DNA from: Alphaproteobacteria bacterium
GTDB taxonomy: Bacteria > Pseudomonadota > Alphaproteobacteria > UBA9219
NCBI GenBank assembly: GCA_028866275.1
Contig: JAGWIK010000017.1
Coordinates: forward strand, 1 to 40,368
Direction: 5' to 3'
Length of the DNA stretch: 40,368 bases
Numbering within the stretch: position 1 is the first letter of the stretch; each line of letters opens with the position of its first letter. Below, in pieces: positions 1-40,368 of this stretch. The position numbers and the translations under genes are program-made. The notes under the pieces are model-generated. The model saw nothing but the letters and a program-made list of their open reading frames with translations, did not search any database and was not told the DNA's origin.

Positions 1-96
1 CGACCGGCAAATGCAGCAGCACGATGGCAAACACGGTCGATTTTGTTTACCGGCTACGCCCGCAGGGTTATTAAAGGTTTTGCGGACACGCCGTTC

Positions 97-125
97 TTGA
101 CCTTGGCGCGTAAAGGCGGTATTGC
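97..125 (+). promoter_or_regulatory. Candidate promoter of tRNA-Val
   Basis: TTGACC (97-102), a 17-bp spacer and TATTGC (120-125) resemble a sigma70 promoter. Transcription would begin near 132, about 30 bp before the tRNA. The first 162 bp are taken to be host flank and hold no other feature I can support. Confidence 0.5.
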
Positions 126-162
126 CGTGCCCCTTGGCCCCGGGATCAATGGGGTGCAAAGC

Positions 163-237
163 GGGTGCGTAGCTCAGCGGGAGAGCATTACCTTCACACG
201 GTAGGGGTCACAGGTTCAATCCCTGTCGCACCCACCA
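163..237 (+). tRNA. tRNA-Val (anticodon CAC)
   Basis: The sequence folds as a full cloverleaf. The acceptor stem is GGGTGCG/CGCACCC, followed by A and an encoded CCA end (235-237). The anticodon loop TTCACAC gives anticodon CAC, which reads GUG valine codons. The T arm is ACAGG-TTCAATC-CCTGT. The phage integrase gene lies directly downstream and reads toward it, so the 3' half of this tRNA is probably the attachment site (attL), with the tRNA restored on integration. Confidence 0.95.
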
Positions 238-265
238 TCTAAATCAATGACTTAGATGGTGTTTT
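233..265 (+). terminator. Stem-loop overlapping the tRNA 3' end, followed by TTTT
   Basis: CACCATCTAA (233-242) and TTAGATGGTG (252-261) form a perfect 10-bp inverted repeat with a 9-nt loop, followed by TTTT at 262-265. It can act as an intrinsic terminator for the tRNA transcript. The left arm includes the tRNA CCA end, so part of the hairpin is tRNA and part is presumably phage-derived DNA. Confidence 0.55.
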
Positions 266-285
266 GGAATTTAGCCTTAAAATTT

Positions 286-306
286 GGGGCAGTATCTGGG
301 GCAGTA
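286..306. repeat. Direct repeat next to the attachment site, possible integrase arm sites
   Basis: GGGGCAGTA occurs at 286-294 and again at 298-306, exactly 12 bp apart, between the tRNA and the integrase stop codon. Tyrosine integrases of the lambda type bind short direct repeats (arm sites) flanking the core, so these are candidates. Seen in sequence: the repeat. Inferred: the role. Confidence 0.35.
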
Positions 307-334
307 ACCTCCTTATTCTCATCGGGGTTCCCCA

Positions 335-1405
335 TTATCTGTAATCCAACGCCTTGGCCGCTGACAGCAAATAATCCGGCGCGTGGTGAGCATATACCCG
401 TTCGGTCGTCCGGCTGTCGCTGTGGCCCAGATAACGGGCTACAACAGGGAATGGCACCCCCCGCTGCACCATCCAGCTGGCGGCCGTGTGGCGCAGCGTG
501 TGGGGCGTTACGTCGGGCATCCATGCCGCCCATGCCAGCCGTTGAAACAGTTTTTTAATATCGCCGATCGGGCGGCCGCCGTCATGCAGGACAAAGCCCG
601 TCGGTGTCCCACGTTGGCGCGCGATACGCAGGAAGGTCATCAACCGGCGCGGGATGGGGATTCGTCCGCGGCCCTTTTTCGTGCGTTCGCGCCCGGGTTC
701 GTTGAAGTCGATCAGTCCCCGGTCAAGGTCGACCTGCGTCCAGCGTAAATTCAAAATGGCCGTTTTACGCGCCCCGGTATAAAGGGCGATGACGATGAAC
801 AGCGCCGCGTACCAGCGCGATCGGGAAGTAGCCCGTCGATCATCCCGCGGATCCTCGCGCACGCGCAACCGGGCGGTATGCAGCAACAGCGCAGCCTCGC
901 TGCGCGTCAGCCATCTTTCCCTAGGCGGCGGCTGTGGCGGCCGCCAGACGGGCACGCTGGATGCCAGCCGTCCGGCTTTCCAGTCGTGGTTGATGGCCGC
1001 GCCAAGGCACCCGAGTTCGCGGCCGGATGTGCTGGATCTGACCCCGCGCCTGCGCACATAATCGCGGCATGTGGATTCGCGGACATCGATGACGGTTTTT
1101 TCTGCCCAATAGGAAAGAAGCGCGTCTATGTTGCACGCGAGCGTCAACGCGCCGTTGCCGTGCAGATAGGGGCCGCGTTCGGTGGCGTAAAGCGCCAGAA
1201 CGTCGGCGATCAGCCTTTCAGAGGGATCACGCGCGCTGATTTCCTGACGGCCGGCGAGGAAGTCAGCGAGGAAGTCCTTAGCTTCGTCACTATCTGCCGT
1301 GCCCGTCGAACGGCGGCATCTTTTTCCGCGTTCGAACCAGATAACTTCCCAGCATTCACGATCCGGCCGCCATTCCAGGTGCGGCCCGCGGTTTCTTTTT
1401 GGCAT
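335..1405 (-). CDS. int: Phage integrase, tyrosine recombinase family
   Basis: This 356-aa protein would catalyse site-specific recombination between phage attP and the host tRNA-Val site. The C-terminal catalytic domain shows the family residues: Arg213 (in TGARKT), His302 and Arg305 (HTLRHT), His328 (YLGH) and the nucleophile Tyr338 (ERVYAHH). The N-terminal 150 residues fit a DNA-binding and SAM-like core-binding region. It is the last gene of the leftward operon and lies about 100 bp from the tRNA. Its start (CATGCC on the plus strand, 1403-1405) sits inside the excisionase-like gene, giving a 196-bp overlap as often seen for xis/int pairs. Length is normal for the family. Confidence 0.95.
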   Translation of the reverse strand: MPKRNRGPHLEWRPDRECWEVIWFERGKRCRRSTGTADSDEAKDFLADFLAGRQEISARDPSERLIADVLALYATERGPYLHGNGALTLACNIDALLSYWAEKTVIDVRESTCRDYVRRRGVRSSTSGRELGCLGAAINHDWKAGRLASSVPVWRPPQPPPRERWLTRSEAALLLHTARLRVREDPRDDRRATSRSRWYAALFIVIALYTGARKTAILNLRWTQVDLDRGLIDFNEPGRERTKKGRGRIPIPRRLMTFLRIARQRGTPTGFVLHDGGRPIGDIKKLFQRLAWAAWMPDVTPHTLRHTAASWMVQRGVPFPVVARYLGHSDSRTTERVYAHHAPDYLLSAAKALDYR

Positions 1406-1659
1406 GCAATGGTCCGATCTTCCAAATAATCACGGACGGCATCCGGCGTTATCAGATAACGACCGGCGACCATAATGTGGCTGAGCCGCCCTTTCACGCA
1501 TTCCTGTTGAATATGCCGTTTCGTGCAGCGAAGCACGGCGGCAACCTCGGCCGGCGTCGCCAGCATAGGTAAGTGTCCCAGCGCCGCGAATTCTGCCGCA
1601 GGCGTGGCATGCAAAACAATGTCATTTTTAACCGGTGTGGCCATGATGTTGTCGGTCAT
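1210..1659 (-). CDS. Excisionase-like HTH protein
   Basis: A 149-aa protein with a MerR/excisionase-type helix-turn-helix at about residues 33-79 (TPAEVAAVLRCTKRHIQQ, then a GRYLITPDAVRDYL wing). Such domains bend DNA at att sites and direct the integrase toward excision. The gene directly precedes int and overlaps it by about 196 bp, which supports this job. I chose the ATG at 1657-1659 because it forms an ATGA overlap with the stop codon of the upstream gene; an in-frame ATG at 1683 is possible. The C-terminal 65 residues are basic and not recognised. Confidence 0.65.
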   Translation of the reverse strand: MTDNIMATPVKNDIVLHATPAAEFAALGHLPMLATPAEVAAVLRCTKRHIQQECVKGRLSHIMVAGRYLITPDAVRDYLEDRTIACQKETAGRTWNGGRIVNAGKLSGSNAEKDAAVRRARQIVTKLRTSSLTSSPAVRKSARVIPLKG

Positions 1660-2009
1660 AGCGGCGCCCAGACGTGAAGCCATCCGGAAAAGGGAAGGCC
1701 ATATTTATCGCGGAAAAAGTCAACGAATGTCAGGACGTTGGAGAATCCTTCCTGTTCATGCAGAGGTTGATTGCGCGGCCGGATATCGCCATCGATGTTG
1801 TCCAGCGTCCACATGTTGTGGCCACCGATCACGATATGCGCCGTTCCCACGCAAACGGATTCGCCCAGTTTCCTACATGTCGGGCAGCGTTGGTTGTGAT
1901 AAAGAAACATAGCGTCGCCGATTTTGCACCGTTTGGTTGCGCGGATGGTGGACAGTTTTGTTCCATCTTCGATCTGCGCGATGTTCACGGTGAAATTGAA
2001 TGCGGGCAT
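1656..2009 (-). CDS. ASCH-domain-like small protein
   Basis: A 117-aa protein. The N-terminal stretch, with a KLSTIRATKRCKIGD motif followed by a CPTCRKLGESVCVGTAHIVI beta-rich segment, resembles the ASCH fold, which binds RNA or modified nucleotides and is common in phage small-gene clusters. It also holds a CPTC motif (near residues 42-45). The ATG at 2009 is preferred over an upstream in-frame one (2087) because GAGAA lies about 7 bp before it and the longer form would run through the neighbouring gene. Its stop overlaps the excisionase-like start. Function is not known; the ASCH assignment is from motif likeness only. Confidence 0.55.
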   Translation of the reverse strand: MPAFNFTVNIAQIEDGTKLSTIRATKRCKIGDAMFLYHNQRCPTCRKLGESVCVGTAHIVIGGHNMWTLDNIDGDIRPRNQPLHEQEGFSNVLTFVDFFRDKYGLPFSGWLHVWAPL

Positions 2010-2010
2010 G

Positions 2011-2202
2011 TTATTTCTCGCTGGGCGGTGATGGCGCGGCGGCAAGCATGGCATCATATTCCTCGATGGAGCAAATATATCCAACATTCATGCCGGCCCT
2101 TAGCATTTCCTCAGTGGGGGTTTTCGGCACAAGCTGCCACCCGTCTGGCAAACTATCGCGCCGGACGGGTGCCAGCTTGTCGATGGTGGTTTTAGATTCC
2201 AT
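2011..2202 (-). CDS. Small conserved phage protein, function unknown
   Basis: A 63-aa protein. Its middle part, DGWQLVPKTPTEEMLRAGMN, is a pattern I have seen in short hypothetical proteins of many temperate phages (a WxLVPxxPTxEM motif). GGGGAA lies upstream of the ATG at 2202. No catalytic residues or membrane segment are visible. It is part of the leftward operon and overlaps the zinc-peptide gene. Confidence 0.6.
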   Translation of the reverse strand: MESKTTIDKLAPVRRDSLPDGWQLVPKTPTEEMLRAGMNVGYICSIEEYDAMLAAAPSPPSEK

Positions 2203-2353
2203 GCCATTTCCCCTTATATTTGAACACATGAAGTTTACAGCGGGCGCATGCATTAAAATCACAACCACGATATCGTTCGTCCCATTTGTGAATGCCGATT
2301 GTACAAAGAAGTTTACGCAAAAATATCGTCGTTTGTGATTTTAGATCAGCCAT
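2192..2353 (-). CDS. 53-aa phage peptide with a Cys/His zinc-like motif
   Basis: MADLKSQ-start peptide containing LLCTIGIHKW near residues 15-24 and CDFNACARC near 31-39. Spaced His and Cys residues suggest a small zinc ribbon, similar to the short DUF1660-type prophage proteins. A perfect GGAGG lies 7 bp before the ATG at 2353, which fixes this start over the longer in-frame one. Its start lies inside the end of the membrane peptide gene and its stop overlaps the next gene. Confidence 0.6.
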   Translation of the reverse strand: MADLKSQTTIFLRKLLCTIGIHKWDERYRGCDFNACARCKLHVFKYKGKWHGI

Positions 2354-2499
2354 ATAAATCCTCCTAGCAACGCGCAAAATAAGTACCCAACGCAACAGAT
2401 TGCCAAGATCGGAATACCGACAAGGACGAAATATGAAACAGCAGCTATGAGAAGCATGGTATTTTTAAAAGTCGCCTTTTGTGTTGTGCGTTCGGTCAT
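2341..2499 (-). CDS. 52-aa membrane peptide
   Basis: A short reading frame, MTERTTQKATFKNT followed by about 35 hydrophobic residues. One or two membrane spans are expected, running through LLIAAVSYFVLVGIPILAI and then a CCVGYLFCALLGGFIW stretch. The ATG (2497-2499) forms an ATGA overlap with the methyltransferase stop codon and its 3' end overlaps the zinc-peptide start, so it is translationally coupled on both sides. Function is unknown; a phage membrane peptide of the exclusion or lysis-modifying kind is possible but not shown. Confidence 0.6.
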   Translation of the reverse strand: MTERTTQKATFKNTMLLIAAVSYFVLVGIPILAICCVGYLFCALLGGFIWLI

Positions 2500-3356
2500 G
2501 CCATTGTCTCCCTGATTGCTTGCGCCGTCTTAATATCGTGGTCATCAACGCTAGCCGTGCGATGGTCGCCTTCGCGCTTGGCGGAGTGATATTGGACAAT
2601 AAATGGCTTTGGCGCGTCGATCACATAGCGGAAGATACCCTTAGCGATGCGACGCAGTGTGGCCTCGGCCAGCGGTCGCTTGCGCTCGAAGATCGACGGA
2701 CACGGGATCGACCAGTCGATGCAATCCGCCGCCGTGCGATATGGGATAAGTCCGGGGCCGTGCGTCGGCGCGGGCCAGACGATGGGCTTGCCGTCGCAGC
2801 GCGCAATAAGGAACAGGCGTTTGCGAATGGTTGGCGCGCCGTAATCACAGGCGCGCAACTCGCGGTATTCGATCTTGTAGCCAAGTTTCTTGAGTTCCCC
2901 GCACCAGCGTCGGAAGGTGAAGCCTTTGCGAAGCGGGCACGGGATGAGCTTTCCGTCCTCGGTGCTGGTGAGCGGTCCCCAATCCTTAAATTCCTCGACA
3001 TTTTCGAGCATGATGACAGCGGGGCGCACCAACTTCGCCCAATGCACGACGACCCATGCCAGGTCGCGGATGTGCTTTTCGACGGGCTTGCCGCCCTTGG
3101 CCTTGCTGAAATGCTTGCAGTCGGGCGAGAACCACGCCAGCGAGACAGGGCGCCCTTTTGTCACATCGCGCGGATCGGCGCGCCAGACGGACTGGCATAG
3201 ATGCTCCGCGCCCGGGTGGTTGGCCGTATGCATCGCCACGGCTTCATCATCGTGATTAATGGCAATGTCGATAGAACAGCCAAGGCCCATTTCGATGCCC
3301 GTGGAAGCGCCGCCGCCACCCGCGAAATTGTCGACTATCAATCCATTGATTGTCAT
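2496..3356 (-). CDS. DNA cytosine-5 methyltransferase, C-terminally short
   Basis: A 286-aa C5 methyltransferase. Motif I is DNFAGGGGAS (about residues 9-18, SAM binding), motif IV is SPDC with the catalytic Cys80, motif VI is ENVEEF (118-123), and motif VIII is IRKRLFLIA (177-185). A target-recognition region follows. The protein then ends after TASVDD with a short unrelated-looking tail, so motifs IX and X, which normally complete the fold, are not seen. Start at 3356 is chosen for its GGAGAA site and ATGA overlap with the upstream MT-A70 gene. It may protect phage DNA from host restriction, if active. Confidence 0.85.
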   Translation of the reverse strand: MTINGLIVDNFAGGGGASTGIEMGLGCSIDIAINHDDEAVAMHTANHPGAEHLCQSVWRADPRDVTKGRPVSLAWFSPDCKHFSKAKGGKPVEKHIRDLAWVVVHWAKLVRPAVIMLENVEEFKDWGPLTSTEDGKLIPCPLRKGFTFRRWCGELKKLGYKIEYRELRACDYGAPTIRKRLFLIARCDGKPIVWPAPTHGPGLIPYRTAADCIDWSIPCPSIFERKRPLAEATLRRIAKGIFRYVIDAPKPFIVQYHSAKREGDHRTASVDDHDIKTAQAIRETMA

Positions 3357-3919
3357 GAAAATTTCTCCGTTTCGTTGCCCCACGCGTCCCATCCACGCGC
3401 CGCTTCGCGCGCGAACAGTTCAAGATATGGCCCGTCGAACAAGGCTTCGACATCGCGGCGCATCTGGTCGGGTTTGCGTGAATGTTCGCGGATGGGCGCG
3501 GCGATAAGGTTACGCACGTTGCGCGCTTTTTGTTGCGGCCTGCCGATGGTGCCCAGCAGGAAAAATTCGGCGGCGCTGCGGTAACAATAACCGGTCCCGA
3601 AGGCCCATGCCCGGCCCGTTTTGCTTTGTTTGGCCCATGCGCCCGCGCTTTTAAAAGCAAACCCCCATGCGCGCATGGTGTCGACGGCCTGCGGCAGCAT
3701 CGGCGCCGTTGCCCACATGATCAGCGCGCAGTCGCCGCGGGCCAGTTGCGACACCGGCAACGCCATGATGTCGGACAATGTCATGCATCCGTAATGGCGC
3801 TGCGGGCTTTTCCCTTCTCCCTTTTGGCTGCGCACATCGAAACGCCATGGCGGATCGGCCAGAATCGCGCCGTAATGCAACGGCTTTAAGGCTGAAAAGG
3901 GGTCGGCGCGACGTATCAT
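3353..3919 (-). CDS. MT-A70 family adenine N6-methyltransferase
   Basis: A 188-aa protein with the DPPW catalytic motif at residues 22-25, an MWATAPMLPQAVDTMRAWGF segment and a FFLLGTIGRPQ beta strand, as in phage MT-A70 adenine methyltransferases. It would methylate DNA (the family can also act on RNA) at adenine N6 using SAM. The C terminus (REHSRKPDQ, then FARE) carries the SRKP/LFAR pattern usual for the family. It is coupled by ATGA overlaps to genes on both sides and sits beside the C5 enzyme, so both probably serve anti-restriction or regulation. Confidence 0.88.
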   Translation of the reverse strand: MIRRADPFSALKPLHYGAILADPPWRFDVRSQKGEGKSPQRHYGCMTLSDIMALPVSQLARGDCALIMWATAPMLPQAVDTMRAWGFAFKSAGAWAKQSKTGRAWAFGTGYCYRSAAEFFLLGTIGRPQQKARNVRNLIAAPIREHSRKPDQMRRDVEALFDGPYLELFAREAARGWDAWGNETEKFS

Positions 3920-4212
3920 GGTTTTTCCGGCCCCATGTTCAATTTGATATAATCAATGGTGTTCAGCGTCCGCGCCGCATGCCGGGCCATATTGTCGGCT
4001 GCGACCATGGGGGATGCGCGTCCCATGCGCGCGGCCTTTAACGCGCGTTCAAGAACCTGAATGTTAAAGGTGGCGATGTTGCGCAGCAGGCTGTCCAGCG
4101 TGTCGGCCGGCGTCACACGTTCGCGGTTTAAGCCATCCGTAATATGCGCGCGCATCCGTTCATGCCGCCGATCGTATAATTCGTCGAGGGGATAAACGCG
4201 CGCGGTCATCAT
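3916..4212 (-). CDS. Hypothetical phage protein (98 aa)
   Basis: Not recognised. The protein is largely helical and charged, with a DRRHERMRAHITDGL segment and ALKAARMG, and no cysteines. Two adjacent ATG codons (4212, 4209) are possible starts; the first gives the ATGA overlap with the upstream gene. It overlaps the MT-A70 gene by 4 bp, so it is made from the same message. Confidence 0.6.
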   Translation of the reverse strand: MMTARVYPLDELYDRRHERMRAHITDGLNRERVTPADTLDSLLRNIATFNIQVLERALKAARMGRASPMVAADNMARHAARTLNTIDYIKLNMGPEKP

Positions 4213-4427
4213 GCCACCCTGATTGCCGCGATATGGACGATTTTGCAGCCATAGCGCAGTTCAGCCGCTGCGCGGCGCGCCAGAAGATCGCGGTCATACC
4301 CAGCCAGATGCATTAAAAGGCCGCGGGTCGGATGTTCGACGCAAAAAGCATGTTCAACCGGCGCAGGCTTTGTCGCCGCAGCGCGTTCGGGGATTGATCG
4401 GCGTAAATCTTCCCACGGGATCGTCAT
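4209..4427 (-). CDS. Hypothetical phage protein (72 aa)
   Basis: Not recognised. A small basic protein starting MTIPWEDLRRS, with a helical LLARRAAAELRYG segment. It has one Cys near residue 29 and another near 61, too few to argue for metal binding. It overlaps both neighbours by 4 bp in the leftward operon. Confidence 0.55.
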   Translation of the reverse strand: MTIPWEDLRRSIPERAAATKPAPVEHAFCVEHPTRGLLMHLAGYDRDLLARRAAAELRYGCKIVHIAAIRVA

Positions 4428-4606
4428 GATGCCCGCACTTTCCGCGCCTTCATCTTTTTCAGACGGCTTTCCGCTTCGGCGGCATAGGCGGCGCGGCGTT
4501 CCTGCAGCGCATCGATTTGCGCGGTCAATTGTTCGATCTGATGGGTCAGTTCGGACAACGGCATGTCTGCCGGCGTTCCGGCGTCTGTTTCATGGGGATG
4601 AGTCAT
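4424..4606 (-). CDS. Hypothetical coiled-coil protein (60 aa)
   Basis: A short protein with a heptad-like helical region from about residue 17 to 55 (LSELTHQIEQLTAQIDALQ) and a Lys/Arg-rich end. It probably forms a coiled coil or oligomer; partner and role are unknown. ATGA overlaps link it to both neighbours. Confidence 0.6.
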   Translation of the reverse strand: MTHPHETDAGTPADMPLSELTHQIEQLTAQIDALQERRAAYAAEAESRLKKMKARKVRAS

Positions 4607-4839
4607 GCGCGCGCGCCTTCCAATGGGGGTTGGATGCCAAGAAACCTTTCCGACCGGTCCTTGACGCGCTGTAAAACGTTTTCGGCCAATTCATGGGGGC
4701 GCAATGCGTTTCTGGCAGCGATGATCTGCAAGGCAGTTTGTTGTTCGCGGATGATGTCCACCATGTATTCGCTGCCGGAAATAATTTCCCGCAACTGATC
4801 CTCGGTAAATATCATATTGTCGACGGTGATGGTCTGCAT
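4603..4839 (-). CDS. Hypothetical phage protein (78 aa)
   Basis: Not recognised. An acidic, helical protein starting MQTITVDNMIFTEDQ. The ATG at 4839 is preferred to the far upstream in-frame one at 5073 because the 78 extra residues would be a proline/arginine-rich shadow of the gene on the next frame. No clear ribosome binding site is visible. A 70-bp gap separates it from the upstream gene, and its end overlaps the coiled-coil gene by 4 bp. Confidence 0.55.
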   Translation of the reverse strand: MQTITVDNMIFTEDQLREIISGSEYMVDIIREQQTALQIIAARNALRPHELAENVLQRVKDRSERFLGIQPPLEGARA

Positions 4840-4909
4840 GGCTGTGTCCAAAAGTTTTTTCCGAAACGCCGCCCGGCCTGCGCCGGGCGACGCACAAGAA
4901 AACAGGAGA

Positions 4910-5218
4910 TTACGATGCGGCGGCAGCCGTACCGGTAGATGCTGCTTCAGTCGACGCGGTTGAGGGCGTATCGGTGCTGGTCGACGATGGGGTGCCGGTC
5001 GCATTGGCGGCCGCGTCGTCGGGGTCGGTGATATCGGCCAGAATGGTCGAAACCTTGGTGTCCAGCGCAGCAATCGCGGCCGTCACAGACGAAAGGTCGA
5101 CCGTTGCCTGTGGCGGTGTTGCCAGACTGGCTTTGATGTCGGCGACATCGGCGACCAGTTGGGCGACTTGTTGTTCAATAGACATAAGCATCTCCTTTGG
5201 TTTGCGGTTAAAGAACAT
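4910..5218 (-). CDS. Hypothetical protein with coiled coil and Ser/Thr/Ala-rich tail
   Basis: A 102-aa protein. Residues 12-65 are a helical heptad region (SIEQQVAQLVADVADIKA), and the last 35 residues are low-complexity Ser/Thr/Ala/Pro. This build is common in small phage proteins of unknown function. Two starts are plausible: ATG 5218, behind a perfect AAGGAGG with 6-bp spacing, which I chose, and ATG 5185, behind AAGGAG. Confidence 0.65.
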   Translation of the reverse strand: MFFNRKPKEMLMSIEQQVAQLVADVADIKASLATPPQATVDLSSVTAAIAALDTKVSTILADITDPDDAAANATGTPSSTSTDTPSTASTEAASTGTAAAAS

Positions 5219-5273
5219 TGCGTTCCTCCTTGGTTCGGCCATAACGCTGGCCCGCGAAACCCTTGCGGGAATT

Positions 5274-5474
5274 TCAGATCGCCCTTAACTGCGTGGCTGC
5301 GGCGCCGAATGCCGCCCATGCGATGTTGCGATCCCGCCATCCTTTGGTCGGATGTAAAACCCTGACGCGATCGACGCCCGTTGCGGTCGTATATTTTTCA
5401 GACGGCAATTCAGATGTTTTGTTCCATTTGCGTCTGTTGGCTCGATCCGCTGGTATTTCTTTAATTACATGCAT
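5274..5474 (-). CDS. Hypothetical phage protein (66 aa)
   Basis: Not recognised. A basic protein starting MHVIKEIPAD and ending AAATQLRAI. AAGGAA lies about 8 bp before the ATG at 5474. A longer in-frame version up to 5789 would consist of Thr-Ala repeats from the adjacent hexanucleotide array and is not preferred. Confidence 0.55.
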   Translation of the reverse strand: MHVIKEIPADRANRRKWNKTSELPSEKYTTATGVDRVRVLHPTKGWRDRNIAWAAFGAAATQLRAI

Positions 5475-5553
5475 CGTTAATTCCTTTTTTGGTTCCCCGC
5501 GCCCCTTCCGCAGGCGAAAGCGTTCGCGTTCCGCCTGCGTTTCAGGGCATCCA

Positions 5554-5880
5554 TTAATAGCCGTAGCCGTAGCCGTCGCCGTAGCCGTCGCCGTAGCCGT
5601 AGCCGTAGCCGTCGCCGTAGCCGTCGCCGTCGCCGTAGCCGTCGCCGTAGCCGTAGCCGTAGCCGTAGCCGTAGCCGTAGCCGTCGCCGTAGCCGTCGCC
5701 GTCGCCGTAGCCGTCGCCGTAGCCGTAGCCGTAGCCGTCGCCGTCGCCGTCGCCGTCGCCGTAGCCGTCGCCGTAGATGAATGCCTCACCGTCTGTTCCC
5801 ATGGGGGTTGCGGCGAACGATGTCGCCGTCAGCGCGCCGGAATCAGGGGCGGTATTCTCTTGGGCTTGATCAGGCAGCAT
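5554..5880 (-). CDS. Gly-Tyr/Gly-Asp dipeptide repeat protein
   Basis: A 108-aa protein. The first third is an ordinary Ala/Thr-rich segment from MLPDQAQENT to GEAFI; the rest is 36 uninterrupted YG or DG dipeptides and a final Tyr before the stop. The array contains a perfect 12-unit internal duplication. The ATG at 5880 overlaps the end of the upstream gene by 11 bp, as expected in this operon. Short phage proteins with GYGDG repeats are familiar to me from other temperate phages, but no function is known. The single variable base makes Tyr or Asp in this frame yet is silent in two other open frames, so the frame is likely but not certain. Confidence 0.6.
   Translation of the reverse strand: MLPDQAQENTAPDSGALTATSFAATPMGTDGEAFIYGDGYGDGDGDGDGYGYGYGDGYGDGDGYGDGYGYGYGYGYGYGDGYGDGDGYGDGYGYGYGDGYGDGYGYGY
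5560..5775. repeat. Hexanucleotide array GCCGTA/GCCGTC, 36 units
   Basis: Thirty-six tandem hexamers, each GCCGTA or GCCGTC on the plus strand, with no other variation. Units at 5590-5661 and 5662-5733 carry the same 12-unit order of A and C variants, so they form a perfect 72-bp tandem duplication. The array is most of the YG/DG repeat gene and should be prone to slippage. Confidence 0.97.
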
Positions 5881-6133
5881 CGCCGGACCATTTGGCGGGA
5901 TTGCAGGGGAACTGCGCGATGATCGCAAGTTCATGCACCTGAATGCCTTGCGGCGCGGAATCAAGTTTCGTGTTTTCCTGCGGGCCTTCGTTGGCTAATT
6001 GCCCAAGGCCATGATCCGTTCCCCAGCGCCGAACAACAGATGCGTTGCTGAGCTTAACCTGGGTGCCCATCTTGCTGAAATCGCCGACGACGACCCAGCC
6101 GCGCGGCAGGACAAGAATTCGTTTATCAAACAT
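5870..6133 (-). CDS. Small conserved phage protein, DUF6948-like
   Basis: An 87-aa protein starting MFDKRILVLPRGWVVVGDF and continuing with an ASVVRRWGTDHGLGQLANEGP segment. I recall this RGWVVVG...ASVIRRWGT pattern from a phage family of unknown function (DUF6948), so the family name is from memory. The start is fixed by AAGGAG 7 bp before the ATG. It is the first gene after a 335-bp gap in the leftward operon and overlaps the YG/DG repeat gene by 11 bp. Confidence 0.7.
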   Translation of the reverse strand: MFDKRILVLPRGWVVVGDFSKMGTQVKLSNASVVRRWGTDHGLGQLANEGPQENTKLDSAPQGIQVHELAIIAQFPCNPAKWSGDAA

Positions 6134-6468
6134 TTTTTTCTCCTTGCATTTGCCGTTTCCGGCGGTTGCCCGACGGCGTTATGCCGCCGGGAATTTGGTT
6201 GCCGTTCTCTCTCGGCCGTCCATCCTTCCTTGCGTCATACAGGAGGTTTTTGGGTATCCGAAGAAGGCCAAAAACGTGGATGCTGTGTGCTTTGACGATG
6301 GCTATTTCCCCTCTAGCGCGAAAGCATCGTCGGAAACTCGGTGTGGCGGGTCGGCGGTTAGCCGAGGAAAGTTGCCAAGATGAACGGAACGAATTCCGCA
6401 TTTTTCTAACTTTCTTAAGGTCGCCCCTGAATTTTGGTTCAGGACTTAACCGCCACGAAATTTTATAG
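6134..6468. other. Gene-free gap within the leftward operon
   Basis: I see no convincing gene on either strand in these 335 bp. It holds a short inverted repeat CCTGAA/TTCAGG (6426-6431, 6438-6443) and an AGGAGG (6240-6245) on the plus strand without a good start codon after it. It could contain a promoter, a small RNA or remnants of a lost gene. Confidence 0.5.
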
Positions 6469-6768
6469 TTAAAGCATCCTCCCCGTCTGCGCTGGGTATT
6501 CGGCGCGTAATTTGACGTCGATGTATTGAACGAAACGGCGGCGCAATTCGGCGTCGTCGATCAAGGATTCGGCAAAACTGGACAAATGCATCAGCATGCG
6601 CATGCCGTTCAGGGCGTTGCGGTCTTCCATATTGCTGCGCGCCGCGTCTTCGGCGCCAATCCACGCCTCGTTGGCGGCATGCACACGCTGCGCCATGGTG
6701 CGCGCTTCCGGCGGAGGCAGCGGAAAGGTCGGGCGTTTGATGGGCATCGTCGACATAAAGTGATTCAT
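6469..6768 (-). CDS. Hypothetical phage protein (99 aa)
   Basis: Not recognised. A helical protein with AHAANEAWIGAEDAARSNMED and a C-terminal RRRFVQYIDVKLRAEYPAQ segment. A GGGGGG stretch lies 5 bp before the ATG at 6768. Coupled to the upstream gene by a 4-bp overlap. Confidence 0.6.
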   Translation of the reverse strand: MNHFMSTMPIKRPTFPLPPPEARTMAQRVHAANEAWIGAEDAARSNMEDRNALNGMRMLMHLSSFAESLIDDAELRRRFVQYIDVKLRAEYPAQTGRML

Positions 6769-6980
6769 GCTGTTCCCCCCGGTTGGTCGTTCATCATCTG
6801 AACGGCTGCCAGGGCATAGGCCATGGCGCCGTGCCGTTCGATTTCGTCGGGCGTAAAACCGCCACGCAATAAATCACTGTGGTCACAAACGCTCTTGTCG
6901 CGCGTCACCGACGCGATCAGGTCTGCCATGCGTTCGGCCTTCTGCTGGCTGCTTTCCCCGGCGCGCGAACTGGACATCAT
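6765..6980 (-). CDS. Hypothetical phage protein (71 aa)
   Basis: Not recognised. It has a Ser-rich start (MMSSSRAGESSQQ), a helical region (KAERMADLIASVTRD) and one Cys near residue 32. It follows the membrane protein gene by a few bases and overlaps the next gene by 4 bp. Confidence 0.55.
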   Translation of the reverse strand: MMSSSRAGESSQQKAERMADLIASVTRDKSVCDHSDLLRGGFTPDEIERHGAMAYALAAVQMMNDQPGGTA

Positions 6981-6983
6981 GGA

Positions 6984-7199
6984 TCAGCCTCCAAACGACA
7001 TGGGATGGCCGGTCAGCGCGTAATAAAGCCAAGGCCCCCACACCACGCCGCCCAGGATGAAAAGCGCGCCCAGAAAGTCGCCAAGCCAGCGCAGCGCGGT
7101 ACGAAATTCAAAAACGCCCACGCGCAACGGCGCAGGCGTGTCATTGTCAAATTCACGTTTGATCAGGATGGAAAGGCTGGCGGTAGGGTTCATCTTCAC
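6984..7199 (-). CDS. Hypothetical membrane protein (71 aa), first gene of the leftward operon
   Basis: A small protein with one hydrophobic segment near residues 41-62 (GDFLGALFILGGVVWGPWLY) following a 40-residue polar part, so a single-pass membrane protein is likely. It is the first gene behind the candidate leftward promoter at 7226-7255. Function is unknown. Confidence 0.6.
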   Translation of the reverse strand: MKMNPTASLSILIKREFDNDTPAPLRVGVFEFRTALRWLGDFLGALFILGGVVWGPWLYYALTGHPMSFGG

Positions 7200-7225
7200 G
7201 CTCCCGGTTCAGTGAGGGTGAAGGG

Positions 7226-7255
7226 ATAATGTTCCAAAATGGTTCAATCAGTCAA
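7226..7255 (-). promoter_or_regulatory. Candidate leftward promoter of the integration operon
   Basis: On the minus strand TTGACT (7250-7255) and CATTAT (7226-7231) are separated by 18 bp. The operator-like sequence TGTTCCAAAATGGTTC (7230-7245) fills the spacer, so a bound repressor would block it. It would serve the genes from 7199 down to int. Confidence 0.55.
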
Positions 7256-7276
7256 GGAAAAAATGTTCCAAAATGG
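7229..7276. promoter_or_regulatory. Two operator-like direct repeats
   Basis: ATGTTCCAAAATGG occurs identically at 7229-7242 and 7263-7276, 34 bp apart, between two divergent promoters. The extended left copy (7230-7245) matches 14 of 16 bases of a sequence at 10327-10342 in the CI/Cro intergenic region, so the CI-like repressor probably binds here too. Confidence 0.65.
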
Positions 7277-7280
7277 ATAT

Positions 7281-7309
7281 TTGACAAAAAACCTTATTTT
7301 AACTCTAGT
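7281..7309 (+). promoter_or_regulatory. Candidate rightward promoter of the SWIM gene
   Basis: A perfect TTGACA (7281-7286), a 17-bp spacer and TCTAGT (7304-7309) precede the SWIM-domain gene at 7341. An operator-like repeat ends 5 bp upstream of the -35 element, so this gene may be silenced or tuned in the lysogen. Confidence 0.55.
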
Positions 7310-7340
7310 TTAGACCTCGAATGGCGCTGGATTTACCCCC

Positions 7341-7718
7341 ATGAAAATTGAATTTTCCATACAAGGCCGAGAGCCAAAACCATATTTGGTAATTTTTGAA
7401 CGCAAAGGAAACCATTTGAACGCGATGTGCAGCTGCCCGGCTGGGAAAAATGGCCAATATTGCAAACACCGATTAGGGCTTTTGGCTGGTGATGTCACAA
7501 ATCTAGTCAGCAACAACGCCTCTGATGTGAGTAAGTTGCCTGATATGTTAAAAGATTCGGATGTTCAAACTGCAATGGAGCATTTGCAACAAGCAGAAAA
7601 TGAATATGATGTCACAAGAAAAATGATGGATGAAAAACTTCGGCCGTTTAAAGAAGAAGTCGACAATAGGAAACAGGCTTTGGCACGGATAATGACACAA
7701 CGAGAAAGAAACTCATGA
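7341..7718 (+). CDS. SWIM zinc-finger protein
   Basis: A 125-aa protein. Residues 1-50 form a SWIM-type zinc finger: Cys30-x-Cys32-x8-Cys41-x-His43, inside AMCSCPAGKNGQYCKH. SWIM domains bind DNA or protein partners. The rest is a charged helical or coiled-coil region (about 75-120). It is noticeably AT-richer than the surrounding phage genes and is transcribed against the integration operon. It overlaps the next gene by 4 bp, so the two form a unit. Probably accessory cargo (a moron); its function is unknown. Confidence 0.75.
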   Translation: MKIEFSIQGREPKPYLVIFERKGNHLNAMCSCPAGKNGQYCKHRLGLLAGDVTNLVSNNASDVSKLPDMLKDSDVQTAMEHLQQAENEYDVTRKMMDEKLRPFKEEVDNRKQALARIMTQRERNS

Positions 7719-8092
7719 AAAATTTCTGGATGTTTATAGGGCTTCTTGTCCTTTTTGTTCCTATGGCCGTTCACGCTGCACCTAACAACTGCAAGTATGG
7801 CAATTTAAATAAAGCTCACGCTGCTGCAAGAGGATATATAGTCCAGGCATTGAATGATCAGCAAAAGAACAATGTCATAGATTATGAACAGCAACGGCAC
7901 TCACCTTCATTGATAAAAAAATTGACAACCTTAAAGCAGAATAGTTGGTATGCTGGATATATGCCTCCAGTTGGTTCATACCCGGAAAGTCCAGGTGCCA
8001 TTGAAATTACCGACGACCAAGACAGATGTGTTTTATTTGAAGATCAAGTAGGGGCTATAGAAACGTTAAAGATTATCAACGGCGAGTGGTAA
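7715..8092 (+). CDS. Secreted or periplasmic protein of unknown function
   Basis: A 125-aa protein with a clear signal peptide: KNFW, a hydrophobic core and a VHA-A cleavage site near residue 21. The mature part contains two cysteines (Cys26, Cys109) that could form a disulfide. No family is recognised. It is AT-rich like the SWIM gene and coupled to it by an ATGA overlap. A prophage-encoded exported protein in a separate cassette suggests a lysogenic-conversion gene; that is inference. Confidence 0.65.
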   Translation: MKNFWMFIGLLVLFVPMAVHAAPNNCKYGNLNKAHAAARGYIVQALNDQQKNNVIDYEQQRHSPSLIKKLTTLKQNSWYAGYMPPVGSYPESPGAIEITDDQDRCVLFEDQVGAIETLKIINGEW

Positions 8093-8101
8093 TGAGGCGT
8101 T

Positions 8102-8641
8102 TTAGGGCATCAAATATTTTTTATACCACATCGTTTCCGCGATACTGCCGTCGGCAAAACGCAGCGGTTCGATTTTGAAAACCACGGCGCCCTGTTTTTC
8201 CTGAATATCGCGTGACCGTTGATTATCGGCGCGAATGGTGAAAACCGCTGTGGTAAATCCGCGGGCCGCCGCCCATGCATCGCGCATGTTATATAATTTG
8301 GTGCCGATGCTGCTGCGCCTGAACGCGGGCATGACATAGGCCGATCCATACCGCACTGTGGTTTTATCAAATTTTTGTGCGCCCATTATGGCGACCAATT
8401 CATTGCCCGCGAATGCCCCGAACATAGCGCGGTCACATGTTTCGATACAGGCCTGCGCCCATTGGTTCATTGTGCGCGCCGATTCCGCCGCGCGGTCGGC
8501 GGTGAAATACCGGCCGTCATGGGTCAAGGCATGCAGCCTGATATCGCGCAGCGCCTGCGCATCGTTGGCGCACAAAATCCGCGTCGTAATCGATGTGTCT
8601 GGCTGCGTCAGGCCGGCATGGGGGTTTTGAATAAGGCTCAT
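8102..8641 (-). CDS. GNAT family N-acetyltransferase
   Basis: A 179-aa acetyltransferase. The acetyl-CoA motif A appears as YVMPAFRRSSIGTKLYNM (middle of the protein), followed by a motif B-like AVFTIRADNQRSRDIQEKQG with the conserved Asn and bulky residues. The substrate cannot be told. The ATG at 8641 is chosen because it forms an ATGA overlap with the upstream regulator gene, with which it makes a two-gene unit. It converges with the secreted-protein gene, 9 bp away. Confidence 0.8.
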   Translation of the reverse strand: MSLIQNPHAGLTQPDTSITTRILCANDAQALRDIRLHALTHDGRYFTADRAAESARTMNQWAQACIETCDRAMFGAFAGNELVAIMGAQKFDKTTVRYGSAYVMPAFRRSSIGTKLYNMRDAWAAARGFTTAVFTIRADNQRSRDIQEKQGAVVFKIEPLRFADGSIAETMWYKKYLMP

Positions 8642-9288
8642 ACCGGTTGCGCCTTTTCCCATGCCGCGTTGAATGCCTGGCGATAGGCCGCGGCGAATGG
8701 TCCCGATTTATGCAAAACCACATAGGGCGACGGATCATGGTCGAAAGATATCAACGCCAGACAATCGCCAAAGGCATAAAACGAAACCTGCGGCATGTCG
8801 GCGGTTTTTTCCTGCCGGCGCAACTGCGCCCAGGTTTGGCGGAAATCGCCCTCTGCCGCCAAAATGCGGCCGGTGACGGTGCCGCCTGCGGTTAATTCCA
8901 TCATGCGGGCGCGATGCTGTTTCGCGTCCTTGCGCGCGCGCTGCATCTGGCGTTCATCGCCAATGCTGACACAGACCTCGCCGCCATGTTTTTTCAGATA
9001 ATCATACATAAAATCGGTAAAATCCTGAAACCGGTCGACGCCGACAAAAATTTCCAGATCGCTGGGTTGTTTGCGGATGCCGTCATTTTCCAGAAATTCA
9101 ACACCGGCGCTTTCGAACACCCGGCGCAGACGGTCACGGATTCGTTGCTGGGTCGCCACGCGGCCGCCGCGGGCGTCGACAATGACGTCGACGGATAATT
9201 GCGCGGCATCGGCCAATTCCATATTCGACCAATTCAGCATGGCCTGGGCCGATCGTATCTGCGAAGCGGATGGTATTCTGTTGCCCAT
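8638..9288 (-). CDS. HTH (XRE-like) regulator with C-terminal sensor domain
   Basis: A 216-aa protein. Residues 8-65 look like an XRE-type HTH (IRSAQAMLNWSNMELADAAQ, then a VFESAGVEFLENDG strand). The remaining 130 residues, ending in a FYAFGDCLALISFDHDPSPY-to-AFNAAW pattern, resemble the phospholipase-D-like effector-binding domain of TrmB-type regulators, which here would sense an unknown ligand. The ATG at 9288 has GAAGG 8 bp upstream. It is cotranscribed with the GNAT gene, which it may control. Confidence 0.65.
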   Translation of the reverse strand: MGNRIPSASQIRSAQAMLNWSNMELADAAQLSVDVIVDARGGRVATQQRIRDRLRRVFESAGVEFLENDGIRKQPSDLEIFVGVDRFQDFTDFMYDYLKKHGGEVCVSIGDERQMQRARKDAKQHRARMMELTAGGTVTGRILAAEGDFRQTWAQLRRQEKTADMPQVSFYAFGDCLALISFDHDPSPYVVLHKSGPFAAAYRQAFNAAWEKAQPV

Positions 9289-9330
9289 ATTTTGCACCTT
9301 CTTATTACGGTCAGGTAACGCAAGACCCCA

Positions 9331-9358
9331 ATAATAGTTTCATAAAAATAAAAAACAA
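9331..9358 (-). promoter_or_regulatory. Candidate promoter of the XRE-GNAT unit
   Basis: On the minus strand TTGTTT (9353-9358), a 16-bp spacer and TATTAT (9331-9336) lie in an AT-rich gap about 40 bp before the regulator start. The same gap holds TATAAT (9373-9378) on the plus strand, which could serve the gene at 9472, but no -35 element is visible there. Confidence 0.4.
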
Positions 9359-9471
9359 CCTAAAAAATGGGTTATAATCCCTTTTTTACAGTTTGTTAAT
9401 AAATTGAGGCTAAAAACCACTTGTCGCCGATAAAGGCGCATTTTTCAAAAAAATCATAACAGGGGATAAAA

Positions 9472-9816
9472 ATGGTCAAGAAAGTGAATTTGGAAGGCGT
9501 GATTGAAGGGCTGACGCAGGAAATGGCCGAACAGATGATGGTGGCGGCCGAAACGCGTAAAATGCCCATTATCAATCTGGCCGGCATTAACGTGGCCGGC
9601 GTGGATCCCATGAAGCTGGGCACATTCAATGAACGCGAGATGGCCAGCGTCAAAGCGTTGATATGTTATGCCGCCGCCAATAATAACTTAACCGAAGACG
9701 CGCTGCGCGCCATCGTCGCCGACCGGTTTGAACGTATTCTGGTCGAAGATATCCCATCGGCGCATTATGAACGGGTTATCGAATATCTGGTCGATTTTAA
9801 AAATTCGGTCAATTAA
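9472..9816 (+). CDS. Hypothetical protein (114 aa)
   Basis: Not recognised. A mostly helical protein starting MVKKVNLEGVIEGLTQEMAE, with an IINLAGINVAGVDPMKLG middle and a C-terminal HYERVIEYLVDFKNS helix. AGGGGA lies 5 bp before the ATG. It is a single gene with its own AT-rich upstream region (about 180 bp). Its last codons overlap the end of the convergent CI-like gene by 8 bp. It may be lysogen-expressed cargo. Confidence 0.6.
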   Translation: MVKKVNLEGVIEGLTQEMAEQMMVAAETRKMPIINLAGINVAGVDPMKLGTFNEREMASVKALICYAAANNNLTEDALRAIVADRFERILVEDIPSAHYERVIEYLVDFKNSVN

Positions 9817-10258
9817 CCCTGTCTATTTCATAGTCAAGAAGCCGCTGTGTTTCAATTTCCAACGATTTCGGCGGTTTTTTGCCTGTGGCGCCCGGCTTGA
9901 TATCGGGCAGCTTGCCGGACAGGGCGGAACGATAAACAACGGTGCCGATGCCTGCCACAACGCCTTCCGGCAATTCGGGGTGCGCGCGGGCGTTTTTAAC
10001 GCATAGATCAATAACCCAGTATAGCAGGCGGTCTGTTGCTGGCTCGGGCGTTTTTTCAGACGAATCGTCAATAAGATCGATTGGTTTTACACCTAATGCG
10101 TCGGCCAGACGTACCATCCATTGTTGAGTTAATCGGCGTTCTCCATTTTCAAGACGGCGGATTTGAACATGCGTTGTCCCCACGCGTGCTGCAACCTGCT
10201 CCAGCGTCATTTTCTTGGATTTGCGTATTTTCCGCGCATTATTTGCAAGTTTTTCCAT
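9809..10258 (-). CDS. CI-like phage repressor, XRE family
   Basis: A 149-aa protein with an N-terminal XRE HTH (about residues 8-62, KIRKSKKMTLEQVAARVGTT then an LENGERRL recognition/turn segment). No S24 peptidase domain is seen, so it would not be cleaved by the LexA-style SOS route. The C terminus is unrecognised. It is divergent from the Cro-like gene across an 11-bp perfect palindrome, the layout of a lysogeny switch. The ATG at 10258 (weak GGGG before it) is preferred; upstream in-frame starts at 10273, 10300 and 10372 would enter or cross the operator. Confidence 0.8.
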   Translation of the reverse strand: MEKLANNARKIRKSKKMTLEQVAARVGTTHVQIRRLENGERRLTQQWMVRLADALGVKPIDLIDDSSEKTPEPATDRLLYWVIDLCVKNARAHPELPEGVVAGIGTVVYRSALSGKLPDIKPGATGKKPPKSLEIETQRLLDYEIDRVN

Positions 10259-10302
10259 GCCCCATTGCACCATTTTGGTGTCGAGCAGGGTAGTTCCCAT
10301 AA

Positions 10303-10342
10303 TGGAACAATTTTGGGGTTGCAAATTGTTCCAATCTGGTTC
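10303..10342. promoter_or_regulatory. CI/Cro operator with perfect 11-bp palindrome
   Basis: TGGAACAATTT (10303-10313) and AAATTGTTCCA (10323-10333) form a perfect inverted repeat with a 9-bp spacer. The right half continues as TGTTCCAATCTGGTTC (10327-10342), matching 14 of 16 bases of the operator copy at 7230-7245. It lies between the divergent repressor and Cro-like genes. Confidence 0.75.
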
Positions 10343-10347
10343 ATTAT
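10319..10347 (+). promoter_or_regulatory. Candidate rightward (PR-like) promoter
   Basis: TTGCAA (10319-10324), 17 bp, CATTAT (10342-10347). The operator right half occupies the spacer. A start 7 bp after the -10 falls at 10354, the A of the Cro-like ATG, and no Shine-Dalgarno sequence is visible, so the message may be leaderless. Confidence 0.5.
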
Positions 10348-10353
10348 CCCGGT

Positions 10354-10599
10354 ATGAAAGATACGACATCAAAAATGCATCCTCTCAAGAATTGGCGCCT
10401 AAGCAAAGGCTATACCCAAGAACAGGCCGGATCTGAATTAGGGATAAGCCGTGTCACATTTCACCGGTTTGAGAATGGCGAACGCATTCCAGACCGTAAT
10501 GACATGCCCCGCGTTTGTTCCCATACCGGCCTAAGCCCTAACGACTTCTATTCCTTTTCCTCCGCCAGCATGGGCGACGAATCCGGGGCTGTCGCATGA
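10354..10599 (+). CDS. Cro-like XRE regulator
   Basis: An 81-aa protein that is little more than an XRE HTH: LKNWRLSKGYTQEQAGSELG followed by a SRVTFHRFENGERIP recognition helix and loop (about residues 11-62). It is the first gene of the rightward early operon and divergent from the CI-like gene, so a Cro role (turning down the repressor in lytic growth) is likely. A second ATG at 10375 is possible; neither has a ribosome binding site. Confidence 0.75.
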   Translation: MKDTTSKMHPLKNWRLSKGYTQEQAGSELGISRVTFHRFENGERIPDRNDMPRVCSHTGLSPNDFYSFSSASMGDESGAVA

Positions 10600-10708
10600 C
10601 TTTGACGCGGCCGCCACCCCACCGATGTTCGAAACCGCCTGACTGAATCTGTGCCGTCTGTTGCCTTTGTTTCATGCCCCATCTTCCCTCCTTTTATCCG
10701 GCAGAACC

Positions 10709-11236
10709 ATGACAAAATCCCGCCCCGATACCAAGAATTTGCCTTCCCAATCATCGGCCCCCGCGGTCAACCTGACAACCGCCGCCGTGCGTGATGAACT
10801 GACGCTGATCATGCGGTCATATATGGGGTATGGCCAAGCCTATAGCATCGCGGCCGTCGCCGATGCCGTCGATATCGACCAACGCACGATGAAATCTTAC
10901 GCTGACGGCGACAGTTCGCCGACGCTTGCCACCATTCTGCGCCTGTTTCGCTTTCTGGGGCCGGAATTTGCCAATCGCGTTCTGGCCATCGCGGGATTCG
11001 GCGGATGCATTCGCGTCACGCCCGAAGATGTTTCCGCGTATCAGCTGAATTCCGATGCGTCCGCGCTGGTTGGCGCTTTGGGACATGCCTTCCGGCACGG
11101 TCATTTTGACAATAAGTCTGAACCAGAAGTTATCGATGATGTGCGCAAACTGGCCGTGACCGTTCAGGAATGGCTGGCCGAACGCGATCAGAAACCCAGT
11201 ACCGCCCCCAAAACCGTGAAGCCCAGACGCCGTTGA
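10709..11236 (+). CDS. HTH regulator in the CII position
   Basis: A 175-aa protein with an HTH of XRE/CII type near residues 45-80 (SIAAVADAVDIDQRTMKSYA, then DGDSSPTLATILRLFRFLG). The flanking N terminus is low-complexity and the C terminus is Lys/Arg/Pro-rich. Its place after the Cro-like gene suggests a CII-like early activator or another early regulator; the sequence alone does not decide. The ATG at 10709 is chosen over 10661 because the first 16 residues of the longer form look non-coding. Confidence 0.6.
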   Translation: MTKSRPDTKNLPSQSSAPAVNLTTAAVRDELTLIMRSYMGYGQAYSIAAVADAVDIDQRTMKSYADGDSSPTLATILRLFRFLGPEFANRVLAIAGFGGCIRVTPEDVSAYQLNSDASALVGALGHAFRHGHFDNKSEPEVIDDVRKLAVTVQEWLAERDQKPSTAPKTVKPRRR

Positions 11237-11279
11237 ACGGCGACGGGATTTTTGTTTCACGTTTTTGTGGGGTAGCGCG

Positions 11280-11726
11280 ATGTTGGGTAAAAGCTGGTCA
11301 AGACAGGAAAAAGAAAAAGTCCGCACCCTGCGCGCGCAGGGCAAAACCGCGTCGCAGATAGGCGTGGAATTGGGGCGCACACGCAATGCCGTCATTGGCG
11401 TTTTGAACCGCATGGGCGTGGCATCGGGCGAACGGGCAACGGTTAAAAAAACGCCAGCGCCGCGCAAACGCCGTGACCGCGTTGTGTCTATACCGCCGAA
11501 AGAAGCTAAACCGTTTGTGCCGGCGGCAGACGTGTTTAAGGGTGTCGGCATTTCGTTGATGGATGCGGGCGCCCCCCATTGTCGTTGGCCCTATGACGGC
11601 AAGGGGCGCGACGGTAACCCGCGTTGCTGTGGTGCGGCGCGGGCTGCTGCATCCATTTATTGCGTTGCGCACGCGCAGCGCGCCTATACCGCGAAAAAAT
11701 CCCCGGAAATGGCGGAGGCGGCATGA
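11280..11726 (+). CDS. GcrA-like cell-cycle regulator
   Basis: A 148-aa protein with the GcrA layout. The N-terminal DNA-binding helices (WSRQEKEKVRTLRAQGKTAS, then LGRTRNAVIGVLNRMG) match the family core. A linker rich in Lys/Arg/Pro follows. The C-terminal sigma70-contact part shows the Cys/His/Trp pattern: CRWPYD (Cys101), CC at 116-117, and YCVAH (Cys128, His131), then AY. In alphaproteobacteria GcrA is a sigma70 cofactor acting at CcrM-methylated GANTC promoters. A phage copy could redirect host transcription. ATG 11280 follows GTGGGG. It is coupled to the next gene by an ATGA overlap. Confidence 0.85.
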   Translation: MLGKSWSRQEKEKVRTLRAQGKTASQIGVELGRTRNAVIGVLNRMGVASGERATVKKTPAPRKRRDRVVSIPPKEAKPFVPAADVFKGVGISLMDAGAPHCRWPYDGKGRDGNPRCCGAARAAASIYCVAHAQRAYTAKKSPEMAEAA

Positions 11727-12424
11727 AGGCGATTATCCAAACGGATGGCGGCCGGCAGTTGACCATAGATGGGGATTGGCGCGAATTCGCGGCTGTATTT
11801 CGCATTTTGTTAAAAGACGATGCAGATAGCGTTGTCGCTGAATGGGCCGATTGGCGGAAGGGTATTTTTGCGGCAGCCAAGGAAAAGGGACAATATCCGG
11901 ATGACGGGCATCGTTCTGCGTCGCCACTGGGGGCTAGTGGTGATGGCTGCGAGATGCAGAACTTGAAAGCGACCCCCGCGGATGCTCACCCATCGTCAGT
12001 TACGCCAGCACCGCAAGTTTTGCCGCCCCGCCCAGAAAAGCAGACGCGAAAACAACACAGCGATGAAGAAATTTTAAGCATAATTGCGCGCAAGGAAAAG
12101 GGCGAAAGCTATGCGCAGATCGCCGCGGATTACGATGCCGACGCCAAACAAATTTACATGCGCGTTTTCCATTTCAAGAAACGTCATCCTGACAAAGTCT
12201 ATGCCGCCAAGAAAAAGGCCGCAGAAGATTATGTTGCGACGCCGGTGCCGCGCGATATTCAGGCCGTTATTGATTGGTGCCGCGGTCACGGCATGAAAAT
12301 TGGCGTTTTGAATGGGCGCATTTTTTGCGATGGCGTCGATTATAATCCGCAACAGATTGTCGATATTGCCAACAAGGAAAGAATACGCGCGCGTCTTCCC
12401 ATTTTTAAATTGATGGGGGCTTAA
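11723..12424 (+). CDS. Hypothetical protein with HTH-like segment
   Basis: A 233-aa protein, not assigned to a family. The first 60 residues start MKAIIQTDGGRQLTIDG; a Pro/Ala-rich linker follows. Residues about 125-155 (SDEEILSIIARKEKGESYAQ, then IAADYDADAKQIYMRVFHF) look like an HTH of GcrA/Myb-like type. The C-terminal 60 residues (ending LPIFKLMGA) are unrecognised. GGAGG lies 7 bp before the ATG. It sits between the GcrA-like and CtrA-like genes, so a regulatory role is plausible. Confidence 0.6.
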   Translation: MKAIIQTDGGRQLTIDGDWREFAAVFRILLKDDADSVVAEWADWRKGIFAAAKEKGQYPDDGHRSASPLGASGDGCEMQNLKATPADAHPSSVTPAPQVLPPRPEKQTRKQHSDEEILSIIARKEKGESYAQIAADYDADAKQIYMRVFHFKKRHPDKVYAAKKKAAEDYVATPVPRDIQAVIDWCRGHGMKIGVLNGRIFCDGVDYNPQQIVDIANKERIRARLPIFKLMGA

Positions 12425-12829
12425 ATGTCGCATCCGGTCAATTCGACACTATCCCTTTTGGAACGTATTCGTTTTTTGGAAGATGCGCTGGATGAAGCGC
12501 AGGAACGGATTCGCGAACTGGAAAAGGAAAAATTTGGTATCGGGTGGATGTCGCCCGGCTGTTTAAAATTAACGCCCTATGAAGAACGGATTATAAGCGC
12601 GTTAATGGTGCGGGACGCGGCATCCAAGGACAATCTGATGGCCGCCGTTTATGCGGACCGTTTTGAGAAAGAAGAACCTAGCATCAAGATTATCGACGTT
12701 TTTGTATGCAAGCTTCGTCAGAAATTATCGCGGTTCGATATCTCCATCGAAACCATATGGGGACGCGGCTATAAATTAACACCCGAAGCGAAACAGCGCA
12801 TAAATGATTTATCGCGGGTTGCCGCATGA
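12425..12829 (+). CDS. CtrA-type winged-helix DNA-binding protein without receiver domain
   Basis: A 134-aa protein. Residues 11-36 are a predicted coiled coil (LLERIRFLEDALDEAQERIR). Residues 47-119 are an OmpR/PhoB winged helix close in pattern to the CtrA DNA-binding domain: EPSIKIIDVFVCKLRQKL (about 84-101) and IETIWGRGYKL (108-118). Host CtrA carries an N-terminal receiver with a phospho-Asp; this protein has none, so it would escape phosphorelay control. CtrA controls replication and cell-cycle genes. It directly precedes the primase and overlaps it by 4 bp. Confidence 0.85.
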   Translation: MSHPVNSTLSLLERIRFLEDALDEAQERIRELEKEKFGIGWMSPGCLKLTPYEERIISALMVRDAASKDNLMAAVYADRFEKEEPSIKIIDVFVCKLRQKLSRFDISIETIWGRGYKLTPEAKQRINDLSRVAA

Positions 12830-13800
12830 CGGACGGCACACAGCGCATTGCGCCCGCGGAAATAGAACGGGTTAAGACCGGCGTTGATCTGGCCGCCATT
12901 GTCGGTGCCAAGATCAAATTGCAACGTCGGGGAAGCGAATGGGTCGGGTTGTGTCCATTTCACAGCGAGGGAACCCCCAGTTTTTATGTGCTGCCGAAAA
13001 AACATATTTGTCATTGTTTTGGCTGTTCGACGACCGTCGATGTTTTTGAATTTCTGAAACGCACCGAGGGTCTAAGTTTTGTCGAGGCCTATGCCAAGTT
13101 AAACGGATCCGTCGTTGAAACCAAAAAGCGGTTCGTGTCGGCCAGTGCCGCCGATAATCAGGTCAAGGATGATGCCGCCGATCAACGCCGCCGTATCGAT
13201 AAAGCGCGGGCGATATGGGACGAATCCGGCCCTGCGCTGCGCACGCCTGTCGAAACTTATCTGAAATCACGAGGTATTCACGGCGTCGCTTTGCCGCCGA
13301 CGATTCGCTTTCACCCATCGCTTTATCACAAGGATACACGGCGCAATTATCCTGCCATGGTCGCGGCCGTATGGGACAATCAACGCCGCCTGGTTGGGGT
13401 GCATCGAACCTATTTAAGCCCCGACGGGCGCAGCAAGGCCGGAACCGGGGATGACAAGCTGGCGCTCGGCCTGTGCAAGGGCGCGCATATCTGGCTGGGC
13501 ATGCCGACAAACGGGCGTCTGGCGATCGCGGAAGGCATCGAGACGGCGTTGAGCGTCAAGATGGCGCGGCCAGATTTATGTTTATGGACATCGCTATGGC
13601 TGGGCAATCTCGGCGCGCCAGTTCCGGCCTCCATCACCGAAATCATTATCTGCGCCGACAATGACAGCAAGGATCCCGCCAAGGCGGCGGCTGATATCAA
13701 TATGGCCGTGGCGCAATTGTCGCGGCCGGGGCGAACCGTGCGCGTCGCATGGCCGGATAAGGGCAAGGATTTTAACGATATGGTGAAGCGCAATGGGTGA
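12826..13800 (+). CDS. Phage DNA primase (CHC2 zinc finger plus Toprim)
   Basis: A 324-aa primase that would make RNA primers for phage replication. The zinc-binding CHC2 domain is residues 15-90, with Cys43, His46, Cys64 and Cys67 (CPFH and CFGC). The Toprim domain follows, with the catalytic AEGIETALS (Glu236) and metal-binding ADND (278-280). It overlaps the CtrA-like gene by 4 bp and the helicase gene by 8 bp, making one replication unit. Confidence 0.92.
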   Translation: MTDGTQRIAPAEIERVKTGVDLAAIVGAKIKLQRRGSEWVGLCPFHSEGTPSFYVLPKKHICHCFGCSTTVDVFEFLKRTEGLSFVEAYAKLNGSVVETKKRFVSASAADNQVKDDAADQRRRIDKARAIWDESGPALRTPVETYLKSRGIHGVALPPTIRFHPSLYHKDTRRNYPAMVAAVWDNQRRLVGVHRTYLSPDGRSKAGTGDDKLALGLCKGAHIWLGMPTNGRLAIAEGIETALSVKMARPDLCLWTSLWLGNLGAPVPASITEIIICADNDSKDPAKAAADINMAVAQLSRPGRTVRVAWPDKGKDFNDMVKRNG

Positions 13801-15580
13801 GTGTTCTGATCTGCCGGACTATGAAGGCGCCGTACAAAATCCTATTGCCAAAGCGTTGGATGATGCCGAAGTCGCGCATCCGCGTCCCTTGGGTCCGGAA
13901 AATGAACAGCCATGCGATATATTGCCATTGGGGCATGCGGGTGGTCGGTATTATTTTATCAGCCGCGACGGAGAGTTGCGCGAATACAGCGCGCGGGAAT
14001 TGATACGTCTGAACATCGCCAGCCTGTTCGGCGGCAATACGTCATGGCTGTGTGACAATTTTCCGTCTTTCAGTAAAAAAGGTGAAAAGATTCATGGGGC
14101 ATTCAATGGCAATCTGTCCGCCGAATGGTTGATGCGGCAATGCCATGTGGCGGGATTGTTCGATGCGGCCACGCCCTCGCGACGGTTGGGCGTCTGGCGA
14201 TCGCGCGACGATGTCGTCGCACATTTCGGGCGCAATATCTGGTATCGCGGTCATAAGCAACCCGCAGGATGCATCGTGAATGGCGCGATTTATCCGTCTT
14301 GCAGCCCGGTCAGGGAACCCGATTTTGCCAACCCGGCCGACCGATATGAATGCGACCGGTTGCGCCAGAATTTCAACGCATGGAATTTCACGCAGGATTT
14401 CGACGCCGATTTGTTATTCGGTTTTCTGGGTGCGGCGTTATTGGGCGGTTTTCCCAAATGGCGCGTGCACGGCCTGATCAGCGGCGAACGCGGCAGCGGC
14501 AAAACCACTATCGGCGAATATGTCATGAACGCCATCGGGGCGCAGGGTACCAGCCTGAACGAATATACCGAAGCGGGCGTGCGGCAATCGTTGACCAATG
14601 AATCGCGTGTGTTGCATCTGGATGAAGGCGAAAGCGGCGGCGAAGAACAGGCCCACCGCATGGCCAAGGTGATCGGCCTGCTGCGTAAAATGTCGGACGG
14701 CGTCGGCGCGCGCATCGTGCGCGGCACATCGGGCGGCACGGCGCAGAATTCAACGGTGACCGGATGCGTATTGCTGACCGCGATCAATCCCCCGCCGCTG
14801 CAGCCACAGGACCGCAGCCGTATTTTAAGCGTGGGCATTGAAAAGGCGGGGCGCGCCACGCAGGATGACATTCGCCTGATGTGCCAATATGCCGCCGATA
14901 TTTCCCCGCGGTTGCGTGCCCGTGCCCTTATCGGGGCTAATAGGTTCGCGGATACATTCCGGCTGTATCATGCCTGTCTTCTGGCACATGGATGCGATGC
15001 GCGGCAGGCGGATCTGTTTGCCACGTTGTGCGCCGGCCGTTCGTTGCTGCTGCATGATGAAATTCCGGCGCGGGACATTGCGGAACGTTTTGTCGCCGAT
15101 TTGCGGTTCCGGTTGAGCCTGATCATGATCGACGATAGCGAAGCGGGCGATGGCCAGTCATGCCTGAACCGCTTGCTGGACGCCGAATGTGCCGCTATCC
15201 GCGATGGCATCAAACGATCTATAGGGCAATTGGTATCGGACGCCATCGGCACCTTGGATAGCCCTGAAAATGACAAGCTGGTGCCTTTGGGACTGCGCAT
15301 CCTTGATGTCAAGGGCACGCATGGCATGGAACGTGTCCTGTTCGTCGCCAATGACCATTTAGGGCTGCGCCGCATCTTTCATAACACCCCATGGGCCGAC
15401 GGCAATTGGCGGTCGTCCTTGCGGCGTTTGGCGGGGGTTATCGTGTCACCCAAACCTGTGGGCGTCGGGCGCAAGGCGCGCGGCGTGTTGATACCGGCAT
15501 CCTTGCTGCCGGCGCGCGATAACGACCGTGAGGTTGATCTTACGCCCCATCCACCTGACCCCGCGCCCGGAGGCTTTTAA
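13793..15580 (+). CDS. Replication ATPase/helicase
   Basis: A 595-aa protein with a Walker A at GERGSGKTT (231-239) and a Walker B at VLHLDEGE (273-280). The ATPase core is followed by a RIVRGTSGGTAQNS segment and a RSRILSVGIE arginine-finger-like stretch, as in phage helicases of the superfamily 3/DUF927-like kind. It probably unwinds DNA at the replication fork with the adjacent primase. The N-terminal 190 residues are unassigned. It overlaps the primase gene by 8 bp (ATG 13793). The exact helicase subfamily is not settled. Confidence 0.8.
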   Translation: MGECSDLPDYEGAVQNPIAKALDDAEVAHPRPLGPENEQPCDILPLGHAGGRYYFISRDGELREYSARELIRLNIASLFGGNTSWLCDNFPSFSKKGEKIHGAFNGNLSAEWLMRQCHVAGLFDAATPSRRLGVWRSRDDVVAHFGRNIWYRGHKQPAGCIVNGAIYPSCSPVREPDFANPADRYECDRLRQNFNAWNFTQDFDADLLFGFLGAALLGGFPKWRVHGLISGERGSGKTTIGEYVMNAIGAQGTSLNEYTEAGVRQSLTNESRVLHLDEGESGGEEQAHRMAKVIGLLRKMSDGVGARIVRGTSGGTAQNSTVTGCVLLTAINPPPLQPQDRSRILSVGIEKAGRATQDDIRLMCQYAADISPRLRARALIGANRFADTFRLYHACLLAHGCDARQADLFATLCAGRSLLLHDEIPARDIAERFVADLRFRLSLIMIDDSEAGDGQSCLNRLLDAECAAIRDGIKRSIGQLVSDAIGTLDSPENDKLVPLGLRILDVKGTHGMERVLFVANDHLGLRRIFHNTPWADGNWRSSLRRLAGVIVSPKPVGVGRKARGVLIPASLLPARDNDREVDLTPHPPDPAPGGF

Positions 15581-15855
15581 TGATTTTCGGCACTTATGTG
15601 GAACGGTACGGTGGACGGAAACACCGTTCCTTTTGGTGTACCGTTCCAATTACGTCATTCATTTTGCTTTGTAATTCGACGTTGGAACGGTTGAAAAATA
15701 AAAGCCGTCCATATATGCGCGCGCGCCTGCGCATAGGCATGGACACAATTGACCGTTCTTTCTTCTCTTCTTCTTAAAAAATTCAGGAAAAAGAAAAGGG
15801 TAGGTGGAACGGTACGGTTCAAGGAACGAAAAATAGCAAATCAGGAGTGTACCCA
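15581..15855. repeat. Gap with repeated GAACGGT elements: possible operator or replication origin
   Basis: About 275 bp without a convincing gene. The core GAACGGT occurs six times in both orientations: 15599-15613 (TGGAACGGTACGGTG), 15622-15630, 15638-15648, 15683-15692, 15752-15758 and 15805-15820. The first and third copies form a perfect 11-bp inverted repeat TGGAACGGTAC/GTACCGTTCCA. The position after the replication genes and before the candidate late regulator fits an iteron origin or a regulator-binding cluster. Confidence 0.6.
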
Positions 15856-16425
15856 ATGAGTGTAACCGGTAGTGCGAAAGTGGTTTCAATTTCAGATGCG
15901 AAAAAGAAAGCCGCGTTAAAGCCAAAATATGGCCGTGGGGCCAAGCGTCGCGATCGGGCGGATGTTTACCGCCATGGCGAGTTGGCAACGGCTGAGCGCA
16001 CGCGGCAGGGCGGCGGCGTCGTGATTGAGCAAGAGCCTGAAAGCCCCAATAGCCGCGTCATGATCCGTCGCGCGCGGGCGCGGTGCGAATGCAAGCTGGA
16101 TGCGTTGCTGTTGGCCGGAAAAATAGAGCAGGATGAACACAAGGCAGGGATGCATTACCGCGCCGCATGGCTTTGCTTGGTGGAAGGGGTGAAAACGCGC
16201 GACCCGTTGGAACGGCAGGGCGCGGCGGCGTTCATGAGCGATGAAGAAAAGAAAAGAGGTGCGGAAAAAGTGTTGCATGAGGCGCACAAGGAAGCGAAGC
16301 TGACGGTCACACAAGTTATGCTTGTTACGCAGATTTGCGGCGCTGATGAAGGTGTTGGTCCAGGCGGCGTCCGGGCGCTGCGTCGGGCGCTCGATAAATT
16401 GTCGCGTTTTTGGGGATTTGCGTGA
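15856..16425 (+). CDS. Candidate late-gene regulator (Q-like position)
   Basis: A 189-aa, very basic protein. The N-terminal 60 residues are Lys/Arg-rich (KPKYGRGAKRRDRADV). The C terminus (LTVTQVMLVTQICG, then GGVRALRRALDKLSRFWGF) looks like a helix-turn-helix of the kind seen in phage antiterminators or RinA/DUF6456-like proteins. No family is certain. AGGAG lies 8 bp before the ATG at 15856. It is the last gene before a promoter-leader-terminator and the late genes, exactly where lambda carries Q. I infer a late-gene activator or antiterminator from position. Confidence 0.5.
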   Translation: MSVTGSAKVVSISDAKKKAALKPKYGRGAKRRDRADVYRHGELATAERTRQGGGVVIEQEPESPNSRVMIRRARARCECKLDALLLAGKIEQDEHKAGMHYRAAWLCLVEGVKTRDPLERQGAAAFMSDEEKKRGAEKVLHEAHKEAKLTVTQVMLVTQICGADEGVGPGGVRALRRALDKLSRFWGFA

Positions 16426-16449
16426 TCAAAAATTTTTATAAAATCACCC

Positions 16450-16479
16450 TTGACTTTGACCAGTTTTCACGGCACAAAT
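16450..16479 (+). promoter_or_regulatory. Candidate late promoter (pR'-like)
   Basis: TTGACT (16450-16455) is followed 18 bp later by ACAAAT (16474-16479), a weak -10. Transcription would give a leader of about 50-60 nt that reaches the terminator at 16509-16542. The -10 match is poor, as often in activator-dependent promoters. Confidence 0.35.
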
Positions 16480-16508
16480 AGGCATGCTCGACAGGTGCGA
16501 GTGAAGAC

Positions 16509-16542
16509 AAAAGCCCCGACGGATATTTCCGCGGGGCTTTTT
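16509..16542 (+). terminator. Strong intrinsic terminator (tR'-like)
   Basis: AAAAGCCCCG (16509-16518) pairs with CGGGGCTTTT (16532-16541); inside it CGGA/TCCG extends the stem around a 4-nt loop with one bulged A. A T run follows. It ends the early operon or the short leader before the late genes. A smaller CTCG/CGAG hairpin lies just upstream (16487-16501). Confidence 0.85.
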
Positions 16543-16565
16543 GTTTGATGTTTTCGCGAGGGCAT

Positions 16566-17213
16566 ATGGGCGCATCCATTGATATTTCGGTGCGATCGAA
16601 CATCAAAGAATTTCAAAAATCACTCGACAATTTTGCCTATAAGCAACTGCCTTTTGCCACCGCACGCGCATTGACGGCGTTGGCTAAACGTGTTCAGACA
16701 TCGGAAACTCAAGCGTTATCGACGGTTTTGAAAAAGAAACCGACACCCTTCACGCAGCGGGCTTTTGGCGTTATTCCGGCGCGCAAGACGACCCAGACGG
16801 CCGTTGTATTCGCCAAGGACATTCAGGCGAAATACCTGACGCCATCCGAATTCGGCGGCAAACAACTTGTGCATCGTGTTGCGTTGCTAAACCCGAAAGA
16901 TATTAGGCTTAATGCCTACGGCAACATCGCCAAGGGACAGCTTGCGCGCCTTAAGGGGCGTTCCGACGTGTTTATCGGCACTATTCAAGGATCGCGCGGT
17001 GCTGTTGCTGGTGTGTGGCAGCGATTGCCTCCGCAGCCACATGCAGCTGCGCATAAGGGAAGGCTCAAACTTTTAATACGCTGGGGAGAAGGGGTCGAAG
17101 TGTCCAAGCACCTTGGCTACCATGATCGCGCGCGCCTCATCATCAACGCCAATTTCAATCGTGACATGGCTGACGCAATGAACAAAGCATTGGAAACAGC
17201 GAAAGTGAAGTAA
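16566..17213 (+). CDS. Lambda gpZ-like minor tail protein (tail completion)
   Basis: A 215-aa protein resembling the GPZ prophage minor tail family: MGASIDISVRSNIKEFQKSL start, then LPFATARALTALAKRVQTSE, and a KKKPTPFTQRAFGV segment followed by the AKYLTPSEFGGK stretch. In lambda gpZ works late in tail assembly at the head-proximal end. Here the gene lies upstream of the terminase, not among tail genes. The ATG at 16566 follows GAGGG; two earlier in-frame starts lie in the terminator region and lack a site. Confidence 0.7.
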   Translation: MGASIDISVRSNIKEFQKSLDNFAYKQLPFATARALTALAKRVQTSETQALSTVLKKKPTPFTQRAFGVIPARKTTQTAVVFAKDIQAKYLTPSEFGGKQLVHRVALLNPKDIRLNAYGNIAKGQLARLKGRSDVFIGTIQGSRGAVAGVWQRLPPQPHAAAHKGRLKLLIRWGEGVEVSKHLGYHDRARLIINANFNRDMADAMNKALETAKVK

Positions 17214-17232
17214 CGCGTGGGAAGGTCATTAA

Positions 17233-17355
17233 ATGATTCGATATCAATCGCTTGGGTCCTTCCTGACACCCCATGAATCGCGGGCATTTCGCGCGCCCGA
17301 TACATTCCACCCGCTAAGTAAAAAAATCACGTTACATCAATATGTTACAAGGTGA
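17233..17355 (+). CDS. Possible 40-aa peptide before the terminase
   Basis: A short frame starting MIRYQSLGSF and ending HQYVTR, with GGAAGG 7 bp before its ATG. It ends 14 bp inside the terminase small-subunit gene. No similarity recognised. It may be a leader peptide or chance; the good ribosome binding site is the only support. Confidence 0.3.
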   Translation: MIRYQSLGSFLTPHESRAFRAPDTFHPLSKKITLHQYVTR

Positions 17356-17965
17356 TCTGGCGACAACGCAGGTGTCGCGCGCTGTGCCGACTATCGGCCC
17401 TAATTTGCTTACCAAGGTACAGTTGTGCGATCGGCTGGGATGGACTCGCCCGCGATTAGACCGGCGTCTAGAAAGCGATCCACACTTTCCTGTGGCCCGT
17501 CGCGGCGGCACTGGAAAAGGTCGAGCCTGGCAGTTCGATTTTGATGACGTTAAAGCCCATCTGGATGGCGCAAAACTGACTCCGGACGAATCCATAGATG
17601 ATGATGGCATTGACCCTAGCAATATCGCTATCGATGCCCAGCGTGACTTAAACAACACGGCCAGAGAGCCGTTTGTAGACGTAAGAGAGGAAACGGCCCG
17701 CGCCCGCCGCGACCTCGCCCAGGCCGCGCTGATGGAAGATAAGCTGCGCCAATCGCGCGGCGATCTGGTTGAGGCATCGGATCTGAAAGATGCGGTGTCC
17801 AAAATGCTGATGCATTTGGGCAAAGGGCTTGACGCATTGCCGGAACAAGTTGTTTCGCGTCTGAATTTAACCGCCGAACATGCGCTGACGATCCGTACAT
17901 TGATCAACCATCTGCGTGGGTCGATGGTCGCTGATTTACAAAGGATTTTGCAGTCTAATGACTAG
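17342..17965 (+). CDS. Terminase small subunit, Nu1-like
   Basis: A 207-aa protein. The N-terminal part (about residues 22-75, LLTKVQLCDRLGWTRPRLDR, then a QFDFDDVKAHL wing) is a winged HTH like lambda gpNu1 for recognising the phage packaging site. The middle is acidic. The C-terminal part (EETARARRDLAQAALMEDK through LINHLRGSMVADL) matches the Nu1/DUF1441-type oligomerisation region. It overlaps the large subunit by 8 bp. Confidence 0.85.
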   Translation: MLQGDLATTQVSRAVPTIGPNLLTKVQLCDRLGWTRPRLDRRLESDPHFPVARRGGTGKGRAWQFDFDDVKAHLDGAKLTPDESIDDDGIDPSNIAIDAQRDLNNTAREPFVDVREETARARRDLAQAALMEDKLRQSRGDLVEASDLKDAVSKMLMHLGKGLDALPEQVVSRLNLTAEHALTIRTLINHLRGSMVADLQRILQSND

Positions 17966-19991
17966 CGTCGCTTATGCATCTGCCGCGGCGATTATAGGCG
18001 ATGCCCTAAAAATCCTTCTGCCGCCCGTACGGCGTACGGTGCCGGAATATGCGGCAGAACACAGACTACTTCGAAGCAAAAGCGGCGGTGGACTTGAACG
18101 CTGGATCAACGATACGGCGCCGTATTTGATCGAACCATCGGAATGCTTGACGTCCGAAGACTATTTGACCGTCGCCGTCGCTGGCCCGGGCCAGTGCGGA
18201 AAAACATCGATCGGCGAAAATTGGTTTCTGCATAGCGTGGCGACCGACCCGGGCGACATGCTGTGGTATATGCAGACCGAGACAGGCGTCGAAGCCTATG
18301 TCAAGGAACGCATTAATACGATGATTTCCACGCACGATGTTTTGCGGGAAAATCTTGGTAAAAAAGCTGTCGATGACAGCCTTGGGTTCAAGAAATTTGC
18401 GTTTATGAGCGTCAGCTTCCTAAGCGCGACCGAAAATAATCTGATTAATAAAACCGCACGGCGTATCATCGCCGACGAAGTCGACGCCTATCCTGAATCG
18501 CTCGGTGACATCATGCCGATTTTGGATGTGCGCCGTCAGGTTTATGGCCGTCATTCGAAAATATTCGCGCTAAGCCATCCCGATCGCGCGACCGGACTAG
18601 ACCCAGCCCGCGATTGGAACAAGGGCGTGATGGCGATCTATGCCGACAGCGACCGCCGCATCTGGTGGTGCGCCTGTCCGCATTGTGGTGCCTATTCGTC
18701 TTTTACGCCGATCGCCGCGCGTGTTTTTACGCTAAATTATCCGCCTGATGGTACGCTGGATGAAATCGAATTGACGGCGCACCTGGTATGCCCCGTCAAT
18801 GGGTGCGTCATCGACGACCGCGAACGTATGGCGATGCAATCAACCGGAAAATGGGTTGGTGACGGGCAGGAAATCGACCAGGACGGCATTATTTCCGGCG
18901 AACGCGTACAGCGTAGGACGGCAGGCTTCTGGATCGTCGGGCTGATGTCGCCCTTTATTCTGGGCGGTATCGGTGGTCTGGCCCGCGCTTTGGTCAAGGC
19001 CCAGCGCGAACGTGATGTATCGGGCGATGACAATTCGTTGCGCACGGTTATGGTCAAGCAATTCGGCGTACCCTATGCGCCGGAACGCAATGTTGGAACA
19101 GTCGATGCCAATGAACTGGCTGACCGCGCTGAACAGGCGCTGGAACTTGGCAAAGTTCCTGCAGGCGTCCGGTTCCTGACGGCCGCAGTCGATATTCAGC
19201 AAGCGCATTTCGAATTTTTGGTGCGCGGCTGGGGCGAACGCGGCGAAAGCTGGGTCATTGACCGCGGCCGCATTCTGGCCGAACCGTCGACGGCGCCGGA
19301 TGATTGGGACAAATTACTGGTGGATGTTTTTCAAAAAACATACCAATTGGCCGACGGTTCTGGCCGCGTGATGAAAATCCGCGCAGGTGGGTATGACTCC
19401 GGCGGCGCGCCGGGCGTGACGCAACAAGCCTATGCCGCATGGAATCGCTGGCGTCAACGCGGCGCCATTCGCTTTTATGGAAAAGCCGGACCGTTCGAGG
19501 CCTGGTCGATCGTGCCATTAAAGGGCGCGAACAGACCTAACGCGCCGCGGCTGACCATCACCTATCCGGATACGGCGCGGCAATCGAACAAAATGGCTTC
19601 GCGCGGCACGGTGCCAATCGCCGCCTTTAACCCGAACGCGTTCAAGGATGATCTAGCCGGCCAGTTGATGCGCGCAGAATCGGGTCCGCTTTGTGTGCAT
19701 TTTCCTGCGGCGCTGCGGTCAAAGGAAAAACCGCATATCTGGTTCGAACAGCTGGTTGCCGAACGTCAAGGCAAAAACGGGACATGGGAAAAAATATCGC
19801 CCAATGCCCGTAATGAAGCACTCGATCTAATGGTGATGAATGACGTCATCGCCCGGCTGCATGGGCTGGCGCGCATCAATTGGGATGCGCCGCCGCCCTG
19901 GGCCGCGCCGTGGGATAAGAATTCGGCAGTGTCGAATTTATCTGCTGCCTCATTGATGCCGAAGACATCCATCGCCAGCCGTCTGGCATAA
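17958..19991 (+). CDS. Terminase large subunit, GpA family
   Basis: A 677-aa packaging motor and nuclease of the lambda gpA family. The ATPase Walker A-like motif is AGPGQCGKTS (75-84) and the Walker B is RIIADEVDAYPE. A Cys-rich zinc ribbon (CACPHCG, then CPVNGC) follows in the middle, and the nuclease part includes AAVDIQQAHFEF and GGYDSGG. The ATG at 17958 is chosen because the longer form from 17916 would overlap the small subunit too far. Length is as expected. Confidence 0.93.
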   Translation: MTSVAYASAAAIIGDALKILLPPVRRTVPEYAAEHRLLRSKSGGGLERWINDTAPYLIEPSECLTSEDYLTVAVAGPGQCGKTSIGENWFLHSVATDPGDMLWYMQTETGVEAYVKERINTMISTHDVLRENLGKKAVDDSLGFKKFAFMSVSFLSATENNLINKTARRIIADEVDAYPESLGDIMPILDVRRQVYGRHSKIFALSHPDRATGLDPARDWNKGVMAIYADSDRRIWWCACPHCGAYSSFTPIAARVFTLNYPPDGTLDEIELTAHLVCPVNGCVIDDRERMAMQSTGKWVGDGQEIDQDGIISGERVQRRTAGFWIVGLMSPFILGGIGGLARALVKAQRERDVSGDDNSLRTVMVKQFGVPYAPERNVGTVDANELADRAEQALELGKVPAGVRFLTAAVDIQQAHFEFLVRGWGERGESWVIDRGRILAEPSTAPDDWDKLLVDVFQKTYQLADGSGRVMKIRAGGYDSGGAPGVTQQAYAAWNRWRQRGAIRFYGKAGPFEAWSIVPLKGANRPNAPRLTITYPDTARQSNKMASRGTVPIAAFNPNAFKDDLAGQLMRAESGPLCVHFPAALRSKEKPHIWFEQLVAERQGKNGTWEKISPNARNEALDLMVMNDVIARLHGLARINWDAPPPWAAPWDKNSAVSNLSAASLMPKTSIASRLA

Positions 19992-20001
19992 AGGAATTTC
20001 C

Positions 20002-20268
20002 ATGGCCTATAACCCGCAAACCAGCATTCTGGCCGGTCGCGACACGGCCACGCTGCAGGCGGATTTGGCCACGGCCCAGCAGGCCTATATCGACCTGACA
20101 ACCGGCAAAAAGGGCGAAAATTACAGCTATACGCAAGGCGACGGTTCAAAAGCCGTGACCTATACGCGTGCTAATCTGGCCCAACTGGTCGCGTTAATTC
20201 GCCAACTGCAGGCGCAACTTGGCATCGTGTCGCGGGGCCGCCGACCTATTCGCTTCATGTTTCGTTGA
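20002..20268 (+). CDS. Head-tail joining protein, gpW-like
   Basis: An 88-aa protein with the gpW layout: a helix (ATLQADLATAQQAYIDLTTG), a short beta hairpin (NYSYTQGDGSKAVTYTRANL) and a second helix ending in a Lys/Arg tail. In lambda gpW sits on the portal and stabilises packaged DNA. It directly follows the terminase and precedes the portal gene, as in lambda. Confidence 0.88.
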   Translation: MAYNPQTSILAGRDTATLQADLATAQQAYIDLTTGKKGENYSYTQGDGSKAVTYTRANLAQLVALIRQLQAQLGIVSRGRRPIRFMFR

Positions 20269-20270
20269 TC

Positions 20271-21914
20271 ATGGAAAACCCGGTCAAATTTCTCGGCCCG
20301 GACGGCGCTCCTATGCAGCGACGGCCATCGCGTGCCTCCATGCTGGCCGGCGGTCGGGAGGGCTGGGGTGGTGTTCCTTATGACGCCGCGGATAATTACG
20401 GCGAACACATGGCCGCGTGGCAATCGCTGCTATGGTCGCCGGATACAGAACTTAACCCCTATCGTGACCGCATCGTTTCGCGTGTCCGCGATATGGTGCG
20501 CAACGATGGATGGGCGTCGGGCGCAGTCACGCGGATTCTTGATAATGTCGTTGGCGCGAATTTCCGTCCTATTTCAAAACCTGATTACCGCACCCTGGCG
20601 CATGTGTCTGGCAATCCGGCATTCGACGCCGAATGGGCGAATGAATATAAAAATGCGGTCGAAGCGAATTGGCGAATCTGGGCCAACGATCCGGGTCGTT
20701 ATTGCGACACCGCGCGCGCGCTTAACGTGGCGCAGATCATGCGTCTTGGCTTTCGCCACGAACTGATCGAAGGCGACGCCCTCGCGCGCGTGGCATGGAT
20801 GCCCGAACGTGTCGGCAAGGGGCGCGCACGTTATGCAACCGCGATCGAAGTTATCGACCCCGACCGCCTGTCGAATCCTCAACTGCGATTTGATCAACAA
20901 ACGATGCGCGGCGGCGTTCAGGTTGATGAAAACGGTGCGGCCGTCGGTTATTGGATCCGTGAAGCCCATCAAGGCGACTGGTTCAATGCGGCGAAAAGCG
21001 TGACATGGGAATTCGAACCGCGTGAAACGGAATGGGGCCGTCCGGTCATCATTCATCACTTTGAACATGAACGCGCGGCGCAACATCGCGGCGGCGCCGG
21101 AATTCTGACGCCGGTACTGCAACGGCTTAAAATGCTGATCAAATATGACGGTACAGAACTGGACGCCGCCATTATCAACGCCATCTTCGCGGCCTATATC
21201 GAAAGCCCTTACGACCCGCAGATGGTGCAAGATGCCTTGGGGGATTCGGATTCTGTCGGCGCCTATCAGAATATGCGACAGGATTTTCATCATGAACGGC
21301 GTATTACGCTGGGTGGATCGCGTGTTTTAAATCTTTTCCCTGGTGAAAAGATGAACGCGGTTTCGGCCACGCGGCCGGCCAATAATTTCCGTGATTTCGA
21401 AGGCGCGATGTTGCGCAATGTCGCGTCCGGCATCGGTATATCGGCACAGCAATTGTCGAATGACTGGTCTGATGTCAACTATTCGTCGGCGCGCGCCGCG
21501 CTGCTGGAATCGTGGAAGACCATGACGCGCCGCCGCGACAATTTCGCGCACGGTTTTGCCGACCCGATCTTTTGCGCATGGCTCGAAGAATCGATGGATG
21601 TCGACAATCTTCCGCTGCCCGCCGGCGCGCCGGATTACGCCGATTTTCGGGGTGCCTATGCGCGCTGTCGCTGGATGGGGCCGGGCAGGGGATGGATCGA
21701 TCCGGTCGATGAAAAAGCTGGCGCCATCCTTGGCATCGATGCCGCGCTATCGACGCTGGAAGCCGAATGTGCCGAACAAGGTCTGGAAGTCGAGGAAGTT
21801 CTCGACCAGCGCGCGCGCGAACTGAAAATGTTCGCCGATCGCGGCATTCCGTTGCCGTCTTGGGCGAATGCGGAAAAAGCGATGGATGCCGCGCGTAAAC
21901 CGGATGCGGAATAA
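20271..21914 (+). CDS. Phage portal protein, lambda gpB family
   Basis: A 547-aa portal that forms the ring through which DNA is packaged. The typical start region (NPYRDRIVSRVRDMVRNDGW, then ASGAVTRILDNVVGANFRP) and the GISAQQLSNDWSDVNYSSAR motif of lambda-type portals are present. The first ATG is 20271; an upstream in-frame TTG at 20265 is unlikely. No frameshift or gap is seen. Confidence 0.92.
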   Translation: MENPVKFLGPDGAPMQRRPSRASMLAGGREGWGGVPYDAADNYGEHMAAWQSLLWSPDTELNPYRDRIVSRVRDMVRNDGWASGAVTRILDNVVGANFRPISKPDYRTLAHVSGNPAFDAEWANEYKNAVEANWRIWANDPGRYCDTARALNVAQIMRLGFRHELIEGDALARVAWMPERVGKGRARYATAIEVIDPDRLSNPQLRFDQQTMRGGVQVDENGAAVGYWIREAHQGDWFNAAKSVTWEFEPRETEWGRPVIIHHFEHERAAQHRGGAGILTPVLQRLKMLIKYDGTELDAAIINAIFAAYIESPYDPQMVQDALGDSDSVGAYQNMRQDFHHERRITLGGSRVLNLFPGEKMNAVSATRPANNFRDFEGAMLRNVASGIGISAQQLSNDWSDVNYSSARAALLESWKTMTRRRDNFAHGFADPIFCAWLEESMDVDNLPLPAGAPDYADFRGAYARCRWMGPGRGWIDPVDEKAGAILGIDAALSTLEAECAEQGLEVEEVLDQRARELKMFADRGIPLPSWANAEKAMDAARKPDAE

Positions 21915-21960
21915 TCAATACTTAACCATCCATGCGTTTCGCCTAAACAGGTAGGTTCTC

Positions 21961-22845
21961 ATGCGTTTTCCCCACCTTGCGCAGCGGCTCTTCAACGTGC
22001 CGCTGGCCATCCATCCGCGCAAGGCCGAAATTGTCATGGCCGCATTATCTGAACGGCTTGGCGTTACACATTTGTTCCGGCCGGATGGAACCGCCGTTGA
22101 TATGTCGCCACAGATGTTTTTTGATAAAGACGACGCCGACAGCGCGGTTTCGGAAAATATCCGTGGATATGAAACGCTGGAAGGCGCGGCGATCATCCAG
22201 ATCGAAGGCACGCTGGTCAATAAACTGGGAACGCTACATCCGTACAGCGGAATGACAGGCTATGACGGCATTCGTCAGAATTTCCTGACCGCGTTGGCCG
22301 ACCCGGCGGTAAAAAGCATCGTTCTTGATATCGACAGTCCCGGCGGCGAAGTGGCGGGCTGCTTTGACCTGGTCGACACGATTTACAACGCCCGCGGCGA
22401 AAAACCGATCTGGGCTATCCTGAACGAAAACGCTTTTTCCGCTGCCTATGCTATCGCCAGTGCCGCCGACCATATCACCGTGCCGCGCACCGGTGGCGTG
22501 GGCAGCATTGGCGTTATCACTATGCATGTCGATTGGTCCAAGGCGTTGGCTGGTGCAGGCATCAAGGTGACATTTATCACTTTCGGCGACCGCAAGGCCG
22601 ACGGCCATCCCGAAATCCCGTTGTCCGAAGAAGCCAAGGAATCCATTCAACAAGACATCGACGCCATGGGCGAACTGTTCGTGGCCACGGTGGCGCGTAA
22701 CCGCGGCCTATCGGCACAGGACGTGCGCGATCAACAGGCGCGGTGTTTTACCGGGGCTGACGGTGTCGCCGCAGGCCTCGCTGACGAAATTTCGGCTCCG
22801 GATGCGGCGTTCCGGCAGCTGCTTGACGAAGCCGATCAACTTTAA
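21961..22845 (+). CDS. S49 family prohead protease, lambda gpC-like
   Basis: A 294-aa SppA-like serine peptidase that would mature the prohead. The protease core shows VLDIDSPGGEV (about 121-131), the catalytic Ser160 in ENAFSAAYAIAS, and Lys212 in FGDRKADG as the likely general base. Lambda gpC carries a nested scaffold gene (Nu3); here the scaffold is a separate gene directly downstream. Confidence 0.9.
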   Translation: MRFPHLAQRLFNVPLAIHPRKAEIVMAALSERLGVTHLFRPDGTAVDMSPQMFFDKDDADSAVSENIRGYETLEGAAIIQIEGTLVNKLGTLHPYSGMTGYDGIRQNFLTALADPAVKSIVLDIDSPGGEVAGCFDLVDTIYNARGEKPIWAILNENAFSAAYAIASAADHITVPRTGGVGSIGVITMHVDWSKALAGAGIKVTFITFGDRKADGHPEIPLSEEAKESIQQDIDAMGELFVATVARNRGLSAQDVRDQQARCFTGADGVAAGLADEISAPDAAFRQLLDEADQL

Positions 22846-22860
22846 ACCAAAGAGGACATC

Positions 22861-23514
22861 ATGAGCAAAAAGAACATCGCGGCATCCTTTGCCCACCTGC
22901 TGGGCCGCGCCCCCAAGGCCCGCGCCGAAGATGACAAGCCTGAAGAACAGGAAGACGACCGCAAGCAACGCGCCGACGAATCCGATGAAGATTATGCGCG
23001 CCGCATGGAAGAACTCGACGACGAGGAAGCGCGGCGCGCCGAGGATGAAACTGACGGAGGCGAAGACGTCGAAGACGACGATAAAAAGGGCAAAAAAGGC
23101 AAAAAGGGCAAAAAAGCCGAAGGCGACGATCCCAAAGACGAAGAAGATGATGACGGCGAAGATGGCGAAGACGAAATGAAGGGCAAGGGCGAAAAAGCCG
23201 CCGCCCGCCGTCGCGAACGCGCGCGCTGCGCCGCGATTTTCGCTGCACCCGAAGCCGCCACGCGCCCCGACATTGCCGCGCATCTGGCCTTCAATACCGC
23301 GATGCCGCGCAAGGAAGCCATCGGTATGCTGAAAACCGTTGCGGCCAGCGATGTCAAGGCTGCATCCATGCGTGGCGCACTTGGGTCGCGTATGGCCTCG
23401 GTTCAGCTGCAGCCAAAGGTTCAGGCCACGGCGCAAGTCGATGCCAGTCTGCCTGCCGACCCCAAGGTGCGCGCCATCATCGACGCCGGTAAACGCCGCC
23501 GCGGCGAAAAATAA
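22861..23514 (+). CDS. Candidate head scaffold protein
   Basis: A 217-aa protein. Its middle (about residues 24-120) is a strongly charged Asp/Glu/Lys-rich low-complexity stretch with GKKGKKGKK and runs of acidic residues. The C-terminal part (RCAAIFAAPEAATRPDIAAH, then NTAMPRKEAIGML) matches a pattern in prohead-assembly proteins. Place between protease and decoration protein supports a scaffold role like lambda Nu3. The low-complexity region makes sequence comparison weak. Confidence 0.65.
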   Translation: MSKKNIAASFAHLLGRAPKARAEDDKPEEQEDDRKQRADESDEDYARRMEELDDEEARRAEDETDGGEDVEDDDKKGKKGKKGKKAEGDDPKDEEDDDGEDGEDEMKGKGEKAAARRRERARCAAIFAAPEAATRPDIAAHLAFNTAMPRKEAIGMLKTVAASDVKAASMRGALGSRMASVQLQPKVQATAQVDASLPADPKVRAIIDAGKRRRGEK

Positions 23515-23579
23515 ATCAATCCATACCAACCCATCACGTCGCACCCGCGCCGCTGAAAACCCCATGACAGGAGAATATC

Positions 23580-24290
23580 ATGTCCTTGACCGTCACACCC
23601 GTCACCGATAACCGCGAAGATCCCAGCATTCAGGCTTTTGCCTATACGCCCGATCAATTGATCGCCGGCGTATTTCCTCTGGTAACCTCCAACGCCACCA
23701 TCACCGGCGGCGCCGCGCTTGTACGCGGCACCGTTCTTGGCGCGGTGACCGTTGGGACCGCAACGGCTGCGGCCAAGGCTGGCAATACCGGCAATGGCAC
23801 CATTACCGGTGTTTCGGCGCAAGGCAACGCGGCGACCGGCGTTTACAAAGCGATTGTCGAGGCCGCAGGCACCAATGCTGCGACATGGAACCTGTACAAC
23901 CCGAATGGCGATTTGATTGACCAGAAAGTCTATTCTGGTTCGGGCGCGACGGCCGTCTTCGCCAACGACCAGATTCACGCCACCATCACCGATGGCGCGA
24001 CCGATTTTGTCGTCGGCGATGAATTCGACATCACCGTCGTCGCGGGTTCGGGGTCTTATAAAATGGCCGTCAAGACCGCGACGGATGGCAGTCAGATCCC
24101 CTGCGCCATTTTGGCTGACGACACCGATGCCAGCGGTGGCGATGTGATTGGCCCCCTCTACTTAACCGGCGAATTCAACAGCAACGCCATCACGCTCGAC
24201 ACCAGCTTTACCCTCGCCGCCGCCACGGCTGCGCTGCGTGCCTACAGCATCTTCCTGAAATCGGCCGTTTCCGCTGCCGATCCGTCCTAA
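23580..24290 (+). CDS. Head decoration protein, lambda gpD-like
   Basis: A 236-aa head decoration protein. Residues 1-65 (AFAYTPDQLIAGVFPLVTSN, then GGAALVRGTVLGAVT) and the last 60 (SGSYKMAVKTATDGSQIPCA, then LYLTGEFNSNAITLD) match the lambda gpD-type decoration domain. Between them lies an inserted beta-rich Ala/Gly/Thr module, so it is about twice the size of lambda gpD (110 aa). It would bind the capsid shell after expansion. Confidence 0.88.
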   Translation: MSLTVTPVTDNREDPSIQAFAYTPDQLIAGVFPLVTSNATITGGAALVRGTVLGAVTVGTATAAAKAGNTGNGTITGVSAQGNAATGVYKAIVEAAGTNAATWNLYNPNGDLIDQKVYSGSGATAVFANDQIHATITDGATDFVVGDEFDITVVAGSGSYKMAVKTATDGSQIPCAILADDTDASGGDVIGPLYLTGEFNSNAITLDTSFTLAAATAALRAYSIFLKSAVSAADPS

Positions 24291-24351
24291 CCCCTGACAC
24301 GCCAGCCAATCATGGCTGAACCCTAACCCATAAAACCCAACGGAGAATGCC

Positions 24352-25398
24352 ATGACTGACTCGCTTGTTTTTGACACCAATACCCTGATCGGCGTTGTGC
24401 GCAATTTGAAAGTCGCGCAAAGTTTTGCTCTCGACAAATTTTTTCCGAACATCATCACATCCGATACCGAAAAAGTGTCGATCGACATCGATATCGGCAA
24501 ACGCCGCGTGGCGCCGTTTTGCTCGCCGCTGGTCGAAGGCAAGCTTGTCGAACAACGCCGTTATCAGACCAATGAATTCAAGCCCGCCTATATCAAGGAC
24601 AAGCGCGCGCCCGATCTGCGCAAACCCGTCCGCCGTATGATCGGCGAACGCATCGGCGGCGAATTCAACGGCGCCGAACGCGAAATGGCCAACCTTGAAT
24701 TCGAATTGACCGATCAGATCGATATGCTGACCCGCCGCCTCGAATGGATGGCGATGCAGGCGCTGCAGCTGGGCACCGTGACGGTTTCCGGCGACGGTTT
24801 TGAAACCACATTGATCGATTTTGGCCGCGACTCGACTCTGACTGTTGGCTTGACCGGCGGTACGACCTGGTCGCCGGCCAATATCGCGGCCGGTACGGCA
24901 TCGCCGACAGCCAATATTGAAACGTGGCAGGAACAGATTTTAAAACTGTCGGGTGCGAAAGTCACAGATATTGTATTTTCGACCGGCGCATTCCAGAAAT
25001 TCCTGCTGGATCCCACTGCCAAGGGCGCGATTTTCTATCCGGCGTTGGGCCAGAACGGCAATGTCATCAATCCGGGCGCACAAATTGAACAAGGCGCAAT
25101 TTACAAGGGCAAGTGGGGCCAGTACGACCTGTGGGTCTACAATGACTGGTTCGTCGATGACAATAACGTAGAACAGCCCATGCTGGCCGACGGCGCCGTC
25201 ATTATGTGCGGCCCAAATCTGGAAGGCACGCGGGCTTTCGGCATGATCCAAGACCCCAAATTCAATTATCAGGGTCTGCCTTTCGCGCCGAAGACATGGG
25301 TCAATGAAGACCCGGCCCAGCGTTTTATCATGATGCAATCCTCGCCGCTGGTCATTCCCAACCGCGTCAACGCCAGCTTCTGCGCCACGGTTTACTAA
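24352..25398 (+). CDS. Major capsid protein, lambda gpE-like
   Basis: A 348-aa capsid protein of the lambda gpE family. Recognisable parts are the start DSLVFDTNTLIGVVRNLKVA, a RYQTNEFKPAYIKDKRAPD segment and a C-terminal FAPKTWVNEDPAQRFIMMQS. Gene order protease, scaffold, decoration, capsid is that of lambda. A terminator follows at 25434, so this gene can end a transcript. Confidence 0.93.
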   Translation: MTDSLVFDTNTLIGVVRNLKVAQSFALDKFFPNIITSDTEKVSIDIDIGKRRVAPFCSPLVEGKLVEQRRYQTNEFKPAYIKDKRAPDLRKPVRRMIGERIGGEFNGAEREMANLEFELTDQIDMLTRRLEWMAMQALQLGTVTVSGDGFETTLIDFGRDSTLTVGLTGGTTWSPANIAAGTASPTANIETWQEQILKLSGAKVTDIVFSTGAFQKFLLDPTAKGAIFYPALGQNGNVINPGAQIEQGAIYKGKWGQYDLWVYNDWFVDDNNVEQPMLADGAVIMCGPNLEGTRAFGMIQDPKFNYQGLPFAPKTWVNEDPAQRFIMMQSSPLVIPNRVNASFCATVY

Positions 25399-25433
25399 GC
25401 GTCCGGCTGACATTTTCGAAAAACACCTGAAAG

Positions 25434-25454
25434 GCCGCCATTGGCGGCTTTTTT
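25434..25454 (+). terminator. Intrinsic terminator after the capsid gene
   Basis: GCCGCC (25434-25439), a 3-nt loop ATT and GGCGGC (25443-25448) are followed by TTTTTT (25449-25454). It lies between the capsid gene and the next small gene and probably lowers, rather than blocks, read-through into the tail genes. Confidence 0.75.
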
Positions 25455-25471
25455 CATGAAGGAAAACAATC

Positions 25472-25720
25472 ATGGCTAAAGAAAAAGAAAACGAAACAGA
25501 AACCGTCGTCAAAATCGTTTCCGTGACCGTCGCGCCACGTAAATCGGTTCTTGACCACACCGGGCATCACAAGGCGGCCAGCATCATCGAAGTCGACGAA
25601 GCCGAAGCGCAACGGCTCGTCAAGAAAGGCTTTGTGACCATGGGTGAACAAAAACCCGTTGCCGCATCCGAAGGCCCGACGGTAACGACCGCAGGCGGCG
25701 CTTCGGTTCAGGTCGTTTAA
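25472..25720 (+). CDS. Small phage protein in the FI position
   Basis: An 82-aa protein starting MAKEKENETETVVKIVSV, with a beta-rich VTVAPRKSVLDHTGH part, an EVDEAEAQRLVKKGFV segment and a Thr/Val-rich end. It lies where lambda has FI, between capsid and FII, but the sequence does not prove that role. Similar small proteins are common in capsid modules. Confidence 0.55.
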   Translation: MAKEKENETETVVKIVSVTVAPRKSVLDHTGHHKAASIIEVDEAEAQRLVKKGFVTMGEQKPVAASEGPTVTTAGGASVQVV

Positions 25721-25723
25721 TCC

Positions 25724-26062
25724 ATGGCTATTGACTGGGACGTGGAAGTCCTCGGCCCGGTCATGGCCGAATTCGGCGAACAAATAACCTATATGCCGCA
25801 ATCGGGCGCGGCATTCACTCTGATCGATGCTGTGTTTGATCAAGCCTATCAATCGCTGGTTTTGCTTGAAAACGGGCCTCCTGTGACAACGGAAAGCCCT
25901 GTGCTCGGCGTGCGTGTCGCGGAATTTCCATCCGCCGCGCCGCCGCGCAAGGGCGATACCGTCGCCATACCCAGCGTCGCCATGGTGTTCAAAGTCAAGG
26001 AAGTCCATCTGGACGGCCATGGCCACGCCAAATTGATGCTGAACGAATTGAGGGCGATGTAA
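25724..26062 (+). CDS. Head-tail attachment protein, FII-like
   Basis: A 112-aa protein with the Phage_attach/FII-like pattern: GEQITYMPQSGAAFTLIDAV, then a middle GVRVAEFPSAAPPRKGD and a C-terminal KVKEVHLDGHGHAKLML. In lambda FII joins head and tail. It follows the capsid cluster and ends one base into the next start (overlap at 26062). Confidence 0.72.
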   Translation: MAIDWDVEVLGPVMAEFGEQITYMPQSGAAFTLIDAVFDQAYQSLVLLENGPPVTTESPVLGVRVAEFPSAAPPRKGDTVAIPSVAMVFKVKEVHLDGHGHAKLMLNELRAM

Positions 26063-26691
26063 TGGCGCTTTACCGGGCTTATTTGCGCGATCTAATCGTC
26101 GGCATCCTGAAATCGGCGAACACGGCGGCAGGAATGCGCGTCTTTTCGCCTTTGGATACGCCAACATGGGACGGCGAATACCCAATCATTGTTGTGCGGT
26201 TTGGGCGCAGCCCAACCGAACGCAAGGAATCGACCGGCCCCGTGCCGGTGTCTTTCAAAACGACGGCCTTTATCGCCATCACGGCCCAGATCGCCGCGGT
26301 GACGGCAGAGGCTGCCGAATTGGCGCTTGATCAAATATCCGCGCAGATCGAAGGTTCCGTCATTGGCAATTTCGAATTGATGAAGGGCATCACCCAGATC
26401 GCATCCGTCGATACGTCGATGGATATCAATTCGGAAGGCAAGGAACATCTGGGACAGATCACGCAGATTCTGGCGCTGGAATATTTTGAAACTGGTGACG
26501 ATTTCGCGCCGATTAACGCCATCGATTTGTGCGGCGTCAATGTGACGGTCGACCTGCAATCGCCGACCGACCCGATCGGTATCTACAAAAACCCTGCCTT
26601 TCCGCAGTCCGTCGCGCCCGCGCCGCGGACAACCGGCATGGATGGCCGTGCCGAAGCCATTCTCGATATCGATTTTTCGCAAAAGGACTGA
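26062..26691 (+). CDS. Tail terminator-like protein in the Mu gp37 position
   Basis: A 209-aa protein starting MALYRAYLRDLIVGILKSAN, with WDGEYPIIVVRFGRSPTER and TEAAELALDQISAQIEGSVI. The length and position (between the head-tail attachment protein and the DUF2635 and sheath genes) match the Mu gp37-type tail completion or terminator protein. The family call rests mainly on position and the IIVVRF strand pattern. Confidence 0.6.
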   Translation: MALYRAYLRDLIVGILKSANTAAGMRVFSPLDTPTWDGEYPIIVVRFGRSPTERKESTGPVPVSFKTTAFIAITAQIAAVTAEAAELALDQISAQIEGSVIGNFELMKGITQIASVDTSMDINSEGKEHLGQITQILALEYFETGDDFAPINAIDLCGVNVTVDLQSPTDPIGIYKNPAFPQSVAPAPRTTGMDGRAEAILDIDFSQKD

Positions 26692-26694
26692 CCG

Positions 26695-26874
26695 ATGTTC
26701 GTCAAACCCAAACCCGGATTCAAAATCCGGGATCCGCACCGCCGTGACCATTTGCCGCCCGAAGGCCGCACCGTGCCCGACGGTGACCTCTATTGGGCGC
26801 GCCTGCTGCGCGACGGCGATGTCACCCTTGCCGCGCCTGAATTTGAACCCCGCACGTCCTGCACGGAGGCCTAA
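26695..26874 (+). CDS. DUF2635 family small tail protein (Mu gp38-like)
   Basis: A 59-aa protein, MFVKPKPGFKIRDPHRRDHL start, then PPEGRTVPDGDLYWARLLRD and GDV. This is the DUF2635 pattern, found in Mu-like phages directly before the tail sheath gene, as here. It was located by reading the short gap between its neighbours; the ATG is at 26695 and the stop at 26872-26874. Confidence 0.88.
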   Translation: MFVKPKPGFKIRDPHRRDHLPPEGRTVPDGDLYWARLLRDGDVTLAAPEFEPRTSCTEA

Positions 26875-26877
26875 CCC

Positions 26878-28392
26878 ATGACCATCAATTTCAAGAATAT
26901 CCCGACCGGCATCCGCGTGCCGATGTTTTACGCCGAACTGGATAACAGCCAGGCGAATACCGCCAGCGTCAATCAGCGCGCGTTGATCATCGGGCAAATC
27001 ACGTCTGCCGGTATCGCTGCCGCCAATGTGCCGTTGATTTCGCAGGGCGCCAGCGACGCCAAAACACAGGGCGGCCCGGGGTCAATGCTGGCCTTGATGA
27101 CCGACGTTTACCGTGATGCCGACAATTACGGCGAAGTCTGGTATCTGCCGCTGGCCGATGACGGCGCTGCCGTTGCCGCGACTGGCAGCATTACCTTTGC
27201 CGGCACGGCGACGGCTAACGGTACGCTGGCGCTGTATATCGCCGCCTATATGACGACAACCGGCGTCAAGGGCCAAATCAATACCGCCGTTACGACCGGC
27301 ATGACGGCGGCAGAAATTGCAACCGCCGTGGCGGCGGCGATTAATGCCAATACCGATCTGCCTGTTACGGCGGCGGTTGACGGATCCAATACGGCAAAAG
27401 TCGATATTACCGCCAAAAATGCCGGTCTTGCCGGAAATGACATTGACATTCGTTTCAACTATTACGGCGCGCCGGGCGGCGAAGCGCTGCCCGCTGGCAT
27501 TGCGCCGACCATTACGGCCATGTCGGGTGGCACGACGAACCCCAGCCTGACGACGGCGCTGTCGAATCTGTCGGACATGTTGTTAGATTTTATCGCTTTT
27601 CCTTACACCGACACGGCATCGTTGGATGCGATCAAGGGCTTTTTAGGCGATACATCAGGTCGTTGGGCGTGGTCGTCGCAGATTTACGGCGGCGCGTTCG
27701 GCGCGACGCGCGGCACGTTGGGGACGCTGACCACATTCGGCACCGCCCGCAATGATCAACATGCTTCGATCATGGGGTTTGATGACAGTCCGACGCCAAA
27801 TTGGCTGTGGGCTGCGAATATCACGGCCGCTGCCGCGCAAAGCCTGCGCGCCGACCCGGCGTTGCCGCTTCAAACCTTGGTTCTTGGTTCGGTTCTCGCG
27901 CCGCCGGTCGCGTCGCGCTTTCCGCTGACCTCGCGTAACACTTTGCTTTATGACGGTATTTCAACGTTCAGTGTCGCCGATGACGGCACGGTCGCCATTG
28001 AAAACCTGATCACCACCTATCAGACCAACAGCTTCGGCCAGCCGGACAATTCCTATCTGCAGGTCGAAACGCTGTACACGCTGATGGCGGTACTGCGTTT
28101 CCTGAAAACGCGCATCACGTCGAAATATGCCCGCGTCAAGCTGGTCGACAATGGCACGCGGCTGCCGCCCGGCGCCAATGCCGTTTCCCCGAACATGATT
28201 CGTTCCGACCAGATCGCCGCCTATACGGAAATGATCAATCTTGGCTGGGTCGAAAACCTCGACGGGTTCAAGGCCGGCCTGATCGTCGAACGCGACGCGC
28301 AAAACCCCTCGCGCGTCAACGAATTGTTCGACCCGTATCTGATGGGCGGCCTGCGCATCTTCGCGCTTCTGGCGCAATTCCGTCTGCAATAA
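26878..28392 (+). CDS. Contractile tail sheath protein, Mu gpL-like
   Basis: A 504-aa sheath protein. The start (NFKNIPTGIRVPMFYAELDN) and end (DPYLMGGLRIFALLAQFRLQ) match Mu gpL, with an LITTYQTNSFGQPDNSYLQV-like core near the C terminus. An Ala/Thr/Gly-rich stretch near residues 100-220 is a surface domain. A sheath proves that this is a myovirus with a contractile tail. Confidence 0.93.
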   Translation: MTINFKNIPTGIRVPMFYAELDNSQANTASVNQRALIIGQITSAGIAAANVPLISQGASDAKTQGGPGSMLALMTDVYRDADNYGEVWYLPLADDGAAVAATGSITFAGTATANGTLALYIAAYMTTTGVKGQINTAVTTGMTAAEIATAVAAAINANTDLPVTAAVDGSNTAKVDITAKNAGLAGNDIDIRFNYYGAPGGEALPAGIAPTITAMSGGTTNPSLTTALSNLSDMLLDFIAFPYTDTASLDAIKGFLGDTSGRWAWSSQIYGGAFGATRGTLGTLTTFGTARNDQHASIMGFDDSPTPNWLWAANITAAAAQSLRADPALPLQTLVLGSVLAPPVASRFPLTSRNTLLYDGISTFSVADDGTVAIENLITTYQTNSFGQPDNSYLQVETLYTLMAVLRFLKTRITSKYARVKLVDNGTRLPPGANAVSPNMIRSDQIAAYTEMINLGWVENLDGFKAGLIVERDAQNPSRVNELFDPYLMGGLRIFALLAQFRLQ

Positions 28393-28428
28393 ACCGCCGC
28401 AACCACCTGACCCCCGAGGAGAAGCCCC

Positions 28429-28794
28429 ATGGCCGATACATCACGCCGCGTCGCCGGTACCGCCTATTTCAGCGTCGACGGCGTTTCCTATTCGATGACG
28501 GGCGAAGTCGGATACAGCCCGTCGACCTATAAACGCGAAACCGTCATCAATGTCGACGGCACCAAAAACTATATCGAAACGCCTATCCAGGGATATATCG
28601 AAGGCACATTCCGCGACCTGGCCGGCCTGACGGTGGCGGATTTTAACGCCATGACCAATGTCACGGTGACGCTGGAACTGGCCAACGACAAAACCATCAT
28701 CGGCAGCAATATGTGGACGACAGACCCGCAGGAAGTCAACAGCGACGAAGCCAAATTCAAAGTGAGATGGGAAGGAGACGTGCAAGAAGCATGA
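28429..28794 (+). CDS. Tail tube protein, Mu gpM-like
   Basis: A 121-aa protein that would form the inner tube. The pattern GTAYFSVDGVSYSMTGEVGY, then RETVINVDG and a TPIQGYIEGTFRDL segment is typical of Mu gpM-like tubes. It directly follows the sheath, as in Mu, and overlaps the next start by 4 bp. Confidence 0.9.
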   Translation: MADTSRRVAGTAYFSVDGVSYSMTGEVGYSPSTYKRETVINVDGTKNYIETPIQGYIEGTFRDLAGLTVADFNAMTNVTVTLELANDKTIIGSNMWTTDPQEVNSDEAKFKVRWEGDVQEA

Positions 28795-29090
28795 CCATAA
28801 AAATGAACCCTGATGAACCGTTTACACTCGTTTTTAAAGAAAAGATCACACACGCAACTGTCGATTACAGCCAGCTTGTTTTGACCGAACCGACCGTTGA
28901 CCAGGTTGATCAGGCCGCCAAAAAATCCGGTGGCATTTCCTCGAATGCGACTTTGATCGCGCTCGTCGCCAAAGTGCCGGAGCAAGTCGTTCGCAAGATG
29001 TCGTATCGCGATTTTACCATGGCGATGCGCTACCTAGATCTTTTTTTAGCCGATGGCGGGCAGACTGGCGCGATCTTCTCGCCGAGCTAA
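28791..29090 (+). CDS. Tail assembly chaperone, Mu gp41-like (short form)
   Basis: A 99-aa protein starting MTIKMNPDEPFTLVFKEKIT, with NATLIALVAKVPEQVVRKMS in the middle. It fits the gp41-type chaperone that coats the tape measure during tail assembly. Near its 3' end, TTTTTTA (29042-29048) lets ribosomes shift to the -1 frame and make a longer product. The ATG at 28791 is used; a longer form from 28713 would overlap the tube gene deeply. Confidence 0.85.
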   Translation: MTIKMNPDEPFTLVFKEKITHATVDYSQLVLTEPTVDQVDQAAKKSGGISSNATLIALVAKVPEQVVRKMSYRDFTMAMRYLDLFLADGGQTGAIFSPS

Positions 29091-29233
29091 CCTATTTCTA
29101 TCGTTGGGATCCTGTTTCACCGTGGCAGATGACAGGGTCGCGGCTTGACTACTGGCATGACCAGATGATGCGCATGATGAAGCCCGTGGCGCCTGCCGGG
29201 CAACCGGCAAAGGAAGAATGGGATGGACAGTAA
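28791..29233 (+). CDS. Frameshift fusion of the tail assembly chaperone
   Basis: After a -1 shift at T TTT TTA (29042-29048) the frame continues from 29048 to a TAA at 29231-29233. The added part (WRDLLAELTYFYRWDPVSPW, then MTGSRLDYWHDQMMR, about 61 residues) resembles the GpE/gp42-type T domain that binds the tape measure in Mu, P2 and lambda GT. It overlaps the tape-measure start (29223). The added frame has no suitable start of its own, which also supports frameshifting. Confidence 0.85.
29042..29048 (+). promoter_or_regulatory. Slippery heptamer TTTTTTA for -1 frameshifting
   Basis: In the zero frame the codons are CTT TTT TTA, so the heptamer T TTT TTA is in the X XXY YYZ register. After the slip the next codon is AGC and the -1 frame is open for 61 codons. 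A GGCG/CGCC pair (29067-29070, 29080-29083) could form a weak hairpin downstream; I see no strong stimulator. Confidence 0.85.
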
Positions 29234-30494
29234 TTTCCGCCTCAACATCACCGCCGTTGATAAGGCGACGGCGGTTGTGCGTCATGTCAAGGACGCATTC
29301 GGCAAAGTTACGCGTCCTGTCGAGGAAGTGCATAAATCGCTGGCATCGCTTGGCCATGAAACGGGCCTGGATAAAATAGGCAAAACGCTTTTTGACATTG
29401 GATACGAAACAAGCAGCATAGCCGACAAAATGGCCGGTGTTCTGCCTGTCCTTGGCGGCGGCATAGGTGTCGGCGCTCTGGTCGAGGAAACCGCTAAATG
29501 GGCGGAAATGGGAACCGAGCTTAAAAGAACGTCGGCGATTATCGGCGTTACGACATCCGATTTGCAAACATTGCGTGGCGCGGCAAAACTTGCGGATATC
29601 GAGCCTCAGGCGCTGGATAACAGCCTGAAATCGCTTGGCACGACGATGGAGGATGTTTTTTATTATCGTGCGGCACCGCAAGCCATAGCGGCGATGACCC
29701 AGATGGGCATCGTTTTCCACAAAACGGCGTCAGGTGCCCCGGATATCCAAAATGGGTTGATGCAGATCGCCGATGCTGTCGAACGGCTGCACGGCAATCC
29801 TTATGCGCAGGAAACGCTTCTGAAATCGCTGGGTCTCAGCGCGGATATTTTGCCATTGCTTGAACAAGGGTCAGAAGGGCTTAAAAAATTCAGGGAAGAA
29901 TTCGAAAAAACCAAAGCCGTTCTTAACGATCAGGATATTCAAAAAGCCAACGACCTGCGTAACAGTTTTGTTCTTTTAGGCGACGCTGTTCAAGGTTGGG
30001 CCATGCGCCATATCAGCGCGGTTGGCGATGTGGCCGCTTTCAACAAGGCAAATGCAATGTGGATCGGCGGTTCTGGCCCCGATCCATGGACCGAAATGGC
30101 CGGAAGCCTGATACGGGGCGGTATTGGGAGCAAACGAACGCTTTCTGACGATGTCGGCCTGATACATAAATGGTTCGGTACGAACAAAAACAAAGATAAA
30201 TCCGAAACAACATCCGCGGCGCCGCCTGTCAATTATGGTGTTCAAGTTCCGGTTAAATATACTGGAATGCCGCCTTCACCGATCCCGCCTCCGTCGCCCG
30301 GCATCCAGATCGACGGGAATCCGCCGTCCATGAAGGCCATCGAAGACGCCGCCGCGGCGATCGCGCCAAAAATATCGATCGAAGTCATCATGAAAAATGC
30401 GCCACCCGGCGCGTTGGTCAATGCCCGCACCAAGGACGGAAAAAACATTCCCGCCCGTGTGGAATACAGCATGCCATCCACCTTGATGCCTTAA
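29223..30494 (+). CDS. Tape measure protein
   Basis: A 423-aa protein that sets tail length. It starts MDSNFRLNITAVDKATAVVR and is mostly helical, with a hydrophobic MAGVLPVLGGGIGVGALVEE segment near residues 70-90. The C-terminal third is Pro-rich (PPSPIPPPSPGIQIDG) and ends in a charged beta part. At about 0.15 nm per residue the tail would be roughly 60 nm, short for a contractile tail. It follows the chaperones and precedes gpN, as in Mu. Confidence 0.85.
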   Translation: MDSNFRLNITAVDKATAVVRHVKDAFGKVTRPVEEVHKSLASLGHETGLDKIGKTLFDIGYETSSIADKMAGVLPVLGGGIGVGALVEETAKWAEMGTELKRTSAIIGVTTSDLQTLRGAAKLADIEPQALDNSLKSLGTTMEDVFYYRAAPQAIAAMTQMGIVFHKTASGAPDIQNGLMQIADAVERLHGNPYAQETLLKSLGLSADILPLLEQGSEGLKKFREEFEKTKAVLNDQDIQKANDLRNSFVLLGDAVQGWAMRHISAVGDVAAFNKANAMWIGGSGPDPWTEMAGSLIRGGIGSKRTLSDDVGLIHKWFGTNKNKDKSETTSAAPPVNYGVQVPVKYTGMPPSPIPPPSPGIQIDGNPPSMKAIEDAAAAIAPKISIEVIMKNAPPGALVNARTKDGKNIPARVEYSMPSTLMP

Positions 30495-30503
30495 GGAATT
30501 GCC

Positions 30504-31277
30504 ATGGGATGGATTGATTACCTGCAACCGGCGTCCTTTCGCGGGGTGCCTTTTTCCGTTCTGAATGAAACCGGTGAATTCGGGCGTCGTATCGCCCTGC
30601 ACGAATATCCGAAACGCGACATTCCATACCCCGAAGATATGGGGCGCCGGTCGCGCCGGTTTCAATTACAGGGCTACCTTGTCGGCGACGATGTGTTGGC
30701 TCAGCGTGAAGTTATGGTCGGCGCTTGCGAACAAAGCGGCGACGGCGTCCTGATTCATCCCAGCTATGGCCGGCTGACTGTTACGCTTATGGGGCCGCTG
30801 CGCGCGGTTCTGAAATCTGACCGCGGCCGCTACGTTGAATTAAATTTTGACTTTGTCGAATCCGGCCAACGGATTTTTCCATCAGCCATCATTGCGACCG
30901 GCGACGCAGTCTCCGCGGCTGCCGACGCCGCCGACGGCGCGGCTAGCACTGATTTCGCCACGACGGCCCTGTCGTCGCTTAAACAAGGTGCGTCGGTCGT
31001 GCAGCGCGCCGTCGGAACTGTCGCCATATGGGCGCGGCAGGCGCAACAATTGGGCAACAATGCCACGAACCTTTCAAACATGGTGTCATCGCTGCCGGGC
31101 AATTTCGGACGCTATGCCGGCGGCAAGTCCAGCGGCGGCCTTGACGGCACGGTGCAATCGATAACCGGGTCGACGACATCGATTAATCAACTGATTTTGC
31201 AGGGAACGCAATCACGCACCTCGATCAGTAATGCATCGGCATCTTTGACGACGATCGCCAATGGTCTTGGATTATGA
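30504..31277 (+). CDS. Mu gpN-like baseplate protein, N-terminal part
   Basis: A 257-aa protein. The start (DYLQPASFRGVPFSVLNETG, then FGRRIALHEYPKRDIPYPED and RRFQLQGYLVGDDVL) is that of the Mu gpN/DNA-circularisation protein N family, which builds the baseplate. Family members are usually about 400-500 aa. The second half appears as the next, overlapping gene (ATGA at 31274), so the protein is divided. Confidence 0.88.
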   Translation: MGWIDYLQPASFRGVPFSVLNETGEFGRRIALHEYPKRDIPYPEDMGRRSRRFQLQGYLVGDDVLAQREVMVGACEQSGDGVLIHPSYGRLTVTLMGPLRAVLKSDRGRYVELNFDFVESGQRIFPSAIIATGDAVSAAADAADGAASTDFATTALSSLKQGASVVQRAVGTVAIWARQAQQLGNNATNLSNMVSSLPGNFGRYAGGKSSGGLDGTVQSITGSTTSINQLILQGTQSRTSISNASASLTTIANGLGL

Positions 31278-31840
31278 GCAATACGCCCGCCGAATTCGCC
31301 GCGGCCGTTCAGGCCTTGGCCGCCGCCGTTCTGGCAGGTGCGACAGACCCATATCAGGGCGTCGGCATCATGACCGAACTGGCGAATTTCAACCCAACGC
31401 AATCCGCGCCCAATTCGCCGCAAGGCAATGCCATCGCCGCGATGCAGGACGCCGTCGGCGATCTGTGCCGCCGCGCCGCCGTGACCGCGCTGGCGCGCGC
31501 GTCGTCGGTTTATCAACCATCATCTTATGAAGACGCCGCTAGCCTGCGCGCGCTGGTTTGCGGATTGCTGGATAACGAAATTCTGGTGGCGGGCGATCAG
31601 GGTGAAGATACGACCTATGGCGCGCTGCGCACGCTGCGCGCCGCCGTGGCGCAGGATTTAACGACCCGCGGCGCGACGCTGGCGCATATCAAGACTTTTA
31701 CTGTCAAATCCAGCCTGCCGGCCGATGTCCTGGCGACCCGTTTATATAGCGATCCGTCCCGCGCCGACCAGCTGGTTGCACAGGCTGATCCCGTCCATCC
31801 GGCCTTCATGCCGGTTGTCGTTCAGGCACTGGCCGAATAA
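31274..31840 (+). CDS. Mu gpN-like baseplate protein, C-terminal part
   Basis: A 188-aa protein. Its last part (RTLRAAVAQDLTTRGATLAH, then LATRLYSDPSRADQLVAQA and HPAFMPVVVQAL) matches the C-terminal region of Mu gpN-type proteins. The start codon overlaps the stop of the N-terminal gene (ATGA), so both are made from one message by coupled translation. Together the halves are about 445 aa, the usual full length. Confidence 0.8.
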   Translation: MSNTPAEFAAAVQALAAAVLAGATDPYQGVGIMTELANFNPTQSAPNSPQGNAIAAMQDAVGDLCRRAAVTALARASSVYQPSSYEDAASLRALVCGLLDNEILVAGDQGEDTTYGALRTLRAAVAQDLTTRGATLAHIKTFTVKSSLPADVLATRLYSDPSRADQLVAQADPVHPAFMPVVVQALAE

Positions 31841-32920
31841 ATGATCGATGATCTGATCCTGAAAGTCGCCGGCCAGCAGATTTCCGGATGGACTGAAATT
31901 CGTGTTACGCGCGGCATCGAACGGCTGCCCAGCGATTTTGAAATCGGCCTGACCGAGGCCTATCCCGGAACGACGCAGGCGACCGTTTTGCCTGGTGATG
32001 CCTGTCAGGTATTGATCGGTGGCAACCTGGTCATCACCGGCTATGTTGACCGCTATGCCCCCAGCATTGCGCCGGGCCAGCATCGGGTGCGCATATCGGG
32101 GCGCGGCAAGTGTCAGGACATGGTCGATTGTTCGGCGGAATGGCCGAATAACCAGATCAGCAACGCGACGGGGTTATCTCTGGCCACGGCACTGGCGAAG
32201 CCCTACGGCATCACGGTCACGGATTTGTCCGGGTCGACGGTGGTGGTGCCGCAATTTAATTTCATGTGGGGCGAAAGCGCCTATGACGTTCTTGAACGCG
32301 CCTGCCGTTATTTAAAACTTCTGGTCTATGACGGCCCGGATGGCAACCTGATTTTAAGCCAGGTTGGCACAACTAAGGCTGCCAGTGGCTTTGTTGAAGG
32401 ACAAAATGTCCTGAATGCCAGCATTACATATTCGCTGGATCAACGGTACAGCGAATATGTCGCCCGCCTGATGTCATTTGCGGCGCTGAACGATATCGGA
32501 AGCGCGGGCGATGTCATGGGGACATTTCCTGACAAAGGTGTCCCCAGACATCGTCAGCTGCAAATTGTTGTTGAAAACGGGCAAACCCCGGCATTGGGCG
32601 GGGAAACACTGGCCGTGGCACGCGGCAAATGGGAGGCGGCGCGCCGTTTCGGCCGTTCGGCCATGCTTCGCCTGACAGTGGATAGCTGGCGCGACAAAGC
32701 GGGAACGTTATGGACGCCGAATACACTGGTCGACATCACACTGCCGTCATTGAAAACCACGAAGAAAACGTGGGTTATCGGCGAAGTCACCTGCCGTCTG
32801 GATGAAAGCGGCACCACGGCCGATCTTGTTCTAATGCCACCACAGGCATTCGAACCCGAACCTGTGTTGCTGCAACCGTGGTTCGCCGACCTTATAACCA
32901 ACGCCGGTGGGCAACAATGA
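31841..32920 (+). CDS. Baseplate hub protein, Mu gpP-like
   Basis: A 359-aa protein with the gp27/gpD-like hub fold signature seen in Mu gpP: LKVAGQQISGWTEIRVTRGI, then PSDFEIGLTEAYPG and GYVDRYAPSIAPGQHRVRIS. The C terminus holds the LTVDSWRDKAGTLWTPNTLV segment. It carries the spike (gp45) and joins the tube to the baseplate. It overlaps the next gene by 4 bp. Confidence 0.9.
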   Translation: MIDDLILKVAGQQISGWTEIRVTRGIERLPSDFEIGLTEAYPGTTQATVLPGDACQVLIGGNLVITGYVDRYAPSIAPGQHRVRISGRGKCQDMVDCSAEWPNNQISNATGLSLATALAKPYGITVTDLSGSTVVVPQFNFMWGESAYDVLERACRYLKLLVYDGPDGNLILSQVGTTKAASGFVEGQNVLNASITYSLDQRYSEYVARLMSFAALNDIGSAGDVMGTFPDKGVPRHRQLQIVVENGQTPALGGETLAVARGKWEAARRFGRSAMLRLTVDSWRDKAGTLWTPNTLVDITLPSLKTTKKTWVIGEVTCRLDESGTTADLVLMPPQAFEPEPVLLQPWFADLITNAGGQQ

Positions 32921-33432
32921 ATATGATCGACCGGTTGATGGCGCGCATCTGGATGACGGTTGGCCGTGGACGTGTCCAATATGTCAATGATGCTGCCGGC
33001 GTTCAAATCGTTCAGCTACAGATGGGAAGCAACGAAACCGTCGACGGTATGCCGCGCGTGCAGGAATATGGCTTTACATCGAAACCCAAACCCGGCGCGC
33101 ATGCCATCGCTATTTTCATCGGCGGCGACCGCAGTAACGGCGCGGTTATCGCGACCAACGATTTGGACGCGCGCCTGACGGGTCTGCAGGACGGAGAAGT
33201 CGCGATTTACGACGATCTGGGACAAAAAGTTCATTTGACGCGCACCGGTATTATCGTCGAAACGCCGTTTGATGCGACGCTGACGGGAAAAAATATCGTC
33301 ATCCATGCGACCGACAGCCTAAAAATTGATTGTGGCGGCAACGGCACGTCATACACGCCCGGGGCGCGCACCGATTATGTCACAGGCGCCACGGTAACGA
33401 CATCACCCCTTAACCCGCCCGAAATCCCATGA
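32917..33432 (+). CDS. Baseplate spike protein, Mu gp45-like (gpV family)
   Basis: A 171-aa spike protein with an OB-fold start (IVQLQMGSNETVDGMPRVQE, then YGFTSKPKPGAHAIAIFIGG) and a repeated beta end (LTGKNIVIHATDSLKIDCGG). It would form the membrane-piercing trimer tip. The ATG at 32917 forms an ATGA overlap with the hub gene; the in-frame one at 32878 is less likely. Confidence 0.88.
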   Translation: MNMIDRLMARIWMTVGRGRVQYVNDAAGVQIVQLQMGSNETVDGMPRVQEYGFTSKPKPGAHAIAIFIGGDRSNGAVIATNDLDARLTGLQDGEVAIYDDLGQKVHLTRTGIIVETPFDATLTGKNIVIHATDSLKIDCGGNGTSYTPGARTDYVTGATVTTSPLNPPEIP

Positions 33433-33875
33433 CCGACGCCGCCATTGTTTGGAATACGGCGACGGGCCGCGGCGATTTGCAAATAACTGGCGCCGATCTG
33501 TTGACCGGCAACGACCTTGATACCGCCATTATTATCAGCCTTTTCACCGACCGGCTGGCGCATCCTGACGATGTCATTCCCGACGGCACCGACGATCCGC
33601 GCGGCTGGTGGGGCGATCTGGATCAGGATTATCAGATCGGGTCGCGCCTGTGGCTTCTGGAACGCGCGCCGGCGTCGCAACAGACATTATTGCGCGCGCA
33701 GGATTACGCGGCCGAGGCATTGCAATGGATGATTGACGACGGCGTCGTCGCCAAATTCGATATTTATGCCGAATGGACGCGCCCGGGGATGCTGGGCATG
33801 AAAATCACCGTTTATCAAACGAACGGTACGGTGGTTGCCAAGCAATATGACTGGGCATGGAAGGGATTAAATTAA
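33429..33875 (+). CDS. Baseplate protein, Mu gp46-like (gpW/gp25-type wedge)
   Basis: A 148-aa protein with the Mu gp46 pattern: DLDTAIIISLFTDRLAHPDD, then DPRGWWGDLDQDYQIGSRLW and LWLLERAPASQQTLL. These wedge proteins of the gp25 kind start sheath polymerisation. It ends directly before the gp47-like gene. Confidence 0.9.
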   Translation: MTDAAIVWNTATGRGDLQITGADLLTGNDLDTAIIISLFTDRLAHPDDVIPDGTDDPRGWWGDLDQDYQIGSRLWLLERAPASQQTLLRAQDYAAEALQWMIDDGVVAKFDIYAEWTRPGMLGMKITVYQTNGTVVAKQYDWAWKGLN

Positions 33876-35030
33876 ATGCCGTGGTCAAGAAAAACCCTAT
33901 CCCAGCTTCGTGCCGAATCTGCCGCCGACGTTACCACCAATGTGCAGGGCGCCGACGGGTTTCTGCGTTTTGCGGTGTTGCGCATTCTGGCCGATATTCT
34001 GGCCGGCCATGCCAATGATCAATATGGTTATCTTGATTATATCGCCAAGCAATCAGTGCCATGGACGGCGACGGATGAAAATTTGCAAGGTTGGGCATCA
34101 TTAAAGAATGTTTATTTAAAAGACGCGACAGCCGCCACGGGTACCGTTTCCTTTCCCGGTACGGCGGGAACGATAACGGCGGGTTCGGGGGTGACGCGCA
34201 GCGACAATGTCGCCTATACGGTCAAAGCCGATGCCACGGTCAGCGGGTCATCGGTCACGGTAACCTTGACGGCCAATAACGCGGGCGCGGCAGGAAATGC
34301 CGATATCGGCACGTCGTTTACGCTGGATCAGGCTGTTTCCGGCATTCAATCGACGGGAACGGCGGCCACAGCCTTTACCGGCGGCGCGGATGTGGAAACG
34401 CAAGATTCGTTTTATGCCCGCACGATGTATGCCTATCAGAACCCGCCGCAGGGCGGCGCTGAAACGGATTATGTTCAATGGGCGACGGCGGTATCTGGCG
34501 TCACGCGCGCCTGGTGCATTCGCAATGGCAATGGCATCGGCACCGTCGTCGTTTATATCATGCTGGATAATGCGGAATCATCACATCAGGGCTTTCCGCA
34601 AGGCACGAATGGCGTGGCCGCTTCCGAAACGCGCGATACCGTTGCGACCGGCGACCAGCTGACAGTTGCGAATTATATATGGGGGCCGGAAAGGCAGCCG
34701 GTGACGGCATTGGTCTATGTGGTCGCTCCGATCGCCAACACGGTCAATTTCACGATATCGGAAATTTCCGGCGCATCGTCGACGATGCAAACCGAAATCG
34801 TATCGGCGATTGCCGGTGTGTTTCAGCTTAACGGCTCGCCGCGTGGCGCGTTGGACAACCCGGTCGACCTGTCCGACATCGAATCCGCCATTGCGGCAAT
34901 TGCGGGTACCGAAGGTTTTGTGATTTCGTCCGTTACCTGCACCAATGGCACCATTACCCCGGGGTCGAACGGCAATATCGCATCGAATACCGGGTATCTG
35001 CCCGTTCTGGGCACCGTCACCTATGCTTGA
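33876..35030 (+). CDS. Baseplate J-like protein, Mu gp47-like
   Basis: A 384-aa baseplate wedge protein. The start (SRKTLSQLRAESAADVTTNV, then QGADGFLRFAVLRILADILA) and the FPGTAGTITAGSGVTRSDNV core match the Baseplate_J family. A Thr/Ala/Gly-rich region (about 85-165) carries surface loops, and the middle has the ETQDSFYARTMYAYQNPPQG segment. It starts one base after the previous stop. Confidence 0.92.
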   Translation: MPWSRKTLSQLRAESAADVTTNVQGADGFLRFAVLRILADILAGHANDQYGYLDYIAKQSVPWTATDENLQGWASLKNVYLKDATAATGTVSFPGTAGTITAGSGVTRSDNVAYTVKADATVSGSSVTVTLTANNAGAAGNADIGTSFTLDQAVSGIQSTGTAATAFTGGADVETQDSFYARTMYAYQNPPQGGAETDYVQWATAVSGVTRAWCIRNGNGIGTVVVYIMLDNAESSHQGFPQGTNGVAASETRDTVATGDQLTVANYIWGPERQPVTALVYVVAPIANTVNFTISEISGASSTMQTEIVSAIAGVFQLNGSPRGALDNPVDLSDIESAIAAIAGTEGFVISSVTCTNGTITPGSNGNIASNTGYLPVLGTVTYA

Positions 35031-35039
35031 TAAATCACC

Positions 35040-35633
35040 ATGCCTTTGCCCAGTTATTCAGCGGATGATTTCAAATCAGTGCTGCAGGCGCGACTTCCGC
35101 GCGGCCGCGCATGGCCGCGCGACGCCGACAGCGTTATGGCGCAGGTCGTCGGCGCCTATGCCCCGACCAATCAACGCGTTTGTGCCCGTGCCGCCCAATT
35201 GCTGCAGGATGCGTTTCCGGTCGCGCCGGTCGAATTGCTGCCCGAATGGGAACAAACGCTGGGCCTGCCCGACCCGTATACGACACAGGAACCATCCACA
35301 GCGCAACGTCAGGCACAGGTCGCCACGCGTTTCGCCGCCACGGGCGGACAGTCCATTGATTACATCATCAATTATGCCGCGAAACTTGGTTACACGATAA
35401 CGATCACGCAATTCGCGCCGATGCGCGCGGGTCAGCCGTGCGGCCAACCGGTCTATGGACAGGATTGGATATATGCATGGCAAATCAACGGCCCAACTTA
35501 CACCGTTGTTCCCGCCAAGGCCGGTGTCGCTGTTTGCGGCGACCCATTGGCCAGCTGGACCAACGATATTCTGCAATATGAACTGAAACGTATCGCGCCT
35601 GCGCATACTCAAATCCTTTTCGTCTATAATTGA
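35040..35633 (+). CDS. Baseplate protein, Mu gp48-like (DUF2313)
   Basis: A 197-aa protein of the YmfQ/DUF2313 family: LPRGRAWPRDADSVMAQVVG, then a middle LPEWEQTLGLPDPYT and a C-terminal LASWTNDILQYELKRIAPAH-TQ segment. It closes the Mu-like baseplate set and precedes the fibre gene. Confidence 0.9.
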   Translation: MPLPSYSADDFKSVLQARLPRGRAWPRDADSVMAQVVGAYAPTNQRVCARAAQLLQDAFPVAPVELLPEWEQTLGLPDPYTTQEPSTAQRQAQVATRFAATGGQSIDYIINYAAKLGYTITITQFAPMRAGQPCGQPVYGQDWIYAWQINGPTYTVVPAKAGVAVCGDPLASWTNDILQYELKRIAPAHTQILFVYN

Positions 35634-35641
35634 GGTCGAAC

Positions 35642-36508
35642 ATGCAACGTGTTATTGCTGCCAATTCCGTCGATTCCGCTGGTGCGGATACTGAACCCAC
35701 AACCGGAACACCTGGCTATTTTACCAGCGGTAACCCCGTTAACTCTGTTCCGGCGACGACGATTCCTGGGTATTGGCTGGACATGATCCAGGAAGAATTG
35801 ATGGCCATCATCACCGCGGGCGGTGTGACGCCCGCCGCGAATACATGGGATCAGGTTCTGACGGCATTGAATGCACTTTATGTTCCTGCCTCAAGCGGGG
35901 TATTTAAAGAAGTCAAAACACAAGTCTTCACTTCGTCAGGAACGTACACACCTACGACTGGCATGGTTTATTGTGAAGTTATCGCTGTCGGCGGCGGCGG
36001 TGGTGGTGCGGGCGGTGGAAACACCTCCAACGCAAATTCCGGCGGCGGCGGCGGCGGTGGTGGTGGTACTGCAATGTCCGTATTTACCGCCGCTACGATT
36101 GGGTCTTCTCAAACTATAAGTATTGGCAGCGGTGGTGGCGGCTCTGGTGCCGGAAATCCTAGCAGCGGCGGCGGTGGTGGTGGCACGACCACGTTCGGGT
36201 CACTTTTGACAGCGGGCGGCGGTGCCGGCGGTGGTGGTGCGGGTGCGGGATGGGGCCAAGGCGGTTCTGGCGGTAGCGGTAGCGGGGGTACGATAAATTT
36301 TGGCGGCAGCGCTGGTGTCAGCGGCGGGTTCTATACCGGTGTTGGCTATGGTTCTGGCGGTTCTGGTGGGGGCAGTTTTTTAGGAGGCGGCGGCAATTCG
36401 TCAGGCCCGGGAAAATCATATGGCGGCGGTGGTGGTGGCGGCAGCAGTAATTCCGGCGGTGCAGGAGCCGCGGGCGTGGTTATCGTCAAAGAATATATCA
36501 GCGCATAA
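35642..36508 (+). CDS. Tail fibre with polyglycine domain
   Basis: A 288-aa fibre. Residues 1-90 (RVIAANSVDSAGADTEPTTG, then PGYWLDMIQEELMAIITAGG and WDQVLTALNALY) are the attachment part common to phage fibres. From about residue 110 a FTSSGTYTPTTGMVYCEVIA strand leads into several glycine-rich blocks with runs of up to nine Gly. Such blocks stack as polyglycine-II helices in gp38-like and glycine-rich receptor-binding proteins. The ATG at 35642 has GAGG upstream; the gene follows gp48. Confidence 0.82.
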   Translation: MQRVIAANSVDSAGADTEPTTGTPGYFTSGNPVNSVPATTIPGYWLDMIQEELMAIITAGGVTPAANTWDQVLTALNALYVPASSGVFKEVKTQVFTSSGTYTPTTGMVYCEVIAVGGGGGGAGGGNTSNANSGGGGGGGGGTAMSVFTAATIGSSQTISIGSGGGGSGAGNPSSGGGGGGTTTFGSLLTAGGGAGGGGAGAGWGQGGSGGSGSGGTINFGGSAGVSGGFYTGVGYGSGGSGGGSFLGGGGNSSGPGKSYGGGGGGGSSNSGGAGAAGVVIVKEYISA

Positions 36509-36515
36509 GAGGTAA

Positions 36516-36893
36516 ATGATGTACGCACTTATAAAAGCTGGCGTTGTTGACAATCTTATCGAATGGGACGGTGCTGGAAACTATATCCCGCCGGAAGGGT
36601 TCACAGCGGTAGAAGCAACGGCAGGAACGCAAATTGGCGCAACGTATGTGAACGGGGTCTTTACGAATCCAACGCCTCCCGCACCAGCGCCCATCCCCCT
36701 CGCACAACAGGCCAGCGCGCAACTTGCCACTATCGAAGCGCCCGGTGGCCTTATCTCGCGATGCGCCGTGCGCGGCGTAGCTGTCCCCGCGACCTACACG
36801 GCCTATGCTCTGGCCCTCATCGCCATTGTCAACGGTACGGACAAGACATCGACCGCGCTTCCTGCAACACCGGCTTATGTGGCTGGGACGTAA
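36516..36893 (+). CDS. Fibre-associated protein, possibly tail fibre assembly
   Basis: A 125-aa protein. Its start (MMYALIKAGVVDNLIEWDGA, then YIPPEGFTAVEA) and the following FTNPTPPAP segment fit the pattern of tail-fibre assembly or accessory proteins. The C-terminal 60 residues are Ala-rich. AGAGG lies before two adjacent ATG codons (36516, 36519). It follows the fibre gene by 7 bp. Confidence 0.6.
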   Translation: MMYALIKAGVVDNLIEWDGAGNYIPPEGFTAVEATAGTQIGATYVNGVFTNPTPPAPAPIPLAQQASAQLATIEAPGGLISRCAVRGVAVPATYTAYALALIAIVNGTDKTSTALPATPAYVAGT

Positions 36894-36928
36894 TAGCCTA
36901 TGATATCTCGTTCTTTAAGGAAATATCC

Positions 36929-36979
36929 GTGCCGCCGAAAAATACCGACGGATCGATAGCCTATCCCGCCGGAACGTAG
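36929..36979 (+). pseudogene. Short C-terminal-like remnant or tiny peptide
   Basis: A 16-codon frame, GTG start and PPKNTDGSIAYPAGT end, has AAGGAA 6 bp upstream. Its ending resembles the TPAYVAGT end of the preceding gene. It may be a leftover of a duplicated accessory gene or a peptide too small to judge. Confidence 0.25.
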
Positions 36980-37005
36980 AACGAAAATTCCTGTCAATCA
37001 CCGCG

Positions 37006-37031
37006 GCCGCATTGAACGATGCGGCTTTTTT
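37006..37031 (+). terminator. Intrinsic terminator after the fibre genes
   Basis: GCCGCAT (37006-37012), a 6-nt loop and ATGCGGC (37019-37025) are followed by TTTTTT (37026-37031). It lies between the fibre-associated gene and the next structural gene. Confidence 0.75.
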
Positions 37032-37045
37032 GTTTGAGGATATCC

Positions 37046-37750
37046 ATGTCGTGTTTCGATGATCAAAACGTCTTTGTCGGCCCCGCCAACCAGACGCAGA
37101 TTCCGGCATCTGTTTTCAACCTGCCATCGTCGATCGCCCCGAATGCGTCTGTTTCGTCGAACCTGATCGTCGCCAGCGGATATGCAAAAATCGCCGTGGG
37201 CCTGACGCTCAGCCAGGCGGGAACCTTGTTCATTCAGCGTTATCTGGACGCCGCCGGAACGGTTAAGCTTGATGCCGGTCAAAGCGTCGCTTTGGTTGCC
37301 GGAACGCCGGGGGCATTGACCGTCAATGACGGCAATGTGTTCGGCGCATTTCAGGTCACGGTGACCAATAGCGCGGGGTCGACAGCGTTGATTGTCGATG
37401 CCGCCATGGCGGTGGCATCCGACCCCGCGACGCCGTCCGGGGCTTTGGCCGGTTCATATCAAACGCCGACATCAACGACCATTTCGGTTCCCCTGACCAC
37501 GGGTGGCGCGGTCGTTCTGGCCGAAAACGCATCGGCGAAATATCGCCTGTTCCGCGCGCCCGCGGCCAACACGGGCAAGGTCTGGTTGACGCTCGGCGCC
37601 AATGCCGCCGTCGATGCCGGACTTTTGGATCTCGCCCCCGGCGAAAAATATGAAATGTCCGTGGCCATGGGTAATTTGTATCAGGGCACCATAACCGCCA
37701 TCGCTGATGGCGGCGCGGCACAGACATTATTGGTCACCGAAGGCGTTTAA
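37046..37750 (+). CDS. Hypothetical virion protein (234 aa)
   Basis: Not assigned to a family. It starts MSCFDDQNVFVGPANQTQIP and is rich in Ala, Gly, Thr and Val with a beta-sandwich pattern (IVASGYAKIAVGLTLSQAGT, then an IQRYLDAAGTV strand) in two similar halves. Such proteins in this position are often fibre or baseplate decorations. GAGG lies 8 bp before the ATG. It sits between a terminator and the lysis genes. Confidence 0.55.
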   Translation: MSCFDDQNVFVGPANQTQIPASVFNLPSSIAPNASVSSNLIVASGYAKIAVGLTLSQAGTLFIQRYLDAAGTVKLDAGQSVALVAGTPGALTVNDGNVFGAFQVTVTNSAGSTALIVDAAMAVASDPATPSGALAGSYQTPTSTTISVPLTTGGAVVLAENASAKYRLFRAPAANTGKVWLTLGANAAVDAGLLDLAPGEKYEMSVAMGNLYQGTITAIADGGAAQTLLVTEGV

Positions 37751-37762
37751 GCGGGGTAAGGC

Positions 37763-38068
37763 ATGGGATGGGACGGGCACGACCGGCGTCGCGATGTCAG
37801 GGCTGATTGTTGCGTCGACATGCAGTCGCGCGTCAGCACGTTGGAGGCGTTACAAAAAACACAGGAACGCGATCTGGATCGCTTGCTGCGCGCGCATGAA
37901 CAAACCAATACGCGTCTTGAAACCACCAACATCAGTCTGAACCGCGCCATCAACAAATTGACAGAAATCAAAACGACACAGCGCAATACCCATGTTTTTG
38001 CCGGCCTTATCGGCACCATGGTCGGCGGCGTTGTCGAATATATGGGCCGCAAAATAACGGGGGGTTAA
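37763..38068 (+). CDS. XhlA-like membrane-anchored lysis-associated protein
   Basis: A 101-aa protein. Residues 19-70 form a coiled coil (MQSRVSTLEALQKTQERDLD, then EQTNTRLETTNISLNRAINK), and a single hydrophobic segment follows (about 76-93, THVFAGLIGTMVGGVVEYMG). This layout matches XhlA-type holin-associated proteins. It begins the lysis block and is separated from the next gene by one base. Confidence 0.6.
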   Translation: MGWDGHDRRRDVRADCCVDMQSRVSTLEALQKTQERDLDRLLRAHEQTNTRLETTNISLNRAINKLTEIKTTQRNTHVFAGLIGTMVGGVVEYMGRKITGG

Positions 38069-38069
38069 C

Positions 38070-38573
38070 ATGCATATTCTTTTCGCCGTCATGGGTTGTT
38101 TTTTTCGTCGCTGGTGGGGCGGTTGGCACGTCCCCGCGCATTGGGTCAAAATTGTCGTCGGCTATGCCTTGTCGTTTTTTATTGGCCTTTTTTATACCGG
38201 TGATTTGCTGGCCGCCGCCGGATTCGGCGCGGTTATCGGTTCGGCATTCCTGAACCCCTTTCACAGCTGGGGCATGGGGATGGGGTTCGACAATTCCGGC
38301 AAATCCACATGGGCCTGTGCCGGCGTGATGGGCGGCAGTTATGGCGCCTATACAACTCTTGCGGCTGTTTTGATGTGGTCTGTCACCGGCGACGCATGGC
38401 AAATGCTTTATGCTGTTGCCGGATTCCTTGTGCCGTTGCCCTATATTCTGGCGTGGCTGGTTTATCGGAAATGGCCCGCGTTATTTCATCTGCCTTTGGC
38501 CGGCGTCCTGTTCATCGACAGCCCGACAGCAGTTGGCGAATGCTGCCTTGGTATGCTGTTGTTCGGGGTATAA
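38070..38573 (+). CDS. Multi-pass membrane protein, holin candidate
   Basis: A 167-aa protein with about four or five hydrophobic segments (VVGYALSFFIGLFY, LLAAAGFGAVIGSAFL, a middle ACAGVMGGSYGAYTTLAAVL segment, and AGFLVPLPYILAWLVY). No known holin family is recognised, and it is larger than most holins. The position between the XhlA-like and endolysin genes makes a holin possible; a second membrane role is not excluded. Confidence 0.45.
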   Translation: MHILFAVMGCFFRRWWGGWHVPAHWVKIVVGYALSFFIGLFYTGDLLAAAGFGAVIGSAFLNPFHSWGMGMGFDNSGKSTWACAGVMGGSYGAYTTLAAVLMWSVTGDAWQMLYAVAGFLVPLPYILAWLVYRKWPALFHLPLAGVLFIDSPTAVGECCLGMLLFGV

Positions 38574-38577
38574 ATCG

Positions 38578-38979
38578 ATGAATGACCCCATCGACATTTT
38601 CGCCCGCACGATATGGGGCGAGGCGCGCGGCGAAGGCAATATGGGCATGGTTGCTGTCGCCTGCGTCATTATGAACCGCGTGAAGCATGGCGGATGGTGG
38701 GGGAATGACGTTCTTTCGGTTTGTCAAAAACCGTTTCAATTTTCGTGCTGGAACGAAAATGACCCTAATCGGGAAAAATTGATCGCCGTCGACGGTACCG
38801 ATACACAATTTGTCGAAGCCACGGCGATCGCCGTCCGCGTTTCTGCCGGGGATTATACCGACCTGACCAATGGCGCCGACAGTTATTATGACCGGCGCAT
38901 GGCGACGCCGCCCATCTGGGCCGCCAATCTGGTGCCGACGGCCAGCATTGGCCACCACATTTTTTATCAGACCGTGTAA
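38578..38979 (+). CDS. Endolysin, SleB-type cell-wall hydrolase
   Basis: A 133-aa protein with the Hydrolase_2/SleB pattern: DIFARTIWGEARGEGNMGMV (catalytic Glu15), MNRVKHGGWWGNDVLSVCQK, and a QFSCWNENDPN core. It would cut peptidoglycan at the end of infection. No signal peptide or TM helix is seen, so it needs a holin to cross the inner membrane. It starts 4 bp after the membrane gene ends. Confidence 0.9.
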   Translation: MNDPIDIFARTIWGEARGEGNMGMVAVACVIMNRVKHGGWWGNDVLSVCQKPFQFSCWNENDPNREKLIAVDGTDTQFVEATAIAVRVSAGDYTDLTNGADSYYDRRMATPPIWAANLVPTASIGHHIFYQTV

Positions 38980-38984
38980 AAATC

Positions 38985-39359
38985 ATGAATCCGATCACTA
39001 AAATTGCCGTCGGCATCGGTGCCGTTCTGGCCATTATCATCGTCGGCGTTTTTATCTGGCTGTTCGTTGCCAACGCCAATTTAAAGGCGCAGCTGGCGCA
39101 ATCGCAAAGCGATGCGACCGCCTGCCACATGGCCAATCAGGATTTCGCCGATAAAGCCGCCGTACAGAACAAAGCCATTGCCGCCCTGCAGGCCGCGGCC
39201 GATGCGCGGGCACGGCGCGCCGCTGCGGCTGACAAGGCGGCCCAGAAACAGGCGCAGGGGTTGATGAAACGGGCGGCACATATTGCCGCAGCCAAGTCCG
39301 GCCCGGACGCGTGTGCCGCCGCAAATAACCTGATGAATGCCTATATCGGGGGCGAATGA
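38985..39359 (+). CDS. Inner-membrane spanin (Rz-like)
   Basis: A 124-aa protein with an N-terminal membrane anchor (ITKIAVGIGAVLAIIIVGVF) and a long helical, Ala/Gln/Lys-rich periplasmic part, as for Rz-type i-spanins. With its lipoprotein partner it would fuse inner and outer membranes in the last step of lysis. It follows the endolysin and overlaps the partner gene by 4 bp. Confidence 0.8.
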   Translation: MNPITKIAVGIGAVLAIIIVGVFIWLFVANANLKAQLAQSQSDATACHMANQDFADKAAVQNKAIAALQAAADARARRAAAADKAAQKQAQGLMKRAAHIAAAKSGPDACAAANNLMNAYIGGE

Positions 39360-39625
39360 TGAAAATGCTTCATGTCCTTGGCGTGGCCGTTCTGTTCGGC
39401 CTTTGCGCCTGTGCCGCGCCGCAACCGGTTCTGAAACCGATGGAAGTCGATGTGCCGGTATCCGTACCATGCAAAGTGACGGCGCCGCAGCGGCCAGATT
39501 TTGCGTTGGCACATGCGACGCCCGCGCAAACCATATTCGAAAAAGTCCGCGCTGCCCTGGTCGAACTGGATCAACGCAAGGCCTATGAGGCGCAATTAGA
39601 ATCCAAAATAACCGCCTGCAATTAA
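39356..39625 (+). CDS. Outer-membrane spanin lipoprotein (Rz1-like)
   Basis: An 89-aa protein with a lipoprotein signal peptide and a LFGLC-A lipobox (Cys near residue 17). The mature part has a proline segment (APQPVLKPMEV) and a helical end. The position and ATGA overlap with the i-spanin gene support an o-spanin. It is placed after, not inside, the Rz gene. Confidence 0.75.
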   Translation: MMKMLHVLGVAVLFGLCACAAPQPVLKPMEVDVPVSVPCKVTAPQRPDFALAHATPAQTIFEKVRAALVELDQRKAYEAQLESKITACN

Positions 39626-39634
39626 GAGGAAAAC

Positions 39635-39991
39635 ATGAAATTGATCGCCATCTTTGCTGTTGCCGTCCTGCTTGCCTCGCCTGCATGGGCGGACTTGCCG
39701 GCCGCCCGCGTGCCCAGCACGAACCTATCCGGCACCATAACCACGACAGGAACGTTTCAATCGATTCAGGCACAAAACAATACGCGCCTTGGCTGCACAA
39801 TCCAGAATAACAGCACGTCGAATCCGATGTATTTGTATTATGGGTCCTGCGGTGGCGCATCGACCTCGGCATCCCTTTATCTTGCCCCGCATCAGGCGGT
39901 GGGTTGTTCGATAACAAACAATTTCGTCGTCAACGATCAATTATGCATCGCGGGAACGTCTGGCGACCATTTTTTTGCCAATTTCCAATAA
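39635..39991 (+). CDS. Exported beta-rich protein (118 aa)
   Basis: A protein with a signal peptide (MKLIAIFAVAVLLASPAWA, cleaved after AWA) and a mature beta-rich part: TRLGCTIQNNSTSNPMYLYY, then YLAPHQAVGCSI. The mature pattern is like the small virion decoration proteins of other phages, but those usually lack a signal peptide. It contains four cysteines, suggesting disulfides, so it may act outside the cytoplasm. GAGGAA lies 5 bp before the ATG. Confidence 0.6.
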   Translation: MKLIAIFAVAVLLASPAWADLPAARVPSTNLSGTITTTGTFQSIQAQNNTRLGCTIQNNSTSNPMYLYYGSCGGASTSASLYLAPHQAVGCSITNNFVVNDQLCIAGTSGDHFFANFQ

Positions 39992-40000
39992 AGAATTGTC

Positions 40001-40368
40001 ATGACGGATATTTTCCTCAACGATTCTCTTTTCGTGACGGACGGCACGACGGTGCCGAATTCTGTTCCGTCGTCCGGTCCATCCCTCTCGCTCAACTTCA
40101 CGACCGGCGCATTGCCGTCCGGCGCAACCTTCGCCCGCGCCTCGACGGGAACCTACTATAACGCGTCGGGCGTTTTATCGACGGCGGCGAACGACACGGC
40201 GCGGTTCGATTACAACCCATCCACGCTGGCCTTGCGCGGGATTTTGATCGAACCTACACGTACGAATTTAATACCAACTTCCGTTATTCCGCCGATAACT
40301 GATACAGGAACTACCGGAAATTGGAAGACATGGAAGGCCGTTTCTACTGCGGCCGCGACGACTTCCCC
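40001..40368 (+). CDS. Fibre-like phage structural protein, 3' end outside the window
   Basis: The frame is open from ATG 40001 to the edge (122 codons). The segment LPSGATFARASTGTYYNASG followed by TAANDTARFDYNPSTLALRG and LIEPTRTNLIP is a common phage adhesin or structural-protein domain in my memory. The gene is cut by the window end; a large protein is expected. Confidence 0.65.
   Translation, partial: MTDIFLNDSLFVTDGTTVPNSVPSSGPSLSLNFTTGALPSGATFARASTGTYYNASGVLSTAANDTARFDYNPSTLALRGILIEPTRTNLIPTSVIPPITDTGTTGNWKTWKAVSTAAATTS

Follow-up and report, generated by a model that had tools for sequence, protein, structure and literature searches.

A temperate phage with a GcrA-like and a receiver-less CtrA-type protein encoded upstream of its primase gene

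Homologues of GcrA have been found in several phages. phiCbK-like Caulobacter phages (gp222) and Agrobacterium phage Atu_ph08 (gp5) carry such a homologue, the phiCbK one being reported as pfam07750, and the accessible text of the corresponding studies proposes that these proteins raise the expression of host replication genes and mentions no phage CtrA-type gene (PMC3556154, PMC6630229). gcrA is also listed in Sinorhizobium phiLM21-like prophages (PMC12429752) and GcrA in a coral-associated phage (PMC11309003), with CtrA unmentioned in the main texts of both, as far as these are accessible. The phage described here shares the carriage of a gcrA homologue with all of these but, unlike the phiCbK-like phages and Atu_ph08, it is temperate and encodes its GcrA-like protein beside a CtrA-type one in the early operon. 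On the CtrA side, Roseobacter phage RDJL Phi 1 (gp37) and its kin have an annotated receiver-less CtrA winged helix containing KIIDVFVCK, as here; however, the N-terminus differs from that of our protein, the gene is located two genes before an exonuclease gene, and RDJL Phi 1 gave no PF07750 match. Finally, the accessible part of the work on lytic deferment indicates that host CtrA represses or activates promoters of three phages (PMC9437464). Phage timing is tied to CtrA in both cases, but there it is the host CtrA which acts on phage promoters, whereas the present phage brings its own. Phage GcrA, the annotation of receiver-less phage CtrA and the control of phage genes by host CtrA are therefore already known. 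In the literature searched, with subscription journals mostly outside it, we found no account of a phage with both genes, of the coiled-coil CtrA-type family or of the loss of Asp51 across phage CtrA-type proteins.

The early operon and its regulators

The window, i.e. the whole stretch of DNA analysed, is an entire contig (C78) of 40,368 bases within a 2.19 Mb assembly, whose CtrA and GcrA mark it as alphaproteobacterial. Its phage nature is clear from PHROG matches to an integrase, large terminase, portal, head protease, major head protein, tail sheath, tape measure and baseplate, and from this gene content it is a temperate contractile-tailed phage. A CI-like HTH repressor gene (9809-10372, minus strand; HTH_3, 48.1 bits; PHROG transcriptional repressor) and a divergent Cro-like HTH gene (10354-10599, plus strand; HTH_31, 43.1 bits; HTH_3, 35 bits) are found just upstream of a rightward gene run, which therefore fits the label of an early operon. 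An HTH-like regulator gene precedes the gcrA-like gene (10709-11236, plus strand), with weak HTH_3 (E 0.075) and PHROG repressor (E 0.025) matches, both obtained on 10661-11236. Five plus-strand genes then follow one another with overlaps of 4 or 8 bases or abutting ends: the GcrA-like gene (11280-11726), a middle gene (11723-12424), the CtrA-type gene (12425-12829), a DNA primase gene (12826-13800) and a replication ATPase gene (13793-15580). The primase consists of a CHC2 zinc finger, DUF7146 and Toprim_3 (phrog_510, E 1.2e-59). The last product, a P-loop ATPase-like phage replication protein of 595 aa, matches phrog_21086 (unknown function, E 2.4e-109) and phrog_35358 (DNA primase, E 3.3e-33), while Pfam gives weak AAA matches only; by its position it may be a helicase.

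The GcrA-like protein (148 aa) scored 60.8 bits against Pfam PF07750 (E 2.6e-16, cut-off 26.9), with residues 5-141 covering positions 2-150 of the model, and its frame reached 56.3 bits in a six-frame search. GcrA is described as an N-terminal DNA-binding domain (DBD), a linker and a C-terminal sigma-interacting domain (SID) in the accessible text of PMC7403470. Residues 5-142 align to solved GcrA 7ye1 (E 4.4e-9), residues 4-47 to the DBD chain 5yiu (E 0.0011) and residues 80-142 to the SID chain 5yix (E 0.0012), indicating that both halves are present, as an N-terminal HTH at about residues 5-47 and a SID at about residues 80-142. The protein resembles in this respect Caulobacter GcrA, a sigma70 cofactor acting at methylated promoters, but its linker counts about 32 residues versus 62 in Caulobacter and its score of 45.2 bits under NF050816, the NCBIfam model for GcrA orthologues, which bind sigma70 domain 2 and m6A GANTC promoters, is far below the equivalog cut-off of 280. 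Identity to the host's own GcrA is 30%. Judged from sequence, it is a member of the GcrA family and no recent copy of the host gene. A crude codon-usage gene caller skipped this frame, as it started the middle gene further upstream, from a TTG at position 11624; the frame was kept because a Pfam match across both halves outweighs this result. In addition to its own GcrA and CtrA, the host genome encodes a protein with a RAMA domain, found among 14 control genomes in Caulobacter only, and this protein is probably CcrM.

The middle protein (233 aa) matched no Pfam family at E 1 and gave a weak PHROG match to a transcriptional regulator (E 0.0019). Single-sequence structure prediction placed a three-helix HTH-like region at about residues 111-160, with a pLDDT of 86-92 there and a mean of 60.8 over the protein. 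HTH regulators were among its structural matches with Z scores of at most 6.4, the top row (Z 7.4) being a pre-60S ribosomal factor, and no relative was recovered from phages or viral contigs in two collections at the sensitivity used.

The CtrA-type protein (134 aa, ending in -VAA) matched Trans_reg_C PF00486 over residues 47-118 (39.5 bits, E 5.9e-10, cut-off 26.2). Its best NCBIfam model was CtrA NF045991 (45.2 bits), followed by TctD (33.8 bits); this is far below the equivalog cut-off of 350, which host CtrA exceeds with 424.8 bits, so the protein does not qualify as a CtrA orthologue. Itself aside, its best match in the host genome was nevertheless host CtrA (49% identity over 73 residues, E 3.7e-10), the runner-up having an E value of 0.05. 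The recognition-helix region (residues 88-104; 12686-12736, plus strand), located from alignment A1, host CtrA and the model, starts with KIIDVFVCKLR, which is identical in host CtrA and differs in two other host regulators of the same fold. Neither a Pfam scan nor the AlphaFold2 model, computed from alignment A6, revealed a receiver, and hence there is no receiver domain with a phosphorylatable Asp51. The model (mean pLDDT 89.5) instead shows a predicted helix at residues 11-37 (12455-12535, plus strand), with a 4-3 hydrophobic spacing (L11, I15, L18, L22, A25, I29, L32; heptad shuffle test, p 0.009), followed by the winged helix. OmpR/PhoB-type DNA-binding domains headed the structural list (Z 10.1, rmsd 2.5, 79 aligned residues). 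Solved CtrA was absent among the best 50 rows of that list, an absence which carries no weight. The phage protein thus shares with host CtrA the recognition helix and the type of winged helix, but lacks the receiver and Asp51 and has in their place a coiled-coil-like helix which, in the model, looks like a pairing helix. Since the part exerting on-off control appears to be replaced in this way, the protein probably acts irrespective of the host clock.

An earlier note made from these letters had described an early operon with a GcrA-like protein, a CtrA winged helix deprived of its receiver, a third HTH-like protein between them and a primase directly behind. All of these points were borne out, the third protein by the locally confident prediction with which the weak PHROG match agrees.

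A coiled-coil family and the receivers of phage CtrA-type proteins

A short N-terminal heptad helix, about 25 residues long, followed by a CtrA-type winged helix without receiver was found at 18 distinct loci, including the window. The loci were recovered by IMG/VR searches, one further IMG/VR search adding none, and from named bacterial genomes (Amorphus, Shinella, Mesorhizobium and Bartonella MAGs). L112 and L077, being one and the same phage, were counted once. L103, an apparent distant coiled-coil member, was left out of the count. Neighbouring genes, for example GemA in L110 and a primase in L114, suggest that the stretches in named genomes are prophages. The recognition helix is of the CtrA type in the window and in most of the 17 rows of alignment A6, window included, but the IMG/VR queries were peptides containing IIDVFVC, so that its conservation in those matches is partly by construction. 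A search of the named genomes free of IIDVFVC found members with changed recognition helices, and such changes occur in the Bartonella loci and in tandem partners, indicating that not all of the family is tied to CtrA boxes.

A core Asn, as in parallel two-stranded coils, was counted manually in the helix of 10 of the 17 rows of A6. Heptad shuffle p values for the 16 relatives ranged from 0.0095 to 0.80 and are weak for most single members. In a tree of the 85-residue domain, based on few columns, the 17 coiled-coil proteins fell on one side of a branch (support 89/83, not starred); other receiver-less phage proteins are on the same side, so the set is not established as a clade of its own. 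A C-terminal Ala-Ala, which in CtrA is part of the ClpXP signal, ends 8 of 17 coiled-coil proteins versus 25 of 405 genes and 7 of 17 parsed CtrA controls, the sequences being related to one another.

The gene neighbourhood of the window is unlike that of most relatives. Of 17 relatives, 13 have a DUF6551/ParB-like motif no more than 1.5 kb upstream, a variant of the motif bringing the number to 14, and DUF6551 was confirmed in both upstream genes scanned by Pfam, in one of them also by a ParB-like PHROG. No such gene is found upstream of the CtrA-type gene in the window, the GcrA-like and HTH-like genes being there instead. A search that would miss unlike primases placed relatives of the window primase close to the coil gene in three loci only, about 2 kb downstream of it in L079 and L114 and about 4.5 kb upstream of it in L071. 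Among 33 genomes of the host's order, relatives of either protein at E 1e-12 were limited to the window's own. At E 1e-20 the coiled-coil profile matched in 19 of 385 genomes of the class; apart from the window, the open frames matched measure 231-281 aa, or 175 aa in L049, which is cut, and these lengths indicate that there is no other receiver-less protein among these matches.

Phage CtrA-type proteins which have kept a receiver were compared at position 51 (host CtrA numbering). Asp was found in 0 of 8 scorable phage receivers, drawn from 37 IMG/VR CtrA-type loci, versus 14 of 16 controls (Fisher p 6e-5, kinship ignored), the controls being best profile matches in class-wide genomes, of unproven orthology. 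The phage residues were Phe (L015), Ile (L016, L018 and L022), Ala (L019), Glu (L020 and L029) and Gly (L024); in decayed receivers the residue set against this position depends on the alignment, and L016, L018 and L022 are near-copies, so that the 8 receivers represent about 6 lineages. The two controls without Asp51 have Glu (L058) and Ala (L065). Four loci were left out: L017, aligned only from residue 63, L103, whose alignment was spurious, L049, which is cut, and L060, which was not parsed. Most other IMG/VR CtrA-type proteins have no receiver over the available length, which is incomplete in L013 and L026, both truncated by a contig end, and in the fragments L027 and L028. Both Glu51 proteins exceed the Pfam receiver cut-off of 30.2 (L089, identical to L020, 88.8 bits; L099, identical to L029, 85.9 bits) and have phage genes as neighbours, namely DNA polymerase and exonuclease genes for L089 and methyltransferase and head protein genes for L099. 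Taken together, these alignments support the view that phage CtrA-type proteins have come off the phosphorelay by three routes, loss of the receiver, decay of the receiver and replacement of Asp51 by Glu. The window protein follows the first of these, in agreement with the earlier suggestion that it lies beyond phosphorelay control. In the accessible part of a Rhodobacter study, Glu51 CtrA is termed phospho-mimetic, and infection by phage Jorvik was not fully restored by D51A or D51E CtrA (PMC10589892), so that the state of phosphorylation of CtrA is of consequence to this phage. D51E was thus not a full replacement of CtrA for this phage, and a constitutive form of CtrA need not suffice.

Co-occurrence with GcrA and candidate binding sites

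Of 40 phage records selected by CtrA, 8 have PF07750 above its cut-off (7 of 24 in one set and 1 of 16 in a second, from whose 18 searched records two GcrA-selected ones, G450 and W01, were set aside) and 11 have it at E 0.001. Terminase and integrase searches for a matched background to this count yielded 0 and 1 contigs, too few for a control. The GcrA-to-CtrA gap is 1.3 to 6.4 kb in the seven of the eight records for which it was computed (all but G014), and in G022 and G024 the two genes are on opposite strands. Four of the eight (L016-L018 and L022) are one lineage. L015 has a GcrA similar to that of this lineage, but its CtrA domain groups apart on the tree; in all five, GcrA is upstream of a CtrA with a decayed receiver. 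In L085 a primase/helicase is encoded about 6 kb further on. The close pairing of GcrA with a coiled-coil CtrA-type gene, with 699 bases and a single gene separating the two, was found in the window only.

In GenBank phages, tblastn retrieved 31 records with the window CtrA-type protein, 31 with host GcrA and 2 with the window GcrA-like protein, and no accession was common to the CtrA list and either GcrA list. A profile search of 3 of the 31 CtrA records added one phage with both, RHph_X2_30. GcrA as a regular partner of the coiled-coil family was rejected, since of the 12 coiled-coil IMG/VR records none reached the PF07750 cut-off and 2 scored below it. Five genomes with coiled-coil loci each have one full-length GcrA, and the window GcrA used as query had no match in the fetched coiled-coil loci. 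The third gene of L068 resembles GcrA by eye only; Pfam found nothing, BLASTP gave an E value of 0.01, and it was not counted. The pairing of a GcrA-like with a receiver-less CtrA-type protein before a primase, singled out by the earlier note, which also asked for its co-occurrence in phages, stands for the window. GcrA/CtrA-type pairs recur in other phage lineages, but members of the coiled-coil family usually have a ParB/DUF6551-like gene next to them.

CtrA boxes and half-sites are not enriched in the phage when up to one mismatch is allowed, with 11 occurrences of TTAA-N7-TTAA versus 8.1 expected and 23 of the half-site TTAACCAT versus 23.3 expected. The best CtrA-box-like site, ATAATCAATACTTAACCAT (21911-21929, plus strand), has one mismatch to TTAAN7TTAACCAT and is located in the gap between the portal and head protease genes; a box as good was also present in 7 of 100 shuffles. 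GANTC occurs 68 times versus 151 expected. This depletion was rejected as a phage feature, since six host stretches are equally depleted (observed/expected 0.30-0.59, versus 0.45 in the phage), and there is no sign of special GcrA targets. The proposal of the earlier note that the module connects phage replication with the host cell cycle, or overrides that cycle, consequently found no support in the distribution of sites. With no CtrA-box excess, one good box and GANTC as rare as in the host, the pair would have its targets in host promoters, or else the binding site has moved. Four exact copies of TGGAACGGT, three on the plus and one on the minus strand, form an iteron-like cluster after the replication ATPase gene (15599-15813). 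This cluster is a possible origin or operator, and the repeat has no resemblance to a CtrA or GANTC site.

Possible roles of the two phage proteins

The explanation we favour, although we give it slightly less than an even chance, is that the early operon expresses, directly ahead of the replication proteins, two forms of host cell-cycle transcription factors that do not depend on the clock, and that the two set a favourable transcription state. The GcrA-like protein would recruit host RNA polymerase to promoters, probably GANTC-methylated, in the manner of GcrA during S phase. The CtrA-type protein would use its host-like recognition helix for binding to CtrA boxes and would pair through its N-terminal coiled coil, which would replace the phosphorylated receiver; dimerising in this manner, it would be active once made, with no need for the CckA-ChpT signal. 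With both factors the phage would set, instead of awaiting, the transcription state best for its replication proteins. Gene identities, domain loss, operon order, the shared recognition helix and the predicted helix come from the analysis itself, and from them we infer dimerisation, the DNA targets and the effect of the phage proteins on the host.

A possible though less probable explanation is that the borrowed CtrA winged helix is an early or middle gene regulator of phage promoters, that the GcrA-like protein serves phage promoters too, and that the host cell cycle is left untouched. The coil genes occur in phages of different kinds, where most follow a ParB/DUF6551-like gene and the one in L110 precedes a GemA gene, the recognition helix has diverged in some members, and the one good CtrA-like box is within the structural region of the phage, all of which would suit such an autonomous regulator. 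However, that box is single and of a kind which shuffled sequences also produce, and the CtrA-type recognition helix kept in the window and in most rows of A6, in part a bias of the search, would be odd if host sites were irrelevant.

We consider it improbable that at least one of the three DNA-binding proteins marks the phage origin, with the TGGAACGGT repeats as candidate iterons, and helps to load the replication proteins. Direct adjacency to the primase and replication ATPase genes and the iteron-like cluster just past them are consistent with this role, as is phage MW202785, in which a GcrA-like frame overlaps the start of a gene annotated as replisome organizer; but the iteron is unlike a CtrA or GANTC site, and relatives of the window primase are near the coil gene in three loci only. 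At least as improbable is a blocking role, in which the receiver-less winged helix would compete with host CtrA with no activation of its own, thus freeing the host origin or CtrA-repressed phage genes. A lost receiver with an intact recognition helix is what a competitor would need, and promoters of at least one phage are repressed by host CtrA according to the accessible text of PMC9437464, whereas the predicted dimerising helix points to an active protein, as do, indirectly since they are other proteins, the Asp51-to-Glu forms of other phages.

The favoured reading, two clock-independent factors made ahead of the replication proteins, can be joined with the data on other phages in a broader and more speculative one, which we hold to be rather unlikely: phages of alphaproteobacteria would have repeatedly taken over CtrA and freed it by the three routes, in several lineages together with a GcrA-like protein, and with both switched on replication capacity would go to the phage. 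The host alternates the GcrA and CtrA programmes, whereas the phage would run both simultaneously, with S-phase transcription proceeding while a constitutive CtrA-like repressor holds the firing of the host origin. If this is true, such phages would be the natural counterpart of laboratory CtrA alleles, whether constitutive or Asp51-to-Glu. They would reveal which parts of CtrA are needed for action without the phosphorelay, and would provide ready tools for uncoupling the CtrA and GcrA programmes in Caulobacter. It would also suggest that the trait selected in these phages is escape from the phosphorelay, beyond the mere carriage of a homologue.

Repeats, boxes and additional genes of the window

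An iteron-like cluster (15599-15813) was found in the gap 3' of the replication genes and consists of four exact copies of TGGAACGGT, three on the plus strand and one on the minus strand. A scan of the whole window indicated that mismatch-free copies of this sequence were confined to the cluster. The single good CtrA-like box of the window is located at 21911-21929, between the portal and head protease genes, and a weaker one with two mismatches was present at position 3330 of L112, a coiled-coil family phage locus, in the CI/Cro divide. Two neighbouring methyltransferase-like genes are encoded on the minus strand (2496-3919). One gave a Dcm-type match under the cut-off, and the other is a candidate assignment, carrying a motif which we take to be of the DPPW type. 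An ORF on the same strand (5274-5789) encodes an extended run of Thr-Ala dipeptides, and a PHROG search with it at E 1e-5 matched nothing.

CtrA and GcrA-like proteins of other phages and genomes

In two phage CtrA proteins whose receivers score above the Pfam cut-off (L089:9554-10396 and L099:9560-10330), Asp51, the phosphorylation position, is replaced by Glu, the phospho-mimetic form. Asp51 is also missing from two CtrA-like proteins of the class-wide genomes, L058 (Glu) and L065 (Ala), both encoded in genomes of the one family f29. The GcrA-like protein of Rhizobium phage RHph_X2_30 (record W04:7577-8176; handles L105 and L106) comprises two DNA-binding-like halves followed by one sigma-interacting domain.

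Neighbours and tandem copies of the coiled-coil genes

In most relatives, the gene for the coiled-coil CtrA-type protein is preceded, immediately or at a short distance, by a DUF6551/ParB-like gene, as in the putative prophage loci L110 (7175-8393), where a GemA gene lies downstream, and L114 (6430-8351). Tandem coiled-coil winged-helix genes were recovered from three loci (L067:1239-1992, L111:7592-8309 and L068:2666-3773). The recognition helix is altered in one member of each pair, and the partners may possibly form heterodimers.
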